A stretch of 64,000 nucleotides of DNA from Pseudomonas sp. GR 6-02. GTDB taxonomy: Bacteria; Pseudomonadota; Gammaproteobacteria; Pseudomonadales; Pseudomonadaceae. The stretch lies in contig NZ_CP011567.1 in NCBI RefSeq assembly GCF_001655615.1, forward strand, positions 1,993,001 through 2,057,000, read 5' to 3'. Below, piece by piece: positions 1 through 64,000 of the stretch (positions are counted from its first letter, which is position 1; each line of letters opens with the position of its first letter). The notes beneath the pieces are model-generated. The model did no database searches and had not been told where the DNA came from. It saw nothing but the letters and a program-made list of their open reading frames with translations. A program made the position numbers and the translations under genes.

Positions 1-182
1 CCGTGATACGAACGGGCTACCAAACCCGATCACTGTTTTTCAGTGACCGGGAAACGATAAAACCCGAGCCCAAAGCGCACAAGCCGGCGGATTCTGGCGC
101 AGGCGTAGGCAACGACGCAAGGCGTTGTAGCCTCGATGAAGTAACACCGGGTGTACTTAAACACGCAGCTAAACATCCAGGG
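1..182 (-). promoter_or_regulatory. Upstream half of a DUF6124-type structured leader (cut by window edge)
   Basis: This stretch matches, in the same orientation, the leaders read toward DUF6124 genes at 6990-7345 and 44485-44830. It contains the distal conserved block (about 71-182), a perfect hairpin TCACTG/CAGTGA (30-46) and the hairpin CGGG-UUUGGUAG-CCCG (13-28, minus-strand reading). The rest of the leader and the gene it serves would lie left of the window on the minus strand. That a DUF6124 gene lies there is inferred from the two complete copies. Confidence 0.6.
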
Positions 183-199
183 TAAGGCGAGCGGATATA

Positions 200-275
200 C
201 AGAGCTACGGCCTGCCTACGCACCAGGCTGGTAATATTCAGCAACTGCCGCCGCATAGGTGGCAACGGGTATCAT
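200..275 (+). pseudogene. Degenerate IS66 transposase C-terminal remnant
   Basis: Reading from 212, the frame gives LPTHQAGNIQQLPPHRWQ. This lines up with the C-terminal end of IS66 transposases (LPTQRASEIGELLPHRWQ), which also occurs intact at the end of the second remnant at 2299. Only about 20 codons survive and there is no open frame upstream. It is a decayed scar next to the DUF6124 leader. Confidence 0.5.
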
Positions 276-345
276 TAGGCAGAACGGTGTTCCCGGCACA
301 TCAGACCACCACATTCCCTTACTACGACGAAAGAGCTAAATCCCC

Positions 346-753
346 ATGAAAATGACTGTTAGCTGCACGTTTCAGATTACTGGCTGGGACGAGAAGCCGT
401 CTCAAGAACTTGAGGGCACTCCGAAACTCTCACACGCCAAAGTCACGCAGTCCTATTCTGGCGCCATCGAGGGAACAAGTAGCGTCGAATACCTCATGTC
501 TTATAGCGTCGACGGCACAGCTAGCTTTGTTGGTTTTGAGCGGATTTGTGGTGTGGTAGCAGGTAAGAGCGGAACATTTGTTGTTCGGCATTCGGGATCA
601 TTTTCGGAGGGAAAGGCACGCAGCACTTGGAGTGTCGTGAAGGGGGCAGGCACGGGGGATCTAGTCAATCTTAGCGGTAATGGTAACTACGTTGCTGGTC
701 ATGGTGAGCCGGCACAAGTGTCATTTGAATATTCGTTTGAACCTGACAGCTAA
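346..753 (+). CDS. DUF3224 domain protein
   Basis: A 135-residue protein covering the whole DUF3224 fold, a small beta-barrel family of unknown biochemical role. The family hallmarks can be read in order: F-x-ITGWDEKP near the N-terminus, a KVTQSYSGAIEGTSSVEYLM segment around residues 32-51, the GTASFVGFERICG strand around 58-70, and GKSGTFVVRHSG followed by ARSTWSVVKGAGTGDL. There is no signal peptide, so it is probably cytoplasmic. It stands alone on the plus strand between an IS66 scar and a convergent LysE-family gene, so context gives no function. The start is ATG after a weak purine stretch (acgacgaaagag). Confidence 0.8.
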   Translation: MKMTVSCTFQITGWDEKPSQELEGTPKLSHAKVTQSYSGAIEGTSSVEYLMSYSVDGTASFVGFERICGVVAGKSGTFVVRHSGSFSEGKARSTWSVVKGAGTGDLVNLSGNGNYVAGHGEPAQVSFEYSFEPDS

Positions 754-916
754 AGTGTATTGGCTGGACGCATCCACTCTGGCACAGCGATGCGATTATG
801 GGTGGGGGGTGTCCATCCCATTGCTTACGAAAGATCAGCCTTAAAGTCGTCAGCCTCATAATCACAGAAACCCTGCGAGGCTGGAATTCCAGCCCCGCAG
901 CGCCAAGACATTGATC

Positions 917-1543
917 CTATTTTTGGCTGAGCGCCGCTATCGATACTCCCGAAGCGACGAAGGTGAGTCCTGCCCCTACGTTCAGGCCATTTACCAGCCG
1001 TGGGCTCTGACGCAAAAATCGGGACAGTACAGTGGCAAATACGCCCATAAGTGCGAATCCCACTGCCGTAAGTGCGGCGAACCATATGCCGTACACCAGC
1101 ATCTGCACGCTCACTGAGCCGCGTTGTGGGTCGACGAACTGCGGGATGAACGCAAGGACGAAAAACCCAGGCTTCGGATTGAGTGCTGCCGAGAGTAATC
1201 CCGTGAGGAAAATGCTCGGCAGTGATTGCCGAGTCGCTGGCTGGAAGCTGATCAGGCTACGGGAGCGTAGGACTTTTATGCCAAGCCAAAGCAAATAACC
1301 GGCACCGATAAGCTTGACGACCCAGAAGGCAACTGCGGACGTCTGCATCAGCAAAGTCAGTCCTAGCGAAGCGGTTGCCACATGAAAGAGAATTCCCGCC
1401 CCGGATGCCATCCCCGACACGATAGCGGCGATCTTGCCCTGGCTGAGTCCTCGGCCTACGGCCAGCAGATTGTCCGGGCCTGGTGCGAGCACCAATAGCA
1501 AGCACGCGGCAGTATAGGCAAGCCAGATATTGATCGGAAACAC
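917..1543 (-). CDS. LysE/RhtB-family amino acid exporter
   Basis: A 208-residue inner-membrane protein of normal LysE/RhtB length with about six hydrophobic segments. The N-terminal family signature LAPGPDN is at about residues 19-25, and the second-half motif LNPKPGFFVLAFIPQF is near 120-135. The family exports amino acids or their derivatives by proton antiport; the substrate cannot be told. I chose the GTG at 1543 because AAGGAG sits six bases upstream and translation then begins directly in the first membrane helix. The frame stays open further upstream but without a ribosome site. It converges on the DUF3224 gene. Confidence 0.85.
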   Translation of the reverse strand: MFPINIWLAYTAACLLLVLAPGPDNLLAVGRGLSQGKIAAIVSGMASGAGILFHVATASLGLTLLMQTSAVAFWVVKLIGAGYLLWLGIKVLRSRSLISFQPATRQSLPSIFLTGLLSAALNPKPGFFVLAFIPQFVDPQRGSVSVQMLVYGIWFAALTAVGFALMGVFATVLSRFLRQSPRLVNGLNVGAGLTFVASGVSIAALSQK

Positions 1544-1640
1544 GGCATTCTCCTTAAGCCTCACCGAGGCATCCATCCTCACGTAGCGCCAGAATGTGCC
1601 CGTACCAGGCTGCAAAGTCAAAGCCACTGCATTGGAGAGT

Positions 1641-1883
1641 AACTTCAACCGCCGATTGACTCGTGCGTCTTAATGCAGAGTCGCAATCCTTCGACTTTCT
1701 CCAATCCTGATCCGGTCAAGCGCCCGGTTTAGAGCGTCCAAGGCATCAAGGAGAGCCTTCGCCTCAGCTTCCCGGCCATCACCCCAAAGGCGTTCTGCCA
1801 TTTTGTTCAGGGCCTGGATGGAGCGCTCAATTTCAGCAGCTGTCGCTACTTTGCTTTCCGGTTGTTTCTTCAGCATTGAGTAA
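1641..1883. repeat. Direct repeat copy 1 (small-gene module)
   Basis: About 240 bp closely similar to 7448-7690 in the same orientation, covering the small gene at 1670-1876, its ribosome site and about 30 bp beyond its stop. With the leader repeats (1-182 and about 7180-7360) it forms a pair of direct repeats around the accessory genes. Confidence 0.75.
1670..1876 (-). CDS. Small conserved helical protein of unknown function (copy 1)
   Basis: A 68-residue product (MLKKQPESKVATAAEIERS...) that is almost all predicted helix: charged and leucine/alanine rich, with an EIERSIQALNKMAERLW segment then a GREAEAKALLDALDALNRAL amphipathic helix. It differs by one residue near the C-terminus (IATLH against ISTLH) from the product of 7477-7683, so the protein is conserved while silent sites have changed, which argues that it is translated. 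The start is ATG at 1876 with AAGGG upstream. I recognise no named family. Confidence 0.6.
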   Translation of the reverse strand: MLKKQPESKVATAAEIERSIQALNKMAERLWGDGREAEAKALLDALDALNRALDRIRIGESRRIATLH

Positions 1884-1913
1884 CCCTTCTGCAGGGAAGA
1901 CACGAATTAATTT

Positions 1914-1949
1914 AAAAGGGTCGCGAGATTTTACCTAGCGACCCTTTTT
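1914..1949. terminator. Symmetric hairpin with T-tract, terminator-like
   Basis: An 11-bp perfect stem (AAAAGGGTCGC at 1914-1924, complement at 1938-1948) with a 13-base loop ends in TTTTT on the plus strand and TTTT on the minus strand. No gene reads into it from the left on the plus strand, so its transcript is unclear. It may insulate the small gene from the IS66 scar. Confidence 0.5.
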
Positions 1950-2089
1950 AATCGCCCAGCGCGAGCTTGTGCATGAAGGTTTGGGATTACCAAAGCCTTG
2001 GATTACAGCCTCAAGCACTGGGTTGCGTTGAGCCGTTATCTGAGCGACAGCACAGTTCCCATACAACAATCACATCGAAAATCAGATAC

Positions 2090-2299
2090 GACCATGAGCT
2101 CTTGGACGCAAAAAACTGGTTGTTTGCCGGATCGCTGCGCAGTGGAAAACGGGCGGAGGCGCTGATAAGCCTGATCCAGTCGGCCAAGCTCAACGGGCAT
2201 GATGTGTATGCATATTTGAAGGACGTTCTCACTCGCCTGCCGACGCAGCGGGCGAGTGAAATCGGGGAGTTGTTGCCGCATCGTTGGCAACCGGCTTAG
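2090..2299 (+). pseudogene. IS66-family transposase, C-terminal remnant
   Basis: The frame ending at 2299 carries KNWLFAGSLRSGKRAEAL, SLIQSAKLNGHDVYAYLKDV and LPTQRASEIGELLPHRWQPA, the invariant C-terminal tail of IS66 TnpC transposases (about 65 of over 500 residues). The DDE catalytic domain is absent, and residues encoded upstream of about 2100 do not look like transposase. It is an inert scar at the left border of the putative defence locus. Confidence 0.8.
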
Positions 2300-2432
2300 T
2301 TACGCAAGACGGGATGCCCGGACGCTTACTCTCTGTCGTCGGATCATCTAGTTGTACGCGCTTTCTTTAGATCCCTCACGAAAAGATCTGATAGTGTTCG
2401 CTATTGGGAAAAAAGCTAGTTTAAGGAGCATG

Positions 2433-4343
2433 ATGAAAAAGCTGAAGCCTTGGGCGCGTGGGCCTTTGGAGCTCATCCGCCATGCCGAAGAACACCTAAA
2501 GGGGAGCAGTGACTTTGATAGACGAATGGTATTGGTAAGCTTCGACAATGCCATCGAGTTCTCAATTATCACCTTTCTATCTCTCAATCCCCTCCAGCGA
2601 AACGGCTGGCAATGTGAAAAAGCACAAGCTGGGAAATGGCTGCACAACTTCCATTCTAAACTTGAGTTTTTGGAGCACTATGTCATCTCGCAGCTCAAGC
2701 AAGAGATGCTCGTAGAGCGCGACGAGCTAGTTTACTACCACTCTATTCGAAATGAGCTTTACCACAATGGCAACGGTTTTACACCGACTCAGGAGATTGT
2801 CGAAGGCATTCGGGAGGCCTCGCATTGGGTATTTTCGGTGTTGTTCGGTAGCCAGCCCGGCGACCACCTAGCTTCATCGGGTGTTAAAGTACAAACATCT
2901 CTTCCGGTTGAGGAAGCGGGGCTGTCCTCGACGACGCTATTTCTGCAGACATTCATTGAAATGAAAAAATTACTGGGGGGGGAGGGGATCGCCAGCGATT
3001 CAGTCCAATCCCATTCGTTGATCAATATAATTCAGGCGTTAGCTAATCTCTATCCCATAGCCCTTCCAGAGGGGCTAATCCCTGCTGCCGAAAAGGCCGA
3101 ATCAATCAGAAACTCTATCGTTGACGGCGAAGAGTTGGCTTCATCGAACCTCGAGCTGAATACCCTATCATCTCAGCTCAAGGCATACTCTGCTCAGATT
3201 GATTCCAGCTTGCGTGCCTATCAGTTGGAACTTGTCCAAAAAGCGATTGCGGCTACAACTAAGTCAATACCTCCATATGTAAATCGACGCGTAGGTGTCA
3301 TTCATCAAATGATGGGTACTGGCATTAGTCTTTCTATTATTTCCTTTTTGGTTCGTGCTCGACAAATTTCAGGGTTAGAGCGAATTCCATTTATTGTGGT
3401 TGGTTTGAATAGAGTGTTTTTGGCGCAACTTAAACAACGTTTTATTGAACACTGCCCCGACCACTTGGTATTGCGGGCGGTGCTCCCGAGAAGCTCATCT
3501 ACTCTACTCCAAGTACTCTCTACAAGTGATCCTGGTGTGGTTTTCACGACGCTGGCGCAACTTAGAATTCATCATCCTGCGTTTGATGGGCATTGTTTGT
3601 TACTTGGCGTGGATTTGAATAATGTTCAGTTTGATCTAAAGAAGTCAGTGCCAAACGCAACTTTTATTAACTTTACAAGTGCTCCGGCTCGGCGGAAACA
3701 TGTTGTCGACACGAACTTCGGTGACCTGCTGGCTAGTTTCGATCTGGGTCAGGCAGTAGAGTTTGGGTTGGTTGCTCCAATAGCTCTAGAAACTCGGCCG
3801 GTGACGGTAATCAGAAGGGAGGTGGAGGCGACGCAGTTGTTAGCAATCGAGGAGATTTCTGAAAGCTCTCGTTGCGAGTCGATTGTATGCAGCATTTCTT
3901 CTGATATAAAGGATTTCGCTAAAAAGCGCTGTAGATTAATTGTGATCGCTAACAAGGTTTCCAGCGCGTTTTTTCTGCGTGATAAGCTGATTGAGATATT
4001 ACATGATCCAAGAGTACAGGGCGAACCCTCCGTGAATGTGGGGTTGGTCTCAAGCACAGTCGAAGACGGAGGTCGCGACGCTATTGATGTATTTAATTGT
4101 GATACTGCTCCTATATCGGTGCTCGTGATCACTAACGGCATGCTGGCGGGCTTGGATTTGATCGACGTAGATATAGCTTATGTTACGAGTTTACTGAAGG
4201 TAGAACTTCAACATAAGGTGGCCAGTTTGCTGGGGCTAAATGGAGTCTCAATGGCGCGAAAAGTTGTTGATTTCACCAGTAACGAGTGGTCCGAACTTAT
4301 GGCTCATTACGACCCCATGAAGCTAGATCCTAATGCAAATTAA
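2433..4343 (+). CDS. HEPN domain fused to degenerate HsdR-like SF2 helicase (putative defence protein)
   Basis: A 636-residue protein not assigned to any named family. Residues 1-140 look like a HEPN domain: all-helical, with the ribonuclease motif RNxxxH as RNELYH at about 106-111. Residues about 262-610 follow the order of a type I restriction HsdR helicase: an AYQLELVQKAI entry helix, a Walker A equivalent MMGTGIS (about 293-299), a DEAD-box equivalent LLLGVDLNN (about 389-397), the HsdR-like stretch NFGDLLASFDLGQAVEFGLVAP (about 428), and a motif V equivalent NGMLAGLD (about 568-575). The Walker lysine is isoleucine and the DEAH box is lost, so ATP hydrolysis is unlikely. AAGGAG at 2423-2428 favours ATG 2433 (or 2430) over an upstream TTG. 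It is AT-richer than the core genes and followed 233 bp later by a protease gene. HEPN and HsdR assignments are motif readings. Confidence 0.6.
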   Translation: MKKLKPWARGPLELIRHAEEHLKGSSDFDRRMVLVSFDNAIEFSIITFLSLNPLQRNGWQCEKAQAGKWLHNFHSKLEFLEHYVISQLKQEMLVERDELVYYHSIRNELYHNGNGFTPTQEIVEGIREASHWVFSVLFGSQPGDHLASSGVKVQTSLPVEEAGLSSTTLFLQTFIEMKKLLGGEGIASDSVQSHSLINIIQALANLYPIALPEGLIPAAEKAESIRNSIVDGEELASSNLELNTLSSQLKAYSAQIDSSLRAYQLELVQKAIAATTKSIPPYVNRRVGVIHQMMGTGISLSIISFLVRARQISGLERIPFIVVGLNRVFLAQLKQRFIEHCPDHLVLRAVLPRSSSTLLQVLSTSDPGVVFTTLAQLRIHHPAFDGHCLLLGVDLNNVQFDLKKSVPNATFINFTSAPARRKHVVDTNFGDLLASFDLGQAVEFGLVAPIALETRPVTVIRREVEATQLLAIEEISESSRCESIVCSISSDIKDFAKKRCRLIVIANKVSSAFFLRDKLIEILHDPRVQGEPSVNVGLVSSTVEDGGRDAIDVFNCDTAPISVLVITNGMLAGLDLIDVDIAYVTSLLKVELQHKVASLLGLNGVSMARKVVDFTSNEWSELMAHYDPMKLDPNAN

Positions 4344-4576
4344 TCGAGCCTGCATTTGTAGTTTAATAAGATGGGGGCGTCTCGTGGAGGAGTTTTCAAG
4401 TAAAACCGTCTTTTTCTGTCTAAGGCTACCGCGTGGGCGCATGTAGGAGAGATGCATAAGTGGCTTGTATGTTAATAAGGTTGACGCGGCTTTTTTAGGT
4501 TGGTCGTTGTTGCTGTTAATTCAGGATGTGTATGGTGCAATGGCTAGGTGTTTATATAAAGATTTTGTGAGGTTTT

Positions 4577-5512
4577 ATGAAGTGCAAAAAATTCGACTAT
4601 GATGCTCACTTCAATGATGCTGGTATAGGGTATGAAATTAGGGAAGAGTTGCAGGGTAAGCTTGAGAGGCAGTTAAATTTGATTGAGTTTATGGTTGATC
4701 GATTTAACGATAGTCTCAAAGGAGAGTCTCGCGTAGAGTTGATATTTTCAAGGGGGCTGGATGTTTCTCCAATGTCAAGTTCTACCTTTGCACACACCGT
4801 TAGATTTCCGGTGCAATTGGTTATTGAGTATTATGAGTTTCTCTCGACTTATTTTGGTGCGCCAAGCTTTGATCTAACAGGTCAGAGATGTCGACGCACT
4901 TCGATTGCTCTGATGTATGCTATTTCGCATGAATTGTCACATAATTTGAAAGGTCACAATAAAGTATCTTCTTGTGAGGGACTAACTACAGATGAGACCA
5001 GTTTGGCTGCTGAGACTGATGCAGATTTTTCAGCCGGTATGATGTGCTTCCTTTTTTATTTCAATAGTCAAGAAGGAGGCGAGATTGATCGTCTATTAAG
5101 TTTGACTAAAAACGCTGGTCCGCTGTTTCCATTTTGTAAAGATTCTGGCTACTCTGCCGTCATGCTGGCTTTTTTTTTGCATTGTAAAACTAAAGGTGGT
5201 GCTAGCAACTACCATAGCGCAAATATTCGATATAAGTTGCTAGCTGCTGGTGTTTTATTCGCAATTTTGAAAGTTGCTCCTAAGATGCAAGGGTTGTTGT
5301 TTTCAGGTGTAGATGAGGCCATCGAAGCACTTAGGGTGCTCGATTTTTCTTTACATAAAGAACACGTTGAAAGCTTTTTGGCTGACGACTATGCAGAGTT
5401 TTTGATAGCTACTACCACTACATCGGGAAACGTAGATAAATTGCGTGCCAAATGGGAGTCATCAAGCGATTTGATTGCAATAGCAAAAAAATATATGGCT
5501 GGTGGTATTTGA
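4577..5512 (+). CDS. Putative zinc metalloprotease with HExxH motif, partner of the HEPN-pseudohelicase
   Basis: A 311-residue soluble protein. The sequence SHELSHNLKGH gives HExxH (His118, Glu119, His122), and ETDAD at 146-150 supplies a plausible third zinc ligand and following acid, as in gluzincin-type and Lit-like phage-exclusion peptidases (HExxH...ExxxD). There is no signal peptide or clear membrane helix, so it should act in the cytoplasm. It is the next gene after the HEPN-pseudohelicase on the same strand and is strongly AT-rich, like recently acquired DNA. The ATG at 4577 follows a gtgagg stretch. A protease beside a HEPN nuclease suggests an abortive-infection pair in which one activates or degrades the other; this is inference. 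I do not recognise the exact family. Confidence 0.55.
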   Translation: MKCKKFDYDAHFNDAGIGYEIREELQGKLERQLNLIEFMVDRFNDSLKGESRVELIFSRGLDVSPMSSSTFAHTVRFPVQLVIEYYEFLSTYFGAPSFDLTGQRCRRTSIALMYAISHELSHNLKGHNKVSSCEGLTTDETSLAAETDADFSAGMMCFLFYFNSQEGGEIDRLLSLTKNAGPLFPFCKDSGYSAVMLAFFLHCKTKGGASNYHSANIRYKLLAAGVLFAILKVAPKMQGLLFSGVDEAIEALRVLDFSLHKEHVESFLADDYAEFLIATTTTSGNVDKLRAKWESSSDLIAIAKKYMAGGI

Positions 5513-5951
5513 TCGTAGTGCTCTTGTGTGGGGTTATAGTATTTGTAGCCAAGTCGGCCTCCATCCACTTCCGGATCGGTCGACTATGGTTTTCCAGTAT
5601 ATCGCAGTGGTAGAGGCCTTGACTGAATCTCGTGAGTCTCCCTATTGATGGATTAAATTCTGCACTGTCCCGTACCAATGCGAGGCAGCCACGCACCTCT
5701 GCAGGTCTATCCGTCGCCGGCTGCGGGTTGCACTTATCGTATTTCTTTCTACTAAGTACCCTTTGAATGCCTGTCTGACAAGTCAATAGGGTCGTTCGCA
5801 GATTAATTTTGCATATTTACGGAGATGGTGCGCGATTGACTTGGAGCGACTGCGGACCTCCCATCACTTGGTAGGAAAGAGGTGGTCCGGATTCAGGACC
5901 AGGTTTTGCACTGTCAGATGTCAATACTTGCGCAGCGTAACGGGAGTGAGC
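5513..5951. other. Intergenic stretch without a recognisable gene
   Basis: This 439-bp stretch lies between the metalloprotease gene and a convergent hypothetical gene. A minus-strand open frame (5418-5786) runs through it and overlaps the protease 3' end. It has no ribosome site and no family I can identify, though VRGCLALVRDSAEFNPS has a protein-like look and may be part of a decayed gene. No terminator or repeat stood out. Confidence 0.4.
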
Positions 5952-6467
5952 TTATTGACTCATCTGATCCATCATGAGTGCAGAAGGGATGAGTAAAGTG
6001 TTGGTGTAATATGCTTTGTAGCCATACGCCGTTATGCGGACCTTGCAAGGAATTGATGCTTGGGCTGCAATTAGCGGCTTGATTACGTCATAGCTATTTA
6101 GATCAAGTTGGGTTCCATCCCGATTGGTATGATAAAAAACAAGATCTGCTAGAAAGGCATGGTTGGTTTTGTTTTGGCTCTCTGAGGTCACTCTCCCCTC
6201 TGCTTTTACATTGATGGAATGATCCACCGAGAAGTCCAAGTCATTGTCTAGAGAACAGGTCAACATCGGCGTTAACTGGTTGGCGTTTTCGTAGGTGTTG
6301 AAGGCGTTCAATAAATCGATATTTGACGTGAAAATGATTGTGTAAAGATTATTTGGTCCAAGCCCAAAAGACGATAGTGTCAGGTCGGTTGGCGGGATAT
6401 TTGCCGTTTTTGCGCAAGCGGCGCATAGGAGTATCGAGGCGTAAATGAGACTGCGATGTAGGGTCAT
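5952..6467 (-). CDS. Hypothetical exported protein
   Basis: About 171 residues from the ATG at 6467 (176 from 6482). The N-terminus MTLHRSLIYASILLCAACAKT is a secretion signal: positive residues, a hydrophobic core and small residues before Cys. CAAC is a poor lipobox, so whether it is lipidated is open. The mature part is polar and beta-rich with no motif I know. Its base composition is AT-rich like the rest of the island. No clear Shine-Dalgarno sequence precedes either start. It converges on the metalloprotease gene and lies downstream of the DUF6124 gene on the same strand, without obvious coupling. Confidence 0.5.
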   Translation of the reverse strand: MTLHRSLIYASILLCAACAKTANIPPTDLTLSSFGLGPNNLYTIIFTSNIDLLNAFNTYENANQLTPMLTCSLDNDLDFSVDHSINVKAEGRVTSESQNKTNHAFLADLVFYHTNRDGTQLDLNSYDVIKPLIAAQASIPCKVRITAYGYKAYYTNTLLIPSALMMDQMSQ

Positions 6468-6626
6468 TGGCCAAAAATACATTGCTAACCCGCTGCTTGC
6501 ATAGGTAGGTCCGACCCGACATGTAACTCTACGGTTGCAGAGTATCTGGATACGGATCGGGGTGACGCTGACTTTGAGACTATTCCCCGTGGCGATGGTA
6601 TGCACCCTCGCCACAGGGCACGACGA

Positions 6627-6989
6627 TTACTCCTTCAATTCGACGTGATCCAGTGCCTGGTTCACCGCCAGTTCACCGAGCATGACCACTTGCGCAATGC
6701 CCAGCAGGGTCTTGCGATGTGAGGTTTCCAGCAATGCTGCGAAATTGGTGAGCATGAGGGTGGCCGAGCCGAGTGTTTCGCTGGCGTTGGCCAGCAGGGA
6801 TTCGGTGTTGTACTTCGGGTTGGCGAGGTACATGGGCTCGGGTTCGTTGGCCGTGGCCATGATCTGGGCGGCCGGGTTGAGGTAATGGTCGAGGGCGCGT
6901 TCGGCGGCGGCGTGGAGCTTTTTTGAATCGAGGGATTCGTAGGGGGATGTCGGGTCTGTGACCGGCGGGTTGGGTGTAAGTTTGAACAT
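6627..6989 (-). CDS. DUF6124 family protein (copy A)
   Basis: A 120-residue protein with the DUF6124 layout: MFKLTPNPP start, SPYESLDSKKLHAAAERALDHYL at about 19-41, then two helices with NTESLLANASETLGSATLML and LLGIAQVVMLGELAVNQALD. There is no signal or membrane segment. The family is common in Pseudomonas and has no known function. The ATG at 6989 is preceded by TTAGGAA with good spacing, so a TTG nine codons upstream was rejected. It has a 356-base leader with covarying helices (6990-7345). A paralog is at 44125-44484. Confidence 0.85.
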   Translation of the reverse strand: MFKLTPNPPVTDPTSPYESLDSKKLHAAAERALDHYLNPAAQIMATANEPEPMYLANPKYNTESLLANASETLGSATLMLTNFAALLETSHRKTLLGIAQVVMLGELAVNQALDHVELKE

Positions 6990-7345
6990 ATGCTGTATTC
7001 CTAAGTTGAGTGCCAACCTTTTTGCTACTAAACGAAAAGGGTGGCAGCTGTACGCAGGTTAGTAGACCGGGGAATATCAGCAAAGCCGGCGCGCCCGAGG
7101 GCGCCCTACGTACAGCCACCATCAAAATTCAGATATGGAAATACCTGTCTGACGGATGCACGTGCAACCAATATTGCCACAGGCTACTAAACCCGATCAC
7201 TGATGGGCAGTGACACGAATCAAGTTACCGATGGGCCTCAAAGCGCACAAGCCGGCGGATTCTGGCGCAGGCGTAGGCAACGACGCAAGACGTTGTAGCC
7301 TCGATGAAGTAACACCGGGTGTACTTAAACGCGCAGCTAAACATC
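6990..7345 (-). promoter_or_regulatory. Structured mRNA leader of DUF6124 gene copy A (candidate cis-regulatory RNA)
   Basis: Read on the minus strand, in order: a conserved distal block (about 7345-7240), hairpin TCACTG/CAGTGA (7197-7213), hairpin CGGG-UUUAGUAG-CCUG (7180-7195), a long helix pairing 7105-7120 with 7040-7058 (16 pairs with a 3-base bulge) that encloses a GC-rich hairpin, a CUACUAACC segment (7057-7065), a second hairpin with the same UUUAGUAG loop closed by CCUUUU/AAAAGG (7017-7040), then the ribosome site. The copy at 44485-44830 has the same parts, with base changes that keep the pairs. The RNA function is inferred from covariation; the transcript start is unknown. Confidence 0.65.
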
Positions 7346-7447
7346 TATGGGTAAGGTGAGTCTTTTTCGGATCCGACCGTCTCTGGGCTCGGCGACTTGC
7401 TTGCTGTTCGTTAGCGTCGATCCAACCTGGGTTATTCGCCCAGCCTT

Positions 7448-7690
7448 CACCTCAACCGCCGATTGACTCATTCATCTTAATGGAGAGTTGAAATCCTTCG
7501 ACTCTCTCCAATCCTGATCCGATCAAGTGCCCGGTTTAACGCGTCCAAGGCATCAAGCAGGGCTTTCGCCTCAGCTTCCCGGCCATCACCCCAAAGGCGT
7601 TCTGCCATTTTGTTCAGGGCCTGGATGGAGCGCTCAATTTCAGCAGCAGTCGCTACTTTGCTTTCCGGCTGTTTCTTCAGCATTGAGTAA
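7448..7690. repeat. Direct repeat copy 2 (small-gene module)
   Basis: Second copy of the roughly 240-bp block at 1641-1883, same orientation, covering the gene at 7477-7683. Here the small gene sits about 130 bp from the DUF6124 leader, whereas in copy 1 about 1.5 kb holding the DUF3224 and LysE genes separates them. Confidence 0.75.
7477..7683 (-). CDS. Small conserved helical protein of unknown function (copy 2)
   Basis: 68 residues, one substitution from the product of 1670-1876. It is a charged amphipathic helical protein with no recognised domain. It lies just upstream of the DUF6124 leader on the same strand, so the two may be co-transcribed. The start is ATG at 7683; the preceding sequence (gaaagcaggttactca, minus strand) holds AGG at usable spacing. 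Confidence 0.6.
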   Translation of the reverse strand: MLKKQPESKVATAAEIERSIQALNKMAERLWGDGREAEAKALLDALDALNRALDRIRIGESRRISTLH

Positions 7691-7752
7691 CCTGCTTTCA
7701 GTTGCTAGCCCAAGAGTATCGGCCACCAGGGACAACTACCCCTAGCCAGATA

Positions 7753-8661
7753 TCACTTCTTCGACGATTTGCTGCTGGCAGGAATATGCAAATAAGACAT
7801 CACGCTTTCAGTCAGCTCGGTCGCCAACTTGACCGCTTCTTTATTGCGCGCCATCACACCCGCCACCAATCCTTCGATCAAGGCGAGTACGGCGATGTTG
7901 GAGCTGGTCATTACCGGATGGTCGGCGGGGGCAAACAGCACGTGTTCGGCAATGCTGGTGAGCGGCGATGCGGGTGAGTCGGTGATCGCCAGCACCGAGG
8001 CGCCGCGCTCATTGGCGAAGCGGGCGAGTTGCAGGGTGTCGAGGGAATAGCGCGGCAGGGAGATCGCCAGCAACACATCCTGATCGGTGATGGCAGCCAG
8101 GCGGTAAGCGGCATTTTCGTTGCCGCCCTCCATGCTGATGGCGGTGGCGTCGGCACAGAAGGGCATCAGGGTCGAGGCGGCGAGGCCGGCGAAGTAGACG
8201 CTGTTGCCAAAGCCCAGGATGTAAATTTTGCGCGCTTCGATCAGGCGGGTGACGAACGCTTCAAAGGTGTCGGCGTGGTTGTTGGTGGCTGCCGTGGCGA
8301 GGTTGCTGGTGGCGCTCTGGATTTGCTCATGCAGGCCAAATGCACCGCCAGGACGATGCGCCAGTTCGTTGCGCAGTTTGTCGACCGGCGACACCATCTG
8401 CTGCAACGTCGCGACCAGCTCGGCCTTCATGCCGGTGTAGCCACCCAGGTTCAGTGCCTTGGCCAGACGATTGACCGCGGCCGGTGAGGTGGAGGTTTCA
8501 TGGGCCATTTCTTCGATGGTCAGCGTCGCGGCCCTTAGCGGGTGACGCAGGATAAAATCCGCCACCTTGCGCAGTGAAGGCTGTAGATCGGAAACGATTT
8601 CCGCCAGTTTACGCATCACCGGCGCGGCATAGACCGTGGTGTCTTTCGAAGGGGTCGGCAT
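7753..8661 (-). CDS. MurR/RpiR-family transcriptional regulator
   Basis: 302 residues from the ATG at 8661. The N-terminal RpiR helix-turn-helix covers about residues 15-90 (PSLRKVADFILRHP, then TIEEMAHETSTSPAAVNRLAKAL). A SIS sugar-isomerase-like effector domain covers about 120-255 (IYILGFGNSVYFAGLAA, LLAISLPRYSLDT, VLAITDSPASPL). RpiR regulators usually sense a phosphosugar or a catabolic intermediate. It is last in a same-strand run with the ABC importer and M14 deacylase genes and is the obvious candidate for their regulator. A REP-like inverted repeat separates it from the ATPase gene, so it probably has its own promoter. Confidence 0.85.
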   Translation of the reverse strand: MPTPSKDTTVYAAPVMRKLAEIVSDLQPSLRKVADFILRHPLRAATLTIEEMAHETSTSPAAVNRLAKALNLGGYTGMKAELVATLQQMVSPVDKLRNELAHRPGGAFGLHEQIQSATSNLATAATNNHADTFEAFVTRLIEARKIYILGFGNSVYFAGLAASTLMPFCADATAISMEGGNENAAYRLAAITDQDVLLAISLPRYSLDTLQLARFANERGASVLAITDSPASPLTSIAEHVLFAPADHPVMTSSNIAVLALIEGLVAGVMARNKEAVKLATELTESVMSYLHIPASSKSSKK

Positions 8662-8711
8662 GTCCGGCTCTACAGTTCCTGAGGGTTGGAGATGGGGCAG
8701 GCGCATAACCT

Positions 8712-8799
8712 GTAGGAGCGAGGCTTGCCCGCGAAGAACGATAACGCGCAATGCCTGAAAAACCGCGGTGTTCGCTTCGCGGGCAAGCCTCGCTCCTAC
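8712..8799. repeat. REP-type inverted repeat pair
   Basis: Two 25-base arms (8712-8736 and 8775-8799) are perfect inverted copies, built on GTAGGAGCGAGGCTTGCCCG, the common Pseudomonas REP sequence. They flank 38 bp between the RpiR and ATPase genes. Confidence 0.85.
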
Positions 8800-8839
8800 G
8801 GGGTTTTGCGCGGGGGCATAAGTTGGCTGGAGTGTATGA

Positions 8840-9604
8840 TTATTTCAAGCTGCCGGCCAGAAACTGCCGAAGCCGCTCGGACTGTGGATTGACCAGCACT
8901 TCACGCGGATTGCCGCGCTCTTCGACCAGGCCCTTGTGCAGGAACACCAGCTGGTTCGAGACCTCGCGGGCAAAGCCCATTTCGTGGGTCACGACCACCA
9001 TGGTGCGGCCTTCGAGTGCGAGGTCCTGCATGACTTTCAGCACCTCGCCGACCAGCTCGGGGTCGAGGGCTGAGGTCGGTTCATCGAACAGCATCACTTC
9101 CGGCTCCATGGCCAGCGCCCGGGCAATCGCTACCCGCTGCTGCTCACCACCCGACATATGCGCCGGCCAGGCGTCCATGCGGTGCGCCACGCCGACTTTG
9201 TTCAGGTAATGCTCGGCCTTTTCCCGTGCTTGTTTCTTGTTCATGCCCAGCACATGTACCGGGGCCTCCATGACGTTTTCAAGGGCGCTCATGTGCGACC
9301 AGAGGTTGAAATGCTGAAACACCATCGACAGTCGCGAACGCATGCGTTGTAGCTGTTTGGGCTCGGCAGCCTTGAGCCCGCCGAGTTTGTTGGTCACCAG
9401 CTTGAGCGGTTCGCCATTGAGCACGATGTTGCCGGCGTTGGGCTGTTCCAGCAGGTTGATGCACCGCAGGAAGGTGCTTTTGCCGGAGCCGCTGGAGCCG
9501 ATGATGCTGATCACGTCACCGGCCTTCGCCTCCAGGGACACGCCCTTGAGTACTTCGTGGGTGCCGTAGCTTTTGTGAAGATCCTGAATTTCAAGTTTGT
9601 ACAT
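8840..9604 (-). CDS. ABC transporter ATPase, basic/polar amino acid importer (HisP/AotP type)
   Basis: 254 residues, full length for HisP/AotP. Walker A GSSGSGKST is at 36-44, the Q-loop is in VFQHFNLWSH, the signature is MSGGEQQRVAIARAL, Walker B is VMLFDEPTSALD, and the switch histidine is in VVTHEMGF. It powers uptake of histidine, arginine, ornithine or a derivative from the periplasm. It is last in the operon after the binding protein, two permeases and the M14 deacylase. It closely resembles Pseudomonas AotP, but the operon layout differs, so the substrate may not be free arginine. The ATG at 9604 follows AGAGAG. Confidence 0.9.
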   Translation of the reverse strand: MYKLEIQDLHKSYGTHEVLKGVSLEAKAGDVISIIGSSGSGKSTFLRCINLLEQPNAGNIVLNGEPLKLVTNKLGGLKAAEPKQLQRMRSRLSMVFQHFNLWSHMSALENVMEAPVHVLGMNKKQAREKAEHYLNKVGVAHRMDAWPAHMSGGEQQRVAIARALAMEPEVMLFDEPTSALDPELVGEVLKVMQDLALEGRTMVVVTHEMGFAREVSNQLVFLHKGLVEERGNPREVLVNPQSERLRQFLAGSLK

Positions 9605-9622
9605 GGTTTCAACTCTCTGGAA

Positions 9623-10735
9623 TCAGTCGCTGAGCAAGCGGCCTTGGCGAATAGGGCGAGTACCGGCCACTTTGGCCAGCCACAAACCGGGCTGGGCAAA
9701 GCGCAGACGTTCACGGGCATAGAGGATGCCGTCGGTGCTGGCGCGCACGATGCTGTGGCGATCGGTCAGCGGATCAATCACTTCGAACAGCGGGTCGCCG
9801 ACCCTGACCCGGGCCCCCAGCGGTTGCAGATAACTCACGACGCCGGGGTGCGGCGCATAGGCGTACTGCGCACCGGCGAAGGGTGTCGCTTCACAACGGT
9901 TCGGTGGCGCGTCAGGCCAGTCGCCGCTGATCAGGCCTTGCTCGGCGAGGTAGCCGAGAATAGCTTGCGCGCTCTCGATGCATTGCTCGCGTTCGGTATC
10001 GGCCATGCCGCGCAATTCGATCGTGGTGGCCACACACGCCAGCGGAATGTCGGCTTCAGGAAAGAGTTCGGCCAGACGCAACCAGGGAATCGCGCAGGCT
10101 TCATCAAAGGCACTGCCGCCCGCATCCTCGGCCAGCAATGCGGCGCCGGCACCCAGTCGAGCGGCCAATGAGCGCAGGCGCGGCCAGTGTTGCGGCATGG
10201 CGTAAAGCAGCATGATCGACTCGAAATCGCAGTGCAGGTCCAGCACCACATCGGCGTCACAGGCATGTGAAAGCAACAGGCGGCGCAGGCCATCGAGTTC
10301 CGAGGTCGGCGGTGGCATGTCGGCGAGAACATCGGCCATGGCGCGGCGGATCAGCCCGGTGTTGACGCCGGCGTGGGCGCCCAGTTGACCTTTCACCAGC
10401 GCCGCCACAGCTTCGGTCAGCTCTGGAAAATCACGATTGAAGTTCTTCCCGCTGGAGAACTCAAAACGACCTTGATGGGTGGCCTGGAACATCTGGGCGA
10501 TGCCAATCGGGTTGGCCATCGGCACCAACTCGACGACCCCATTCAGGCGACCTTGTTCTTCCAGCACGCGCAGACGCTGCTTAAGTTCAACCGCCACGCG
10601 CATCCCCGGCAGCTCGTCGGCATGCAGGGAGGCCTGGATGTAGGCCTTGCGTGGCCCGCTGCCAAAACGAAACAGCGACAGCCGTCGTTCTGTGCCCGAG
10701 GCCCCCCACGGCAACAGGTATTCAATGTGCTCCAT
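9623..10735 (-). CDS. M14-family succinylglutamate desuccinylase/aspartoacylase-like deacylase
   Basis: 370 residues. Zinc ligands are read as HADE (His38, Glu41) and His168 in LDLHCDFE; the general-base glutamate is Glu240 in TIELRG. This matches the AstE/AspA/DoeB branch of M14, which removes acyl groups from N-acyl amino acids. A C-terminal beta-domain (about 285-370) follows as in the long members. It lies between the permease and ATPase genes of an amino-acid importer with 9-18 bp gaps, implying that the imported compound is an N-acyl amino acid or diamino acid deacylated in the cytoplasm. The exact substrate is unknown. Confidence 0.8.
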   Translation of the reverse strand: MEHIEYLLPWGASGTERRLSLFRFGSGPRKAYIQASLHADELPGMRVAVELKQRLRVLEEQGRLNGVVELVPMANPIGIAQMFQATHQGRFEFSSGKNFNRDFPELTEAVAALVKGQLGAHAGVNTGLIRRAMADVLADMPPPTSELDGLRRLLLSHACDADVVLDLHCDFESIMLLYAMPQHWPRLRSLAARLGAGAALLAEDAGGSAFDEACAIPWLRLAELFPEADIPLACVATTIELRGMADTEREQCIESAQAILGYLAEQGLISGDWPDAPPNRCEATPFAGAQYAYAPHPGVVSYLQPLGARVRVGDPLFEVIDPLTDRHSIVRASTDGILYARERLRFAQPGLWLAKVAGTRPIRQGRLLSD

Positions 10736-10744
10736 AACAGCTCC

Positions 10745-11443
10745 TTAATGCTTGCGCGGTGCCAGATACGCCAGCCAGCGGCGCTCGGCCAGCTTGAACA
10801 GGCGAACCAGGATGAAGGTCAGGGCCAGGTAGATAAGGCCGGCGGTGATGAACGCCTCGAATGGCAGATAGAACCGCGAACTGACTGTACGAGCGGCTCC
10901 GGTGATGTCGACCAGGGTGACGATCGACGCCAGGCTGGTGGTCTGCAGCATCATCAGCACTTCGTTGCTGTATTGCGGCAGTGCCCGGCGCAAGGCCGAC
11001 GGCAGGAGCACGCGGCGGTACAAGGTAAAGCGCGACATGCCCATGGCCTTGGCGGCTTCGATCTCGCCGTGGGCCGTGGCCTTCAAGCTGCCGGCCAGCA
11101 GTTCCGCGCTATAGGCACTGGTATTGATCGCGAAGGCCAGGCAGGCACAAAAGGTTGCGCTGGACAGGTAAGGCCAGAGCGCGCTTTGGCGTACCGCTTC
11201 GAACTGCGCCAAGCCGTAATAGATCAGGAACAATTGCACCAGCATCGGGGTGCCGCGAATCACATAGGTGTAGAGCCAGGCCGGGAAGTTGATCAGCGGC
11301 GATCGGGAGACGCGCATCAGCGCTAAAGGAATCGCCAGCACCAGGCCAACGGCCAGGGAAATCAGCAGAACTTTGAGGGTCAACAAGGCGCCATTGAGGT
11401 ACAGCGGCAGGTTTTCCCAGATCAGGTTGTAGTCGAGAATCAT
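10745..11443 (-). CDS. ABC transporter permease (HisM/AotM type)
   Basis: 232 residues with five or six membrane helices and the EAA loop AAKAMGMSRFTLYRRVLLPSAL in the second half. The N-terminus (MILDYNLIWENLPLYLNGALLTLKV) is typical of HisM-type subunits. The ATG at 11443 has GGGGAG seven bases upstream. It follows the HisQ-type gene by 14 bases, so the two are translated as a pair and form the heterodimeric channel. Confidence 0.9.
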   Translation of the reverse strand: MILDYNLIWENLPLYLNGALLTLKVLLISLAVGLVLAIPLALMRVSRSPLINFPAWLYTYVIRGTPMLVQLFLIYYGLAQFEAVRQSALWPYLSSATFCACLAFAINTSAYSAELLAGSLKATAHGEIEAAKAMGMSRFTLYRRVLLPSALRRALPQYSNEVLMMLQTTSLASIVTLVDITGAARTVSSRFYLPFEAFITAGLIYLALTFILVRLFKLAERRWLAYLAPRKH

Positions 11444-11457
11444 GGCTGTGCTCCCCG

Positions 11458-12147
11458 TCACAGTTCGGCGGCTTTGACGCCGACCGAGTAGTGGTTTTCC
11501 AGATAGCGCAGCACCAGCAATGACACACTGGTCAGCAGCAAGTAGAGCGCGGCCACCGCGAGGAAAAACGTGAACGGCTCATGGGTGGCGTCCGCTGCGT
11601 TTTTGGCTTTGAACATCATGTCCTGCAACCCGATCACCGAGATCAGCGCGGTGGATTTGGTCAGCACCAACCAGTTGTTGGTGAACCCCGGAATGGCGAA
11701 ACGAATCATCTGCGGCACCAGAATCCGCCAGAACACCTGAGCGCCGCTCATGCCATAAGCCACACCGGCTTCGGCCTGACCTTTAGGGATCGCCATAAAA
11801 GCGCCACGAAAGGTTTCAGAGAGATAGGCACCAAAAATGAAGCCCATGGTGCAGACGCCGGCGATAAAGGGGTTGATGTCGATGTAGCGGGTGTAACCGA
11901 GCGCGAGGGCAATGCGGTTCACCAGGTCTTGGCCGCCGTAGAAAATCAGCAGGATCAACACCAGGTCGGGAATTCCGCGAATCAGGGTGGTATAGCCTTC
12001 GCCCAGCATCGCCAGCCATTTGAACGGTGACAAACGAAAGGCGGCGCCGATCAGACCCAGGGCAATCGCCATGGTCATGGAAGTCAGGGCCAGATTAATG
12101 GTCAGCCAGGCGCCATCGAGAATGCTCGATCCGTAGCCGTGAAGCAT
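11458..12147 (-). CDS. ABC transporter permease (HisQ/AotQ type)
   Basis: 229 residues, multi-spanning, with N-terminal MLHGYGSSILDGAWLTINLAL and EAA loop AGVAYGMSGAQVFWRILVPQM. It pairs with the next permease in the inner membrane. The ATG at 12147 follows GAGGAA at seven bases; the 14 codons of open frame upstream lack a ribosome site. Confidence 0.9.
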   Translation of the reverse strand: MLHGYGSSILDGAWLTINLALTSMTMAIALGLIGAAFRLSPFKWLAMLGEGYTTLIRGIPDLVLILLIFYGGQDLVNRIALALGYTRYIDINPFIAGVCTMGFIFGAYLSETFRGAFMAIPKGQAEAGVAYGMSGAQVFWRILVPQMIRFAIPGFTNNWLVLTKSTALISVIGLQDMMFKAKNAADATHEPFTFFLAVAALYLLLTSVSLLVLRYLENHYSVGVKAAEL

Positions 12148-12238
12148 GATGAAGTTCCTCAAGCGAGCGCCGGGAGGCGCGCGAGACAAGCCAGAAGTGG
12201 CACCCGCAAACGCCGGCGCCAGGGTTTCGGGTAACGGC

Positions 12239-13015
12239 TTATTCGCCGTAGATATCGAAGGCGAAGTACTTGGCCATCACTTGCTGGTACTTGCCATTGG
12301 CGCGGATGGCGTCAATCGCTGCGCTCAGGCGTGCAACGTTCGCACTGTCGCCTTTACGCACCGCGATCCCGGCGCCTCTGCCGAAGTATTTCGGGTCGTT
12401 GATGTCCGGCCCAACCAGAGCGAAACCTTTACCTATGGGGGTTTTGATAAAGCTCTCATCGGTGTTGACGATGTCGGCGAGGGTGGCGTCCAGGCGACCT
12501 GATGCCAGATCGAGGAAGGCTTCATTTTGTGAGCCGTAGCGGACCACCTCGACGCCGGCTTGCGCCAGTTGCTCAGTGGCGAAACGGTCGTAGGTCGAGG
12601 CGCGTTGTACGCCGACTTTCTTGCCTTTGAGATCGACCAGCGGGTCGTTGATCACGCTGCCGGTCTTCATCGCGAACTTGCCCGGCGTGTGGTAGTACTT
12701 TTTGCTGAAGTCGACCGACTTCATCCGGTCTTCAGTGATCGACATCGACGACAGCACAGCGTCGATCTTGCGCACTTTGAGCGACGGGATCATGCCGTCG
12801 AATTCCTGGATGACCCACTCGCATTTGACCTTCATCTCTGCGCACAGCGCGTTGCCGATGTCGTAATCGAAACCACTGACATTGCCCTCCGGCGTCTTGA
12901 AGGAGAAGGGCGGGTAGGCGGCTTCGATGCCGATACGCAGGCTGTCCTCGTCGGCGTGTGCCAGCAAGCTTGCGGCGCACAGTGCCAGAGCACCTAGAAG
13001 TTCTGTCTTGTTCAT
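12239..13015 (-). CDS. Periplasmic amino acid-binding protein (HisJ/ArgT family)
   Basis: 258 residues. The signal peptide MNKTELLGALALCAASLLAHA is probably cut before DEDS. The mature protein has the family start LRIGIEAAYPPFSFKTPEG, SGFDYDIGNALCAEMKVKCEWV and the ligand loop LSSMSITEDRMKSVDFSKKYY. It is the first gene of the importer operon. In the 120 bp upstream an AT-rich stretch on the minus strand (around 13095-13140, with TTGATT and CATTTA about 17 apart) could be the promoter. Confidence 0.9.
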   Translation of the reverse strand: MNKTELLGALALCAASLLAHADEDSLRIGIEAAYPPFSFKTPEGNVSGFDYDIGNALCAEMKVKCEWVIQEFDGMIPSLKVRKIDAVLSSMSITEDRMKSVDFSKKYYHTPGKFAMKTGSVINDPLVDLKGKKVGVQRASTYDRFATEQLAQAGVEVVRYGSQNEAFLDLASGRLDATLADIVNTDESFIKTPIGKGFALVGPDINDPKYFGRGAGIAVRKGDSANVARLSAAIDAIRANGKYQQVMAKYFAFDIYGE

Positions 13016-13216
13016 ATTGTTGACTCCTTGGATGGGGCGTTGGTGATACGGGGCTGCCGTCCGGTCTGGCGAGGTGGACTGTCCTGATGATTTGCGAGGC
13101 TATAAATGACATAAAATATTTCACAAATCAACTGTGTGAAAATAAACATATCAAAACGGGGCGACAAGCGGAGTACTCATGGGCAGTAACCGCAGCCCTG
13201 CCAGCGAGCCTTTGAA

Positions 13217-13251
13217 TAAAAAACGGGCGCCGATCAGGGCGCCCGTTTTTT
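13217..13251 (-). terminator. Intrinsic terminator after ohrR
   Basis: The stem ACGGGCGCC/GGCGCCCGT with a six-base loop is flanked by A6 and T6, so it works in both directions. It lies 29 bp past the stop of the minus-strand ohrR gene. Confidence 0.85.
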
Positions 13252-13279
13252 CATTTCGGTATCAAGGTATTTGTTTTGC

Positions 13280-13741
13280 TCATCCCTCGGCTTTCGTCGA
13301 TTTGATGAGGTTGTTGCGCAGTTTCACGATCGCGTTCTGCAACTGTGTGAACTCGTCCGGTTCCAGACCCGTTGCGTGGGAAAGGCCCGTTTCGGGGCGG
13401 TCTTCGCGTAGCTGTCGACCGCTTTTCGTTAGGCTGATCCGCACCTGCCGCTCGTCCTCGGGATCACGTTGCCTTTGCAGGTAGCCCATCGCTTCCAGTT
13501 TCTTCAGGATCGGTGTGAGCGTGTTCGATTCGAGAAACAGCTTCTCGCCCAGGCTGCCCACGGTTTGGTGGTCTTCCTCCCATAGCGCAACGATGGTGAT
13601 GTATTGCGTATAGGTGAGCCCCAAGTGCTCGAGTATCGGCTTGTAGGCCTTGCCGAAGGCCAGGTTCGTGGAATAGACCGCAAAACACAGGAAGTCGGAG
13701 AGCTTCAGATCAGCGGGGACGGTCTTGTCAGTGCGTTTCAT
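13280..13741 (-). CDS. ohrR: OhrR, MarR-family organic peroxide sensor repressor
   Basis: 153 residues. The sensing cysteine is in the OhrR signature LSDFLCFAVYSTNLAFGKAY near residue 20, followed by YTQYITIVALWEED. The winged helix has LFLESNTLTPILKKLEAMGYLQR and the wing DPEDERQVRISLT. Oxidation of the Cys releases it from ohr operators. ATG 13741 has GAGGA at six bases. It is downstream of ohr on the same strand with its own upstream region, which holds a 25-bp operator candidate (13882-13906) and a TCGTATACGA palindrome (13791-13800). Confidence 0.9.
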   Translation of the reverse strand: MKRTDKTVPADLKLSDFLCFAVYSTNLAFGKAYKPILEHLGLTYTQYITIVALWEEDHQTVGSLGEKLFLESNTLTPILKKLEAMGYLQRQRDPEDERQVRISLTKSGRQLREDRPETGLSHATGLEPDEFTQLQNAIVKLRNNLIKSTKAEG

Positions 13742-13881
13742 GTGCTTCCTCGTTGGCCACAGTAGAAGGCTCGCAAAGGCAAAATATACCTCGTATACGA
13801 TTGTGTCGGAACAGCTCTGATTTGTTGACGGTGGCCGGTCTGACAGCAACGTCTGACCGGCCGCACGTATGGGTTTGTGAT

Positions 13882-13906
13882 TCGCATGCGCTTAAAGCGC
13901 ATGCGA
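13882..13906. promoter_or_regulatory. Candidate OhrR operator upstream of ohrR
   Basis: A perfect 12-bp inverted repeat around one central base (TCGCATGCGCTT and its complement). It matches 19 of 25 positions of the element upstream of ohr (14432-14456), and both are followed by TGTA. Binding by OhrR is inferred. Confidence 0.55.
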
Positions 13907-13938
13907 TGTATTTGCAGAAAAAATGCAATCGCGGTGCG

Positions 13939-14391
13939 TTAAACCGTGAGGACGTTCAGGGCCACGTCGATATTGCCGCGCGTCGCCTTCGAGTACGGGC
14001 AAATCTGATCGGCGGTGTGCGCCAGTGTCGTCGCAACGTCGTGCGTCAGCCCCGGCACGCGGAGCGTCAATCGAGCCTGAAGGAAGTACGCCGCACCGGT
14101 CTGGCCCAGATCGACTTCGATGTCGACCGACAGATCAGACGGCAGCACCACGTTCATGTCATTGGCCACCAGCCCGACAGCGGCGGTGTAACAGGCCGAC
14201 CATGCACCGGCGAACAGTTGCTCGGCGGTCGGGTGTGGCTGAACAGCGGCGAACACGTGCGCCGGTTTCGCGCTTCCAGGCGACGACAGCGTGATGTCGA
14301 GGCTGCCGTTATGGCCACGCGACGTGTTGCCAGCGGCGCTGGCGGTGGTGTGAGTCTTGCCGGTCATCAGGACTTTTTCGATCTTGCTCAT
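13939..14391 (-). CDS. ohr: Ohr, organic hydroperoxide resistance thiol peroxidase
   Basis: 150 residues, an OsmC/Ohr fold enzyme that reduces organic hydroperoxides. The catalytic cysteines are in AGAWSACYTAAVG (about residue 67) and QICPYSKATRGNIDV (about 131), both diagnostic of Ohr rather than OsmC. Cytoplasmic. ATG 14391 has AGGA nine bases upstream; a 61-codon open extension upstream crosses the operator and is rejected. It is divergent from the quinone oxidoreductase gene across 283 bp. Confidence 0.92.
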   Translation of the reverse strand: MSKIEKVLMTGKTHTTASAAGNTSRGHNGSLDITLSSPGSAKPAHVFAAVQPHPTAEQLFAGAWSACYTAAVGLVANDMNVVLPSDLSVDIEVDLGQTGAAYFLQARLTLRVPGLTHDVATTLAHTADQICPYSKATRGNIDVALNVLTV

Positions 14392-14431
14392 GGGGTGGAT
14401 CCTCAGTGTTTCGAATGATGTGATTTGTGTG

Positions 14432-14456
14432 TCGTATGCGTTTGTATCGCATGCGA
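14432..14456. promoter_or_regulatory. Candidate OhrR operator upstream of ohr
   Basis: The imperfect inverted repeat TCGTATGCG...CGCATGCGA is the same length and largely the same sequence as the element at 13882-13906. It is 41 bp before the ohr start. Confidence 0.6.
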
Positions 14457-14674
14457 TGTAATAATAATTGCGCAGGCACCCATCGCTGTCAATCAGTCGG
14501 GTTGCGTCGCCCGACGAGTGGCCTGTGGATGCCACCCCTGCCTGCCGGCTCACTGTCATGAAATGAAAAGCCATTGTCGTCTGATGAGAAGCGGCTTGTC
14601 AGGCGGCGTCCTACAGTCCAGTCAGCGCAAATCGACGCTGCACGCCAACCTTGCAGACTGGAGAATAAGAAAAC

Positions 14675-15655
14675 ATGGCCAAAGCCGTACGCTTCTACGA
14701 AACCGGTGGTCCCGAAGTCCTCCGTTATGAGGAGGTCGAAGTCGGTGAGCCCGGTCCAGGCCAGGTTCGTCTGCGTCATGTGGCGGTGGGCCTGAACTAT
14801 GCCGATACCTACTTTCGCAATGGCACTTATCCGATCCCGATGCCCAATGGCATGGGGGTCGAAGCCTCCGGCGTGGTCCAGGCGATCGGCGAGGGGGTTA
14901 CCAACGTGCGCGTGGGGGATCGCGTCACCTACACCGGTTTTCTCAATACATTGGGTGCCTACAGCACCGAACGGTTGATCCCGGCCGCACCGCTGATCAA
15001 ATTGCCGGAAACCATCAGTTTCGAGACCGCCGCGGCGATGACCATGCGCGGCCTGACGTCGTCGTACCTGATGCGGCGCATTTACGATTTCAAGGCCGGC
15101 GACAGCATTCTGCTGCACGCCGCCGCCGGTGGTGTGGGCCTGATCGTGGCGCAGTGGGCCAAGCTGCTTGGCCTGACCGTCATCGGCACCGTGTCCACCG
15201 AGGTCAAGGGCGAAATCGCCCGGGCCCATGGCTGCGACCATGTGATCAATTACAGCCATGAAGACGTCGCCCAGCGTGTGCGCGAGTTGACGGACGGCGT
15301 TGGTGTCAACGTGGTGTTCGACAGTGTCGGCAAGAACACCTTCATGGGTTCCCTGGATTCGCTCAAGCGTCGCGGCCTGATGGTGTGCGTCGGCACGGCC
15401 TCCGGTCCGATCCCGGCTGTCGATCCGGTACTGCTGGCGATGAAAGGCTCGCTGTTCATGACCCGTCCGGCCCTGGCCGACTACATCGCCGACCCGGCGG
15501 AAAAAGCCGCGTTGGCCAATGAGCTGTTCGACCATGTCGGCAGCGGTCGGATCAGGATCGAGATCAACCAGCACTATGCCTTGCAGGATGCCGTCCAGGC
15601 CCATCGCGACCTGGAATCACGCAAGACCACGGGCTCATCGATTTTCGTCATTTAA
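14675..15655 (+). CDS. NADPH:quinone oxidoreductase, zinc-independent MDR family
   Basis: 326 residues, full length for QorA. The N-terminal GroES-like part has GLNYADTYFRNGTYPIP, and the nucleotide-binding motif AAGGVG is at about 150-155 in HAAAGGVGLIVAQWAK. The zinc-binding cysteines of alcohol dehydrogenases are absent, as expected. It reduces quinones or reactive alkenals with NADPH. The start is ATG after GGAGAATAAGAAAAC. It opens a same-strand run of seven catabolic genes, and the next gene starts 14 bp after its stop. Confidence 0.88.
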   Translation: MAKAVRFYETGGPEVLRYEEVEVGEPGPGQVRLRHVAVGLNYADTYFRNGTYPIPMPNGMGVEASGVVQAIGEGVTNVRVGDRVTYTGFLNTLGAYSTERLIPAAPLIKLPETISFETAAAMTMRGLTSSYLMRRIYDFKAGDSILLHAAAGGVGLIVAQWAKLLGLTVIGTVSTEVKGEIARAHGCDHVINYSHEDVAQRVRELTDGVGVNVVFDSVGKNTFMGSLDSLKRRGLMVCVGTASGPIPAVDPVLLAMKGSLFMTRPALADYIADPAEKAALANELFDHVGSGRIRIEINQHYALQDAVQAHRDLESRKTTGSSIFVI

Positions 15656-15669
15656 GGGAGTCGTCTTCC

Positions 15670-16515
15670 GTGAAAGTCGAACAGTTGACTTGCAGCATTG
15701 GCGCGGAACTGCTGGGCGTCAACCTCGCCGATGCGGTGCATGACGACGGTCTTTTTGCCGAGATCCGTGCTCAGTTGCTCACGCATCGCGTGGTGTTCCT
15801 GCGTGATCAGGAGATCACCCGCGCCGAGCACGTGGCCTTCGCCCGGCGCTTTGGCGAACTGGAGGATCACCCGGTGGCCGGCAGTGATCCGGATCATCCA
15901 GGGCTGGTGCGCATCTACAAGCGCCCGGACCAGCCGATGGACCGTTATGAGAACGCCTGGCACACCGATGCGACCTGGCGCGAAGCGCCGCCAATGGGCT
16001 GTGTGTTGCGTTGCGTGGAATGCCCGCCAGTTGGCGGCGACACCATGTGGGCCAACATGGTGGAGGCCTACGCGCGGTTGCCGGATGACGTAAAGGCGAA
16101 GATCGCCGACCTGCGTGCGCGCCACAGCATCGAAGCGAGTTTCGGTGCCGCGATGCCGATTGAAAAGCGTCTGGCGCTCAAGGCGATGTACCCGGATGCC
16201 GAGCATCCGGTGGTCCGTACCCATCCGGAGACTGGCGAAAAGGTCCTGTTCGTCAACGCCTTTACCACCCACTTGAGCAACTACCACACCCCCGAGCGGG
16301 TGCGCTTCGGCCAGGACGCCAACCCGGGTGCCAGTGAGTTGCTGCGCTACCTGATCAGCCAGGCTTACATCCCCGAGTACCAGGTGCGCTGGCGCTGGAA
16401 ACCCAACAGCATTGCCATCTGGGACAACCGCAGTACCCAGCACTACGCCGTCATGGATTACCCGCCATGCCATCGCAAGATGGAACGCGCCGGCATCATC
16501 GGCGACAAGACTTAA
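15670..16515 (+). CDS. TauD/TfdA-family 2-oxoglutarate dioxygenase
   Basis: 281 residues. The iron triad is His98 and Asp100 in WHTDATW and His258 in TQHYAVMDY, with Arg269 as probable 2-oxoglutarate binder. TauD-family enzymes hydroxylate sulfonates, aryloxyacetates, betaines and similar compounds, often causing C-S or C-O cleavage. The start is GTG at 15670 with AGGGAG nine bases upstream. Next to a YeiH-type exporter and a BKACE gene, a role in breaking down a sulfonate or carnitine-like compound is possible, but the substrate cannot be read. Confidence 0.85.
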   Translation: MKVEQLTCSIGAELLGVNLADAVHDDGLFAEIRAQLLTHRVVFLRDQEITRAEHVAFARRFGELEDHPVAGSDPDHPGLVRIYKRPDQPMDRYENAWHTDATWREAPPMGCVLRCVECPPVGGDTMWANMVEAYARLPDDVKAKIADLRARHSIEASFGAAMPIEKRLALKAMYPDAEHPVVRTHPETGEKVLFVNAFTTHLSNYHTPERVRFGQDANPGASELLRYLISQAYIPEYQVRWRWKPNSIAIWDNRSTQHYAVMDYPPCHRKMERAGIIGDKT

Positions 16516-16603
16516 CGATCGACCGCAGCTGCATTCGCTCTCACAGACACGTCTGCCCGGCGCGATCCGGGCGTGTGGACAACCATAATAATAGGAGTAA
16601 CCC

Positions 16604-17656
16604 ATGCAATTCTTCGACGATTCCCTGCACCCGGAAAACATGGAAAAGGTGGTCATCACCGTGGCCCCGTATGGCCCCGAGTGGATGCCGGAAGACTTTC
16701 CCGAAGACATCCCGTTGACCATGGATGAGCAGGTGCAGAAAGCGGTCGATTGTTATGAGGCGGGTGCCACGGTTTTGCACCTGCACGTGCGCGAACTGGA
16801 CGGCAAGGGTTCCAAGCGTCTGTCCAAGTTCAACGAGTTGATCGCCGGTGTGCGTGAAGCCGTGCCGGACATGATCATCCAGGTTGGTGGTTCGATTTCT
16901 TTCGCACCCGAAAGCGATGGTGAAGAGGCCAAGTGGCTGTCTGACGACACTCGCCACATGCTCGCGGAGCTGACGCCAAAACCGGATCAGGTCACGGTGG
17001 CTATCAACACCACCCAGATGAACATCATGGAGCTGCTGTATCCGGAATACCTGGAAGGTACGTCCCTGGCCAACCCTGCCTATCAGGCGGCCTACAGCGA
17101 AATGACCGTACCGGCAGGCCCGGCCTGGGTCGCCGAACACCTCAAGCGCCTGATGGACAACGGCATCCAGCCGCATTTCCAACTGACCGGCATGCATGCC
17201 ATGGAGACCCTTGAACGCCTGGTTCGCAAAGGCGTGTACAGGGGGCCGTTGAACCTGACCTGGATTGGCATCGGTGGTGGTTTCGATGGCCCCAATCCGT
17301 TCAACTTCTTCAACTTCATCCATCGCGCGCCGGACGGTTGCACTCTGACCGCCGAATCGCTGCTCAAGAACGTACTGCCGTTCAATACCATGGCGCTGGC
17401 GATGGGGCTGCACCCTCGCGTGGGGATTGAAGACACGATCATTGATCAGAAGGGCAAGCGTTTCAGCTCGGTGCAGCAAATCGAGCAAACCGTACGCATT
17501 GCCCATGAACTGGGTCGCGAAATCGCCACCGGTAAAGAAGCTCGCGAGATCTATCGCATCGGTGTGCAGTACCCAAGCATCGAAGAAACCCTGTTGGCCA
17601 ATGGCATGGCCCCCAACCGCAAGGCTGGACAAAAAGGTGTGCCGCAACGCGGCTGA
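16604..17656 (+). CDS. BKACE family beta-keto acid cleavage enzyme (DUF849)
   Basis: 350 residues. The zinc-binding motif TVLHLHVRE (His59, His61) is diagnostic of BKACE enzymes, which split a beta-keto acid with acetyl-CoA to give acetoacetate and a new CoA ester; members act on 3-keto-5-aminohexanoate, dehydrocarnitine and others. Further family stretches are VGGSISF, FQLTGMHAMETLERLV and NLTWIGIGGGFDGPNPFN. The ATG is preceded by AGGAG at six bases. The central position in the cluster makes it the likely carbon-carbon cleavage step. Confidence 0.9.
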   Translation: MQFFDDSLHPENMEKVVITVAPYGPEWMPEDFPEDIPLTMDEQVQKAVDCYEAGATVLHLHVRELDGKGSKRLSKFNELIAGVREAVPDMIIQVGGSISFAPESDGEEAKWLSDDTRHMLAELTPKPDQVTVAINTTQMNIMELLYPEYLEGTSLANPAYQAAYSEMTVPAGPAWVAEHLKRLMDNGIQPHFQLTGMHAMETLERLVRKGVYRGPLNLTWIGIGGGFDGPNPFNFFNFIHRAPDGCTLTAESLLKNVLPFNTMALAMGLHPRVGIEDTIIDQKGKRFSSVQQIEQTVRIAHELGREIATGKEAREIYRIGVQYPSIEETLLANGMAPNRKAGQKGVPQRG

Positions 17657-17756
17657 TCGACTGATCGGCAGACGAAGCGGGCGGTTAAACGCCTCCCGCT
17701 CGCTGCATGGCAACACGCTTGATAACAACAATAAAACGAAGCTTTGAGGAGGCTGC

Positions 17757-19088
17757 ATGGCCTTTCACCCAATCGCCGCAGACGATGACGACGGCAGTGG
17801 CGTCGGCGTTGCGCGCAAGTATGCCTGGATCGTCTTCGCACTGACGTTCGGCCTGCTGATTTCCGATTACATGTCGCGTCAGGTACTGAATGCGGTGTTC
17901 CCGATGCTCAAGGGCGAGTGGGCCCTGAGCGACGGTCAGCTCGGTCTGCTCAGTGGCGTTGTCGCCCTGATGGTCGGCCTGCTCACCTTCCCCTTGTCGT
18001 TGTTGGCGGATCGCTTCGGTCGGGTCAAGAGCCTGGCGTTGATGGCGCTGTTGTGGAGCCTGGCCACACTGGGCTGCGCGTTGGCGCAGGACTACCAGCA
18101 GATGTTTATCGCCCGCTTCATGGTGGGGGTCGGTGAGGCGGCCTATGGCAGCGTCGGCATCGCGGTGGTGATTTCGGTGTTTCCCAAACACATGCGTGCA
18201 ACGCTGGCCAGTGCCTTCATGGCGGGCGGCATGTTTGGCTCGGTATTAGGCATGGCGCTGGGCGGTGCCATCGCCGCCAAACTGGGCTGGCGCTGGTCGT
18301 TCGCCGGCATGGCGCTGTTCGGCCTGCTGCTGGCGGTGCTTTACCCGATCATCGTCAAGGAAGCACGCATTGCTCCGCAACGTGCCGCGCAGGCGGCGAA
18401 CAAGGCGGCTGCCGCGGTCAAGCGTCCGCTACGTACGCTGTTTTCCAGCCGCTCGGTGATCGCTGCCTACATCGGCAGTGGCTTGCAACTGTTCGTCGGC
18501 GGCACCGTGATCGTGTGGATGCCCAGCTACCTCAATCGTTATTACGACATGGCCACGGACAAGGCGGGCGGCGTCGCGGCGATCATCGTGCTGTGCAGCG
18601 GCGCGGGGATGATCCTGTGCGGCATGCTCAGCGATCGACTGTGTCGCCCTTCGCCGGAGCGCAAAGTCGCTTTGGCCATCGCCTATTGCCTGGGCAGTTG
18701 TCTGCTGTTGTCGACGGCCTTCGCCCTGCCGCCAGGGCCTGTGCAATTGGTGCTGATCTGCCTGGGGATGTTGATTGCCGCCGGCACGACCGGTCCTTGC
18801 GGAGCCATGGTTGCCAACCTGACCCATTACTCGGTCCATGGCACGGCCTTCGCCACGCTGACCTTGGCCAACAACATGCTGGGGCTGGCGCCTGGGCCGT
18901 TCATCACCGGCCGGGTGTCCGACCTCATCGGCTTGCAGGCGGCTTTTCAAATGGTGCCACTGGTCAGTATCGCGGCAGCGGCCGTGTTCTTTTACGCCAA
19001 GTGTCATTACCACAAGGACATGGCCCGGCTTCAGGGCGAGCAAGTCCACGATTCGATTGGCAAAGCGGTGTTAGAGGTGAAGTTGTGA
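17757..19088 (+). CDS. Major facilitator superfamily transporter
   Basis: 443 residues with about twelve membrane helices. MFS motif A is present as LLADRFGRVKSLAL after helix 2, and the N-half has IARFMVGVGEAAYGSVG. It begins with an acidic cytoplasmic tail (AADDDDGSG). Probably the uptake system for the compound processed by the neighbouring dioxygenase and BKACE. GAGGAG precedes the ATG; the stop overlaps the next start (GTGA). Confidence 0.85.
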   Translation: MAFHPIAADDDDGSGVGVARKYAWIVFALTFGLLISDYMSRQVLNAVFPMLKGEWALSDGQLGLLSGVVALMVGLLTFPLSLLADRFGRVKSLALMALLWSLATLGCALAQDYQQMFIARFMVGVGEAAYGSVGIAVVISVFPKHMRATLASAFMAGGMFGSVLGMALGGAIAAKLGWRWSFAGMALFGLLLAVLYPIIVKEARIAPQRAAQAANKAAAAVKRPLRTLFSSRSVIAAYIGSGLQLFVGGTVIVWMPSYLNRYYDMATDKAGGVAAIIVLCSGAGMILCGMLSDRLCRPSPERKVALAIAYCLGSCLLLSTAFALPPGPVQLVLICLGMLIAAGTTGPCGAMVANLTHYSVHGTAFATLTLANNMLGLAPGPFITGRVSDLIGLQAAFQMVPLVSIAAAAVFFYAKCHYHKDMARLQGEQVHDSIGKAVLEVKL

Positions 19089-19765
19089 GTGGTCGTTTAC
19101 GTATTGATGTGTTTTTCGATTTCATCTGCCCCTGGTGCCTGATCGGCAAGCGCCAACTTGCGCGCGCGCAAGACCTGCTGCGTGTCCGGCAACCCGGCGT
19201 GGAAATCACCACGGTGTGGCACGGGGTGCAATTGCTGCCGCAGCTGCCGGCACAGGGTGAACCCTTTGTCGATTTTTACCTCAAGCGCCTGGGCAGTCTT
19301 AAAGCCGTAGCGATGCGCCTGGCCCAGGTGCAGCAGGCTGCGATGGCGGTGGGCGTGCCCATCGATTTGAGTCGTATCGTCCGCATGCCCAATACCGCCG
19401 ACGCCCATCGCTTGCTGGAGCGTGCGAGGGTGCTCGGCAATAGCGCCCAATGCGATGTTTTGCTTGAGCGTTTGTTCGCTGCTTACTTCCAGCTCCAGGG
19501 ATCAGAGAGCGGTGAGGATCTGGGCTGCCAGGAGACCTTGCTTGCCATCGCCCGGTCGTGTGGCTTCGACCCTGATGCCATGGCCTCCTGCCTGCAAGGC
19601 GACGGCGATCCTTACATTGGCAACGAGGCGGGAGCCGCCAGCGGCGTGCCCAGTTTTCAGTTCGATGGTCGCCTGACAGTGGTGGGCGCTCAGCCTGCCG
19701 AGGCGCTATTTGACGCCATGTGCGAAGCCTTGCTCGACAGTCATCGCGCGCGGCAACCGGCATGA
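19085..19765 (+). CDS. DsbA-family (FrnE/HCCA isomerase-like) oxidoreductase
   Basis: 226 residues. The CPWC motif (Cys15, Cys18) in FDFICPWCLIGKRQL lies at the N-terminus of a thioredoxin fold with a long helical insert, and the C-terminal GVPSFQFDGRLTVVGAQP carries the cis-proline region. There is no signal peptide, so it is cytoplasmic. FrnE-like proteins act in thiol or glutathione-linked steps. The GTG at 19085 overlaps the MFS stop, implying coupled translation. Confidence 0.82.
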   Translation: MSGRLRIDVFFDFICPWCLIGKRQLARAQDLLRVRQPGVEITTVWHGVQLLPQLPAQGEPFVDFYLKRLGSLKAVAMRLAQVQQAAMAVGVPIDLSRIVRMPNTADAHRLLERARVLGNSAQCDVLLERLFAAYFQLQGSESGEDLGCQETLLAIARSCGFDPDAMASCLQGDGDPYIGNEAGAASGVPSFQFDGRLTVVGAQPAEALFDAMCEALLDSHRARQPA

Positions 19766-20088
19766 GTCTTCGAATCCCCGTGCCCGCTGGAAAACTCCCG
19801 CCGGCAGGCGGTCGTGCGCTGTTCGAATGCGATGGTAAAAGCCTGGCGTTATTCAACATCGAAGGAGACCTGTTCGCCATTGACGACAGTTGCCCGCACC
19901 AGGGCGCCTCGTTGTGTGGCGGGCGCCTTGAGGGGCGGGTGATCCAGTGCTGCGCCCATGGCCTGCGCTTCGATCTGCGCAGCGGTTACTTGCTCAATTC
20001 AACCCAGGTCAAAGTTGCCAACTATCCGGTCGAGACAATTGACGGCCAGGCATTCATCGTCATCGCTTGCGAGGAGCCCGCGCCATGA
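19762..20088 (+). CDS. Rieske [2Fe-2S] ferredoxin-like protein
   Basis: 108 residues made of one Rieske domain. Cluster ligands are Cys44/His46 in SCPHQGASL and Cys63/His66 in CCAHGLRFDLRSG. Such stand-alone Rieske proteins pass electrons to oxygenases. Its ATG overlaps the previous stop and its own stop overlaps the YeiH start, so it belongs to the operon. No partner reductase is in the cluster. Confidence 0.88.
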   Translation: MSLRIPVPAGKLPPAGGRALFECDGKSLALFNIEGDLFAIDDSCPHQGASLCGGRLEGRVIQCCAHGLRFDLRSGYLLNSTQVKVANYPVETIDGQAFIVIACEEPAP

Positions 20089-21095
20089 ACGCTATCGCGC
20101 TTACCCGTATCCACAGCCGAACGCGCGAATTGGCGCCAGGCTTTATCGTCAGCTTGATCGTGGCGGCCGCCGCGTCCTTTTTGTCCGAGCACTACGGTGC
20201 GCCGGTGATGCTGTTTGCCTTGCTGTTGGGCATGGCGCTGAACTTCCTGGCCAGTGAGGGTGCCTGCAAGGCTGGCATCGAATTCACTGCACGCACTGTG
20301 TTGCGCATTGGCGTGGCCTTGCTCGGCATGCGCATCACCCTTGAGCAGATTGCCGCGCTGGGCTGGAAGCCTGTGGCGCTGGTGGTGATTCTGGTGGTGG
20401 TGACGATCGGCGTCTCGGTGATCGCGGCCAAGGCGATGGGGTTTCAGCGCTTGTTCGGCATGCTCACCGGCGGGGCCACTGCGATTTGTGGTGCTTCGGC
20501 GGCGTTGGCGCTGGCGGCGGCGTTGCCCAATCATCCACAGAAAGAACGTGCGACGTTGTTCACGGTGATCGGGGTGTCGGCGCTGTCGACCCTGGCAATG
20601 ATCGTGTACCCGATGATTGCCAATTGGCTGTCGTTGTCGCCGCAAGTGGCGGGGGTGTTCCTGGGGGCGACCATCCACGATGTCGCCCAGGTCGTCGGCG
20701 CTGGTTACAGCCTGTCGACCGAGACCGGCGATACCGCCACGGTGGTCAAGTTGATGCGGGTGGCGATGCTGCTGCCGGTGATCGTTTGTGCGGCGATGGT
20801 CACGCGTATGCAGGGTGCCGATCCGACCGGCAAGCGGCCACCGCTGCTACCGTGGTTCGCCGTCGGTTTTCTGCTGTTGGCCTGTATCAACAGCACCGGC
20901 TGGATCGCCCCGGTGGTGCAAGGTTCGGTCAATGAACTGTCGCGCTGGTGCCTGGTGGTTTCCATCAGCGCCCTGGGTATGAAGACTCAGCTCAAGGAGC
21001 TGGCGGCGGTCGGTATCAAACCCATTCTGCTGATGGTGGGGGAGACGGTGTTCCTGGTCGTGCTGGTGTTGCTGTTGCTGCGCTGGGGGCTGTAG
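20085..21095 (+). CDS. YeiH/UPF0324 family putative sulfate/sulfite exporter
   Basis: 336 residues, about ten membrane helices. Family stretches include LRIGVALLGMRITLEQI, GGATAICGASAALALAA and FLGATIHDVAQVVGAG. YeiH-type proteins are annotated as sulfate or sulfite exporters and are often found with sulfonate-degrading enzymes; experimental support is limited. ATG 20085 overlaps the preceding stop. Together with the TauD-type enzyme, it hints that the pathway releases sulfite. Confidence 0.85.
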   Translation: MNAIALTRIHSRTRELAPGFIVSLIVAAAASFLSEHYGAPVMLFALLLGMALNFLASEGACKAGIEFTARTVLRIGVALLGMRITLEQIAALGWKPVALVVILVVVTIGVSVIAAKAMGFQRLFGMLTGGATAICGASAALALAAALPNHPQKERATLFTVIGVSALSTLAMIVYPMIANWLSLSPQVAGVFLGATIHDVAQVVGAGYSLSTETGDTATVVKLMRVAMLLPVIVCAAMVTRMQGADPTGKRPPLLPWFAVGFLLLACINSTGWIAPVVQGSVNELSRWCLVVSISALGMKTQLKELAAVGIKPILLMVGETVFLVVLVLLLLRWGL

Positions 21096-21106
21096 GCACA
21101 CAAAAT

Positions 21107-21245
21107 CCTGTGGCGAGGGAGCTTGCTCCCGTTGGGGTGCGAAGCGGCCCCAAAACGCCTCGCCGCGTACTTTCTGAAAAAATGCAGTGGTCTTAAAAAA
21201 GGGGCTGCTTCGCACCCCAACGGGAGCAAGCTCCCTCGCCACAGG
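21107..21245. repeat. REP-type long inverted repeat
   Basis: Arms 21107-21151 and 21201-21245 (45 bases, one mismatch) are built on GTGGCGAGGGAGCTTGCTCC. The core unit is shared with repeats at 33527-33701 and 43967-44098. Confidence 0.85.
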
Positions 21246-21280
21246 ACTCTCGGCCGGTGTCACTGATACCGGTTCTTTTA

Positions 21281-21313
21281 CGGCGACTGTGCCAGCAGTC
21301 GCCGTTTTTTTTT
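21281..21313 (+). terminator. Intrinsic terminator of the 14.7-21.1 kb operon
   Basis: The stem CGGCGACTG/CAGTCGCCG with a six-base loop is followed by nine T residues, 185 bp after the YeiH stop and just before the convergent AraC gene. Confidence 0.9.
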
Positions 21314-21316
21314 GGC

Positions 21317-22369
21317 TCAGGTTTTTTGCGGTGCGGGCAGGGTGGTTGGGGCAGTCGGTGACTTGACGGTGTGTTTTTGTGCGCTGCGCCATGTAGCGGG
21401 CGGCATGCCGAACTGGGTGATGAACCAGCGTGTGAAGGAGCTCGCCATGGAGTAGCCGAGCATGTCGGCGATCCGGCCCAGCGAGTAATTCGGATTGTCC
21501 AGGTAGCGCAGCACCAGGTCGCGGCGCACGTCGTTGATCAGGTCGTTGAAGGCGCAGCCGTCGTCTTTGAGGCGGCGCTGCAGAGTCCGGACATTCATGC
21601 CCTGGGTCTGGGCGATCTGCTCGATGGTGGCGCGTCCCATCGGCAGCAGCAGGTAGATGGCTTTGCGCACCTCGAACAGTATCGACGGGCCTTCGTGGTT
21701 GAGCAGCGAGTCGAGGTAACTCTGGGCGTAGCGCGCCATGGCCGGGTCGGCATTGGGGTTGGTCATGTCGAGGCTGGCGTCGGAGCAGACAATGCCATTG
21801 AACTCACTGCCGAACTCCAGCGTGCAGCCGAACAGGCGGCGATGCAGTTGCAGGTTGTCCGGGGGCTGGTGCGTGAAGTTGACGCTGTAGGGGTGCCAGT
21901 GTGTACCGAGCAAGGCAGCGCACAGGCGGAACATGACCCCGATGGCCAGCTCAGTGGCCTGGCGGGAAGGCATTGGCGATTCAGTGACCACCTCCTCGCG
22001 AATGATCACCATCTTGTCGGCCTCTTCAATGAAGATGGCCAGCGAATCATTCATCAGGTGACGGTAATTCACCACGACCTGCAAGGCATCACGCAGCGTA
22101 CGTTGGTGGCTGAGGAGCAGGCTGACGACTCCGAAGTCCGAGAGCTGGCGCGACTCGGCCATGCTCAGGCCGAAATTCTGGCAGCCGCTGGCGGCGGCCG
22201 AGTCTTCCAGCAGGCGTACGGCGGCATCAATGGGAATGCGGTGTTCGGGCGCTTGCAGCAGGGCTTTGCTCAGGCCGACGCCGGCCAGTACATCGCGCGG
22301 GTTGAACCCCAGGTATTGAGTGACTTCCAGGTAGTTGGTCAAGACGGCGGCGCGAACAAGCTTGGGCAT
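21317..22369 (-). CDS. AraC-family regulator (OruR/ArgR-like, DUF4066-type N-terminus)
   Basis: 350 residues from the ATG at 22369. The N-terminal ligand-binding part has VLTNYLEVTQYLGFNPRDVL and FRLCAALLGTHWHPYSVNFTH. The C-terminal AraC domain has TIEQIAQTQGMNVRTLQRRL and SLGRIADMLGYSMASSFTRWF. It faces away from the hydrolase gene and converges on the catabolic operon; it could regulate either neighbour. Confidence 0.85.
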   Translation of the reverse strand: MPKLVRAAVLTNYLEVTQYLGFNPRDVLAGVGLSKALLQAPEHRIPIDAAVRLLEDSAAASGCQNFGLSMAESRQLSDFGVVSLLLSHQRTLRDALQVVVNYRHLMNDSLAIFIEEADKMVIIREEVVTESPMPSRQATELAIGVMFRLCAALLGTHWHPYSVNFTHQPPDNLQLHRRLFGCTLEFGSEFNGIVCSDASLDMTNPNADPAMARYAQSYLDSLLNHEGPSILFEVRKAIYLLLPMGRATIEQIAQTQGMNVRTLQRRLKDDGCAFNDLINDVRRDLVLRYLDNPNYSLGRIADMLGYSMASSFTRWFITQFGMPPATWRSAQKHTVKSPTAPTTLPAPQKT

Positions 22370-22725
22370 GCGAAAGTCTTTCCTGGGCCGGTTGCGATTC
22401 AAATGAGCGTGGCGACTATATCCAGCACATCAGCAATTGAACAGTTGCGAGGTTGTCGAGGGCGCTCGCTCAAATCTGTCCAGGATCACCTCCGTTGTCG
22501 TGGCGCAATCGACGCTCACCCGTTGATTACAGTGACCCGCAGAGAACCTGAGGGGATTTACGACCAATGGTCGCCGCGTGCCGATCCCTGGAAATTTGTC
22601 ATGAAAAGAAAAGTGCCTGACGTCCAATGAAAAGCGCTTCGGGTGGGCGCTCTTTAATGTCAGTCCTACAAAAAGCCCCTGGCCAATAGAGCCAGTCGAG
22701 TCATCGAGAAAGCGAAGGTGTTGAC
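22370..22725. other. Divergent promoter region between AraC regulator and hydrolase genes
   Basis: 356 bp of noncoding DNA. I see no clear repeat, terminator or RNA gene. It must hold the promoters of both divergent genes, but no confident -35/-10 pair could be chosen. Confidence 0.4.
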
Positions 22726-23292
22726 GTGGACAAACTGCAAACTGCCGCAACCGTTCTGATCGTACCGGGCCTGCGCGAGCACGTTGCCGAGCATTGGCAA
22801 ACGCTGCTTGAAGCCAGGTTGTGCAAGGTGCGCAGTGTGCCGCCGCAGGCAACCGACAAGCTCGATTGCGCCAAGCGGGTCGAAGCGATTCAACACCAGC
22901 TGGAGCAGATCGATGGGCCGGTGATTCTGGTGGCCCACAGCGCGGGCGTGTTGATGGTCGCACATTGGGCTGCGCAACACAGCCGGCCGATCAAGGGCGC
23001 GCTGCTGGCCACTCCTCCGGATCTCGATGCTGATTGGCCGCAAGGCTACCCATCCGCTGAAACCCTGCGTACCCAGGGTTGGAACCCCCTGCCAAAAGGG
23101 CCGCTGCCGTTCCGCAGTCTGGTGGCCGCCAGTACCAACGACCATCTCGCCAGCCTGGCCGCCGTCACTCAGCTGGCTGAAGGCTGGGGCAGTGAACTGC
23201 TCAACGTGGGCGACGCAGGTCATCTCAATCCGGCTGCAGGCTTTGGCCACTGGCCTCAAGCCGAAGCTCTCATCCTGGAGCTGGACCGCTAG
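22726..23292 (+). CDS. RBBP9/YdeN-family alpha/beta hydrolase
   Basis: 188 residues, short hydrolases of the RBBP9 type. The nucleophile is Ser72 in VAHSAGVLM, the acid Asp139 in STNDH and the base His166 in GDAGHLN, a full catalytic triad. The oxyanion start IVPGLREHVAEHWQ is typical. Natural substrates of this family are unknown. It starts at GTG 22726 after GAAGG. It precedes the DUF1302 operon by 127 bp. Confidence 0.85.
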   Translation: MDKLQTAATVLIVPGLREHVAEHWQTLLEARLCKVRSVPPQATDKLDCAKRVEAIQHQLEQIDGPVILVAHSAGVLMVAHWAAQHSRPIKGALLATPPDLDADWPQGYPSAETLRTQGWNPLPKGPLPFRSLVAASTNDHLASLAAVTQLAEGWGSELLNVGDAGHLNPAAGFGHWPQAEALILELDR

Positions 23293-23419
23293 TTCAGGCG
23301 CCGGGTGGCCCCCAGTCATCCGGCATTTGCCCTCATTCCTGAAAAACGCAAACCCCTGGAACAAGGGGGTGTGAGGGCGGCTGCGCTTAAAACAAATACA
23401 AAAAGGCGGAGACAACGCA

Positions 23420-25432
23420 ATGCACAACAATAAGAGTCACGGGTTCGCCCCCTCGCGATGCACCTTGTTGGCCTCGGCCATTCTGGGCGCCGCCGTGCCG
23501 GTCGCGCAGGCGGTCGAGCTGGACACAGGTAACCCGGACTGGACCGCGCGCCTGGATAACACCGTCAAGTACAACTACGGTGTGCGCACCGAAAGCGCCG
23601 ACAAGCGCCTGTTGGCGACGCCGAACAACAACGATGGCGACTACAATTTCCGCAAGGCCGGAACCAACATCACCAACCGCGTTGACCTGTTGACCGAAAT
23701 GGATGTGGTCTACAAGGACCACATGGGCTTTCGCGTCAGCGCCGCCAGTTGGTATGACAAGGCCTACGAGAACACCGGCTCCAATTCCAACCCGTTCGTC
23801 AATGGCAATGACGCAAGGTCGGGTCTGGTCGCCAACGATCCGCGCCTGGCCGGGGTCACGGGCGACAATGTCGGCAATGGCAGCCCCCACCTAAGCCACT
23901 ACGCCGAGCGTTACTACACCGGTCCTTCCGGCGAAATCCTCGATGCCTTCGTGTTCTACAGCACCGAAGTGGGCGAGGAGTCGCTGTTGAGCGTCAAGGC
24001 CGGTCAACACAACGTGTTCTGGGGCGAGACCATCCTCAACCCGGTGCACTCGATCAGCTACGGCCAGTCCGGGCTGGACCTGGCCAAACTGGCCGCCTCG
24101 CCGGGAACCGAAGCCAAGGAACTGTTCGTTCCGCGTAACCAGCTGTCGATGTCGTTCACCGTCAATCCCGAGTTGACCGTGGCCGCTCAGTACTTCCTCG
24201 ATTGGGATGCCGCCCGCCTGCCGGAAGCCGGTACTTACTATGGCGGCTCCGATCTGGTCGGCTTCGGTGCGCAGTCGTTCCTGCTGGGCAACACCAATGG
24301 CGTGGTGCCGGGCAGCCCGTTGGGTTGCGGTCTGGCACCCTGCAACAGTTTGACCAATGTGCGTCGCGGTCATGACCTGACGCCGGACAAGCGCGGCGAC
24401 TGGGGGGTAATGGCCAAGTGGTCGCCGGCCTGGCTGGATGGCACCCTCGGTGTTTACTACCGCAATACCTCGGAAATCCTGCCGCAAGCCTGGCTGAACG
24501 CCACCGGGCTGACGTCGGCCAATCCCAACGGCACCCCGCCTGCCGGCATGGTGCCGGCGGTGGTCAACACCCTCAATTCGTTGAGCACCAGCACCTATCA
24601 ACTGGCCTATGCCGACAACATTCAGATCTTTGGCCTGAGCCTGTCCAAGGATGTGCGCGGTATCAGTGTGGGTTCGGACCTTAACATTCGTCACAACATG
24701 CCGCTGGCCAGTATTCCGGCGATTGTCAGCTCGACCGGGCCGCAGGGTTTCGGCGCCGGTCTGGGCCTGCTGCCGGCCCGTACGGCGGCCACCGGTGTGA
24801 TCTATGACACCCCGCAAAAGGGCGACAGCCTGAGTGCCACCGGTGACACGTTGCACTGGACGCTCAACGGCCTGATGACATTCCCGAAAACACCGGTGTT
24901 CGATTCGGCCAGCCTGCTCGCCGAGTTGTACTACAGCAACCTGCTCAAGCTCGATAGCAAGAACGAAGCGCTCTACAAGGGCCAGGACACCTATCGCGGC
25001 ATCGACCAGCCGACCCGGGACAACTGGGGCATCGCGGTCAACTTCACACCGACCTGGTACCAGGTATTCCCGGGGGTCGATCTCAACGCCCCGATGTCCA
25101 TCAACGTCGGCCTCGCCGGCGTGTCACCGGTGTCCGGTGGCGGTGCCAAAGACACCGGCAACTATGCCTTGGGCGTGGGTGCCGTTGTGTACAACAAATA
25201 CTTCATCGACCTGAAGTACGTGGACTCCTTCGGCAAGACCGACAAGTGCGACGTCAGTGGTTTGAGCACCGGCGCGGCCAATGCCGGCAGCGGAGACGGC
25301 TCCACACCCAATGCCTTTAGCGGCAATGAAAACTACGCGTGTTACGGCGGTGGCTACTCGGCCTTCTCCGGTGGTGGTGCCACGACAGAGGACCGTGGCG
25401 CCGTTTACCTGACGATGAAAACCACTTTTTGA
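23420..25432 (+). CDS. DUF1302 family outer-membrane protein
   Basis: 670 residues with an N-terminal signal (to about AVPVAQA), then a DUF1302 beta-rich protein beginning VELDTGNPDWTARLDNTVKYNYG and ending in an aromatic residue (TMKTTF), as outer-membrane barrels do. Repeated alternation of aromatic and polar residues supports a barrel. DUF1302 genes nearly always sit with DUF1329, YCF48-like and RND genes and are thought to move hydrophobic compounds across the envelope. First gene of that operon; GGCGGAG precedes the ATG. Confidence 0.9.
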   Translation: MHNNKSHGFAPSRCTLLASAILGAAVPVAQAVELDTGNPDWTARLDNTVKYNYGVRTESADKRLLATPNNNDGDYNFRKAGTNITNRVDLLTEMDVVYKDHMGFRVSAASWYDKAYENTGSNSNPFVNGNDARSGLVANDPRLAGVTGDNVGNGSPHLSHYAERYYTGPSGEILDAFVFYSTEVGEESLLSVKAGQHNVFWGETILNPVHSISYGQSGLDLAKLAASPGTEAKELFVPRNQLSMSFTVNPELTVAAQYFLDWDAARLPEAGTYYGGSDLVGFGAQSFLLGNTNGVVPGSPLGCGLAPCNSLTNVRRGHDLTPDKRGDWGVMAKWSPAWLDGTLGVYYRNTSEILPQAWLNATGLTSANPNGTPPAGMVPAVVNTLNSLSTSTYQLAYADNIQIFGLSLSKDVRGISVGSDLNIRHNMPLASIPAIVSSTGPQGFGAGLGLLPARTAATGVIYDTPQKGDSLSATGDTLHWTLNGLMTFPKTPVFDSASLLAELYYSNLLKLDSKNEALYKGQDTYRGIDQPTRDNWGIAVNFTPTWYQVFPGVDLNAPMSINVGLAGVSPVSGGGAKDTGNYALGVGAVVYNKYFIDLKYVDSFGKTDKCDVSGLSTGAANAGSGDGSTPNAFSGNENYACYGGGYSAFSGGGATTEDRGAVYLTMKTTF

Positions 25433-25473
25433 TTCACCACTGGCTTACGCAAAGTAAGCAGGAGAATAACAAG

Positions 25474-26832
25474 ATGAAATGTGTGCAAACCGTGTTAGCC
25501 GCCTCGTTGGCGATGGTTATTGCCAGCCAGGCACAGGCCGCTGTATCGGCTCAGGAAGCCGCCAGGCTCGGCACCAGCCTGACCCTGGTCGGGGCTGAAA
25601 AAGCCGGGAATGCCGACGGATCCATCCCCGCCTATGACGGTGGCCTGACCACGCCGCCGGTCAGCTTCAAATCCGGTGACAGCATGCGCCCGGATCCTTA
25701 CGCCAACGAAAAGCCGGTGCTGGTGATCGACGGCAAGAACGTCGATCAGTACAAGGGCTTGCTCAGTGCAACCACCGCGGAACTGGCCAAGCGGTTCCCA
25801 AGTTTCCACGTCAATGTCTACCCGACCCACCGTACCGTCTCTTTGCCCAAGGCGGTGCTGGACAACGGGGTGAAAAATGCCACCGGCGCCAAGTCCCTCG
25901 AGGGCGGATTGGCCGTCGATAACGTGCTGCCCGGCGTACCGTTCCCGATTCCGCAGACGGGTAACGAGGTGATGTGGAACTTCCTGTTGCGTTATCAGGG
26001 CGTCAGCATCAACTCCAAGTACGACTCCTGGAACGTCGACTCCGCAGGCATTCCGAGCCTGGCGACCACCGGGCAGGCGTTCATTTCCTATCCGATCTAC
26101 GAGAACCTGGCGCAGCCGATCAGCAGCGCCGACGTGTACTACCAGATGAAGCTCTCCTACACCGGCCCTGCGCGCCGGGCCGGTGAAGCGGTGATGCTCA
26201 AGGACGCCGCCAACCCGCTGCAGCAACCGCGCCGTGCCTGGCAATACTTGCCTGGCCAGCGTCGGGTCAAGTTGGCACCGAACCTGGCGTACGACACGCC
26301 CAACCCCGGCACCGCCGGCGCGGGCACCTACGACGATGTTTTCGTGTTCAACGGTGCACTGGACCGCTACGACTGGAAGCTGGTGGGCAAGCAGGAAATG
26401 ATCGTGCCCTACAACACTTACAAGCTGACCTACGCCCAGGACCCCAAGTCGCTGACCACTGCCAATCACCTGGCACCCGATTATGTGCGTTGGGAAAAAC
26501 ATCGCGTCTGGGTGGTGGAGGGCAATCTCAAGGCTGGCGCCCGACACATCTATCAGAAGCGTCGCTTCTACCTCGATGAAGACAGTTGGACCGCTCTGGC
26601 CTCTGACCAGTACGACGCCCGTGGTCAGCTGTACCGTGGCTCTTTCGCGTTCCTCAGCCAGAGCTACGACAAGCAAGTTCCGGACTCCACGCCCTTCATG
26701 ATCTACGACCTGGTGGGTGGCTCCTACAACATCAACGGTGTGGTGGGCCCTTACGGCGGGATCAAGTACATCGAGCCGCTCTCCAAGGCGCAGTGGTCGT
26801 CGGAATCCCTGGCAGGTAGCGGGATTCGCTAA
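25474..26832 (+). CDS. DUF1329 family periplasmic/outer-membrane protein
   Basis: 452 residues. The signal peptide MKCVQTVLAASLAMVIASQAQA is cut before AVSAQEA. The mature start AARLGTSLTLVGAEKAGNADG and the later PRRAWQYLPGQRRVKLAPN are DUF1329 features. It is a LolA/LolB-like fold family, consistent with carrying hydrophobic molecules through the periplasm (inference from family). ATG 25474 has AGGAG upstream and follows the DUF1302 stop by 41 bp. Confidence 0.9.
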   Translation: MKCVQTVLAASLAMVIASQAQAAVSAQEAARLGTSLTLVGAEKAGNADGSIPAYDGGLTTPPVSFKSGDSMRPDPYANEKPVLVIDGKNVDQYKGLLSATTAELAKRFPSFHVNVYPTHRTVSLPKAVLDNGVKNATGAKSLEGGLAVDNVLPGVPFPIPQTGNEVMWNFLLRYQGVSINSKYDSWNVDSAGIPSLATTGQAFISYPIYENLAQPISSADVYYQMKLSYTGPARRAGEAVMLKDAANPLQQPRRAWQYLPGQRRVKLAPNLAYDTPNPGTAGAGTYDDVFVFNGALDRYDWKLVGKQEMIVPYNTYKLTYAQDPKSLTTANHLAPDYVRWEKHRVWVVEGNLKAGARHIYQKRRFYLDEDSWTALASDQYDARGQLYRGSFAFLSQSYDKQVPDSTPFMIYDLVGGSYNINGVVGPYGGIKYIEPLSKAQWSSESLAGSGIR

Positions 26833-26982
26833 GCAAACCGTGACAACGCGTCCGTGCGTTCCGTTGCCCGCAAGGCAAGGGAGCGCACGACGGTCGGCGT
26901 ATGCCGAACGTTTCGGGCGCCAGGTTTGAAAGTCAGGCACACGGATGTGTGTCCCGGCGCGGTTATCCGAAGAGGACGCGGT

Positions 26983-28056
26983 ATGTGTTCGTACAAAAAT
27001 TATCTGCGGCTGGCGCTCGGCGCACTGCTTGCAATGTTGCAGGGCTTGAGCCAGGCCTCCGGTTATGTCGACGTGCTGGATCTGCCGGCCAGGGTCAGCG
27101 CCCCGGCTATCAACAGCCCGCTATCGGGCATGGCCCGCGCCGGCGATCGTCTGGTTGCAGTCGGGCAGCGTGGGCACATTCTGTATTCCGATGATGCCGG
27201 CAAACACTGGCAGCAGGCCGCCGTGCCGGTCAGTGCCGACCTCAATGCCGTCAGTTTTCCCTCCGCCACCCAAGGCTGGGCAGTGGGCGGCGACGGTGTG
27301 GTGTTGCACAGCAGTGACGCGGGTGCGACCTGGCGCAAGCAACTGGATGGCCGCGAGATCGGCGCCTTGCTGGTCAAGCATTACCAGGCGTTGGCCGGTG
27401 CAGAACCGGGCAATGAACAATGGCCACTGCTGGTCGCCGAAGGCGAGCGCCTGGTGGCGCAGGGCGCCGACAAACCCTTGCTCGATGTCTGGTTCGCCAA
27501 CGACCGCCTCGGTTATGTGGTCGGTGTGTTCAACCTGATCCTGCGCACCGAGGATGGTGGCCAGAACTGGACACCGTTCCAGGACCGCACCGACAACCCG
27601 CAGGGCTTTCACCTCAACGCCATCGCCTCCACCGGCGATGCGTTGTACATCGCCGGTGAGCAGGGCCTGTTGCTCAAATGGAACAACGCCGATCAGCGCT
27701 TCACCGCCGTGCCGACACCCTATCAGGGCAGTTTTTTCGGCGTGCTCGGAAAACCCGGCGAAGTGATTGCCTACGGCCTGCGCGGCAACGTGCTGCGCAG
27801 CACCGACGGCGGCCTCAACTGGACCCCGCTGGACAGTGGCCTGCACGTCAGCATCACCGCCGGCCTCGTCGATAACCGTGGCAACTATCGCTTGTTCACC
27901 CAGGGCGGGCAGATGCTGGTCAGCCAGGGCACAGGCGCGCAATTGCACCTGGTTCAGCAACCGGCATCGACCCCGGTGACCGGCGCCGCTCAGTCCGCCG
28001 ACGGTGCGCTGGTGCTGGTTGGCAGCCGTGGTGCACGGACGCTGTCCGTTGATTAA
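26983..28056 (+). CDS. YCF48/BNR-repeat exported protein
   Basis: 357 residues with signal peptide (LALGALLAMLQGLSQASG) and repeated BNR/YCF48 blades: ILYSDDAGKHWQQA, VLHSSDAGATWRKQ, ILRTEDGGQNWTPF, VLRSTDGGLNWTPL. This forms a beta-propeller, usually in the periplasm. It is the standard third member of the DUF1302-DUF1329-YCF48-RND set and probably a scaffold for the exporter. ATG 26983 has GAGGA seven bases upstream. Confidence 0.88.
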   Translation: MCSYKNYLRLALGALLAMLQGLSQASGYVDVLDLPARVSAPAINSPLSGMARAGDRLVAVGQRGHILYSDDAGKHWQQAAVPVSADLNAVSFPSATQGWAVGGDGVVLHSSDAGATWRKQLDGREIGALLVKHYQALAGAEPGNEQWPLLVAEGERLVAQGADKPLLDVWFANDRLGYVVGVFNLILRTEDGGQNWTPFQDRTDNPQGFHLNAIASTGDALYIAGEQGLLLKWNNADQRFTAVPTPYQGSFFGVLGKPGEVIAYGLRGNVLRSTDGGLNWTPLDSGLHVSITAGLVDNRGNYRLFTQGGQMLVSQGTGAQLHLVQQPASTPVTGAAQSADGALVLVGSRGARTLSVD

Positions 28057-28087
28057 GTCCTCGAACCCTTAGAGCGAGAACCCAGAC

Positions 28088-30604
28088 ATGGGCCATACCA
28101 AACAAGAAACCATGCCGGTGATCCGCGATCTGCGGGATTTCGACCGCCATTCCGGCAACCGGCTGGAGCGGCTGGTGTTCAACTATCGTCCGCTGTTCAT
28201 GCTGCTGATGGCGCTGGTCACCCTGATGCTGGGCTACATGGCCGCGACTCGCCTGGAGCTGCGTCCAAGCTTCGAAAAGATGATTCCGCAGAGCCAGCCG
28301 TACATCCAGAACTTCCTGGAAAACCGCCAGTCGCTGCGCGGTTTGGGGAACTCGGTACGGGTGGTGGTGGAGAACACTCAGGGCGATATCTTCGACCCCG
28401 GTTACCTGGACGTGCTCAAACAGGTCAACGACCGATTGTTCCTTGCCGAGGGTGTCGACCGTGCCTGGATGAAGTCGTTGTGGAGCCCGGCGGTGCGCTG
28501 GACCGAAGTCACCGAGGAAGGTTTCCAGGGCGGCCCGGTGATGCCCGATACCTACCAGGGCAAGCCGGCAGAAATAGAACAGCTGCGCCAGAACATTTCC
28601 CGCGCCGGTATCGTCGGCAGTCTGGTGGCCAGCGACTACAAATCGAGCATGCTGATCGTGCCGCTGCTGGACAAGGCCACGGCCAGCGGTCAGCGCATCG
28701 ACTACCACGCCTTTTCGCAAATGCTCGAAGAACAGTTGCGCGACCAGATCGAGTTTGCAGGAGATAGTGCTGCACGCAAGGCCGGGGAGGAGGGCAAGGG
28801 CCCGTACAAAGTCCGGGTGATCGGTTTCGCCAAACTGATGGGCGACCTGATCGACGGGTTGATCCAGGTGATGATGTTTTTTGGCCTGGCCGTCGTCACT
28901 TCGCTGATCATCATTTACGCCTACACCCGATGCGTGCGCAGCACCTTGCTGGTGGTCGGCTGCTCGCTGATCGCGGTGGTCTGGCAGTTGGGCATCGTCG
29001 CCTGGCTCGGCTATGCCATCGACCCTTACTCGGTGCTCGTGCCTTTCCTGATCTTCGCCATCGGCGTGTCCCACGCGGCGCAGAAGATGAACGGCATCAT
29101 GCAAGATATCGCCCGTGGCACCCACAGACTGATCGCCGCACGCTACACCTTCCGCCGCCTGTTCATTGCCGGCGTTACCGCGCTGCTGGCCGACGCCGTC
29201 GGCTTCGCGGTACTGATGCTGATCGATATTCCGGTGATCCGGGATCTGGCGATCACCGCCAGTATCGGTGTGGCGGTGCTGATTTTCACTTCGCTGTTGC
29301 TGATGCCGGTGGCGCTGTCTTATGTCGGCGTGGGCGCCAGGGCTGCCGAGCGTGCGCTGAACATCGACACGCGCGCCGAAGGGCACAAAGGCTTCGGCAA
29401 ACTGTGGGACTTGCTCGACCGCTTCACCACGGCCAAATGGGCCACGGGGGCGGTAGTGGTCGCGGTACTGATGGGCATCGGCGGTTTCATGATCAGCCAG
29501 CAGCTGAAGATCGGCGATCTGGAAAGTGGCGCACCGGAGTTGCGTGCCGACTCTCGCTATAACCGTGATAACGCCTACATCACCAGCCACTACGCGCTGT
29601 CCAGCGACCTGTTCGCGGTGATGATCAAGACCGCGCCGGAAGGCTGCCTGAGCTACAAGACACTGATTCTCGCCGATCGCCTGGCCTGGGAGCTGCAGCA
29701 GTATCCGGGCGTACAGGCCACGACTTCGCTGGTTAACGCGGTGCGCCAGATCACCGCCGGCACCTATGAAGGCAACCCCAAGCTCAACAGCATCCAGCGC
29801 AATCAGGACGTATTGAATTACGCCGCGCAGCAAGCCTCGGTCAACTCCCCGGAGTTGTTCAACACCGATTGTTCGCTGATGCCAGTGATCACTTTCCTCA
29901 AGGACCACAAGGCCGAGACCCTGGATGCCGTGGTGGGCATCGCCGAAAAATTTGCCCAGGAGAACAACAGCGACGATCGCCAGTTCCTGCTGGCGGCCGG
30001 GTCGGCCGGGATTGAGGCGGCGACCAACATTGTGGTGCGCGAGGCCAATCGCACCATGCTGCTTTACGTCTATGCGGCGGTGACGCTGTTCTGTCTGATC
30101 ACCTTCCGCAGTTGGCGCGCAACCCTGGTCGCCCTGTTGCCATTGGTCCTGACCTCGATCCTGTGCGAGGCGCTGATGGTGGCCATGGGCATAGGCGTGA
30201 AGGTCGCGACCCTGCCGGTGATCGCACTGGGCGTGGGCATCGGCGTGGACTACGCCTTGTACCTGCTCAGCGTGCAATTGCATTTCCAGCGCCAGGGCCT
30301 GCCGCTGAGCCAGGCCTACCGCAGCGCCGTGTCGTTCACTGGCCGGGTGGTGGGCCTGGTGGGCATCACCCTCGCGGCGGGCGTGGTGTGCTGGGTCTGG
30401 TCGCCGATCAAGTTCCAGGCCGACATGGGCATCCTGCTGACCTTCATGTTCCTGTGGAACATGCTCGGCGCGCTGATCCTGATCCCGGCCCTGTCGTACT
30501 TCTTGCTGCGTCACCCCGTTGCGCAAGCTGATGTGGCGCAAACCGCTGAAACCGATACAACCCAACGTCAGGCCATGTCGCATGCCCTGACCACTTCTGA
30601 GTAA
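28088..30604 (+). CDS. RND-superfamily (MMPL/HAE3-type) exporter
   Basis: 838 residues. Two blocks each have one N-terminal helix, a large periplasmic loop and five clustered helices (about 45, 255-410, then 430 and 660-820). Duplicated stretches LIDGLIQVMMFFGLAVV and MLLYVYAAVTLFCLI mark the halves. The single-subunit HAE3 form, without a membrane-fusion partner, is known for moving lipids and hopanoids. It is in the operon with the outer-membrane and periplasmic partners, so a complete trans-envelope path is encoded. The next gene begins seven bp later. Confidence 0.9.
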   Translation: MGHTKQETMPVIRDLRDFDRHSGNRLERLVFNYRPLFMLLMALVTLMLGYMAATRLELRPSFEKMIPQSQPYIQNFLENRQSLRGLGNSVRVVVENTQGDIFDPGYLDVLKQVNDRLFLAEGVDRAWMKSLWSPAVRWTEVTEEGFQGGPVMPDTYQGKPAEIEQLRQNISRAGIVGSLVASDYKSSMLIVPLLDKATASGQRIDYHAFSQMLEEQLRDQIEFAGDSAARKAGEEGKGPYKVRVIGFAKLMGDLIDGLIQVMMFFGLAVVTSLIIIYAYTRCVRSTLLVVGCSLIAVVWQLGIVAWLGYAIDPYSVLVPFLIFAIGVSHAAQKMNGIMQDIARGTHRLIAARYTFRRLFIAGVTALLADAVGFAVLMLIDIPVIRDLAITASIGVAVLIFTSLLLMPVALSYVGVGARAAERALNIDTRAEGHKGFGKLWDLLDRFTTAKWATGAVVVAVLMGIGGFMISQQLKIGDLESGAPELRADSRYNRDNAYITSHYALSSDLFAVMIKTAPEGCLSYKTLILADRLAWELQQYPGVQATTSLVNAVRQITAGTYEGNPKLNSIQRNQDVLNYAAQQASVNSPELFNTDCSLMPVITFLKDHKAETLDAVVGIAEKFAQENNSDDRQFLLAAGSAGIEAATNIVVREANRTMLLYVYAAVTLFCLITFRSWRATLVALLPLVLTSILCEALMVAMGIGVKVATLPVIALGVGIGVDYALYLLSVQLHFQRQGLPLSQAYRSAVSFTGRVVGLVGITLAAGVVCWVWSPIKFQADMGILLTFMFLWNMLGALILIPALSYFLLRHPVAQADVAQTAETDTTQRQAMSHALTTSE

Positions 30605-30611
30605 GCCAACT

Positions 30612-32390
30612 ATGTCTGATTACAAAGCTCCCTTGCGCGACATGCGCTTCGTACTCAACGAGGTCTTCGAGGTGTCCCGGCTCTGGGCCAGATTGCCTGG
30701 CCTGGCCGAGGTGATCGATGAAGAAACGGCTGCCGCGATCCTTGAAGAGGCCGGCAAGATCAGCGCCGAGGTGGTCGCGCCGCTGAACCGCAGCAGCGAT
30801 GAGCAGGGCTGCACCTGGAGCAATGGCATCGTCATCGCTCCCGAAGGTTTTGTCGCGGCTTATCAAGCGTTCGCCGCAGGCGGTTGGGTGGGCGTCGGCG
30901 GTGACCCACAGTTCGGTGGCATGGGCATGCCCAAGGCCATTTCGGCTCAGGTCGAGGAGATGGTCAACTCGGCGAGTCTGTCGTTCGGCCTGTACCCGAT
31001 GTTGACCGCCGGGGCGTGCCTGTCGATCAATGCCCATGCCAGCCAGGAACTCAAGGAGCGTTATCTGCCGAACATGTATGCCGGCACCTGGACCGGTTCC
31101 ATGTGCCTGACCGAGGCGCATGCCGGCACCGACCTGGGCCTGATTCGCACCCGAGCCGAGCCTCAGGCCGACGGCAGTTTCAAGATCAGTGGCAGCAAGA
31201 TTTTCATCACCGGCGGCGAGCACGACCTGACCGAAAACATCATTCACCTGGTGCTGGCCAGACTGCCGGATGCACCCGCCGGCCCCAAGGGCATTTCACT
31301 GTTCCTGGTGCCCAAGGTGCTGGTGAATGCCGATGGCTCGCTGGGTGAGCGTAACGCGCTGTCCTGCGGTTCAATCGAACACAAGATGGGCATCAAGGCG
31401 TCCGCGACCTGCGTGATGAACTTCGACGGGGCCACTGGCTGGATCGTCGATGCGCCGAACAAGGGGCTGGCGGCGATGTTCACCATGATGAACTACGAAC
31501 GCCTGGGCGTGGGTATCCAGGGCCTGGCGTTGGGTGAGCGCTCGTACCAGAACGCCGTCGCATACGCCCGTGACCGTCTGCAAAGCCGTTCGCCGACGGG
31601 CGCGCAGAGCAAGGACAAGGCTGCCGATCCGATCATCGTGCATCCGGATGTACGGCGGATGCTGTTGACCATGAAGGCCTTGAACGAAGGCGGGCGGGCG
31701 TTTTCCAGCTACGTGGCCCTGCAACTGGATACCGCCAGGTACAGCGATGACGCGCCAACCCGCACCCGTGCCCAGGAACTGGTGTCGCTGCTGACACCTG
31801 TGGCCAAGGCGTTCCTCACCGACATGGGGCTGGAAACCACGGTGCACGGCCAGCAAATCTTCGGCGGCCACGGTTACATCCGCGAATGGGGCCAGGAGCA
31901 ATTGGTTCGCGATGTGCGCATCACTCAGATCTACGAAGGCACCAACGGCATTCAGTCGCTGGACCTGGCCGGGCGCAAAATAGTCGCCAGCGGCGGGGCG
32001 CTCTACCGCTTGTTCGCCGCCGAAGTTCGCCACTACACCGCCAACGCCTGCGCTGACCTGGGTGAGTTCACCAAACCGTTGAACGCCGCGATGGACACCC
32101 TTGACGAACTGACCGCGTGGCTGCTGGATCGAGCCCAGAGCAACCCGAATGAAATCGGCGCGGCCTCGGTCGAGTACCTGCATGTGTTCGGCTACACCGC
32201 GTACGCCTACATGTGGACGCGAATGGCCAAGACTGCGATGAGTACGCACTCCAAGGACGTTTTCTATGCCAGTAAACTGGCCACCGCGCGCTTCTACTTC
32301 GCCCGCCTGCTGCCGCGCATCCACTCGCTGAGTGCATCGGCCAGGGCCGGTAGCGAATGCCTCTTTGAACTGGAAGCAGCGCAGTTCTGA
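30612..32390 (+). CDS. Acyl-CoA dehydrogenase, long DmdC-like type
   Basis: 592 residues, longer than classical enzymes because of a C-terminal extension. It carries the FAD-binding signatures MCLTEAHAGTDLGLIRTRA and GGHGYIREWGQEQLVRDVRI, and the catalytic glutamate is Glu442 in QIYEGTNGIQSLDL. This subgroup includes 3-methylmercaptopropionyl-CoA dehydrogenase (DmdC), but paralogs use other acyl-CoAs. It ends the envelope-transport operon, suggesting that the transported hydrophobic compound is an acid activated to CoA and oxidised, or the reverse. Confidence 0.87.
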   Translation: MSDYKAPLRDMRFVLNEVFEVSRLWARLPGLAEVIDEETAAAILEEAGKISAEVVAPLNRSSDEQGCTWSNGIVIAPEGFVAAYQAFAAGGWVGVGGDPQFGGMGMPKAISAQVEEMVNSASLSFGLYPMLTAGACLSINAHASQELKERYLPNMYAGTWTGSMCLTEAHAGTDLGLIRTRAEPQADGSFKISGSKIFITGGEHDLTENIIHLVLARLPDAPAGPKGISLFLVPKVLVNADGSLGERNALSCGSIEHKMGIKASATCVMNFDGATGWIVDAPNKGLAAMFTMMNYERLGVGIQGLALGERSYQNAVAYARDRLQSRSPTGAQSKDKAADPIIVHPDVRRMLLTMKALNEGGRAFSSYVALQLDTARYSDDAPTRTRAQELVSLLTPVAKAFLTDMGLETTVHGQQIFGGHGYIREWGQEQLVRDVRITQIYEGTNGIQSLDLAGRKIVASGGALYRLFAAEVRHYTANACADLGEFTKPLNAAMDTLDELTAWLLDRAQSNPNEIGAASVEYLHVFGYTAYAYMWTRMAKTAMSTHSKDVFYASKLATARFYFARLLPRIHSLSASARAGSECLFELEAAQF

Positions 32391-32487
32391 TCGAAAGGGC
32401 ACTGTGCCCATTTCGTCACCCTCCGTCCCTAAACCGATCAAGCCACCGCTCCTTGGATAGACCACGCTGAACGGTCTGTCCTAGGAG

Positions 32488-33501
32488 ATGACCATGATTC
32501 GACTGACCCTGATCGAAGCCCGTGAATTGGCCGAATCGATCCTGTTGCACAACGGTTTTAACCTGGCCCATGCGCAAGCGGTGGCGGCGACGGTGATCGC
32601 TGGCGAGCGCGATGGCTGTGCGTCCCACGGTTTGTACCGGATTCTGGGCTGCGTGAATTCCCTGCGGGCCGGCAAGGTGTCGGCCGACGCCGAGCCACGG
32701 GTGATCGACCAGGCACCGTCGATTGTGCGGATGGATGCCGGGGGTGGTTTTTCGCAGTTGGCGTTCCAGGCGGGGCTGCCGTTACTGGAAGAGAAAACCC
32801 GGGCCAATGGGATTGCGGCGCTGGCGATCAATCGTTGTGTGCATTTCTCGGCGCTGTGGGTGGAGATCGAACAGTTGACCGCCGCCGGGCTGGTGGCGCT
32901 GGCGTGTAATCCGAGTCATGCCTGGGTGGCGCCGGCCGGGGGACGGGTGCCGGTGTTCGGCACCAATCCCATTGCCTTTGGCTGGCCACGCGTGGGGCAG
33001 GATCCGTTTGTGTTCGACTTCGCCACCAGTGCAATTGCCCGTGGCGATATCGAGTTGCATCGGCGTGCCGGCAAGGCGATTCCCGAGGGCTGGGGCGTGG
33101 ACGCCGAGGGGCGGCCGAGCACCGATGCCAACGTGGTGCTCGATAGCGGCGCGATGCTGACGTTCGGTGGGCACAAGGGCTCGGCGCTGGCGGCGATGGT
33201 GGAGTTGATTGCCGGGCCTTTGATCGGTGACCTGACCAGTGCCGAGTCACTGGCTTACGACGCGGGCAGCAAGTCATCGCCCTACCATGGCGAGTTGATC
33301 ATCGCGCTGGATCCGCGACGTTTTCTGGGAGCGGCCACTGAAGAGCACTTGGCCCGGGCCGAGGTGTTGTTTCAAGGGATTGAAGGGCAGGGCGCGCGCT
33401 TGCCGTCGCAACGGCGTTATGCGGCACGGGCGCACAGTTTGGTGGAGGGCGTGCAGATTCCCGAGGCGCTGTACAACGATCTGAAAGCACTGCTGACTTG
33501 A
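32488..33501 (+). CDS. Ldh/malate-family imine reductase (delta1-pyrroline/piperideine-2-carboxylate reductase type)
   Basis: 337 residues of the NAD(P)-dependent YlbC/Ldh2 family. Family marks: GCASHGLYRILG near residue 46, INRCVHFSALWVEIE, and GTNPIAFGWPR around 157. The subgroup reduces delta1-pyrroline-2-carboxylate to proline, the step after cis-3-hydroxyproline dehydration. The aconitase X gene at 41091-42869, about 8 kb away, would supply that substrate, so I favour the pyrroline-2-carboxylate role. Preceded by CCTAGGAG. Confidence 0.8.
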   Translation: MTMIRLTLIEARELAESILLHNGFNLAHAQAVAATVIAGERDGCASHGLYRILGCVNSLRAGKVSADAEPRVIDQAPSIVRMDAGGGFSQLAFQAGLPLLEEKTRANGIAALAINRCVHFSALWVEIEQLTAAGLVALACNPSHAWVAPAGGRVPVFGTNPIAFGWPRVGQDPFVFDFATSAIARGDIELHRRAGKAIPEGWGVDAEGRPSTDANVVLDSGAMLTFGGHKGSALAAMVELIAGPLIGDLTSAESLAYDAGSKSSPYHGELIIALDPRRFLGAATEEHLARAEVLFQGIEGQGARLPSQRRYAARAHSLVEGVQIPEALYNDLKALLT

Positions 33502-33526
33502 TAATCCGAACTCCTGTGGAAGCGAG

Positions 33527-33701
33527 CCTGTGTGGCGAGGGGGCTTGTGTGGTGAGGGGGCTTGCCCCCGTTCGGCTGCGTAGCAGTCGTAAAACCATTA
33601 CATGCGGTGTACCTGATACACCGCGATTGCAGGTTTTGGGGCCGCTTCGCAACCCAACGGGGGCAAGCCCCCTCACCACACAAGCCCCCTCGCCACACAG
33701 G
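33527..33701. repeat. REP-type giant inverted repeat, perfect 46-base arms
   Basis: Arms 33527-33572 and 33656-33701 are exact complements. Each arm contains two tandem versions of the TGTGGNGAGGGGGCTTG unit. The loop (83 bp) has an internal GCGGTGTA...TACACCGC palindrome. It lies between convergent genes. Confidence 0.88.
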
Positions 33702-33713
33702 AGCGTAGTGTTG

Positions 33714-35294
33714 TCAGGCCGGTTCGCGGTGGCTGGTGCCATCGACCAGGCGGGCAATGCCCAGCGGGTTGGCGTTTTTCAGGGCGTCGGGCAGCAAGGC
33801 ATCCGGGCAGTTCTGGTAGCACACCGGGCGCAGGAAACGCTCGATGGCCAGGCTGCCGACCGACGTGCCACGGGCGTCGGAGGTCGCCGGGTAAGGACCG
33901 CCATGCACCATCGCATCGCACACTTCAACGCCGGTGGGGTAGCCATTGAACAGTACCCGGCCGACCTTTTGTTCCAGCAGCACCAGCAGATCGGCGTGTT
34001 CCTTCAGGTCCTGCTCTTCGCCAATCAAAGTGGCGGTGAGTTGACCGTGCAAACTGTTCAGCGCTTGTTGTAACTCGGCTTTATCGGCCACTTCGACGAC
34101 GAGGGTGGTCGGGCCGAACACTTCTTCCTGCAACAGCGGATCACCCTTGAGCAGCAGGCTGACGTCGGCCTTGAACAGTTGCGGCCGGGCTTGATTACCG
34201 TGCTGGTCCTGGCCTGCCAGATGGCTTATCCCTGGATGGTCGACTAACGCCTGCACACCTTTTTCGTAGCTGGCGAGGGTGCCGGCGTTGAGCATGGTTT
34301 GCGCCGGCTGTTCGGCCATCAAGGCACTGAGCCGAGCGGTGAACGCGCTGAACTGTGGTGAGCCAATACCGATTACCAACCCCGGATTGGTACAGAACTG
34401 ACCGCACCCCTGAACCACCGACGCCACCAGTTCACCGGCGATTTTTTCGCCCCGTGCGCGCAGGGCTTCAGGCAATACCAGCACCGGGTTGATGCTGCTC
34501 ATTTCGGCGAATACGGGAATCGGTTGTGGCCGTGCGGCGGCCATGTCACAGAGGGCACGACCGCCTTTGAGCGAGCCGGTGAAACCGACGGCCTGGATCG
34601 CCGGATGCTTGACCAGCGTTTCACCGACGCCCGCGCCGTAGATCATGTTGAACACGCCTTTAGGCATGTCGGTTTGCTCGGCGGCGCGGATGATTGCGTC
34701 GGCCACGTGTTCAGCGGTCGCCATGTGTCCGCTGTGGGCCTTGAACACCACCGGGCAACCGGCGGCCAGAGCAGCCGCGGTATCACCGCCAGCGGTGGAA
34801 AAGGCCAGCGGGAAGTTACTGGCGCCGAACACGGCCACCGGACCGATGCCGATCCGGTATTGGCGCAGGTCGACCCGTGGCAGAGGCTGACGTTCGGGCA
34901 ACGCGCGGTCGATACGCGCCCCATAGAAATCGCCCCGGCGCAGCACCTGGGCGAACAGGCGCATCTGGCCGCTGGTACGGCTGCGTTCGCCCTGGATGCG
35001 TGCGGTCGGCAGGGCGGTTTCGCGGGTGACCAGGGCGACGAATTCGTCATCCAGGGCATCCAGTTGCGCGGCGATGGCCTCGAGAAATTCTGCACGGCGT
35101 GTCGCCGGCAAGTTACGAAAGGCAGGGTAAGCGGCAGCGGCGGCTTGGGCAGCAGCGTGCACTTCCTCGGCGGTGGCTTGCATGAACGAATAGGGCAGCG
35201 CTGCGCCGGTGCTGGCGTCATGGCTCTGCATCGCGATGTTGCCAGCGGCGCTGCGGGCACCGCCGATGTAGTTGTGGCCGATGATCTGGGGCAT
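33714..35294 (-). CDS. Alpha-ketoglutarate semialdehyde (2,5-dioxovalerate) dehydrogenase
   Basis: 526 residues, the KGSADH branch of aldehyde dehydrogenases. The catalytic cysteine is Cys301 in VVQGCGQFCTNPGL, the glutamate Glu264 in FAEMSSINPV, and the nucleotide loop is in GFTGSLKGGRAL. It oxidises 2,5-dioxopentanoate to 2-oxoglutarate, the last step of trans-4-hydroxyproline breakdown. ATG 35294 has AGGAG seven bases upstream. The product of the deaminase at 36972-37889 is its substrate. Confidence 0.9.
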   Translation of the reverse strand: MPQIIGHNYIGGARSAAGNIAMQSHDASTGAALPYSFMQATAEEVHAAAQAAAAAYPAFRNLPATRRAEFLEAIAAQLDALDDEFVALVTRETALPTARIQGERSRTSGQMRLFAQVLRRGDFYGARIDRALPERQPLPRVDLRQYRIGIGPVAVFGASNFPLAFSTAGGDTAAALAAGCPVVFKAHSGHMATAEHVADAIIRAAEQTDMPKGVFNMIYGAGVGETLVKHPAIQAVGFTGSLKGGRALCDMAAARPQPIPVFAEMSSINPVLVLPEALRARGEKIAGELVASVVQGCGQFCTNPGLVIGIGSPQFSAFTARLSALMAEQPAQTMLNAGTLASYEKGVQALVDHPGISHLAGQDQHGNQARPQLFKADVSLLLKGDPLLQEEVFGPTTLVVEVADKAELQQALNSLHGQLTATLIGEEQDLKEHADLLVLLEQKVGRVLFNGYPTGVEVCDAMVHGGPYPATSDARGTSVGSLAIERFLRPVCYQNCPDALLPDALKNANPLGIARLVDGTSHREPA

Positions 35295-35365
35295 GGAAAA
35301 ACTCCTGTTGGAATGCGAGGCCAAATGCCGTTGGTTGAGAAATGCCAGGCGTAGCGCGGCGACCC

Positions 35366-35494
35366 GTAGCAGCTGCCGAAGGCTGCGTTCGGCGGCGAAG
35401 CCGTCGTAAATCATGCACCGCGGTATTTCGGCCACACCGCGGTGCATGGTTTACGACCGCTACGCGCTCGAACGCAGCCTTCGGCAGCTGCTAC
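35366..35494. repeat. Nested inverted repeats between dehydrogenase and transporter genes
   Basis: Outer arms 35366-35390 and 35470-35494 are perfect complements (GTAGCAGCTGCCGAAGGCTG core, a known type of Pseudomonas REP). An inner pair, CATGCACCGCGGT at 35412-35424 and its complement at 35436-35448, makes a nested hairpin. Confidence 0.85.
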
Positions 35495-35511
35495 AGGTTG
35501 CGTACTGGCGA

Positions 35512-36900
35512 TTAAGCCAACCGGCGTGTGGCGGCCGGTTCGAGGTTATCCAGCGCAGCAATTCGCGCAGCGGATTCGGCATCCACCTGGTGCAATGACT
35601 TGCCACGGGTTTCCCGGGTCAGGCCGACAGCCACGATGGAGATCAGCGCAGCGCCCACCAGGTACCAGGCGATCGGTGTCGAGCTGTGGTACTTGTTGAG
35701 CAGGGTGATGGCGATCAGCGGCGCGAGGGATCCGGCGAAGATCGGCGCCACCTGGTAGCACAGCGAAAGGGCGGTGTAGCGCACGTGGGTCGGGAACATT
35801 TCGGCCATCAGCGCCGAGTAGGGCGCATAGGTCATCGACTCGATGGCCAGGCCCAGGGTGATGGCGCCGATGATCAGCCAATTGTTGCCGGTGTCCATCA
35901 TCGGGAAGCCGATGAAGCCCCAGAACGCAGTGAGCACCGCGCCGATCAGGTACACCGGTTTGCGCCCGACGATATCCGACAGATAGCCCATCAACGGGAT
36001 CAGGAAAAAGTGCAGCAAGTGCGCGCCGAACATCAGCAACAGAATCTCTGAGGTGTCCTTGTGCACCACCAGTTTCAGGTAGGTGATCGAAAAGGTGACC
36101 ACGGTGTAATAGAGGATGTTCTCGGCAAACCGCGCGCCGATCCCCACCAGCACCGCGCGCCAGTGATGACGCAGCACTTCTACCACGCCCAGTTGTTGCT
36201 GCTTGGTCTGCGCTTGCCGGGCCTGGGCCTCCTTGAAAATCGGCGCGTCATCGACGCTGGTGCGAATCCAGTAGCCGATCAGCACCACCACCGCCGAGAA
36301 CCAGAACGCCACGCGCCAGCCCCAGGCGAGGAATTGTTGTTCCGACAGGTTTGACGACAACAGCAGCAGGGCGACGGTCGCCACCAGGTTACCGGCCGGC
36401 ACCCCGGCTTGCGGCCAACTGGCCCAGAAGCCCCGGCGATTGTCCGGGCAGTGTTCGGACACCAGCAGAATCGCGCCACCCCATTCGCCCCCAAAGGCAA
36501 AGCCCTGAATCAGCCGCAGCAGCACCAATAACACTGGCGCGGCATAGCCGATGCTGTCGAAGCCGGGCAGGCAACCCATCAGGAACGTGGTGATGCCAAC
36601 CACCACCAGGCTCAGTTGCAGCAGGCGCTTGCGGCCGAATTTGTCACCGTAGTGACCGAACACCAGACCGCCCAACGGACGGGCGAGGAAGCCGACGGCG
36701 TACAGGGCGAAGGCGGCGATGATGCCGTCGATCGGACTGTCGGTCTGACGGAAGAACAGTTGGCCGAAGACCAAGGCCGAGGCGGTGCCGTAGAGAAAGA
36801 ATTCATACCACTCGGCGACAGTGCCGGCCATGGCGGCGGCCACTACGCGTTTGAGTCCCGAGGGTGTGGTTGCGCTGGAGGTGCTGTGAGGATTGGACAT
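35512..36900 (-). CDS. MHS-family MFS transporter, probable hydroxyproline permease
   Basis: 462 residues, twelve helices, ProP-like metabolite:proton symporter. The signatures are [21 protein letters not shown] after a short cytoplasmic N-terminus, [13 protein letters not shown] (motif A) and [18 protein letters not shown] carriers take up proline, betaines and organic acids. Location between the dehydrogenase and deaminase genes of hydroxyproline breakdown points to hydroxyproline uptake. Confidence 0.87.
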
Positions 36901-36971
36901 GCTGACGTTTCCTGTAGAGGCGCGAAAACAGGTAGCCGGGCCGGACCCGCGAGGATCCGCCCGGCAATCAC

Positions 36972-37889
36972 TCAGAGACCGACGTCCGGCAACTCCGGAC
37001 GGTTGGCCATGGCCTTGGCCATGATCTGTTCGACGAACTCCCGATCAGCTTGCGGCAGTGCCAGGCGTGGCGGACGGGTCAGGGCGCTGCCGCGACCGGC
37101 GATGGCTTCGCAGAGTTTGATGCACTGCACCAGGTCGGCACGGGCATCGAGGTGCAGGATCGGCATCAGCCATTCGTAGATCGGCATGGCTTCGGCGAAG
37201 CGACCGGCCTTGGCCAGGCGGAAGATGGTCTCGCCTTCTTTCGGGAATACGTTCGACATGCCCGAGACCCAGCCTTCGGCACCCACCGCGATGCTTTCCA
37301 GCACCACGTCATCGAGACCTGCGAACAGCACGAAACGGTCGCCGACTTCATTGCGCACGTCGATGAAACGGCGGGTATCGCCGGAGGAATCCTTGAAGCA
37401 CACCACGTTGTCGCAGTCGGCCAGGGAAATCAGGATGTCCGGGGTGACGTCGTTTTTGTAGATCGGCGGGTTGTTGTAAACCATCAACGGTACGTCGGCG
37501 TTCTTCGCCACGTAGCGGTAATGCTCGGCGGTCTCGAACGGCTTGGAACCGTAGACCAGCGCCGGCATCAGCATCACGCCGTCGACACCGACCCTGCGCA
37601 CCGCGTTCGCCACCTTGGCCGCTTGCACGCTGGTGAATTCAGCCACACCGCAAATCACCGGCACACGGCCGCGAGAGGCGTCGACCGCAACTTCGGTCAC
37701 GGCGATTTTTTCTTCGGCGGTCAATGAGGTGTTTTCCCCCACCGAACCACACACCACCAGGCCCGATACGCCGTCACGGATCACGTTGGAAATCACCTGG
37801 TGGGTTTTTTCCAGGTTGATGGAGAAGTCATCGTTGAATTGAGTGGTCACCGCGGGGAAGACGCCACTCCAGTTAATGCGCTTGCTCAT
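36972..37889 (-). CDS. 1-pyrroline-4-hydroxy-2-carboxylate deaminase (DHDPS superfamily)
   Basis: 305 residues, a DapA-like TIM barrel. The Schiff-base lysine is Lys166 in VCFKDSSGD, the assisting tyrosine Tyr138 in [11 protein letters not shown], and GSVGENTSL is the carboxylate-binding loop. In the hydroxyproline pathway this enzyme deaminates and dehydrates pyrroline-4-hydroxy-2-carboxylate to ketoglutarate semialdehyde. Other DapA-family roles cannot be excluded by sequence alone, but both the upstream oxidase and downstream dehydrogenase are present. ATG 37889 has GGAGG five bases upstream, and the GntR operator candidate is 24 bp before it. Confidence 0.88.
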
Positions 37890-37912
37890 TGTTGCCTCCG
37901 GTTCGTTTTTGT

Positions 37913-37928
37913 ATTTCGTATACGATAT
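37913..37928. promoter_or_regulatory. Candidate GntR operator before the deaminase gene
   Basis: ATTTCGTATACGATAT is centred on the palindrome TCGTATACGA. The same 16 bases occur at 43743-43758, and 14 of 16 at 50048-50063 beside the GntR gene. Confidence 0.7.
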
Positions 37929-38002
37929 TTTAAATGCCGATACTCGGCCAGTGGTTTTTTCAATCAATCAGGGTTTTTTATAGCCGTTGGTCTGGGGGAG
38001 TT

Positions 38003-39031
38003 TCAGGCGCCGGGCCAGGTGTCTGACAGGCGATAGCCCTGTGGCCAGGGATCGCTGGGGTCGAGCAGCAATTGGTGGGTGCCGGTGATCCAGGCCCGGC
38101 CGGAAATGCACGGGTAGATCGCCGGGCGGCCGGCCACTTCGGTCATCGAATCGATGCGGCAATGGAATTCGGAACCGAGGATCGAACGGCCGATAAAGCG
38201 CTCGCCAACCTGCATCAATCCCTTGGCCTGCAACACTGCCATACGCGCCGAACAACCAGTGCCGGTGGGCGAGCGGTCGATCTTGCCGGGTTGAATCACC
38301 ACGGCGTTGGCCCCGGTGGCGATGCCATTTTCAACCACGATGGGCGCGGCAATCTGGCAGAAGGAAATATGCGACCACTCGGGGTTCAGCGGATGGACGA
38401 AGCCCAGTTGTTCATTGGCCGCGCGGGTGATTTTCAACCCGACCTCGACCAGCTCGGCCGCCTCGTCAGGGCGGATGGAAAAGCCCAGGCTTTTGGCGTC
38501 GGCGATGACAAAACTGTCGCCACCGTACGCGGTGTCGACCTGTAACGAGCCGAGGCCTTCGACTTCGATCCAGGCGTCGAGGCGATCAGCGAAGGAGGGC
38601 ACGTTCTTGATTTCCACCCGTTCGACCTTGCCGTCGCGGCAATCGGCCACGGCCTCGATCAAGCCGCCGGGCGCTTCGAGCACCAGCCGGGTTTGCGGTT
38701 CGGTCATCGGCAGGATGCCGCTGTCGAGCAGCACCGTGGCGACGCACAGCGAGTTGGAGCCGGACATCGGTGGCGTGTCGGCCGGTTCCATGATGATCCA
38801 GGCCATTTGCGCCCGAGGGTCCTTGGCCGGCACCAGCAGGTTGACGTGGCGGAACACGCCACCACGGGGTTCGTTGAGGACGAAATTGCGCAGGGTTTCA
38901 TCCTTGGCGATCCAGCGCGATTGCTCCCACACGGTGGCGCCGGGCGGTGGGGCGACACCGCCGACGATCACATCGCCGACTTCGCCTTCGGCGTGGCAAC
39001 TGACCACATGAATGACTTTCGATGAACGCAT
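38003..39031 (-). CDS. Proline racemase superfamily protein with altered catalytic pair
   Basis: 342 residues. The first active-site position, MCGHGT in the epimerase at 48301-49233, is MSGSNS here (Ser90). The second, SPCGTG there, is SPTGTG here (Thr256), with a Cys four residues later. Trans-3-hydroxyproline dehydratases also have Thr at the second site but keep the first Cys. The protein may be a hydroxyproline dehydratase or epimerase of a minor subgroup. It lies between the deaminase and ABC transporter genes, so an amino-acid substrate is very likely. ATG start at 39031, with GGAGTCAGCC upstream. Confidence 0.75.
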
Positions 39032-39056
39032 GGCTGACTCCTTTTATCGCCGGTCG

Positions 39057-39779
39057 TTATTTCACTGATTTGAGAAACGCCGCCGTTTCCGCATGTATCG
39101 GATTGCCAATCACCTGATCCGGCGAGCCGATCTCGTGCACCAGGCCATTGCGAAAGAACGCCACACGGTCGGACACATCGCGGGCAAAGCGGATTTCGTG
39201 GGTCACCAGCACCATGGTCATGCCGTCTTCGGCGAGCATGCGCATGGTGTCCAGCACCTCGCCGACCAATTGCGGATCGAGGGCCGAGGTGGCTTCGTCG
39301 AACAGCATGTAGTCCGGCGACATGGCCAGGGCGCGGGCGATGGCCATGCGTTGCTGCTGGCCTCCGGACAACTTGCCGGGGAAGGTCTTGAGCTTGTCGC
39401 CAAGGCCCACGTGGGTCAGTTGCTGCACCGCCAGCGCCTCGGCGTCGCACTTGCTTTTGCCCAAAACCTTGCGCGGCGCCAACATCACGTTTTCCAGCAC
39501 GGTCAGGTGCGGGAAGGCATTCCATTGTTGGAACACGATGCCGATTTTCTGCCGCAGGCGGTTGAGGTCGGTGGCGCTGTGATGAACCTCGACGCCATCG
39601 ACGCGGATGTTGCCTTTCTGGATCGGCTCCAGGCCGTTGATGCACATCAGCAGGGTCGATTTGCCGGAGCCCGAGCCGCCGATGATCGACACCACTTCGC
39701 CCTTGTCCACCGTCAGGCTGACACCCTTGACCACGGCCAGATCGCCGAAGGATTTATGTACGTTGTCGATCTCAATCAT
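39057..39779 (-). CDS. ABC transporter ATPase, polar amino acid type
   Basis: 240 residues, GlnQ-like. Walker A GGSGSGKST is at 34-42, the Q-loop in FQQWNAFPHL, the signature LSGGQQQRMAIARAL, Walker B YMLFDEATSALD (Ala replaces the usual Pro after Glu), and the H-loop VTHEIRF. It energises uptake with the two permeases and the binding protein upstream. It starts 8 bp inside the preceding permease gene. Confidence 0.9.
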   Translation of the reverse strand: MIEIDNVHKSFGDLAVVKGVSLTVDKGEVVSIIGGSGSGKSTLLMCINGLEPIQKGNIRVDGVEVHHSATDLNRLRQKIGIVFQQWNAFPHLTVLENVMLAPRKVLGKSKCDAEALAVQQLTHVGLGDKLKTFPGKLSGGQQQRMAIARALAMSPDYMLFDEATSALDPQLVGEVLDTMRMLAEDGMTMVLVTHEIRFARDVSDRVAFFRNGLVHEIGSPDQVIGNPIHAETAAFLKSVK

Positions 39780-40422
39780 TTTCTTGCCACCTTCTTTCCA
39801 GACGAGCGCCCAGGCGTGCAACCACCAGGCTCATGACGTAATAGATAAGGCCCGCGACGCACAGCACCAGCAACGGTTCCTGAATGCGGGTGACGATGGT
39901 TTGCGAGGCGCGCAGCAGTTCGACGATGCCGATCCACATCACCAGCGCGGTGTCTTTCATCACACCGAGCACCAGGTTCAGCCAGCCGGGGAAGGCCACG
40001 CGGGTGGCCATTGGCAGGACGATCCAGCGCAGGTCCTGCAAAAAGCTCAGGCCCAGCGAACGACTGGCCCGCCGCAGGGTGAACGGCACCGACAGCACGC
40101 CGCTGCGCACGATCTCGGTGAAGTACGCGGCGGTGTAGACCCCCAGCACAATGCAGCCGACGCTGAAGGCACTGATGTTCAAGCCGACGATGCTTTTGAG
40201 CGAGTTGAACAGCACGAACTGGATCAACAGCGGCACGCTGCGAAACACGTCCAGCACCCAGGCCAGGGGCAGGCTGGCGCGTGGCAACAGCGCTCGCAAC
40301 AGGCCAAACAACAGCCCGGCGAAGGAGCCGAGGATGATCGACCAGAACGTCAGTTGCAGGGTGACCCAGGCGCCGTCGAGCAGGAACAGCAGGTCATTCC
40401 AGGAAAAACTGGTGGAAAACAT
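39772..40422 (-). CDS. Amino acid ABC transporter permease 1
   Basis: 216 residues, HisMQ family, about five helices. EAA loop RRASRSLGLSFLQDLRWIVLPMA. ATG 40422 has GAGGGC at seven bases and lies just after the partner permease stop. It overlaps the ATPase start by 8 bp. Confidence 0.88.
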   Translation of the reverse strand: MFSTSFSWNDLLFLLDGAWVTLQLTFWSIILGSFAGLLFGLLRALLPRASLPLAWVLDVFRSVPLLIQFVLFNSLKSIVGLNISAFSVGCIVLGVYTAAYFTEIVRSGVLSVPFTLRRASRSLGLSFLQDLRWIVLPMATRVAFPGWLNLVLGVMKDTALVMWIGIVELLRASQTIVTRIQEPLLVLCVAGLIYYVMSLVVARLGARLERRWQEND

Positions 40423-40432
40423 GGTCAAGCCC

Positions 40433-41098
40433 TCAGTAACGGAACAACCGCCAGGCCATCAGCCGGGCTGACGCGACGATCGCCTTGGCAATCAGGTAAT
40501 AGAGCGCCGCGGCGATGGCGAAGTATTCGAAGGTGCGGAACGTTTTGACGTTGTAGTCCTGGGTCACCCCGGTCAGGTCATTGTTCAGCCCGACGATCAC
40601 CCCCAGCGACGTCATCAGCACCGCCCAGACCATCTGATTGGTCAGCGGGTAGAAGACGATCCGCAACAGCTGCGGGACGATGATCATGCGGTAGGCCTGG
40701 AAGGCACTCATGCCCAGCGAACGCGCGGCGCGCACTTGCGTGTCGGGTACGGCCTTGAGGCCGCCGCGAAAGTTCTCCGCCAGATACCCGGCATTGTTGA
40801 AGGTGATCCCGGCGAGCAGGGCGAACCATGAGCTGACGTGCAAGCCCAGCGAGCCGAGGCCGAAGTAGAGGACGTAGATCTGGAACAGCGACGGGGTGTT
40901 GCGCGCGATCGATACCCAGCCGTTGCCGATACCGCGCAGCAGCGGGGTTTTGCTTTCGCGCATCACCGTCAGGGCCAGGGCGATCAGCACGCCGAAGATC
41001 ATCGACAACGCGGCGGTCTCGAAAGTGACCCAGGCGCCAGCGAGCATGTCCGGCAGGGCGCGCAGGGTGGCGCGCCATTGGAAGGTGTAATCAAACAT
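40433..41098 (-). CDS. Amino acid ABC transporter permease 2
   Basis: 221 residues, HisMQ family. N-terminus MFDYTFQWRATLRALPDML, then EAA loop RAARSLGMSAFQAYRMIIVPQL. ATG 41098 (GGAG eight bases upstream) overlaps the end of the aconitase X gene by 8 bp, tying transport to that enzyme. Confidence 0.88.
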   Translation of the reverse strand: MFDYTFQWRATLRALPDMLAGAWVTFETAALSMIFGVLIALALTVMRESKTPLLRGIGNGWVSIARNTPSLFQIYVLYFGLGSLGLHVSSWFALLAGITFNNAGYLAENFRGGLKAVPDTQVRAARSLGMSAFQAYRMIIVPQLLRIVFYPLTNQMVWAVLMTSLGVIVGLNNDLTGVTQDYNVKTFRTFEYFAIAAALYYLIAKAIVASARLMAWRLFRY

Positions 41099-42869
41099 GC
41101 GCGAGAGTCTCCAGAGGGGCGGCGGTTTGCAGCCAGGCCGGCAGACGACCGCTGGCCGTGGCACTGCAAGCGGTATCGACACATTCAGCCAGGCTGGCGA
41201 AGTGCACCTTGCGGCCCACCAGGCCGGGTGCGTAATGGGCGTATTTGCCGGAGTTGGTCATCAAGGTTGTTGCGCCCGGCGGGATCACCGGTTCGCCGAG
41301 CATGCACCAGCAAGTATCGGTGACCAGGGTCGCGCCGAAGGCTTCGATCACGGCGATATGCCCGGCTTCGCGAGCCTGCTCCAGCACGGCGCGGCCGCAA
41401 GTAATGGCGAGGACCACGTCGGGGTGTTTGCGTCGACCGAGGCACAACCGCGCAAGATGAGCGAACTCACTGAGGGAGAAATGCGGGTTACCCAGCGAGA
41501 CCACATCCACCCGGCTGTCGCGGGCACTGTTGAGTTCGCGCCAACTGACCAATAGGTCCTTCAGGCGGATTGTTTCCACGGGTAGGGCTACATCTCCCTC
41601 CAGCACCTGCGCCGGGTCGATAGCTTCCGGGGTGATCCCGGCGATATGGAATAACGGGGCGGCGGAGGTGGTGGCAAACGCTGCGCCGAACGCCTTGAGG
41701 TCGTCCAGGCTCGGCTTGCGGTTTTCCAACCCGCGCACCAGTGGAATCCGGCTGCCCGCCAGCGCGCCGATGTGGTAACCGAGCAGCGGGTAGAAGGCAT
41801 CGTCCAGTTCACCCAGGGCGGGCACTTCGACCTGCAATCGGGCCTTGCGTTGTGCGTCCAGGTGGCAGCCGATCAACGGGGCGCGGCCGGTCAGGGCGAT
41901 GCAGATGTCCAGGTAGTCCGGGTACTTCAGGGTGCGTGCCCCCAGCACGCTGTTGGCGTAGACCACCGCGTTGGATTCGGCCCAGACGATCTGCTCGCCC
42001 GCCTTCGGCGCGCTGTCGAGCAGGTAGGGTGCGCAGGTGAAACTGAGTTGCGCACCCATCGCCATATAGGCATCGCCCAAGGCACTGGCCGGTTCGCCGA
42101 GCGCCGGGTCGATGCCCAATTCGCGCCAGCGACGCTGGTCCACGGAAATTGAATTGAGGGTGGTGGGCACCCGCACTTTGGCGCCCCATTGCACCAGTTG
42201 TTCGGCAAAGCGCAGGCTCGCAGGTCCGGTGTAGATGCAGCCGTCGATGTGCGCCTGGGTGACATCCACCAGGCGGCGGGCACCTTGCAGTTCGGCCATG
42301 CGCAGAACAATCTGCATGGCCACTTGCGCAGCCTTGCCATGCTGGCCGTCGAGCAGCGCCCGATCGTGTTCGGTGAGTTCGATCGGGGCGCTTGGGTCTT
42401 GCGTTTGCAGCGTGCTGTCGAGTGCCTGCCAGGCATCGCCTGGCAGGTGTTCGAACACGGTTACCGAGGCGCCGTCGACCCGAGCGAAGGCCTTGCCGCG
42501 CAACGCGGCGAAGGCCTCCCGGCCGATGCACAGCACCGGCAGGGAGCGCTCGAAAATCGTCTGCGCGACGAGCACGCCCAAGGTCAGAATCTCATCGGGT
42601 TCGGCCAGCACCAATGCGGCCGGTGCGTGGCCGTTGCTGATCAGTTCCATCAACACGCTGCTGCCGGTGCACGAGCCGCGTCCGCTGGGAATAGCCAGCA
42701 CGCGGCCGGCCAGGTATTCGCCGCTGAGCGGGTGGTGACGGTCAATGATCTCGCCGCTAAACGGATCGACCCCGCCCCAGAAACTCAACCCGATATCGGC
42801 GAACAGCAGGGCGCCCTCGGCGGCGCCCGCGACCAGGCTGCGACCGGTCAGAGAAGTGGGCCTAGGCAT
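41091..42869 (-). CDS. lhpI: Aconitase X, probable cis-3-hydroxy-L-proline dehydratase
   Basis: 592 residues. The small swivel domain (GRVLAIPSGRGSCTGSSVLMEL near residue 56) precedes the large catalytic part (DVTQAHIDGCIYTGPASLRFAEQL, LSFTCAPYLLDSAPKAGEQI, WAESNAVVYANSVLGARTLKYPD). This is the fused bacterial AcnX arrangement (DUF521/DUF126 in one chain), shown in the family to dehydrate cis-3-hydroxy-L-proline to pyrroline-2-carboxylate. The Ldh-type reductase at 32488 would finish conversion to proline. ATG 42869 has GAGG at eight bases. The gene lies between the binding-protein and permease genes of one importer. Confidence 0.88.
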   Translation of the reverse strand: MPRPTSLTGRSLVAGAAEGALLFADIGLSFWGGVDPFSGEIIDRHHPLSGEYLAGRVLAIPSGRGSCTGSSVLMELISNGHAPAALVLAEPDEILTLGVLVAQTIFERSLPVLCIGREAFAALRGKAFARVDGASVTVFEHLPGDAWQALDSTLQTQDPSAPIELTEHDRALLDGQHGKAAQVAMQIVLRMAELQGARRLVDVTQAHIDGCIYTGPASLRFAEQLVQWGAKVRVPTTLNSISVDQRRWRELGIDPALGEPASALGDAYMAMGAQLSFTCAPYLLDSAPKAGEQIVWAESNAVVYANSVLGARTLKYPDYLDICIALTGRAPLIGCHLDAQRKARLQVEVPALGELDDAFYPLLGYHIGALAGSRIPLVRGLENRKPSLDDLKAFGAAFATTSAAPLFHIAGITPEAIDPAQVLEGDVALPVETIRLKDLLVSWRELNSARDSRVDVVSLGNPHFSLSEFAHLARLCLGRRKHPDVVLAITCGRAVLEQAREAGHIAVIEAFGATLVTDTCWCMLGEPVIPPGATTLMTNSGKYAHYAPGLVGRKVHFASLAECVDTACSATASGRLPAWLQTAAPLETLAHV

Positions 42870-42879
42870 GCCGGACACC

Positions 42880-43698
42880 TCAGTAGTAGACCTGTGGCAC
42901 GGTCAGGTTGGTTGGCGGGATTTCAGTGCCGACCCATTTGACGAACAGCTCTTTGTAACGACCGGTGCGCACCTGTTGGTTGACGAACAGGTTGAGGTAG
43001 TTGAGCAGGCCATACTCGTTACGCTTGGCGCCGAGGGAGACGTAGTCGATCACGTACGGCGCGTTACCGGCGACTTTCAGGTTTTTGTATTTGCCCGATT
43101 TGAGGGTGGCGGCGGCCACGGTGTTGGTGACCACGGTGGCGTCGATATGGCCTTGGGCGACGGCCAGCAGGGTGTCGTTCTGCGACTGATAGGCGCGGAA
43201 GGTGCCGGTGCCCCAGTTCTTCACGTCTTTCTCTAGCGCGATGGCCTCATAGGTACCGCTGGTGTTACCCACGGGTTTGCCCTTGAGGTCATCGAAGCTG
43301 TTGATGCCGGTGTCGTCGCGGGTCAGCACCACCATCTGGAAGGCGAAGTAGGGCACGGTGAGGCCGACGGTCTTGGCCCGTTCGAGGGTGTCGGAAGTGG
43401 AGGCGACGATCACATCGGCCCGCCCGGAGACCAGCGCCGGAATACGGTCCGGGAACGGCGTCTCGACCACTTCGGCCTCGACCCCGAGGATTTTCGCCAG
43501 GTCATGGCAATAGTCCACGTCGAAACCGGCCGGGTTGTTACCGGCATCGCGGAAACCCATGGGCGGGAAGTCCAGGGTCACGGCGCAGCGCAGCTTGCCC
43601 GAACCGATGATGTCGTCGAGCTTGTCGGCCTGGGCGGTGGCAATGAAGGAGGTACTGAGAACAGCGCTGAGGGCTACGGCAAATGCGGGGTTTTTCAT
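42880..43698 (-). CDS. Periplasmic amino acid-binding protein
   Basis: 272 residues. The signal peptide ends SFIATAQA before DKLDDI. Family stretches: LRCAVTLDFPPMGFRDAGNNPAGFDVDYCHDLAKIL and GKPVGNTSGTYEAIALEK, each a part of the ligand site. First gene of the aconitase X-importer operon. ATG 43698 has GAGG at five bases, and a GntR operator candidate plus a half site lie 31-60 bp upstream. Confidence 0.9.
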   Translation of the reverse strand: MKNPAFAVALSAVLSTSFIATAQADKLDDIIGSGKLRCAVTLDFPPMGFRDAGNNPAGFDVDYCHDLAKILGVEAEVVETPFPDRIPALVSGRADVIVASTSDTLERAKTVGLTVPYFAFQMVVLTRDDTGINSFDDLKGKPVGNTSGTYEAIALEKDVKNWGTGTFRAYQSQNDTLLAVAQGHIDATVVTNTVAAATLKSGKYKNLKVAGNAPYVIDYVSLGAKRNEYGLLNYLNLFVNQQVRTGRYKELFVKWVGTEIPPTNLTVPQVYY

Positions 43699-43728
43699 AG
43701 AGGCCTCGTTGATGTGAAGTGCTGTTGG

Positions 43729-43758
43729 ATATCGTATTGGGGATTTCGTATACGATAT
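43729..43758. promoter_or_regulatory. Candidate GntR operator with half site before the binding-protein gene
   Basis: ATTTCGTATACGATAT at 43743-43758 is identical to 37913-37928; a half site ATATCGTAT lies at 43729-43737. Confidence 0.7.
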
Positions 43759-43966
43759 TAAATATAGCAATCAACGTGCCCGTTTCCAGGCCGAGGCGTG
43801 AATTTGTTGGCAGACCTTGGAGTAGAGGTGTTGCGGTGCGTCAGAGTGACGCCGTGAGGGGCGGGGGCCGCGATGGTGGGTGTTACAGATGGGAGCAATG
43901 GTTGTGCGGGGCGCCCCTTTAGGGAACATCGGCGCCCTGCGATCACCCCGTGCTCTGACACACCCA

Positions 43967-44098
43967 TGTGGCGAGGGAGCTTGCTCCCGCTGGGTTGCGA
44001 AGCAGCCCCAAATCCAGCAACCGCATTTTTCTGGCACACCGCATATGCCGGTTTTGCGACTGCTGCGCAGCCGAGCGGGAGCAAGCTCCCTCGCCACA
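43967..44098. repeat. REP-type inverted repeat
   Basis: The outer arms share TGTGGCGAGGGAGCTTGCTC and its complement, ending at 44098; the inner parts are imperfect (GGTTGCGAAGCAG against CTGCTGCGCAGCC). It sits in the 426-bp gap between the binding-protein and DUF6124 genes; the rest of that gap (about 43760-43966) shows no gene. Confidence 0.8.
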
Positions 44099-44124
44099 AT
44101 AAGTGCTCTCACTACAGACTTTCG

Positions 44125-44484
44125 TCAGCCCTGCGGATCGAGGTTATCCAGCACTCGATTCACCGCCAGCTCCCCGAGCATGACCACCGATTGAATCCCC
44201 AACATGATGTTGCGATGGGGCATGTCCATCAACCCGGCGAACTCACTGAGCATCATGCTGGCTGACGCCAGGGATTCGCAGGCGTTGACCAGCAGGGTTT
44301 CGTTATCGACCTTCGCACCCACATGGTAAATGGTGCTGGGTTTGCGCTGGGTGTCTTTGGGGGTGGGTGGTTTGAGGTAGTGATCGAGGGCGCGGTCGGC
44401 GGCTGCGTGGAGCTTTTTCGAATCGAGGGATTCGTAGGGGGAAACGTCGTCGGTTTCCGGAGGATTTGGCGTTGGTTTGAACAT
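44125..44484 (-). CDS. DUF6124 family protein (copy B)
   Basis: 119 residues, clearly paralogous to the product of 6627-6989: MFKPTPNPPETDD, SPYESLDSKKLHAAADRALDHYL, then NETLLVNACESLASASMML and IQSVVMLGELAVNRVLD. No signal or membrane helix; function unknown. ATG 44484 has CTGGAG eight bases upstream, and that site lies in a 6-bp hairpin. The same leader type as copy A precedes it. It interrupts the hydroxyproline locus without obvious functional link. Confidence 0.85.
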   Translation of the reverse strand: MFKPTPNPPETDDVSPYESLDSKKLHAAADRALDHYLKPPTPKDTQRKPSTIYHVGAKVDNETLLVNACESLASASMMLSEFAGLMDMPHRNIMLGIQSVVMLGELAVNRVLDNLDPQG

Positions 44485-44830
44485 AGATGGAGCTCCAGAT
44501 ATTAAAAGTGGAGCCATCACCTTCGCTACCAAACGAAGAGGTGGTGGCCATACGCAGGTTGGTAGACCGGTCATCTGGCAACCCGGCGCGCCCGAGAGCG
44601 CCCTACGCATAGCCACCATAAAAACAGGAGACGAAAACAGTCTCTGCATTAGGTCGCGCTATGCGCCAGAAAACCGGGCTACCAAACCCGATCGCTGTTT
44701 TTTTCAGCGACAGGGAAACGATATAGCCCGGGCCACAGGCGCACTAGCCGGCGGATTCTGGCGTAGTCGTAGGCAGAGGCGCAAGGATGTGTAGCCTGGG
44801 TGAGTGTCTGGAGATGTCTATTAAACATCG
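44485..44830 (-). promoter_or_regulatory. Structured mRNA leader of DUF6124 gene copy B (candidate cis-regulatory RNA)
   Basis: Same order as copy A on the minus strand: distal block (to about 44712), hairpin TCGCTG/CAGCGA (44692-44710), hairpin CGGG-UUUGGUAG-CCCG (44675-44690), a 16-pair helix between 44602-44617 and 44543-44558, segment CUACCAACC (44557-44565), hairpin CUUCG-UUUGGUAG-CGAAG (44521-44538), then a hairpin hiding the ribosome site (44492-44514). Against copy A, G-C becomes A-U inside the long helix, A-U becomes G-C in the first hairpin, and the last stem is rebuilt entirely. Confidence 0.65.
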
Positions 44831-44856
44831 CCTGTTTATTGGTCTTACTGTGGGTT

Positions 44857-44887
44857 GATCATTCCCATGCTCCGCGTGGGAACGATC
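44857..44887. repeat. Short palindromic element at the AraC-PAS gene end
   Basis: GATCATTCCCA (44857-44867) and TGGGAACGATC (44877-44887) pair with one mismatch around a nine-base loop. This is a common Pseudomonas intergenic hairpin directly after the minus-strand AraC-PAS stop and may act as its transcript end. Confidence 0.6.
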
Positions 44888-44888
44888 C

Positions 44889-45638
44889 TTAGCGCTGAGT
44901 ATCGCGATACTGACTCGGCGACAAACCGGTCAACGCACGAAACTGCCGGCTGAACGCACTGTGGTCGGTGTAACCGCAGCGCAGGGCGATCTCGGTGATC
45001 GGCAGGTCGCTGTGCAGCAACAGCCGAGAACCTTCATCCAGGCGCGCCTTGTTGATCATCTGCCGTGGCGTGAGCTGGAACACCCGCTTGCAGTGACGCT
45101 CCAGTTGCGCCACGGAGTAACCGGCGATGGCGGTCAGTTCGGCGAGGCTGATGGGGCGGGCGAAGTGGCTGCGGATGTGCGCGTCCACGGCGGCGAGTTT
45201 CTGGAACGCGGGGTGATTGGACTGTGGCGATTGCAGGTCGCGGGAGATCCCGGCCAGGCCCACGATGTGACCCTGTTCATCCTTCAAGGCGAGTTTGTGG
45301 GTCAGGCACCAAATCGGCTGGTTGCCGTAATACAGGTGCAGTTCCAGTTGGTCGGCCATCTCGCGACCGCTGGACAACACCCGTCGATCCTGTTCGGTGT
45401 ACAGCGGGCCGAAGCGTTCCGGGAAGACCATCTCGGCGGTGAGCCCCAGCAGATCCTCGCGATGTTTGAAACCGCAACGCCGGGCCAGGGTCTGGTTGAC
45501 GAAGGCATAGCGGGCTTCGCGGTCCTTGATGAAAAACACCACGTCCGCCAGGGTGTCGAGCAGCGGCGCAATCGGCTGCAGGCTGTTCAACAGCGTGGGC
45601 AGGTCGCAGGGTTTGAAGGTGCTGAGCGAGGGGTACAT
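44889..45638 (-). CDS. AraC-family regulator with PAS domain
   Basis: 249 residues. PAS domain about 20-130 (LADVVFFIKDREARYAFVNQTLARRCGF, then HIVGLAGISRDLQ), AraC DNA-binding domain about 145-249 (SLAELTAIAGYSVAQLERHCKRVFQ, ITEIALRCGYTDHSAFSRQFR). Placed directly after the hydroxyproline oxidase genes on the same strand, it is a likely activator responding to a pathway intermediate. ATG 45638 is the best match to family length; a 131-codon upstream open extension overlaps the oxidase gene and lacks domain character. Confidence 0.83.
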   Translation of the reverse strand: MYPSLSTFKPCDLPTLLNSLQPIAPLLDTLADVVFFIKDREARYAFVNQTLARRCGFKHREDLLGLTAEMVFPERFGPLYTEQDRRVLSSGREMADQLELHLYYGNQPIWCLTHKLALKDEQGHIVGLAGISRDLQSPQSNHPAFQKLAAVDAHIRSHFARPISLAELTAIAGYSVAQLERHCKRVFQLTPRQMINKARLDEGSRLLLHSDLPITEIALRCGYTDHSAFSRQFRALTGLSPSQYRDTQR

Positions 45639-45709
45639 GGCGCTGGGGTCTGAGGGCGACCCCGGGATCATAGAGGCTCGACAGCGCGGCTGAAACCCCC
45701 GAGGGGGTT

Positions 45710-46969
45710 TCAGGCTGGCGGGGTGTCGTCCAGGCACATCAAGGTCTCGATTCGGGCCGGGCTGAAGGGCGGACGGGGCGCCGAGGGTTGCCAGCCAAAC
45801 AGGTGCTGCACCGCGCCGCCACACACCCGGCCCTGACAGGCGCCCATGCCACAGCGACTGGCCAGCTTGGCTTCGCGCCAGTCGGTGTGCCCGGTCAATG
45901 CGCCGTAGGGCACGTCTTCGCAGCGGCAGACCAGGGTGGCGGGGCGGGCCAGGGATTTGAGTTGTGGGTCGAGGGCGAAGGCCTGATTCAGTGCCTTGGC
46001 AAAACCCTGCCAGCGCGCCCGACGTGGCCACAACTGGCGTGCCGCTTCAAGGTCACCGACCGCCGCGTGCCCAGCAATGGCACCTTCGACCAACGCCAGT
46101 TCACTGCCACCAAACCCGGTGCATTCTCCCGCCGCATAATGATCGACGCGACTGGCCTGCCAGGCATCCACGGCCAACGCCTGACCCTCGATGGCGTAAC
46201 CCAGTGCCTGGCCCAATTGAATGTTAGGGATCAAGCCAAAACCACAGGCCAGCCGATCACATTCCAGTTCGACGATTTTGCCTTGTTGTTGCAGGCGCAC
46301 ACCTTCCAGCCGGTCAGTGCCAAGGGCGGCCAGCACATGCGTCGCGGTGCGGTAATGGCGGTCGAACAGGCTGAACGATTGCAGCCATTTGCCAGGCCAG
46401 CGGGGCAGTTGTGCGGCGAAACCGGCGACGGCGGTGCGCGAGGCTTGCTCGGCGATGCGCTGGATCTGCGCGCCGTGTTTTTTCGCGGTGGCGGCACTGG
46501 CCAGCAACAGCGGGCCGCTGCCGGCGATCACCACGCGCTCACCCTGCACCGGCAGGCCCGCCTTGATCAGCGCCTGCAAGCCACCGGCCCCGGTCACGCC
46601 GGGCAACGTCCAGCCGGGGAAGGGCAGCAGCAACTCGCGGGCGCCGGTGCACAGAATCAATCGGTGATAACTGATCAGCCAGCCGTCATCGTCATTTTCG
46701 ACCAGCAGCTGTTTCGGACCGGGACTGGCGATCACCCGGGTGGCGGCGTGACGGCGAATGTTGCTGCACGCCTGCAATCGCTCACGCAGGTGACGGGCCT
46801 GATCGGGCACATTGGCTTGCGGACCGTCACGCCAGATTTGCCCGCCCGGCAGCGGATTGTCGTCGAGCATGACGATGCGTGCGCCACTGGGGGCAGCGGC
46901 AAGAGCAGCGGCCATGCCGGCGGGGCCGGCTCCGATGATCAGCAGATCGGCGTATTCGTTCATGGGCAT
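45710..46969 (-). CDS. D-hydroxyproline oxidase large FAD/NAD subunit (HcnB-like)
   Basis: 419 residues. FAD motif LIIGAGPAGMAAALAAA at about 10-26, a second nucleotide site VVIAGSGPLLLASAA, and a C-terminal BFD-like [2Fe-2S] segment with CRCEDVPYG and CGMGACQGRVCGG. With the small ferredoxin-like and the FAD oxidase subunits it resembles HcnABC, but the flanking genes place it in D-hydroxyproline oxidation to pyrroline-4-hydroxy-2-carboxylate. Starts at 46969 (or 46963, where ATGA overlaps the previous stop). Confidence 0.87.
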   Translation of the reverse strand: MPMNEYADLLIIGAGPAGMAAALAAAPSGARIVMLDDNPLPGGQIWRDGPQANVPDQARHLRERLQACSNIRRHAATRVIASPGPKQLLVENDDDGWLISYHRLILCTGARELLLPFPGWTLPGVTGAGGLQALIKAGLPVQGERVVIAGSGPLLLASAATAKKHGAQIQRIAEQASRTAVAGFAAQLPRWPGKWLQSFSLFDRHYRTATHVLAALGTDRLEGVRLQQQGKIVELECDRLACGFGLIPNIQLGQALGYAIEGQALAVDAWQASRVDHYAAGECTGFGGSELALVEGAIAGHAAVGDLEAARQLWPRRARWQGFAKALNQAFALDPQLKSLARPATLVCRCEDVPYGALTGHTDWREAKLASRCGMGACQGRVCGGAVQHLFGWQPSAPRPPFSPARIETLMCLDDTPPA

Positions 46970-47196
46970 GTCTGCACCTGCATGCCGTCGCGGCACAGTG
47001 TCTGGCAGGCCAGGCGTCGCCGGCCGTCGATGGTCACCCGGCATTCCTGGCAAATGCCCATGCCGCACAGCGGTGCGCGGCGTTGGCCACTGACCGAAGT
47101 GCGTGTGCATCCGTCGCTGCCCAGCGCCAAGGCTGCGGCGACGCTGGTGCCCTCGGCCACCTTCAAGGCGCGGCCGTCCAGCAGTAATTCAGGCAT
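46960..47196 (-). CDS. D-hydroxyproline oxidase small [2Fe-2S] subunit (HcnA-like)
   Basis: 78 residues of plant-type ferredoxin fold. Cluster cysteines 44, 49, 52 and 64 in CGMGICQECRVTIDGRRRLAC. Passes electrons between the two flavin subunits. Starts inside the end of the upstream FAD oxidase gene (8-bp overlap) and overlaps the next start. Confidence 0.88.
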   Translation of the reverse strand: MPELLLDGRALKVAEGTSVAAALALGSDGCTRTSVSGQRRAPLCGMGICQECRVTIDGRRRLACQTLCRDGMQVQTCP

Positions 47197-48304
47197 AGGC
47201 GGGTTCTCCGAGGAAACGCTGGGGCAGATAGGGTTGGGCGGTCAGTGGCGGGGTTTCGTTGAACAGCTGCGCCACCAGCAAGTCGGCCGTGCCGGGGGCC
47301 GTGGTGACGCCCAACCCTTCGTGCCCAACCGCCAGCCACAAGCCCTGCTGCTGTGGGTGCTGGCCCACCAGCGGCAGGCCGTCGGGGCTGGCGGCGCGAA
47401 AACCGGTCCAGGCGCGGATGCCGTTGAGCCGGGCCAGCCCTGGCATGTACTCGGCGGCACGCTTGAGCATTTTCGCCAGCATCCAGCCTTCGACCTGTGG
47501 GTCGGTGGTGCCGAATTGCCGCGAGGCACCGATGAACAATTGCCCGGTGGGGCGCGGCTGAATATTGCAGGCGGTCGATGGCCCGGTGGCGTTGTGGGCG
47601 CTGGTGACGTATCCCAGCTCCACCAAGGTGTGGGTGACGGTGCCGGGGTAGCGGTCGGTAATCAGCAGGTGGCCCTTTTTCGGCTCGATGGGCAACTCCG
47701 GGCACAGTTCGCTGGCCTGAATGCCGTTGGCCAACACCACGGCTTCGGCCCGCAACCAATGGCCGTCATCGAGGTAAACGCGATTGCCATCGACCGCGCT
47801 GACCCGCGCCCGGTGCTGACGGATGTTCGGTGTGTCGAGCATCCAGCGGGCCGTCGCCGGCGCATACAGAATGCCGTCGCCATTGATCAGCAAGCCGCCT
47901 TCCAGATCCTCGCGCAGTTCCGGTTCACGCTGACGCAAGGCGCTGGCACTGACCAGTTCGCACGCCACGCCCTGGGCTTTCAGGTTCAGGTATTTGCTGT
48001 GGGCGACCGCCATTTCCTCGGCGTTGGCTGCCAGCCACAGTGTGCCGTTGTTGCGGTAAGCGCAGCCGTCGGGCAGGTCCGGCGCCAGTTCACGCCAGCG
48101 TTGCAGGGAATATTGGCTCAGGGCCAGTTCGGCTGGGTTGTCATCGAGCACCAGCAGGTGGCCCATGCCCGCCGCCGTCGCACCGTGCAGGCCGGCGTCC
48201 AGCACCAGCACCTGCAAGCCACGACGGGCCAGTGCCTGGGCGCAGGCGGCGCCGATGATGCCGGCGCCGATCACGATCACATCGGCCACCAGGCCCTCGC
48301 TCAT
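47189..48304 (-). CDS. D-hydroxyproline oxidase catalytic FAD subunit (DAO/HcnC-like)
   Basis: 371 residues of the D-amino-acid oxidase family. N-terminal FAD motif [21 protein letters not shown], then [12 protein letters not shown]-terminal [14 protein letters not shown] and [17 protein letters not shown] complete the FAD site. Its ATG overlaps the end of the epimerase gene by 4 bp, so D-hydroxyproline made by the epimerase is handed to this enzyme. Confidence 0.88.
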
Positions 48305-49233
48305 GGGCGAATGCCCCAGGCGAACGGGTCATCCTGTTCGATGATCAAACTGGCTTCGGCGCTGATAAAGGCACGGCCACGAATGGTCGGCACGATGCGC
48401 TCGCCTTGCCATTCATAAGAGCATTCGAACTCGCTGCCGATGACACTGGCCTGACGCCAGATCTGCCCCGGTTGCAACTTGTCGTCGGCGGCCAGGCAGG
48501 CCAGTTTGGCACTGGTGCCGGTGCCGCACGGTGAGCGGTCATAGGCCTTGCCGGGGCAGAGTACGAAGTTGCGGCTGTCGGCGTGATCGTCATCGGCGAA
48601 CAGTTCGATATGGTCGATCAACCCGCCGTCTTCGCCACGAATGCCCTGGGCTTCCAGCGCTTGTTGCACGGCGTAGGTATAAGCGGTCAGCGCGTCGAGG
48701 TTGTCGCCGGCGACTCTCAGGCCATGCTCGGCGATCAGGAAAAACCAGTTGCCGCCCCAGGCAATATCGCCGACCACCTGGCCGATGCCCGGCACCTGCA
48801 ACACCAACGCCTTGCGGTAACGGTAGGCCGGCACATTGCGCACGCTCACCGAATGGTCTTCGTGCAGGGTCGCCTGCACCGTCCCCACTGGCGTCTCGAT
48901 GCGGTGCACACCGGGGCCGATTTTGCCCAGATGCGCCAACGACGCCACCAGGCCGATGGTGCCGTGGCCGCACATGCCCAGATAACCGCTGTTGTTGAAG
49001 AAAATCACCCCGGCACAGGCGCTCGGGTCTACCGGTGTGCAGAGGAGGGCACCCACCAGCACGTCGCTGCCTCGTGGTTCCAGCACACAGGCCGCGCGCC
49101 ATTGATCATGATGGTCGGCCAGCCGCTTGCGCCGTTCAGCCATGCTGCCGGTGCCCAGGTCAGGAAAGCCGGCGGTCACCAGACGGGTCGGTTCGCCGCC
49201 GGTGTGGGAGTCGATCACGGTGATGCGTTTCAT
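48301..49233 (-). CDS. 4-hydroxyproline 2-epimerase
   Basis: 310 residues, proline racemase superfamily with both catalytic cysteines: Cys88 in [12 protein letters not shown] and Cys236 in [11 protein letters not shown]. It converts trans-4-hydroxy-L-proline to cis-4-hydroxy-D-proline. First gene of the oxidase operon. ATG 49233 gives the usual family start [16 protein letters not shown]; the 35 codons of open frame upstream are not conserved-looking. Confidence 0.92.
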
Positions 49234-49347
49234 GGAAGGGCCACGTCCGTTCAGATGAGTGAACGCAAGAGTGGCCTGTGCGGCGGGGTGCCGGCTTGAT
49301 GGATTTATCCTGTGCCGATGACGAAATCGGCACAGCATCCTGAGCCG

Positions 49348-50019
49348 TCAGTGGGCGTGGGGCAGGTGCTCGAACAGGGTCTTGCAGACCCCGGCAATGT
49401 GTTCGTCCAGCAGCTTCACCGCCAGCTCCACATCGCCGGCACGGCAGGCCGCGAGGATTTCGCGATGCTCGTGATCGGCCCGTTCCTTGCCGGCCGACAG
49501 GCTCATTTGCATGCGCAGGTAGCGCTCCAGCTTGTCGTTGACCGAACGAATCAGGCTGACCAGAAACGGCCGTTGTGCCGGTTCGTAGAGGCAGGCGTGC
49601 AGCTCCCAGTTGAGCTCGGCCCAGCGGCCCACGTCGTCCTCGCCGATGAATTCCTGACAGATACGCTCGGCACGGGCGAAGGTTTCTTCGGTCATGTTGG
49701 GGATGGCCAGGCGCAGTATTTTGTCTTCCAGCAACATGCGCACTTCGAACATCTGCGCCAGCTCGGCATCGGAAACCCGCGTGACCATCGCCCCACGATT
49801 GCGCTGGAACATCACCAGCCCTTCGGCCTCCAGCCGCTTGAGGGCCTCGCGCACCGGAATCTTGCTGACGTTGAACTGGCGGGCAATGTCGTCCTGGCGA
49901 ATCGGCTCATCTTCAGCGAAATGCCCGGCGACGATCGCGTCGCGCAGATGACGGGTGATGATTTCCGAGGTCGAAGGCGTATTGCCAAGGTCGGGAGCGT
50001 TGAGTTTGGGTAGGTTCAC
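49348..50019 (-). CDS. GntR/FCD-family repressor, probable hydroxyproline regulator
   Basis: 223 residues from GTG 50019. The winged helix has SEIITRHLRDAIVAGHF, then QDDIARQFNVSKIPVREALKRLEAEGLV (about 10-75). The FCD ligand domain with metal-binding His/Asp pattern covers about 90-215. The start has no clear ribosome site; an open extension to 50091 would run through the operator, so I reject it. The operator copy at 50048-50063 implies autoregulation. Confidence 0.85.
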   Translation of the reverse strand: MNLPKLNAPDLGNTPSTSEIITRHLRDAIVAGHFAEDEPIRQDDIARQFNVSKIPVREALKRLEAEGLVMFQRNRGAMVTRVSDAELAQMFEVRMLLEDKILRLAIPNMTEETFARAERICQEFIGEDDVGRWAELNWELHACLYEPAQRPFLVSLIRSVNDKLERYLRMQMSLSAGKERADHEHREILAACRAGDVELAVKLLDEHIAGVCKTLFEHLPHAH

Positions 50020-50047
50020 GGCGGCGATCGTTTGGAGTGAGATAGCG

Positions 50048-50063
50048 ATAGGGTATACGAAAT
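50048..50063. promoter_or_regulatory. Candidate GntR operator upstream of its own gene
   Basis: On the minus strand ATTTCGTATACCCTAT matches the other two sites at 14 of 16 positions and lies 29 bp before the GTG start. Confidence 0.6.
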
Positions 50064-50156
50064 CCTTTCGCTGATCTTCCCGGGACCGCACGAACGTCAG
50101 GACGCTGGTTGTGTTGGTCGAAGATTTGCTGCTTTACCGCATATACGGAAAAACAT

Positions 50157-50176
50157 ATATTCGGAAAAACGCATAT
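50157..50176. promoter_or_regulatory. Candidate ArsR operator
   Basis: ATATTCG and CGCATAT half sites are separated by six bases (one mismatch in the palindrome), upstream of arsR. A related CATATACGGAAAAA string just before it may be a second half site. Confidence 0.5.
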
Positions 50177-50241
50177 TGATGAGGCTTGCCTGTGTCGCGA
50201 AGCCCGTGTTGCTGTATGAAACCCAAACGCCGAGACCCGAA

Positions 50242-50607
50242 ATGGCTGACGCTCTGACGCCGACCACTGTTTTCAAATGCCTGGCTGACGACAACCGTGT
50301 TCGCATGATGCTGCTCATCGCCCGCGAGGGAGAGTTGTGTGTCTGCGAGCTGACCTGTGCGTTGGATGAGAGCCAGCCGAAAGTCTCCAGGCACCTGGCG
50401 CAGTTGCGCACCAGTGGATTGCTGTCGGACCGTCGACAAGGCCAATGGGTTTACTACCGGTTGCACCCGAGCCTTCCTGACTGGGTGCTTCAAATGCTGA
50501 CTGTCGTGCTTGAAACCAACCAGCATTGGCTAAGCGCTGATGCCAAACGTCTTGAAGACATGGGTGAGCGCCCTGAACGGGCAGCCGCCTGCTGTCCGGT
50601 TCGATAA
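50242..50607 (+). CDS. arsR: ArsR, arsenic-responsive repressor
   Basis: 121 residues. Arsenite-binding motif ELCVCEL (Cys33, Cys35) at the start of the alpha-3 helix, then recognition helix [17 protein letters not shown], and a CC pair near the C-terminus. Starts at ATG 50242, which gives the usual family N-terminus ([15 protein letters not shown]). First gene of the arsR-gapdh-arsJ set, 43 bp before the next. Confidence 0.9.
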
Positions 50608-50650
50608 TTTCAAGAGCCTATCCCTGACAACAGATACAGAGCACACCAAC

Positions 50651-51655
50651 ATGACTATCAAAGTGGGCATCAATGGTTTTGGCCGCATCGGTCGTCTCGC
50701 CATGCGCGCCGCCTGGCACTGGCCGGAGTTTGAGTTCGTGCAGATCAACGACCCGGCAGGCGACGCGGCGACGCATGCGCACCTGCTGAACTTCGATTCG
50801 GTGCATGGTCGCTGGAATGATCAAGCCAGCGCCGAGGGCAACTGCATTGTCATCGACGGCAAGCGCATCAAGGTTTCCGCCAACAAGGCGATTGCCGATA
50901 CCGATTGGTCGGGCTGTGATCTGGTGATTGAAGCCAGCGGCAAGATGAAGACTGTCGCGGTGCTTCAGGCGTACCTCGACCAGGGCGTCAAGCGCGTGGT
51001 GGTCAGTGCTCCGGTGAAAGAAGAGGGCGCGCTGAACATCGTCATGGGCGTCAACCATCAACTGTTCAATCCGGCGGAACATCGCATCGTTACCGCGGCG
51101 TCGTGCACCACCAATTGCCTCGCGCCAGTGGTCAAGGTGATCCATGAAGCGCTAGGCATTCGCCACGGCTCGATCACCACCATTCACGACTTGACCAACA
51201 CCCAAAGCATTCTCGACCAACCCCACAAGGATCTGCGCCGTGCGCGGGCTTCGGGCATGAGCCTGATCCCGACCAGCACCGGTTCGGCCACCGCCATCGC
51301 GGAAATTTTCCCGGAGCTGCGCGGGCGTCTGAATGGCCACGCAGTGCGCGTACCGTTGGCCAATGCTTCGCTGACTGATTGTGTGTTCGAGGTCGAGCGC
51401 GTCACCACGGTTGACGAAGTGAATCGGTTTCTCAAGGTCGCATCCGAGAACGAACTCAAAGACATCCTCGGCTTCGAGGAGCGTCCGCTGGTGTCCATCG
51501 ACTACCGCACCGATCCGCGCTCATCGATCATCGATGCGCTGTCGACCATGGTCATCAACGGCACCCAGGTCAAAATCTATGCCTGGTACGACAACGAATG
51601 GGGTTACGCGAACCGCACCGTCGAATTGGCCAGGATGGTCGGTCTGGCCGTTTAA
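50651..51655 (+). CDS. ArsJ-associated glyceraldehyde-3-phosphate dehydrogenase
   Basis: 334 residues. Catalytic Cys152 in [14 protein letters not shown] motif [10 protein letters not shown] at the N-terminus. In ars operons this enzyme uses arsenate instead of phosphate to form 1-arseno-3-phosphoglycerate, which ArsJ then exports. Placement between arsR and arsJ distinguishes it from the glycolytic copy. Confidence 0.92.
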
Positions 51656-51664
51656 GGAGCGTTG

Positions 51665-52885
51665 ATGAAAGCCTTGTCAGCCCTCGCGCCGTCAGTGCGG
51701 CAATACCTGCTTGTTACGGGCAATTACTGGGCTTTTACCCTCACCGACGGTGCCTTGCGCATGTTGGTGGTGCTGCACTTTCACGGGTTGGGCTACAGCC
51801 CGTTGCAAATCGCGGCGTTGTTTCTGTTCTACGAACTCTTTGGCGTGATCACCAACCTGCTGGGCGGTTATCTCGGCGCGCGACTGGGGCTGAACCGGAC
51901 CATGAACATCGGGCTGGGGATGCAGGTGGTGGCGCTGTTGATGCTGACGGTGCCGGTGGCCTGGCTGACGATTCCTTGGGTGATGGGGGCGCAGGCACTG
52001 TCGGGGATCGCCAAAGACCTGAACAAGATGAGCGCCAAAAGCTCGATCAAGCTTCTGGTGCCCGACGGGCAACAGGGCACGCTTTATCAATGGATAGCCA
52101 TCCTCACCGGCTCGAAGAATGCCCTCAAGGGCGTTGGTTTCTTTCTCGGCGGGGCATTGCTCGCCCTGATTGGTTTCAGAGGGGCGCTGCTGGCCATGGC
52201 CGGCGTTCTTTCGCTGATCTGGCTCGGCAGCCTGATCCTGTTGAAAAAGGACCTGGGCAAGGCGAAAGCCAAGCCCAGGTTCCGCGACATTCTCTCCAAG
52301 AGCCGGGCCATCAACATCTTGTCGGCGGCACGGATGTTCCTGTTCGGTGCCCGCGATGTCTGGTTCGTCGTGGCTTTACCGGTGTACTTGAGCAGCGTTT
52401 TTGGCTGGGACTTCTGGAAGGTCGGTGGATTCCTGGCGGCCTGGGTGATTGGCTACGGCATCGTGCAATCGCTCGCGCCGCGGATCACCGGCAAGCAACG
52501 AGGGCATGTCCCGGATGGCCGCGCCGCGTTTCTTTGGGCGGTTGCCTTGGCAGGCCTGCCGGCGGCAATCGCGCTGGGGCTGAACACCGGGTTGTCGCCA
52601 CAGTGGGTGCTGTTGGGCGGTCTGATGATCTTTGGTGCGTTGTTCGCGGTGAATTCCTCGCTGCACAGCTACCTGATCGTGTCCTACGCCAAGGAAGACG
52701 GCGTATCGCTGGATGTGGGCTTCTACTACATGTCCAACGCCATGGGACGGCTGATCGGCACCGTGCTCTCCGGTTGGGTTTTTCAGGTCTTCGGGCTGGA
52801 AGCGTGTTTATGGATATCCAGCGCATTTGTTATTTTCGCGGCACTGATTTCTGTTAGGTTGCCGCGGCATTCCAATGTGCTCTAA
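51665..52885 (+). CDS. arsJ: ArsJ, organoarsenical efflux MFS permease
   Basis: 406 residues, about twelve helices. Typical stretches: YLLVTGNYWAFTLTDGALRML at the N-terminus, SGIAKDLNKMSAKSSIKLLVP and ARMFLFGARDVWFVVALPVYL. Exports 1-arseno-3-phosphoglycerate. ATG 51665 has AAGGAG at five bases, nine bp after the GAPDH stop. Confidence 0.92.
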   Translation: MKALSALAPSVRQYLLVTGNYWAFTLTDGALRMLVVLHFHGLGYSPLQIAALFLFYELFGVITNLLGGYLGARLGLNRTMNIGLGMQVVALLMLTVPVAWLTIPWVMGAQALSGIAKDLNKMSAKSSIKLLVPDGQQGTLYQWIAILTGSKNALKGVGFFLGGALLALIGFRGALLAMAGVLSLIWLGSLILLKKDLGKAKAKPRFRDILSKSRAINILSAARMFLFGARDVWFVVALPVYLSSVFGWDFWKVGGFLAAWVIGYGIVQSLAPRITGKQRGHVPDGRAAFLWAVALAGLPAAIALGLNTGLSPQWVLLGGLMIFGALFAVNSSLHSYLIVSYAKEDGVSLDVGFYYMSNAMGRLIGTVLSGWVFQVFGLEACLWISSAFVIFAALISVRLPRHSNVL

Positions 52886-53166
52886 ATCGCTCTAAAAGTA
52901 CTGTTTCACGCGTTTTACACTTATTAAGTGCAACTTCCATTTATATTTATTTTGGTGCATGTGACATTTTTCAGGCGCCAAATATTTGAAGTTTTTTATA
53001 TGTAACGAAAAGCGATTGTTCTTAGCGCAATAAATTCATACACACGCTTACAACCTAAGCCATACATTACCCACCAGAACAGGCAGCGAGGAACAACTAC
53101 AACAACCTGATCACTAAAAACCTGACACAACAAAAACTAAAATCTCCTTATAAGTCGGTGAACATC

Positions 53167-53823
53167 ATGATTAAAATCATGGCCTACTTTTTAATAGGAG
53201 CTGGTATTGCAGGATGCAACGGTATGGTAAAACCCGACTTGTCGGGACCTGCCAATGATTCATATTTCTCAGTCTTCTCAGGCTTTCCCTTGCCCTATCT
53301 GTACACGGCCTCGGCCGTGCAATGGAACGAGGATTACGCCGTCACCACCCGCCACACCCCACTCATTCGCAACGTGATATACAGCTGCAGCACCGGTTGC
53401 GACCTGGTCTTCATCAAGCACAAGGCCGACGGCCATTATCCGTCATGGCGCGCACCGCGCGTGGGTGAGCACATCACTGCCGTGGGAACGAGTCCGTATA
53501 TGACAACGGTCAGCGGGCAAGGCAAGGTGTATCCGGCGCCTTTCATCAACAGTGATGAAGGCAGCGGCGAACGCTATGCCATCCATGATGCCCCGATGAT
53601 CAAGGGGATGTCGGGTGGGCCGGTTATCGCCAATGACGGCAGCATTGTCGGTATTAATGTCGGATTCTTCTCCACCACACTTCACGATGTGAGTTTTCAC
53701 CCTGGGGTAAAGGGCGCTGAGCGGATCAGTATCTTTATTCCTTACTCGATCATTCAACGTGAGTGGGGGCTGATGCAGGCACAGCTTAACGATTCGCACG
53801 GCACGAAATACGCGCAGAAGTAG
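53167..53823 (+). CDS. Lipid-anchored trypsin-like serine protease
   Basis: 218 residues. Lipobox IAGC puts the lipidated residue at Cys17. The triad can be read as His63 (AVTTRHTP), Asp79 (CDLVFIKH) and Ser149 (KGMSGGPVI), the GxSGGP signature of trypsin-like proteases. There is no PDZ domain. Likely acts in the periplasm tethered to a membrane. The 281 bp before it are AT-rich without recognised sites. Start at ATG 53167 is chosen by spacing to CGGTGA; GTG 53158 is an alternative. Confidence 0.72.
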   Translation: MIKIMAYFLIGAGIAGCNGMVKPDLSGPANDSYFSVFSGFPLPYLYTASAVQWNEDYAVTTRHTPLIRNVIYSCSTGCDLVFIKHKADGHYPSWRAPRVGEHITAVGTSPYMTTVSGQGKVYPAPFINSDEGSGERYAIHDAPMIKGMSGGPVIANDGSIVGINVGFFSTTLHDVSFHPGVKGAERISIFIPYSIIQREWGLMQAQLNDSHGTKYAQK

Positions 53824-54013
53824 TGTTGGGTCATCACCGAATCCGGAACATCGGATTCGGTGTGACGTGGCGCGTCTATCACTCGCTTATTCAATCAAGG
53901 CGTATATTGATAGTGTCGATCCCGTTAGTTGAGGCGATAGCCAATCGTCGGTGGTTTGACAGGCGAGAGCGTTGGGGGGGAGTTAGATATCCCGGAACGT
54001 TTGGAGGTGTTAC

Positions 54014-54916
54014 ATGAGCCAATATCAACGACTCTTTCTGATAGCCGGCCCAGCCATGCGTCACACCCCGGCGTTGGAACGAGCTGTCGCCATCGCCGAA
54101 GCCACTGGCGCAGCGCTGCACATCACGGTGTTTATCGAAGACTCTCACCTTTTGGGGTTGATGAGCGCCGGTGCGCGGTTTCGTGAGGCCTGTCAGCAAG
54201 AGAATGAAAAGTGGCTGAAGGATGAAGCAGATCTGATACGCGGGCGCGGGGTCACGGTAAGCACCGAAGTGCTTATAACCCGCAGCGCGTTGCAAGAAAT
54301 CCTTCGGCACGTGGCAGAAATGCAGCCGGATCTGGTGATCAAGGACGTACAGCACGAGTCTGCACTTAAGCGTGTTTTCGTTACGCCTCTGGATTGGCAC
54401 CTGTTGCGCGAATGTCCGGTGCCTGTGCATCTGGTCAGCGAAGTCAGGTGTCCGCTGCCGCGGGTGATCGTGGCGGCGGTCGATCCGTCGCAACCCGATA
54501 CGCAGATCACCGGCATCAACGACCGCATCATCCAGGCAGCGAACGGACTGGCCATGCAATGCAACGCAGAACTGCATTTGCTGCATGCCTATGATCTGTC
54601 GCTGACGCATATAGCCGACGCAGGCGCGGGTGCAGTGACGATGCCAGGCTTCAACAGTGACGTGCGCAAATCTCTGCATCAGTCATTCATCGCATTGGCC
54701 GACCACTTTGGCGTGCCCACCGAGCGACAACACTTCGTTGCGGGCCCGCCCGGCAAAGCGCTGGCTGACTTTGCAGCGCATCACCGGGCCGATGTGATCG
54801 TCATGGGCAATGCGCATCGCAAGGGGTTGGGCAAGTGGGTGGGCAGTACGACGGAGCATGTTCTGTATCGAGTGCCCTGCAACATCTTCGCGGTCACGGG
54901 GGCAGCGGATCAGTGA
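54014..54916 (+). CDS. Tandem universal stress protein (UspE type)
   Basis: 300 residues, two Usp domains (about 5-150 and 155-300). The second half keeps the ATP-binding string MGNAHRKGLGKWVGSTTEHVL; the first does not (KDVQHESALKRVF...). GGAGGTGTTAC precedes the ATG. Its 3' end overlaps by 7 bp the convergent gene at 54910-55326. Confidence 0.88.
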   Translation: MSQYQRLFLIAGPAMRHTPALERAVAIAEATGAALHITVFIEDSHLLGLMSAGARFREACQQENEKWLKDEADLIRGRGVTVSTEVLITRSALQEILRHVAEMQPDLVIKDVQHESALKRVFVTPLDWHLLRECPVPVHLVSEVRCPLPRVIVAAVDPSQPDTQITGINDRIIQAANGLAMQCNAELHLLHAYDLSLTHIADAGAGAVTMPGFNSDVRKSLHQSFIALADHFGVPTERQHFVAGPPGKALADFAAHHRADVIVMGNAHRKGLGKWVGSTTEHVLYRVPCNIFAVTGAADQ

Positions 54917-55326
54917 ATGGAGTCGTTGTTAAATGATTCGCGAGGGACGCCTCGGCGACCGGGGCGGTTTTTTTTGTGGGCGCGTGCCGAGATGTCCTCG
55001 AAGGTATCGCTATCGGTTGCCGCCAGGAGCTTGCCACCGTCCTTCAGGGTGGCCATGAAGGTCACTTCCGTGTTGTTGCCCGCGAGCAGATAGCCAGCGA
55101 TGGCACCGACCGGCCCCAACAACATCGCGCCCGCAATGCCCAGGCCGATGGCGCTCTTTATATTCTTGTTGGAGTCCGTGTTCTGGATTGTTAGATCTTT
55201 AAATTCCGAGACCGGGAAGCTTTTCCCCAGTCGTGGCTTAAGGGCCGTTTTGAGCGTGATGGTACCCGAGTGATATTCCCCGTCGCACTGCGGGAAGTCA
55301 CCAGCGAGCACTATGATCTTTGCCAT
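54910..55326 (-). CDS. Glycine-zipper protein of unknown function
   Basis: 138 residues. The central hydrophobic GLGIAGAMLLGPVGAIAGYLLAG (about 61-83) is a glycine-zipper membrane segment, flanked by a beta-rich N-terminal part and a basic C-terminus (RAHKKNRPGRRG). No signal peptide. Convergent with the stress protein gene. I do not recognise a named family. Confidence 0.6.
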   Translation of the reverse strand: MAKIIVLAGDFPQCDGEYHSGTITLKTALKPRLGKSFPVSEFKDLTIQNTDSNKNIKSAIGLGIAGAMLLGPVGAIAGYLLAGNNTEVTFMATLKDGGKLLAATDSDTFEDISARAHKKNRPGRRGVPRESFNNDSIH

Positions 55327-55706
55327 GTGGAATGTTCTCTTGGGCGATCATTTTGGGGGTAGACATTGCGCGCGCCCAAACTCAAAACGTCAACGAGCTG
55401 ACGATGAGTGGCAGCCATGGATTTGCGATACACAAGTGTCAGTCTTCCAGGTCAATTTCATCTTCAGGCGCCCATCAAGCGTCGAGCAGGGCGGGGGGAG
55501 GATCGTCCGGCATGGTTATTCCTCCAGTCATGAACGCAAAGCGTAGCAGGCGGGTAGGGCTGTCGAGGTGGTCATAGCCCTGGTCATGGACGTTTTATAA
55601 CGTTTGCCTCAAGCCGGCAGGTAATGCGTTTTAATTCTCCGTTGACCCGACAGCTGCTCGGAACCAACAACAGACCTTTCAGCCGAAAGGGGTTAACGGG
55701 GGATTA
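55327..55706. other. Intergenic stretch before uppP
   Basis: 380 bp with no confident gene. On the minus strand GGAGGAATAACC precedes an ATG at 55513, but the frame meets TGA after twelve codons (MPDDPPPALLDA) and would continue for another eleven to 55439. No terminator or repeat was seen; the uppP promoter must be in the last 100 bp. Confidence 0.4.
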
Positions 55707-56543
55707 ATGGACTTCTGGACCACCACGCAAGTATCGATTCTAGGGCTGGTTGAAGGACTCACAGAGTTTTTGCCGATCTCCAGTACAGGCCATCAGATTA
55801 TTGCCGCGGACTTGCTCGACTTTGGCGGTGAGCGAGCCATGGCGTTCAATATCATTATTCAGTTGGGCGCTATTCTGGCGGTCGTCTGGGAGTTCCGTCG
55901 CAAGATTCTGGACATCACCACGGGTTTGCCGACCCAGCGTAATGCGCAACGTTTTACTCTGAATTTGCTGATCGGTTTCTTGCCGGCGGTGGTGCTGGGG
56001 GTGATGTTCGCCGACAAAATCCATCAATATCTGTTCAACCCGATCACCGTGGCCGTGGCGCTGGTGATCGGCGGGATCATCATGTTGTGGGCTGAACAGC
56101 GCGAGCACGTGGTAGTGGTCGATCACGTGGACGAGATGCGCTGGACCGATGCCTTGAAAGTCGGATGTGCACAATGCCTGGCGATGATTCCCGGCACTTC
56201 GCGTTCGGGATCGACGATTATCGGCGGGTTGCTGTTTGGCCTGTCACGCAAGACGGCCACCGAGTTTTCGTTCTTCCTTGCGATGCCGACAATGGTGGGG
56301 GCCGCGGTGTACTCGGGCTATAAATATCGCGACCTGTTCCAGGCCGCAGATTTGCCGGTGTTTGCCCTGGGATTTGTCGCCGCTTTCGTCTTTGCGATGA
56401 TTGCCGTGCGCGGGTTGCTCAAGTTCATCGCCAACCATAGTTATGCGGTGTTTGCCTGGTACCGGATCGCCTTCGGTTTACTGATTCTGGCGACGTGGTT
56501 TTTGGGTTGGGTGGACTGGAATCACCTCTCGGAAGGGGCGTAG
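55707..56543 (+). CDS. uppP: Undecaprenyl-diphosphate phosphatase UppP/BacA
   Basis: 278 residues, eight helices. Signature [16 protein letters not shown] (Glu residues near 17 and 21) and [14 protein letters not shown] around 172. Removes a phosphate from undecaprenyl diphosphate to recycle the carrier lipid for peptidoglycan and surface glycans. ATG preceded by GGGGG. Confidence 0.94.
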
Positions 56544-56559
56544 GTTTTCCTGTGTTGAT

Positions 56560-56589
56560 AAAAAACGCCGCTTGTTGAGCGGCGTTTTT
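56560..56589. terminator. Bidirectional terminator between uppP and rfaH
   Basis: Stem AACGCCGCT/AGCGGCGTT with flanking A and T runs, lying between convergent genes so it can end both transcripts. Confidence 0.85.
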
Positions 56590-56609
56590 GTGTGAGCAGC
56601 TAAAAGCAT

Positions 56610-57116
56610 CTAAAGCTTGTTGACCCGCGCCAGTGGCAGGCTGATTTGCTGTTCACGCTGCAGCAAATTCATCATCAGCAGTACCCGTTCTTCACCGTCC
56701 ATGGCCAGGAACACCGCTTCGAGATCGCAGAACGGACCTTCAGTGATGCGCACCGCATCTCCGTGTTTCAACAGCGTGGTCACGATCGCCTGGCTGTCTG
56801 GTTCCTGGAGTTCGTCGATCAGCGCATCGCGGATCGGCAATGGCTGACCGCCAAACCCGACGACCCGCGAAACGCCGCGGGTCGAGCGCAGTGGACCCCA
56901 GCTGTCCTGAAGGCTCAGTTGAATAAACAGGTAGCCCGGAAACAGCGACTCGCTGATCACTCGACGTTGCCCGCGCAACATGCGCTCACGTCTGTAGGTC
57001 TTGCGAAAGCATGCATAGCCTTGGCGCTGCAAATGTTCTTCGGCGCGCTCATCTTGTTTGGGCTTGCACTGGACCAGGTACCAGGCTTTGGTGGCGTGTT
57101 CGGCAATCGCGTTCAT
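56610..57116 (-). CDS. rfaH: RfaH, NusG-like antiterminator
   Basis: 168 residues. NusG N-terminal domain (WYLVQCKPKQDERAEEHLQRQGY, SLFPGYLFIQL, STRGVSRVVGFGG) followed by a short KOW-like C-terminal domain (GDAVRITEGPFCDLEAVFL). RfaH loads at ops sites and stops premature termination in long envelope operons. Its ATG overlaps the previous stop. A canonical ops element is present at 61964-61976, upstream of ugd. Confidence 0.9.
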   Translation of the reverse strand: MNAIAEHATKAWYLVQCKPKQDERAEEHLQRQGYACFRKTYRRERMLRGQRRVISESLFPGYLFIQLSLQDSWGPLRSTRGVSRVVGFGGQPLPIRDALIDELQEPDSQAIVTTLLKHGDAVRITEGPFCDLEAVFLAMDGEERVLLMMNLLQREQQISLPLARVNKL

Positions 57117-57544
57117 TCAAATGCCCTCCCTGCATCGATCTGCCCCAGCAGCTCGGCGGTTTTGCGCTGCAGGAGCGAGCTGTCGCCCCGACTCTCCACG
57201 GTCAGGCAAGCTACGCAACCCTCGCCCGAGAGGCGCAAGCTGAAGCGCCAGTCGGCAAAGACCAGGTTCAGCCCGCTGCTTTCGTTGAGGTCGAGGGCGT
57301 CGCGGGCGTAACGCTGCTTGATGCTCGCCAGCAGCGCCGGACCATCCTTGACTTGGCGGCGGATCTCCCCGGAGGAGGGGAACGCGCCGATGCGTTCCAC
57401 CAGCAGTACCGGTGGTTTTCGCACGCGGGGGAAAATCAGTTCCGACGCATAGGCGCGCACGATGCGGTACGCGAGGTTGTGCTTAAGGTCAGCGCTATAC
57501 GGGTGGCGACTGTCATCTGCCTTGAAACCGCTCAACGTATTCAT
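57113..57544 (-). pseudogene. Truncated phosphomannomutase-like remnant (C-terminal domain)
   Basis: 143 residues equal to the last part of ManB/CpsG phosphomannomutases: AFPSSGEIRRQVKDG and LNLVFADWRFSLRLS...VESRGDSSLLQRKTAELLGQ. Catalytic phosphoserine, metal loop and sugar loop are absent, and the phosphate-binding SSNTEP of the family reads LSGEGC. It retains an open frame, ribosome spacing and an overlap with rfaH, so it may still be translated; activity as a mutase is ruled out by what is missing. Confidence 0.65.
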
Positions 57545-57593
57545 AGAGGCTTCGTCCATAAGGTGATAAAGACCATATCGGGGGACAGCAACA

Positions 57594-58427
57594 TCACAGG
57601 GCGTTTTGATGCAGATGCTCGAAGCAGAAGTTGGTGGCTTCGATATAACCTTCGGCACCGCCACAGTCGAAGCGTCGACCCTCGAACTTGTAAGCCAGCA
57701 CGCAGCCGTTCTGGGCCTGCTTCATCAGCGCATCGGTGATCTGGATTTCACCGCCCTTGCCAGGTTCGGTGTCAGCGATCAGGTCGAAGATGTCGGGGGT
57801 CAGAATGTATCGACCGATGATCGCCAGGTTGGACGGAGCGTCTTCCGGACGGGGCTTTTCGACCATGCTGTTGACCCGGTAAATCCCCTCGCGAATCAAC
57901 TCGCCGGCAATCACGCCGTACTTCTGAGTCTGCTCGCGGGGTACTTCCTGGATCGCTACGATCGAACAGCGGAACTGCTCATAAAGCTTGAGCATTTGCG
58001 CCAGAACTCCATCCCCCTCCAGGTTCAGGCACAGGTCGTCGGCCAGCACCACGGCGAATGGCTCATCACCGATCAACGAGCGGCCGCTGAGAATGGCGTG
58101 CCCCAGGCCTTTCATTTCCACCTGACGAGTGTAGGAAAAACTGCAGGTATCGATCAGCTCGCGAGTGCCGTGCAGGAACTTTTCCTTATCGGTGCCACGA
58201 ATCTGATGCTCCAGCTCGTAGCTGGTATCGAAATGATCCTCCAGCGCGCGCTTGCCGCGACCGGTGACGATGGCCATGTGTTGCAGGCCGGCGTCACGCG
58301 CTTCCTCGACGGCATACTGGATCAGCGGCTTACTGACGATCGGCAGCATCTCCTTCGGCATGGCCTTGGTGGCGGGTAAAAAGCGGGTCCCATAACCGGC
58401 GGCGGGGAACAGGCATTTACGAATCAT
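57594..58427 (-). CDS. galU: UTP-glucose-1-phosphate uridylyltransferase GalU
   Basis: 277 residues. Nucleotide-binding start CLFPAAGYGTRFLPATKAMPKEML, then VLADDLCLN and VEKPRPEDAPSNLAIIGRYIL. Makes UDP-glucose, the substrate of the UDP-glucose dehydrogenase gene at 62108. ATG 58427 has AAGGA eight bases upstream. Confidence 0.94.
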   Translation of the reverse strand: MIRKCLFPAAGYGTRFLPATKAMPKEMLPIVSKPLIQYAVEEARDAGLQHMAIVTGRGKRALEDHFDTSYELEHQIRGTDKEKFLHGTRELIDTCSFSYTRQVEMKGLGHAILSGRSLIGDEPFAVVLADDLCLNLEGDGVLAQMLKLYEQFRCSIVAIQEVPREQTQKYGVIAGELIREGIYRVNSMVEKPRPEDAPSNLAIIGRYILTPDIFDLIADTEPGKGGEIQITDALMKQAQNGCVLAYKFEGRRFDCGGAEGYIEATNFCFEHLHQNAL

Positions 58428-59086
58428 GGAAGCGTCCTTGAAAGTAGACTGATGGAATAGCTGATGGCAGTAGGAAAGATTCGATCCAGGCTGGCCGAAC
58501 CGGTCACGCTGGGGAGTGCGGGCTCGAAGCGGCCCGGTCACTCAAGAACAATGTTCGCAACGCGCCAGGGGCTGCGAATGGTCTGCACGCCATGCTTCTC
58601 GCCAGGCGCGGGCAGGGGAGACATCGAGCAGCCGATTTGCCGGCGAGCATGCCCGGTTGTTCCACGGCATGCTCGTGACGTAACCCGCTGTAAATAGAGT
58701 TATTGCCCAAGGCGTCCCTTACCCAACTACTAACCAAATGTTCGACACCCTGGCAATGCAGTAGCGGAACGGCTATACATTAGTCATTCGCTATTTCAGT
58801 ATAATTTAGATTGAACAGTCGCCAGAAAACGACAACCGTTAGAAATTGTCTGAATAAATTCACTAACTGTTATTTTTGTACTCTGGAGAGTGCGATGTTA
58901 TTTTTTGTCTGGATAAAAAGTTGAGGGCTGTTCAAGCGTCATGGTAATAAATACGCATTGATTGTTTGAAAGTTTCAGTCGCAGTTCCTGGTCGTTATAA
59001 ATGCCCGGGCTCATTCGTAATTTAAAGCTCTTATGTTCGGCAAGTGCTAGGTCACCGCCAATGTTGACAAGACGGGGAAGGTCATC
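58428..59086. other. Divergent promoter region between galU and the wzb-like gene
   Basis: 659 bp, turning AT-rich after about 58740. No confident gene. GGAGAG stands before an ATG at 58895 that opens a nine-codon frame (MLFFVWIKS), a possible leader peptide but unsupported. Promoters for galU and the exopolysaccharide genes must lie here. Confidence 0.4.
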
Positions 59087-59527
59087 TTGCTTAAAAGGGT
59101 TTTGATTGTCTGTGTTGGCAATATATGCCGCAGTCCCACCGCGGAGCATTTGCTGCGTGGGGCACTCGTCCATTCCGATATTCAGGTCAGTTCAGCCGGC
59201 CTTGCCGCCCTGACGGGCAAGCCCATCGAGCCGACAGCACACGCCGTGCTCACAGAGCATGGTCATCTGCCCCATGAGCACCAGGCCGTTCAGCTCACTT
59301 CTCAAGCCGTCAGTGAGGCGGACTTGATTCTGGTGATGGAGCGGCGACATGTCAGTGGCGTGCTCAACATTGCCCCTGAAGCGCGGGGCAAAGTGTTGCT
59401 GTTGGGCAAGTGGCAGGACGATCGAGAGATCAGCGACCCCTACCGTCAAGGCAAACCTGCTTTTGTGCACGCTTATGCGTTGATCGAAGAAGCCGTACAC
59501 GCATGGGCACAGCGTCTGGCACGCTGA
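59087..59527 (+). CDS. Low-molecular-weight protein tyrosine phosphatase (Wzb-like)
   Basis: 146 residues. Active-site loop VCVGNICRSP (Cys9, Arg15) and the general acid in SDPYRQG (Asp116). Starts with TTG 59087; GGGGAAGG at five bases supports it. Dephosphorylates the C-terminal tyrosines of the Wzc-like kinase encoded 46 bp downstream. Confidence 0.9.
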   Translation: MLKRVLIVCVGNICRSPTAEHLLRGALVHSDIQVSSAGLAALTGKPIEPTAHAVLTEHGHLPHEHQAVQLTSQAVSEADLILVMERRHVSGVLNIAPEARGKVLLLGKWQDDREISDPYRQGKPAFVHAYALIEEAVHAWAQRLAR

Positions 59528-59573
59528 TGGCCACTTCCTTTTTGAATCGTAATCAAGGCAAAGAATCCGACTT

Positions 59574-61799
59574 ATGCAGCAAGCACCGGTAGTCAACGTG
59601 CGGGACGACGACAATGACGAGATTGATCTTCTCGGCCTGTTTGGAACACTCATCGACCATAAATGGCTGATTGCCGCGGTTACCGGCGCCTTCATGGTCG
59701 CAGGGGCCGCGTACGCAGTGCTGGCGACACCGGTATTTCAGGCGAATGCGCTGTTGCAGGTCGAAGCGAAGAAGAACGACTTATTGGGCTTCTCGGATAT
59801 CGGCAGCATGCTGGGCAAGGAGTCTCCTTCGGCCACCGAAATCGAGTTGATCCAGTCCCGCTCCGTGATTGGTAAAACTGTCGATAACTTGAAACTTGAT
59901 ATTGTCATACAGCCGAAGTATTTCCCGGTTTTCGGTGAGTTCCTGGCGCGTCGATTCCAGAATAATAATCCCGGTGAAATAGCCGAACCCTTGTTGGGGT
60001 TGAACAGTTTCGCCTGGGGAGGGGAGTCGCTGAAGATCTTCAAACTGGATCTCCCCGATTCGCAACTGGGCAAGAAATTGACCCTGACCACGGGTGAAAA
60101 TGGTCATTTCACGTTGGTGGATGAAGATGACAACCTATTGGCGGCCAGCCGGGCCGGAGAGCTTTTCGAAAAAAATGGCGTAACGTTTCAAATAGAGGAA
60201 CTGCACGCCAATCCTGGTACCCGCTTCCGCATTATCCGTAACTCCCGCCTGACCAGTATCCTCGACTATCAAGAGGCCCTGGATGTAGTTGAGCGCGGAA
60301 AAGAGTCGGGCATGATCGGTCTGGCGCTGGAAAGCACAGATCCGGACCAGGCGATTAAAATACTCAATGAAATCGCCGCTATATATGTACGGCAAAACGT
60401 AGAGCGCACTTCAGCAGAGGCTGCGCAGAGCCTGGCGTTTCTCAAAGAGCAACTTCCTGAGGTCAAGAAGGATCTGGAAAAAGCCGGAAATGCGTTGAAT
60501 GAGTACCAGACGCGCAGCAAGTCCGTGGACATCACGCTCGAAACCAAAGCCATTCTTGATCAGATAGTCGGGCTCGATACCAATATTTCCGAGTTGAAGT
60601 TGCAGCAAGCCGAGATGGACCGCAAGTTCACCCGTCAACATCCTGCCTATCGCGCATTGTTGACCCAGATCGGTGAGTTGACCAGCAAGCAGAAAAGTTT
60701 GGCGTCCAAAGTAGAGAGCCTTCCCTCTACCCAACAAGAATTGCTGAGCCTTACCCGGGATGTAGAGGTCGGTACGGCCATTTACACCCAGCTGCTGAAT
60801 AAGTCTCAGGAACTGGATGTGATGCGCGCGGGCACTGTCGGTAACGTACGCCTGATCGACACCGCGGACGTCAACTTCCTCAAACCGGTCAAGCCGAAAA
60901 AAATCCTGATTGTATTGATCGCCACTCTTCTTGGCGGCTTCCTGGCGGTGGCCCTGGTGCTGGTACGCAAGGCACTGAACCGGGGGCTGGAGAGTCCGGA
61001 AGCCATCGAGCAACTTGGGTTGCCGGTCTATGCGTCGATTCCCTACAGCATTCTGCAGAAAGCCGAAGAAGATAAAGTCTCCCGCGGACGAGGGCGTTCC
61101 AATGGGGCTTCATTGCTGGCCGTCACTCATCCTACCGATCTGGCAATCGAGGCATTGCGCAGTTTGCGTACCAGTCTGCACTTCGCCATGCATGAGGCCG
61201 ACAATAACCGCTTGATGATTTCCGGGCCCAGCCCTCAGGTGGGCAAAACGTTTGTCTCGGTCAACCTCGCGGTGGTGATAGCACAGACCGGGCTGCGGGT
61301 ATTATTGATCGATGTCGACATGCGCAAAGGCTATTTGCACAAAGTGTTAGGTGTTTCTTCAGACAATGGGCTCTCCGATGTTCTGGCCCGACGCTGTGAT
61401 GTGGCCACCGCCATCCATAAGACCGCAATCGACAACTTCGATTTTGTCAGTCGAGGCCTGATTCCTCCCAATCCTTCCGAGTTACTGATGCATGCCAATT
61501 TCAGTGCGCTATTGGAGCAGGTGAGTGAGCTTTACGATCTGGTGATTCTCGATACACCGCCACTATTGGCAGTGACAGATGCGGCGATCGTCGGGCGTCT
61601 GTCCGGGACCAATCTGATCGTGACGCGCTATGGCCTGAACCCGGCGAAAGAAATCGAGTTGACAGTGCGCCGGTTCACCCAGAACGGAGTTGCCATTAAA
61701 GGTGCGATTTTTAATGGCGTAGAGAGAAAGGCTTCCAACAAGTATGGCTACAGTGATTATGGTTATTACCACTATGCCTACGCCTCCGACAAAAACTAA
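59574..61799 (+). CDS. Wzc-like polysaccharide co-polymerase and tyrosine autokinase
   Basis: 741 residues. Wzz domain with two membrane helices (about 27-55 and 445-465), long coiled periplasmic part between (QSLAFLKEQLPEVKKDLEKA...). Kinase domain: Walker A GPSPQVGKT (551-559), A' LLIDVDMRKGY, Walker B LVILDTPPLL (near 657). C-terminal tyrosine cluster YGYSDYGYYHYAYASDKN. Controls chain length and export of a capsule-like glycan. Operates with the phosphatase upstream. Confidence 0.92.
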   Translation: MQQAPVVNVRDDDNDEIDLLGLFGTLIDHKWLIAAVTGAFMVAGAAYAVLATPVFQANALLQVEAKKNDLLGFSDIGSMLGKESPSATEIELIQSRSVIGKTVDNLKLDIVIQPKYFPVFGEFLARRFQNNNPGEIAEPLLGLNSFAWGGESLKIFKLDLPDSQLGKKLTLTTGENGHFTLVDEDDNLLAASRAGELFEKNGVTFQIEELHANPGTRFRIIRNSRLTSILDYQEALDVVERGKESGMIGLALESTDPDQAIKILNEIAAIYVRQNVERTSAEAAQSLAFLKEQLPEVKKDLEKAGNALNEYQTRSKSVDITLETKAILDQIVGLDTNISELKLQQAEMDRKFTRQHPAYRALLTQIGELTSKQKSLASKVESLPSTQQELLSLTRDVEVGTAIYTQLLNKSQELDVMRAGTVGNVRLIDTADVNFLKPVKPKKILIVLIATLLGGFLAVALVLVRKALNRGLESPEAIEQLGLPVYASIPYSILQKAEEDKVSRGRGRSNGASLLAVTHPTDLAIEALRSLRTSLHFAMHEADNNRLMISGPSPQVGKTFVSVNLAVVIAQTGLRVLLIDVDMRKGYLHKVLGVSSDNGLSDVLARRCDVATAIHKTAIDNFDFVSRGLIPPNPSELLMHANFSALLEQVSELYDLVILDTPPLLAVTDAAIVGRLSGTNLIVTRYGLNPAKEIELTVRRFTQNGVAIKGAIFNGVERKASNKYGYSDYGYYHYAYASDKN

Positions 61800-61963
61800 A
61801 GGGTATTGAACAGGTCGCGTCATCCGTTCAGATTTTTACGGTATTGCTGTTGTTCTTGAGTTTTTGTCGTTTATTGCTGCGCTGGATCACTAGCCAATAG
61901 GCATGATCAAACCGATAGTTCATGAAAGCACCACGTCCTGAGGAAGATGACGAAAAATCCTGG

Positions 61964-61976
61964 GGCGGTAGCGTGC
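61964..61976 (+). promoter_or_regulatory. ops element (RfaH recruitment site)
   Basis: GGCGGTAGCGTGC is the exact enterobacterial ops consensus, 132 bp upstream of ugd. An 8-bp inverted repeat (TGAGGAAG at 61939-61946, complement at 61990-61997) and a direct repeat CCACGTCC (61931-61938, 61983-61990) bracket it. A further palindrome CAAGGAATCC/GGATTCCTTG is at 62031-62051. The 61800-62107 gap holds no gene. Confidence 0.85.
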
Positions 61977-62107
61977 TTAATGCCACGTCCTTCCTCACCG
62001 GCCATTCTTGCCGCCGGACTTGAAGGCTAGCAAGGAATCCAGGATTCCTTGGGTTTCCAAGTGGGTGGCGTGAGCCAAAAACCAACATTTGTACCAAGGT
62101 AATCATC

Positions 62108-63433
62108 ATGAAAGTCACTGTATTCGGAATTGGCTACGTAGGCCTTGTTCAAGGGGCGGTGCTAGCCGAGATTGGCCACGATGTAATTTGTGTGGACGTA
62201 GATGAGCAAAAAGTAAGAAATCTGGAGCAGGGGATTATTCCAATCTATGAGCCTGGACTGGAAGTTTTAGTCAAAGAGAACTACACCGCCGGAAGGTTGA
62301 AGTTCACGACGGACGCGGCATCAGCAGTGAAGCATGGGAAGGTTCAATTCATTGCGGTAGGCACACCGCCTGATGAGGACGGATCTGCGGATCTAAAATA
62401 TGTGCTGGCTGTTGCCGAAACGATAGCAAATAATATTGAAAGCAATTGCATTATCATTAACAAGTCTACCGTTCCTGTTGGAACAGCCGATAAAGTGAGG
62501 GATCGAGTTGCGAGCGTACTGGCTCAACGCGGCCGTACTGATCTCTCATTTGACGTTGCATCGAATCCAGAATTTTTAAAGGAAGGTTCTGCAGTATCGG
62601 ACTGCATGCGTCCGGATCGGATAGTTATTGGTACGGAACAGGCGAGTACAGAAGAAGTCATACGTGACCTCTATGCTCCTTTCAACCGTAATCACGAAAA
62701 AATAATCGTCATGGACGTTCGCAGCGCTGAGCTGACGAAATATGCAGCCAACTGCATGCTTGCAACAAAAATCAGCTTCATGAATGAGATTTCTAACTTG
62801 TCAGAAATGCTCGGTGCTGATATCGAAATGGTGCGAAAGGGCATAGGTTCAGATCCCAGGATTGGTTACCACTTCATCTATGCAGGATCCGGGTATGGTG
62901 GCTCTTGTTTTCCTAAAGATGTACAAGCCCTCATTAAGACATCCGAGCAACTGGACTTTGATGCAGTAATTCTGAAGTCCGTAGAAGCAAGGAATAATGA
63001 GCAAAAGAGTGTAATTTTCAGGAAAATAATTAATCACTACAATGGGGATATCGCAGGAAAAACATTCGCTCTTTGGGGGTTGAGCTTTAAACCCAATACT
63101 GATGATATGCGTGAAGCACCCAGTCGAGTACTGATGGAGGCACTGTGGAAAAACGGCGCCAAGGTGAGAGCGTATGATCCGGAGGCGATGGAAGAAACTC
63201 AGCGAATTTACAATAATCGTGATGACTTGAGTTTGTGCGGAACCAAAGAAGAAACTTTAAAAGAAAGCGATGCCTTAATCATAATAACTGAATGGCAAGC
63301 CTTCAAGGCACCCGATCTGGATCAAATTGCAAGCCAACTTAGCGAGCCTATAATATTTGATGGAAGAAACCTTTTCGATCCTCAAAAGCTTAAAGATAAA
63401 GGTATTAAATATTACTCCATAGGCCGCCAGTAA
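62108..63433 (+). CDS. ugd: UDP-glucose 6-dehydrogenase
   Basis: 441 residues. NAD motif GIGYVGL at 7-13; catalytic Cys267 in [21 protein letters not shown] and [11 protein letters not shown] are substrate-binding loops. Oxidises UDP-glucose to UDP-glucuronate for the surface glycan. Visibly AT-richer than galU, as glycan clusters often are. First gene after the ops site. Confidence 0.94.
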
Positions 63434-63633
63434 TATTACAAGTTGAAGTGGGGGCTTTGGCCTCCGCTTCAAACAAACCCCATCGCAATAATGTCCCTGT
63501 TCCAGCATCTACCCGGACCCATATGCTGCTATATGACCTGGATCTTGCTGGTTGTCTCAGCCAACTTGGTCAGACACAAAAGCGATCAAGCTATTGAAGT
63601 CAACTGCTTAAACAATTGGCTACCAAGACCACA

Positions 63634-64000
63634 ATGAATATACTGAAATCGAAATCACTTCACTTGCTATGCGTTCGAATTATCGGCGCCGTAGCCGTGC
63701 TGCTTGCAAATATTGTTATTCTGAAAATAGAAAGCAGTGATTTGGCGGGCTTGTTTCTTGTTGCTTATACTATATTTCAGATTTCCGCAGTTATAGCGCG
63801 CTTCGGATCGGACATCCACCTGGTAAGAAATTATTATAAGCAGTCAAGCGAGGCAGTACAGGACTGCTTCAATCAATCAGTAGTAGTTAGCCTTCTGATG
63901 GGGTCAATACTGAGCCCTATTACATATTTCCTTGGAGATTTCTATGTCCAGCACTGGAGTAGCCTATCAAGCGCTAGTAGTAATCACTCGTCAATACTTC
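63634..64000 (+). CDS. Wzx-like polysaccharide flippase, N-terminal part (cut by window end)
   Basis: The frame from ATG 63634 stays open to the last base: MNILKSKSLHLLCVRIIGAVAVLL, then DLAGLFLVAYTIFQISAVIARFGSDIHLVR. Paired hydrophobic helices, the early Arg, and the F-G-x-D pattern are those of Wzx/MATE-like O-unit flippases. AT-rich. About 122 of over 400 residues are in the window. Confidence 0.7.
   Translation, partial: MNILKSKSLHLLCVRIIGAVAVLLANIVILKIESSDLAGLFLVAYTIFQISAVIARFGSDIHLVRNYYKQSSEAVQDCFNQSVVVSLLMGSILSPITYFLGDFYVQHWSSLSSASSNHSSIL

What the first reader, a model, noticed from the sequence alone, without database searches (positions are those of the whole stretch)
2433..5512. 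Candidate new two-gene defence system: HEPN-pseudohelicase plus HExxH metalloprotease
Seen: two same-strand AT-rich genes bordered by an IS66 scar. The first carries RNELYH, the RNxxxH ribonuclease motif of HEPN domains, joined to an HsdR-like region; the second carries HELSH plus ETDAD, a zinc-protease layout. Known: HEPN RNases and Lit-type HExxH proteases both act in abortive infection. Inferred: the helicase-like part senses foreign nucleic acid and controls the HEPN RNase, with the protease as activator or second effector. I know of no described system with this pair.
Basis: partly seen in the sequence, partly recalled or inferred. Interest (0 to 1): 0.82.

Follow-up and report, generated by a model that had tools for sequence, protein, structure and literature searches.

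The report
HEPN ribonuclease with dead restriction motor
A bacterial gene joins a likely RNA-cutting domain to a worn-out second copy and to a broken DNA motor of restriction enzymes, probably as a self-contained anti-virus alarm; the protease-like gene beside it looks like a separate passenger.

Summary
Both genes and both motifs are there. Gene 1 (2433-4343, 636 aa) has three modules: a HEPN-like domain whose R106 and H111 are invariant in 45 of 45 aligned relatives; a second HEPN domain that has lost its histidine (0 of 15 motor-fused relatives keep it, 15 of 16 relatives without motor do); and a full SF2 fold homologous to the HsdR motor of type I restriction enzymes, with DEAH lost in 12 of 12 and the Walker lysine in 11 of 12. 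Other relatives of the first module lie directly before an hsdR gene in 8 of 44 loci. No type I system was detected in the host, so the protein probably works alone. I infer a single-gene abortive-infection protein in which dead domains restrain one live RNase. Gene 2 (4577-5512) is a rare zinc-protease-like protein (5 known) with a Lit-like site, below every family cut-off; its model is unusable. No gene-2 relative was found in the 44 loci, and the motor fusion stands without it in the 3 loci where it could be read, so the two-gene system is not supported; the nearest relatives could not be checked. HEPN-helicase fusions are already described; this is a new variant.

The parts
2433..4343 (+). 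Gene 1: HEPN-like domain A, degenerate HEPN domain B, degenerate HsdR/SWI2-SNF2 motor (636 aa; ATG at 2430 also possible)
2433..2852 (+). HEPN-like module A (residues 1-140): helices 6-22, 27-50 (with D38, E42), insert helices 53-87, 96-111 (ending in RNELYH), 120-138
   Evidence: model block pLDDT 81-98 here; D38, E42, R106, H111 in 45 of 45 rows
2748..2765 (+). RNELYH, predicted RNase motif (R106, H111)
2928..3266 (+). Module B (residues 166-278): HEPN domain that has lost its catalytic histidine
   Evidence: Profile of the tandem relatives' second domain hits P0001 at 3.8e-9; hhalign probability 98.1; in the 7 of 10 relatives with a HEPN-family match, the match lies on that second domain; helices 166-183, 196-206, 215-230, 239-278
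3108..3128 (+). RNSIVDG (R226-G232): dead motif of module B; most tandem relatives have RNxxxH here
3201..4316 (+). Pseudo-motor: both RecA-like domains of an SF2 helicase (residues 257-628, overlapping the last helix of module B), homologous to HsdR, no HSDR_N domain
3312..3329 (+). Dead Walker A: MGTGIS where HsdR has QGSGKS
3609..3620 (+). Dead Walker B: VDLN where HsdR has DEAH
4577..5512 (+). Gene 2: 311-aa zinc-protease-like protein, very rare; no Pfam, NCBIfam or PADLOC match at E up to 1; best PDB profile match E 0.14 to an unrelated protein
4928..4942 (+). HELSH (H118, E119, H122), with H127 nine residues after H118
   Evidence: invariant in 5 of 5 proteins
5012..5026 (+). ETDAD (E146, A149, D150), predicted third zinc ligand E146
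   Evidence: invariant in 5 of 5 proteins
1967..2299 (+). IS66 transposase C-terminal remnant (setting, not part of the system)
   Evidence: PF13817 E 1.1e-16
12..1885 (.). Left copies of duplicated flanking DNA (12-47, 71-182, 1642-1885; setting)
7179..7692 (.). Right copies of the same duplicated DNA (7179-7214, 7239-7350, 7449-7692; setting)

Best explanation
Gene 1 is a self-contained abortive-infection protein. Module A is a HEPN-type RNase with an intact motif. Behind it sit two worn-out partners: a second HEPN domain without its histidine, and an HsdR motor that kept the two-RecA fold but lost its ATPase residues (both shown by alignment). I infer that A and B form a two-domain HEPN unit with one live half, that the dead motor keeps it silent, and that binding of a phage-made nucleic acid or protein to the dead motor releases it to cut cellular RNA and stop the infected cell. 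Gene 2 is most likely an independent passenger in the same accessory region, perhaps a Lit-like zinc protease acting on its own.
For: Module A: R106/H111 invariant in 45 of 45 rows, of which 13 lack L109 and so were not picked by the RNELYH scan pattern; helix order, acidic residues in helix 2, helical insert and motif at the end of helix 3 fit the published HEPN description; it sits next to a profile-recognised HEPN domain in tandem relatives. Module B: tandem-relative profile hits 13 of 15 motor-fused rows at E up to 0.001, P0001 at 3.8e-9, and 0 of 14 single-HEPN rows; hhalign probability 98.1; its histidine is present in 15 of 16 tandem rows and 0 of 15 motor-fused rows. Motor: PF18766; family profile hits R subunit 3h1t at 8.8e-11; Foldseek lists EcoR124I HsdR at 1.7e-9; DEAH lost 12 of 12, Walker lysine 11 of 12, first motif-VI Arg 11 of 12, against 7 of 7 HsdR rows with both Walker motifs (6 readable for motif VI). 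Link to restriction: module A alone directly before an hsdR gene in 8 of 44 loci, type I genes in 12 of 44. Works alone: no HSDR_N or N6_Mtase match in the genome, controls ring in 9 and 13 of 14; fused gene without hsdM or hsdS matches in L002-L004. Defence setting.
Against: No activity, toxicity or phage phenotype is known. Module A itself matches no Pfam HEPN model: the HEPN matches I could place in relatives (in 7 of 10 looked at, and L006) all fall on module B, and even those are below Pfam's cut-offs (best 25.2 against 28.4 bits). The structure search barely tested residues before 254. P0005 keeps GSGK, motif V GxD stays in 11 of 12 and the last motif-VI Arg in 10 of 12, so nucleotide binding is not excluded. 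Only 4 of 44 loci carry the motor fusion, one of them broken (L005). No full-length relative was found in the phage, plasmid or viral collections.
Confidence: 0.5

Rival explanations
1. Two-gene system: gene 2 cleaves gene 1 (or its inhibitor) to activate the HEPN RNase, or is a second effector.
For: Adjacent, same strand, both AT-rich; the nearest gene-1 and gene-2 relatives could not be checked for pairing.
Against: 0 of 44 loci with the HEPN module hold a gene-2 relative; L002-L004 carry the fused gene without it; 233-nt gap; 5 gene-2 proteins known against 12 HEPN-motor proteins plus the shorter P0012; apart from the window's own contig no longest-contig length is shared between the two lists (weak).
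Confidence: 0.1
2. Gene 1 is not a defence gene but a regulator or RNA-processing factor (HEPN-style RNA binding plus a nucleic-acid-sensing helicase fold).
For: Some HEPN proteins are regulators (MtlR discussed in PMC3710099); module A has no HEPN profile match; no phenotype known.
Against: Patchy distribution: strong match only in G000 among 398 and among 329 genus members drawn (overlapping draws); RNxxxH motif kept in module A while module B and the motor decay; accessory region with a defence-like gene upstream.
Confidence: 0.16
3. Gene 1 is a decaying remnant with no present function.
For: Walker motifs and the module-B histidine lost; no type I genes detected in the host.
Against: Full ORF; DEAH is lost in 12 of 12 rows (the others 25-55% identical to gene 1) while module-A residues are invariant; the motor-fused rows form one supported group, 96/98, so the loss is old and the protein persists; fold intact at mean pLDDT 87.5.
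Confidence: 0.06
4. The motor part still works as a nucleotide-dependent switch through non-canonical residues.
For: Motif V GxD kept in 11 of 12, GxG of motif I kept in 12 of 12, P0005 keeps the lysine.
Against: DEAH lost in 12 of 12.
Confidence: 0.12

Closest known systems
HEPN fusions to R-M helicases, e.g. Swt1-like HEPN with SWI2/SNF2-ATPase (WQE_15321), in Anantharaman et al. 2013, PMC3710099 (Table 1 and passages read)
   Same: HEPN domain joined to an SF2 helicase of the kind used by R-M systems; proposed multi-pronged defence
   Different: Here motor and second HEPN are dead in the family rows examined (one row keeps the Walker lysine), and no type I genes were detected in the host; whether WQE_15321 is a relative was not tested
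HEPN dyads (Swt1, Csx1 of MJ1666 type; PMC3710099 Table 1)
   Same: Two HEPN domains in one chain
   Different: Here one half is intact and the other dead, and a dead helicase follows
PrrC-EcoprrI (HEPN anticodon nuclease held silent by a type I R-M complex; as described in PMC3710099)
   Same: HEPN RNase tied to the type I restriction machinery; single-HEPN relatives of module A lie inside hsd operons
   Different: PrrC has an ABC ATPase and a partner R-M system in trans; gene 1 has its own dead motor in cis and no detected type I system in the genome
HsdR motor subunit of type I restriction enzymes (EcoR124I, 2w00)
   Same: Sequence and fold of both RecA domains
   Different: No HSDR_N domain, shorter, Walker A and B lost
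Lit / Peptidase_U49 (PF10463), for gene 2
   Same: HExxHxxxxH and ExxADxxA: 8 of the 9 residues invariant in the catalytic core of seven Lit-type proteins; hhalign aligns these residues, single-pair E 7.9e-4, better than M48 (5.6e-3) or M78 (0.018) alignments of 8 and 6 proteins
   Different: No PF10463 match at E up to 1; the Q before the glutamate is absent; the spacer is 6 residues longer; hhalign probability only 25%

Membership tests
HEPN superfamily (gene 1, module A) | Rx4-6H motif with polar residue after R | tested here: met
   RNELYH; R and H in 45 of 45 rows, N107 in 43 of 45, S in 2; A4 holds 28 of 44 loci and 17 of 18 protein-search rows
HEPN superfamily (gene 1, module A) | Two alpha-hairpins, insert between helices 2 and 3, motif at the end of helix 3, acidic residue in helix 2 | tested here: met
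   Model helices 6-22, 27-50, insert 53-87, 96-111, 120-138; D38 and E42 invariant against the description in PMC3710099
HEPN superfamily (gene 1, module A) | Recognised by a HEPN profile (divergent members often escape standard searches, by PMC3710099) | tested here: inconclusive
   None on module A in P0001; in the 7 of 10 relatives with HEPN-family matches these all fall after the RNELYH motif, on module B
HEPN superfamily (gene 1, module A) | Structural match to solved HEPN domains | tested here: inconclusive
   Whole-model search filled by the motor, residues 254-628
HEPN superfamily (gene 1, module B) | Profile match | tested here: inconclusive
   Homologous to a domain of tandem relatives that matches HEPN_RiboL-PSP (best 1.7e-5, below cut-off), Apea, HepT-like and others; an unrelated family, ExoD, also appears at about 0.01, on module A
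Active HEPN RNase (gene 1, module B) | Catalytic histidine of Rx4-6H | tested here: not met
   D231; lost in 15 of 15 motor-fused rows
Type I restriction R subunit (gene 1) | HSDR_N domain plus active SF2 motor | tested here: not met
   No HSDR_N; NCBIfam hsdR 28.2 bits against a cut-off of 284.55; Walker motifs lost
SWI2/SNF2 ATPase, PF18766 (gene 1) | Score above the Pfam cut-off | tested here: met
   39 against 26.7 bits
PrrC-type R-M-guarded nuclease (gene 1) | Linked type I R-M complex | tested here: not met
   No HSDR_N or N6_Mtase match in the genome; type I genes only beside relatives
Lit / Peptidase_U49 (gene 2) | Match to PF10463 | tested here: not met
Lit / Peptidase_U49 (gene 2) | Zinc site HExxH with downstream ExxAD | tested here: met
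Lit / Peptidase_U49 (gene 2) | Cleaves EF-Tu on a phage cue | not testable with these tools
   feature recalled, no call
Zinc metalloprotease fold (gene 2) | Confident predicted fold | tested here: inconclusive
   mean pLDDT 49 from 5 sequences; no PDB match at E up to 0.001

The most novel reading that the evidence does not exclude
The dead HsdR copy is an integrated decoy: it imitates the real restriction motor so that phage or plasmid anti-restriction proteins, or DNA intermediates that engage HsdR, bind it and thereby unleash the attached HEPN RNase, whose second half has died to become a fixed scaffold. It would be a bacterial counterpart of decoy domains in plant immune receptors (analogy recalled), guarding restriction itself in a cell in which no type I system was detected.
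Probability: 0.13. Interest if true: 0.82.

Novelty: new variant of a known kind. Interest (0 to 1): 0.55.

Why it matters
One live HEPN motif is kept while its HEPN partner and its restriction motor are both dead across a family whose located members include Pseudomonadota, Chloroflexota and a cyanobacterium. That is a clear, testable case of dead enzymes turned into the control part of a likely suicide RNase, and a way to ask whether bacteria use dead restriction subunits as decoys.

Tried and rejected
Two-gene unit: gene-2 relatives were sought in 95 relatives, 369 class members, 381 order members, the 44 HEPN loci, and plasmids, phages and viral contigs; in genomes only the window's own copy was found. 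The genome draws overlap. Gene 1 in two genus draws of 398 and 329 (at E up to 1e-20): the strong match is G000 only; the other 41 of 42 matches are weak hits (E 1e-6 to 9e-4) over parts of residues 239-478 to ORFs of 765-1388 aa.

The hsdR-adjacent proteins lack module B (0 of 14 single-HEPN rows hit its profile), and on a tree of module A the motor-fused rows form one group (96/98) while the hsdR-adjacent and P860 rows form another (100/99); their joining (88/21) is not supported. A tandem-HEPN ancestor that gained a motor fits better. At the same check I found that the Pfam HEPN matches, which I had credited to the RNELYH module, lie on module B wherever I could place them.

Lit as a family: Pfam no; single-sequence and profile comparisons weak, M48 and M78 as controls. 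PF10463 was found in 0 of 57 relatives and 1 of 299 phylum members, and its 14 control genomes did not ring.

Empty site: in G021 and G006 only the right flank from 7753 on aligns (an rpiR-like gene by recall); no match over 150 bases lies in the roughly 36 and 32 kb to its left, so no clean empty site was shown.

Papers: five literature searches were answered. I saw only their listings, except PMC3710099, of which I read passages and part 2 of 14 of section 3. I saw no report of this family in those listings; that is no proof of absence.

Rows left out: the motor alignment used P0001, P0003-P0011, P0013, P0014 (12 rows; P0012 and P0015-P0019 lack a full motor; L002-L005 not used) and the HsdR of 7 of the 10 loci that have one (L016, L025, L026 left out; L020's motif VI cut off by my slice). 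A4 left out 16 of 44 loci and P0016. The tree used those 45 rows. The locus scan used a pattern holding RNELYH or one around FDNAIE, so part of the motif conservation is by selection; 13 of 45 rows escape this.
Full report
Gene 1 and gene 2 are both open and full-length.

Gene 1, module A. The first 140 residues are the most conserved part: D38, E42, R106, Y110 and H111 in 45 of 45 rows. The model gives two helical hairpins with a helical insert, the motif closing the third main helix and the acidic residues in the second, as the HEPN survey describes. I found no Pfam HEPN match on this part.

Gene 1, module B. Between A and the motor, residues about 166-278 are homologous to a second domain found in 16 rows without motor (profile E 3.8e-9 for P0001; 13 of 15 motor-fused rows at E up to 0.001; P0004 and P0014 not; hhalign probability 98.1). 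In those rows it carries RNxxxH (histidine in 15 of 16, P0018 has N), and it is the part that Pfam HEPN families match, best 1.7e-5, below cut-off. In motor-fused rows the histidine is gone in 15 of 15, D in 8 of them, D231 in gene 1. So gene 1 is one kept HEPN motif, one dead HEPN and one dead motor.

Relatives. One scan of genome contigs gave 44 loci with module A. Their content: fused to an HsdR-like motor in 4 (L002-L005; L005 is broken into two ORFs, and L004's motor shows in the alignment but not by the HsdR query); directly before an hsdR gene in 8 (L007, L008, L012, L014, L016, L018, L022, L025; cut by the contig end in L016 and perhaps L014); next to or fused with an uncharacterised ~860-aa protein ('P860') in 10; before hsdM and hsdS in 1 (L006); no such partner in the other 21 (for L011 no ORF was assigned). 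Type I genes occur in 12 of 44. On a tree of module A the motor-fused rows are one group (96/98), the hsdR-adjacent and P860 rows another (100/99); the deeper order is not resolved. Module A has thus met HsdR both as a neighbour and as a fused domain, but a direct step from one to the other is not shown. In the present host HSDR_N and N6_Mtase give no match, with controls ringing in 9 and 13 of 14 genomes.

Gene 2. Five proteins are known including this one, with no Pfam, PADLOC or NCBIfam match at E up to 1 and no significant PDB match. HExxH and ETDAD are kept in 5 of 5. The layout resembles Lit-family proteins; profile comparison aligns the catalytic residues at a single-pair E of 7.9e-4, better than M48 or M78, but with probability 25% and no family membership. 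The structure model is unusable.

Pairing. No gene-2 relative is found in the 44 loci; L002-L004 carry the fused gene without it. Both genes are rare: in the genome draws only G000 has gene 2, and only G000 has a strong gene-1 match among the genus members drawn. Contigs of the nearest relatives could not be read, so pairing among them is untested.

Setting. An IS66 remnant lies at 1967-2299; duplicated DNA flanks the region. 719 to 7351 bases before the window lies a 2210-aa DUF4011/AAA/MTES_1575 protein matching PADLOC PDC-S37 and Hhe. Further left are genes that look like pheST and ihfA (recalled names) and a tRNA-Pro, 26 bases of which are repeated 4.4 kb downstream beside an integrase-like fragment (recalled). 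This looks like an accessory, defence-bearing region.

Mechanism. Shown: intact RNxxxH in a HEPN-like helix layout, dead second HEPN, dead HsdR-like motor, no detected type I system, occurrence without gene 2 in readable loci. Inferred: RNase activity, pairing of A with B, cis-inhibition by the motor, phage trigger, cell arrest; gene 2 as an independent passenger. The 2013 HEPN survey already reports HEPN fused to SWI2/SNF2 helicases, HEPN dyads, and an inactive helicase domain fused to HEPN in nematodes, so this is a new variant of a known kind.

Noticed in passing
L009:2290-5515, L013:2195-5432, L017:7986-11217, L019:3063-6270, L020:7983-11214, L023:3201-6441, L024:7983-11199, L026:7986-11202, L027:2318-5617 (fused), L043 (fragments): A single-HEPN gene overlapping or fused to a gene for an ~860-aa protein, in 10 of 44 loci, 3 of them with hsd genes. 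The two stand-alone ~860-aa proteins scanned (L017, L026) have no confident Pfam, NCBIfam or PADLOC match: a candidate uncharacterised two-gene defence unit.
   Followed up: partly
L086:5673-9215 (E. coli EC96, WP_096935339.1): A relative of the ~860-aa protein (52.9% identity to L026 over residues 318-1172) carries a different ~317-aa N-terminal part instead of HEPN, near phage genes and a tRNA-Thr: perhaps one sensor-like protein with exchangeable effectors.
   Followed up: partly
P0015, P0017, P0018, P0019, L006, L010, L015, L021, L028, L029, L031, L033, L036, L037, L039, L041: Tandem HEPN proteins without motor, second histidine kept in 15 of 16, several in short solo genes across several phyla; P0016 carries what looks like a GIY-YIG tail (recalled).
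   Followed up: partly
upstream of the window, L079:2649-9278 (window coordinates about -7351 to -719): 2210-aa DUF4011/SF1 helicase/MTES_1575 protein matching PADLOC PDC-S37 and Hhe.
   Followed up: no
L083:14305-14381 and window coordinate about -11209: tRNA-Pro(ggg) and a 26-base repeat of its 3' part 4.4 kb downstream, with an integrase-like fragment (recalled) next to it: perhaps an old integration scar.
   Followed up: partly
window 1642-1885 and 7449-7692; about -564 to 191 and 6589-7360: Duplicated segments with DUF6124 genes and a 68-aa ORF bracket the accessory genes, as if recombination between repeats built the region.
   Followed up: partly
L089, L092: In 2 of 7 plasmid pieces fetched the Lit-family gene overlaps an upstream hypothetical gene by 4 bases, hinting at a partner.
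   Followed up: no
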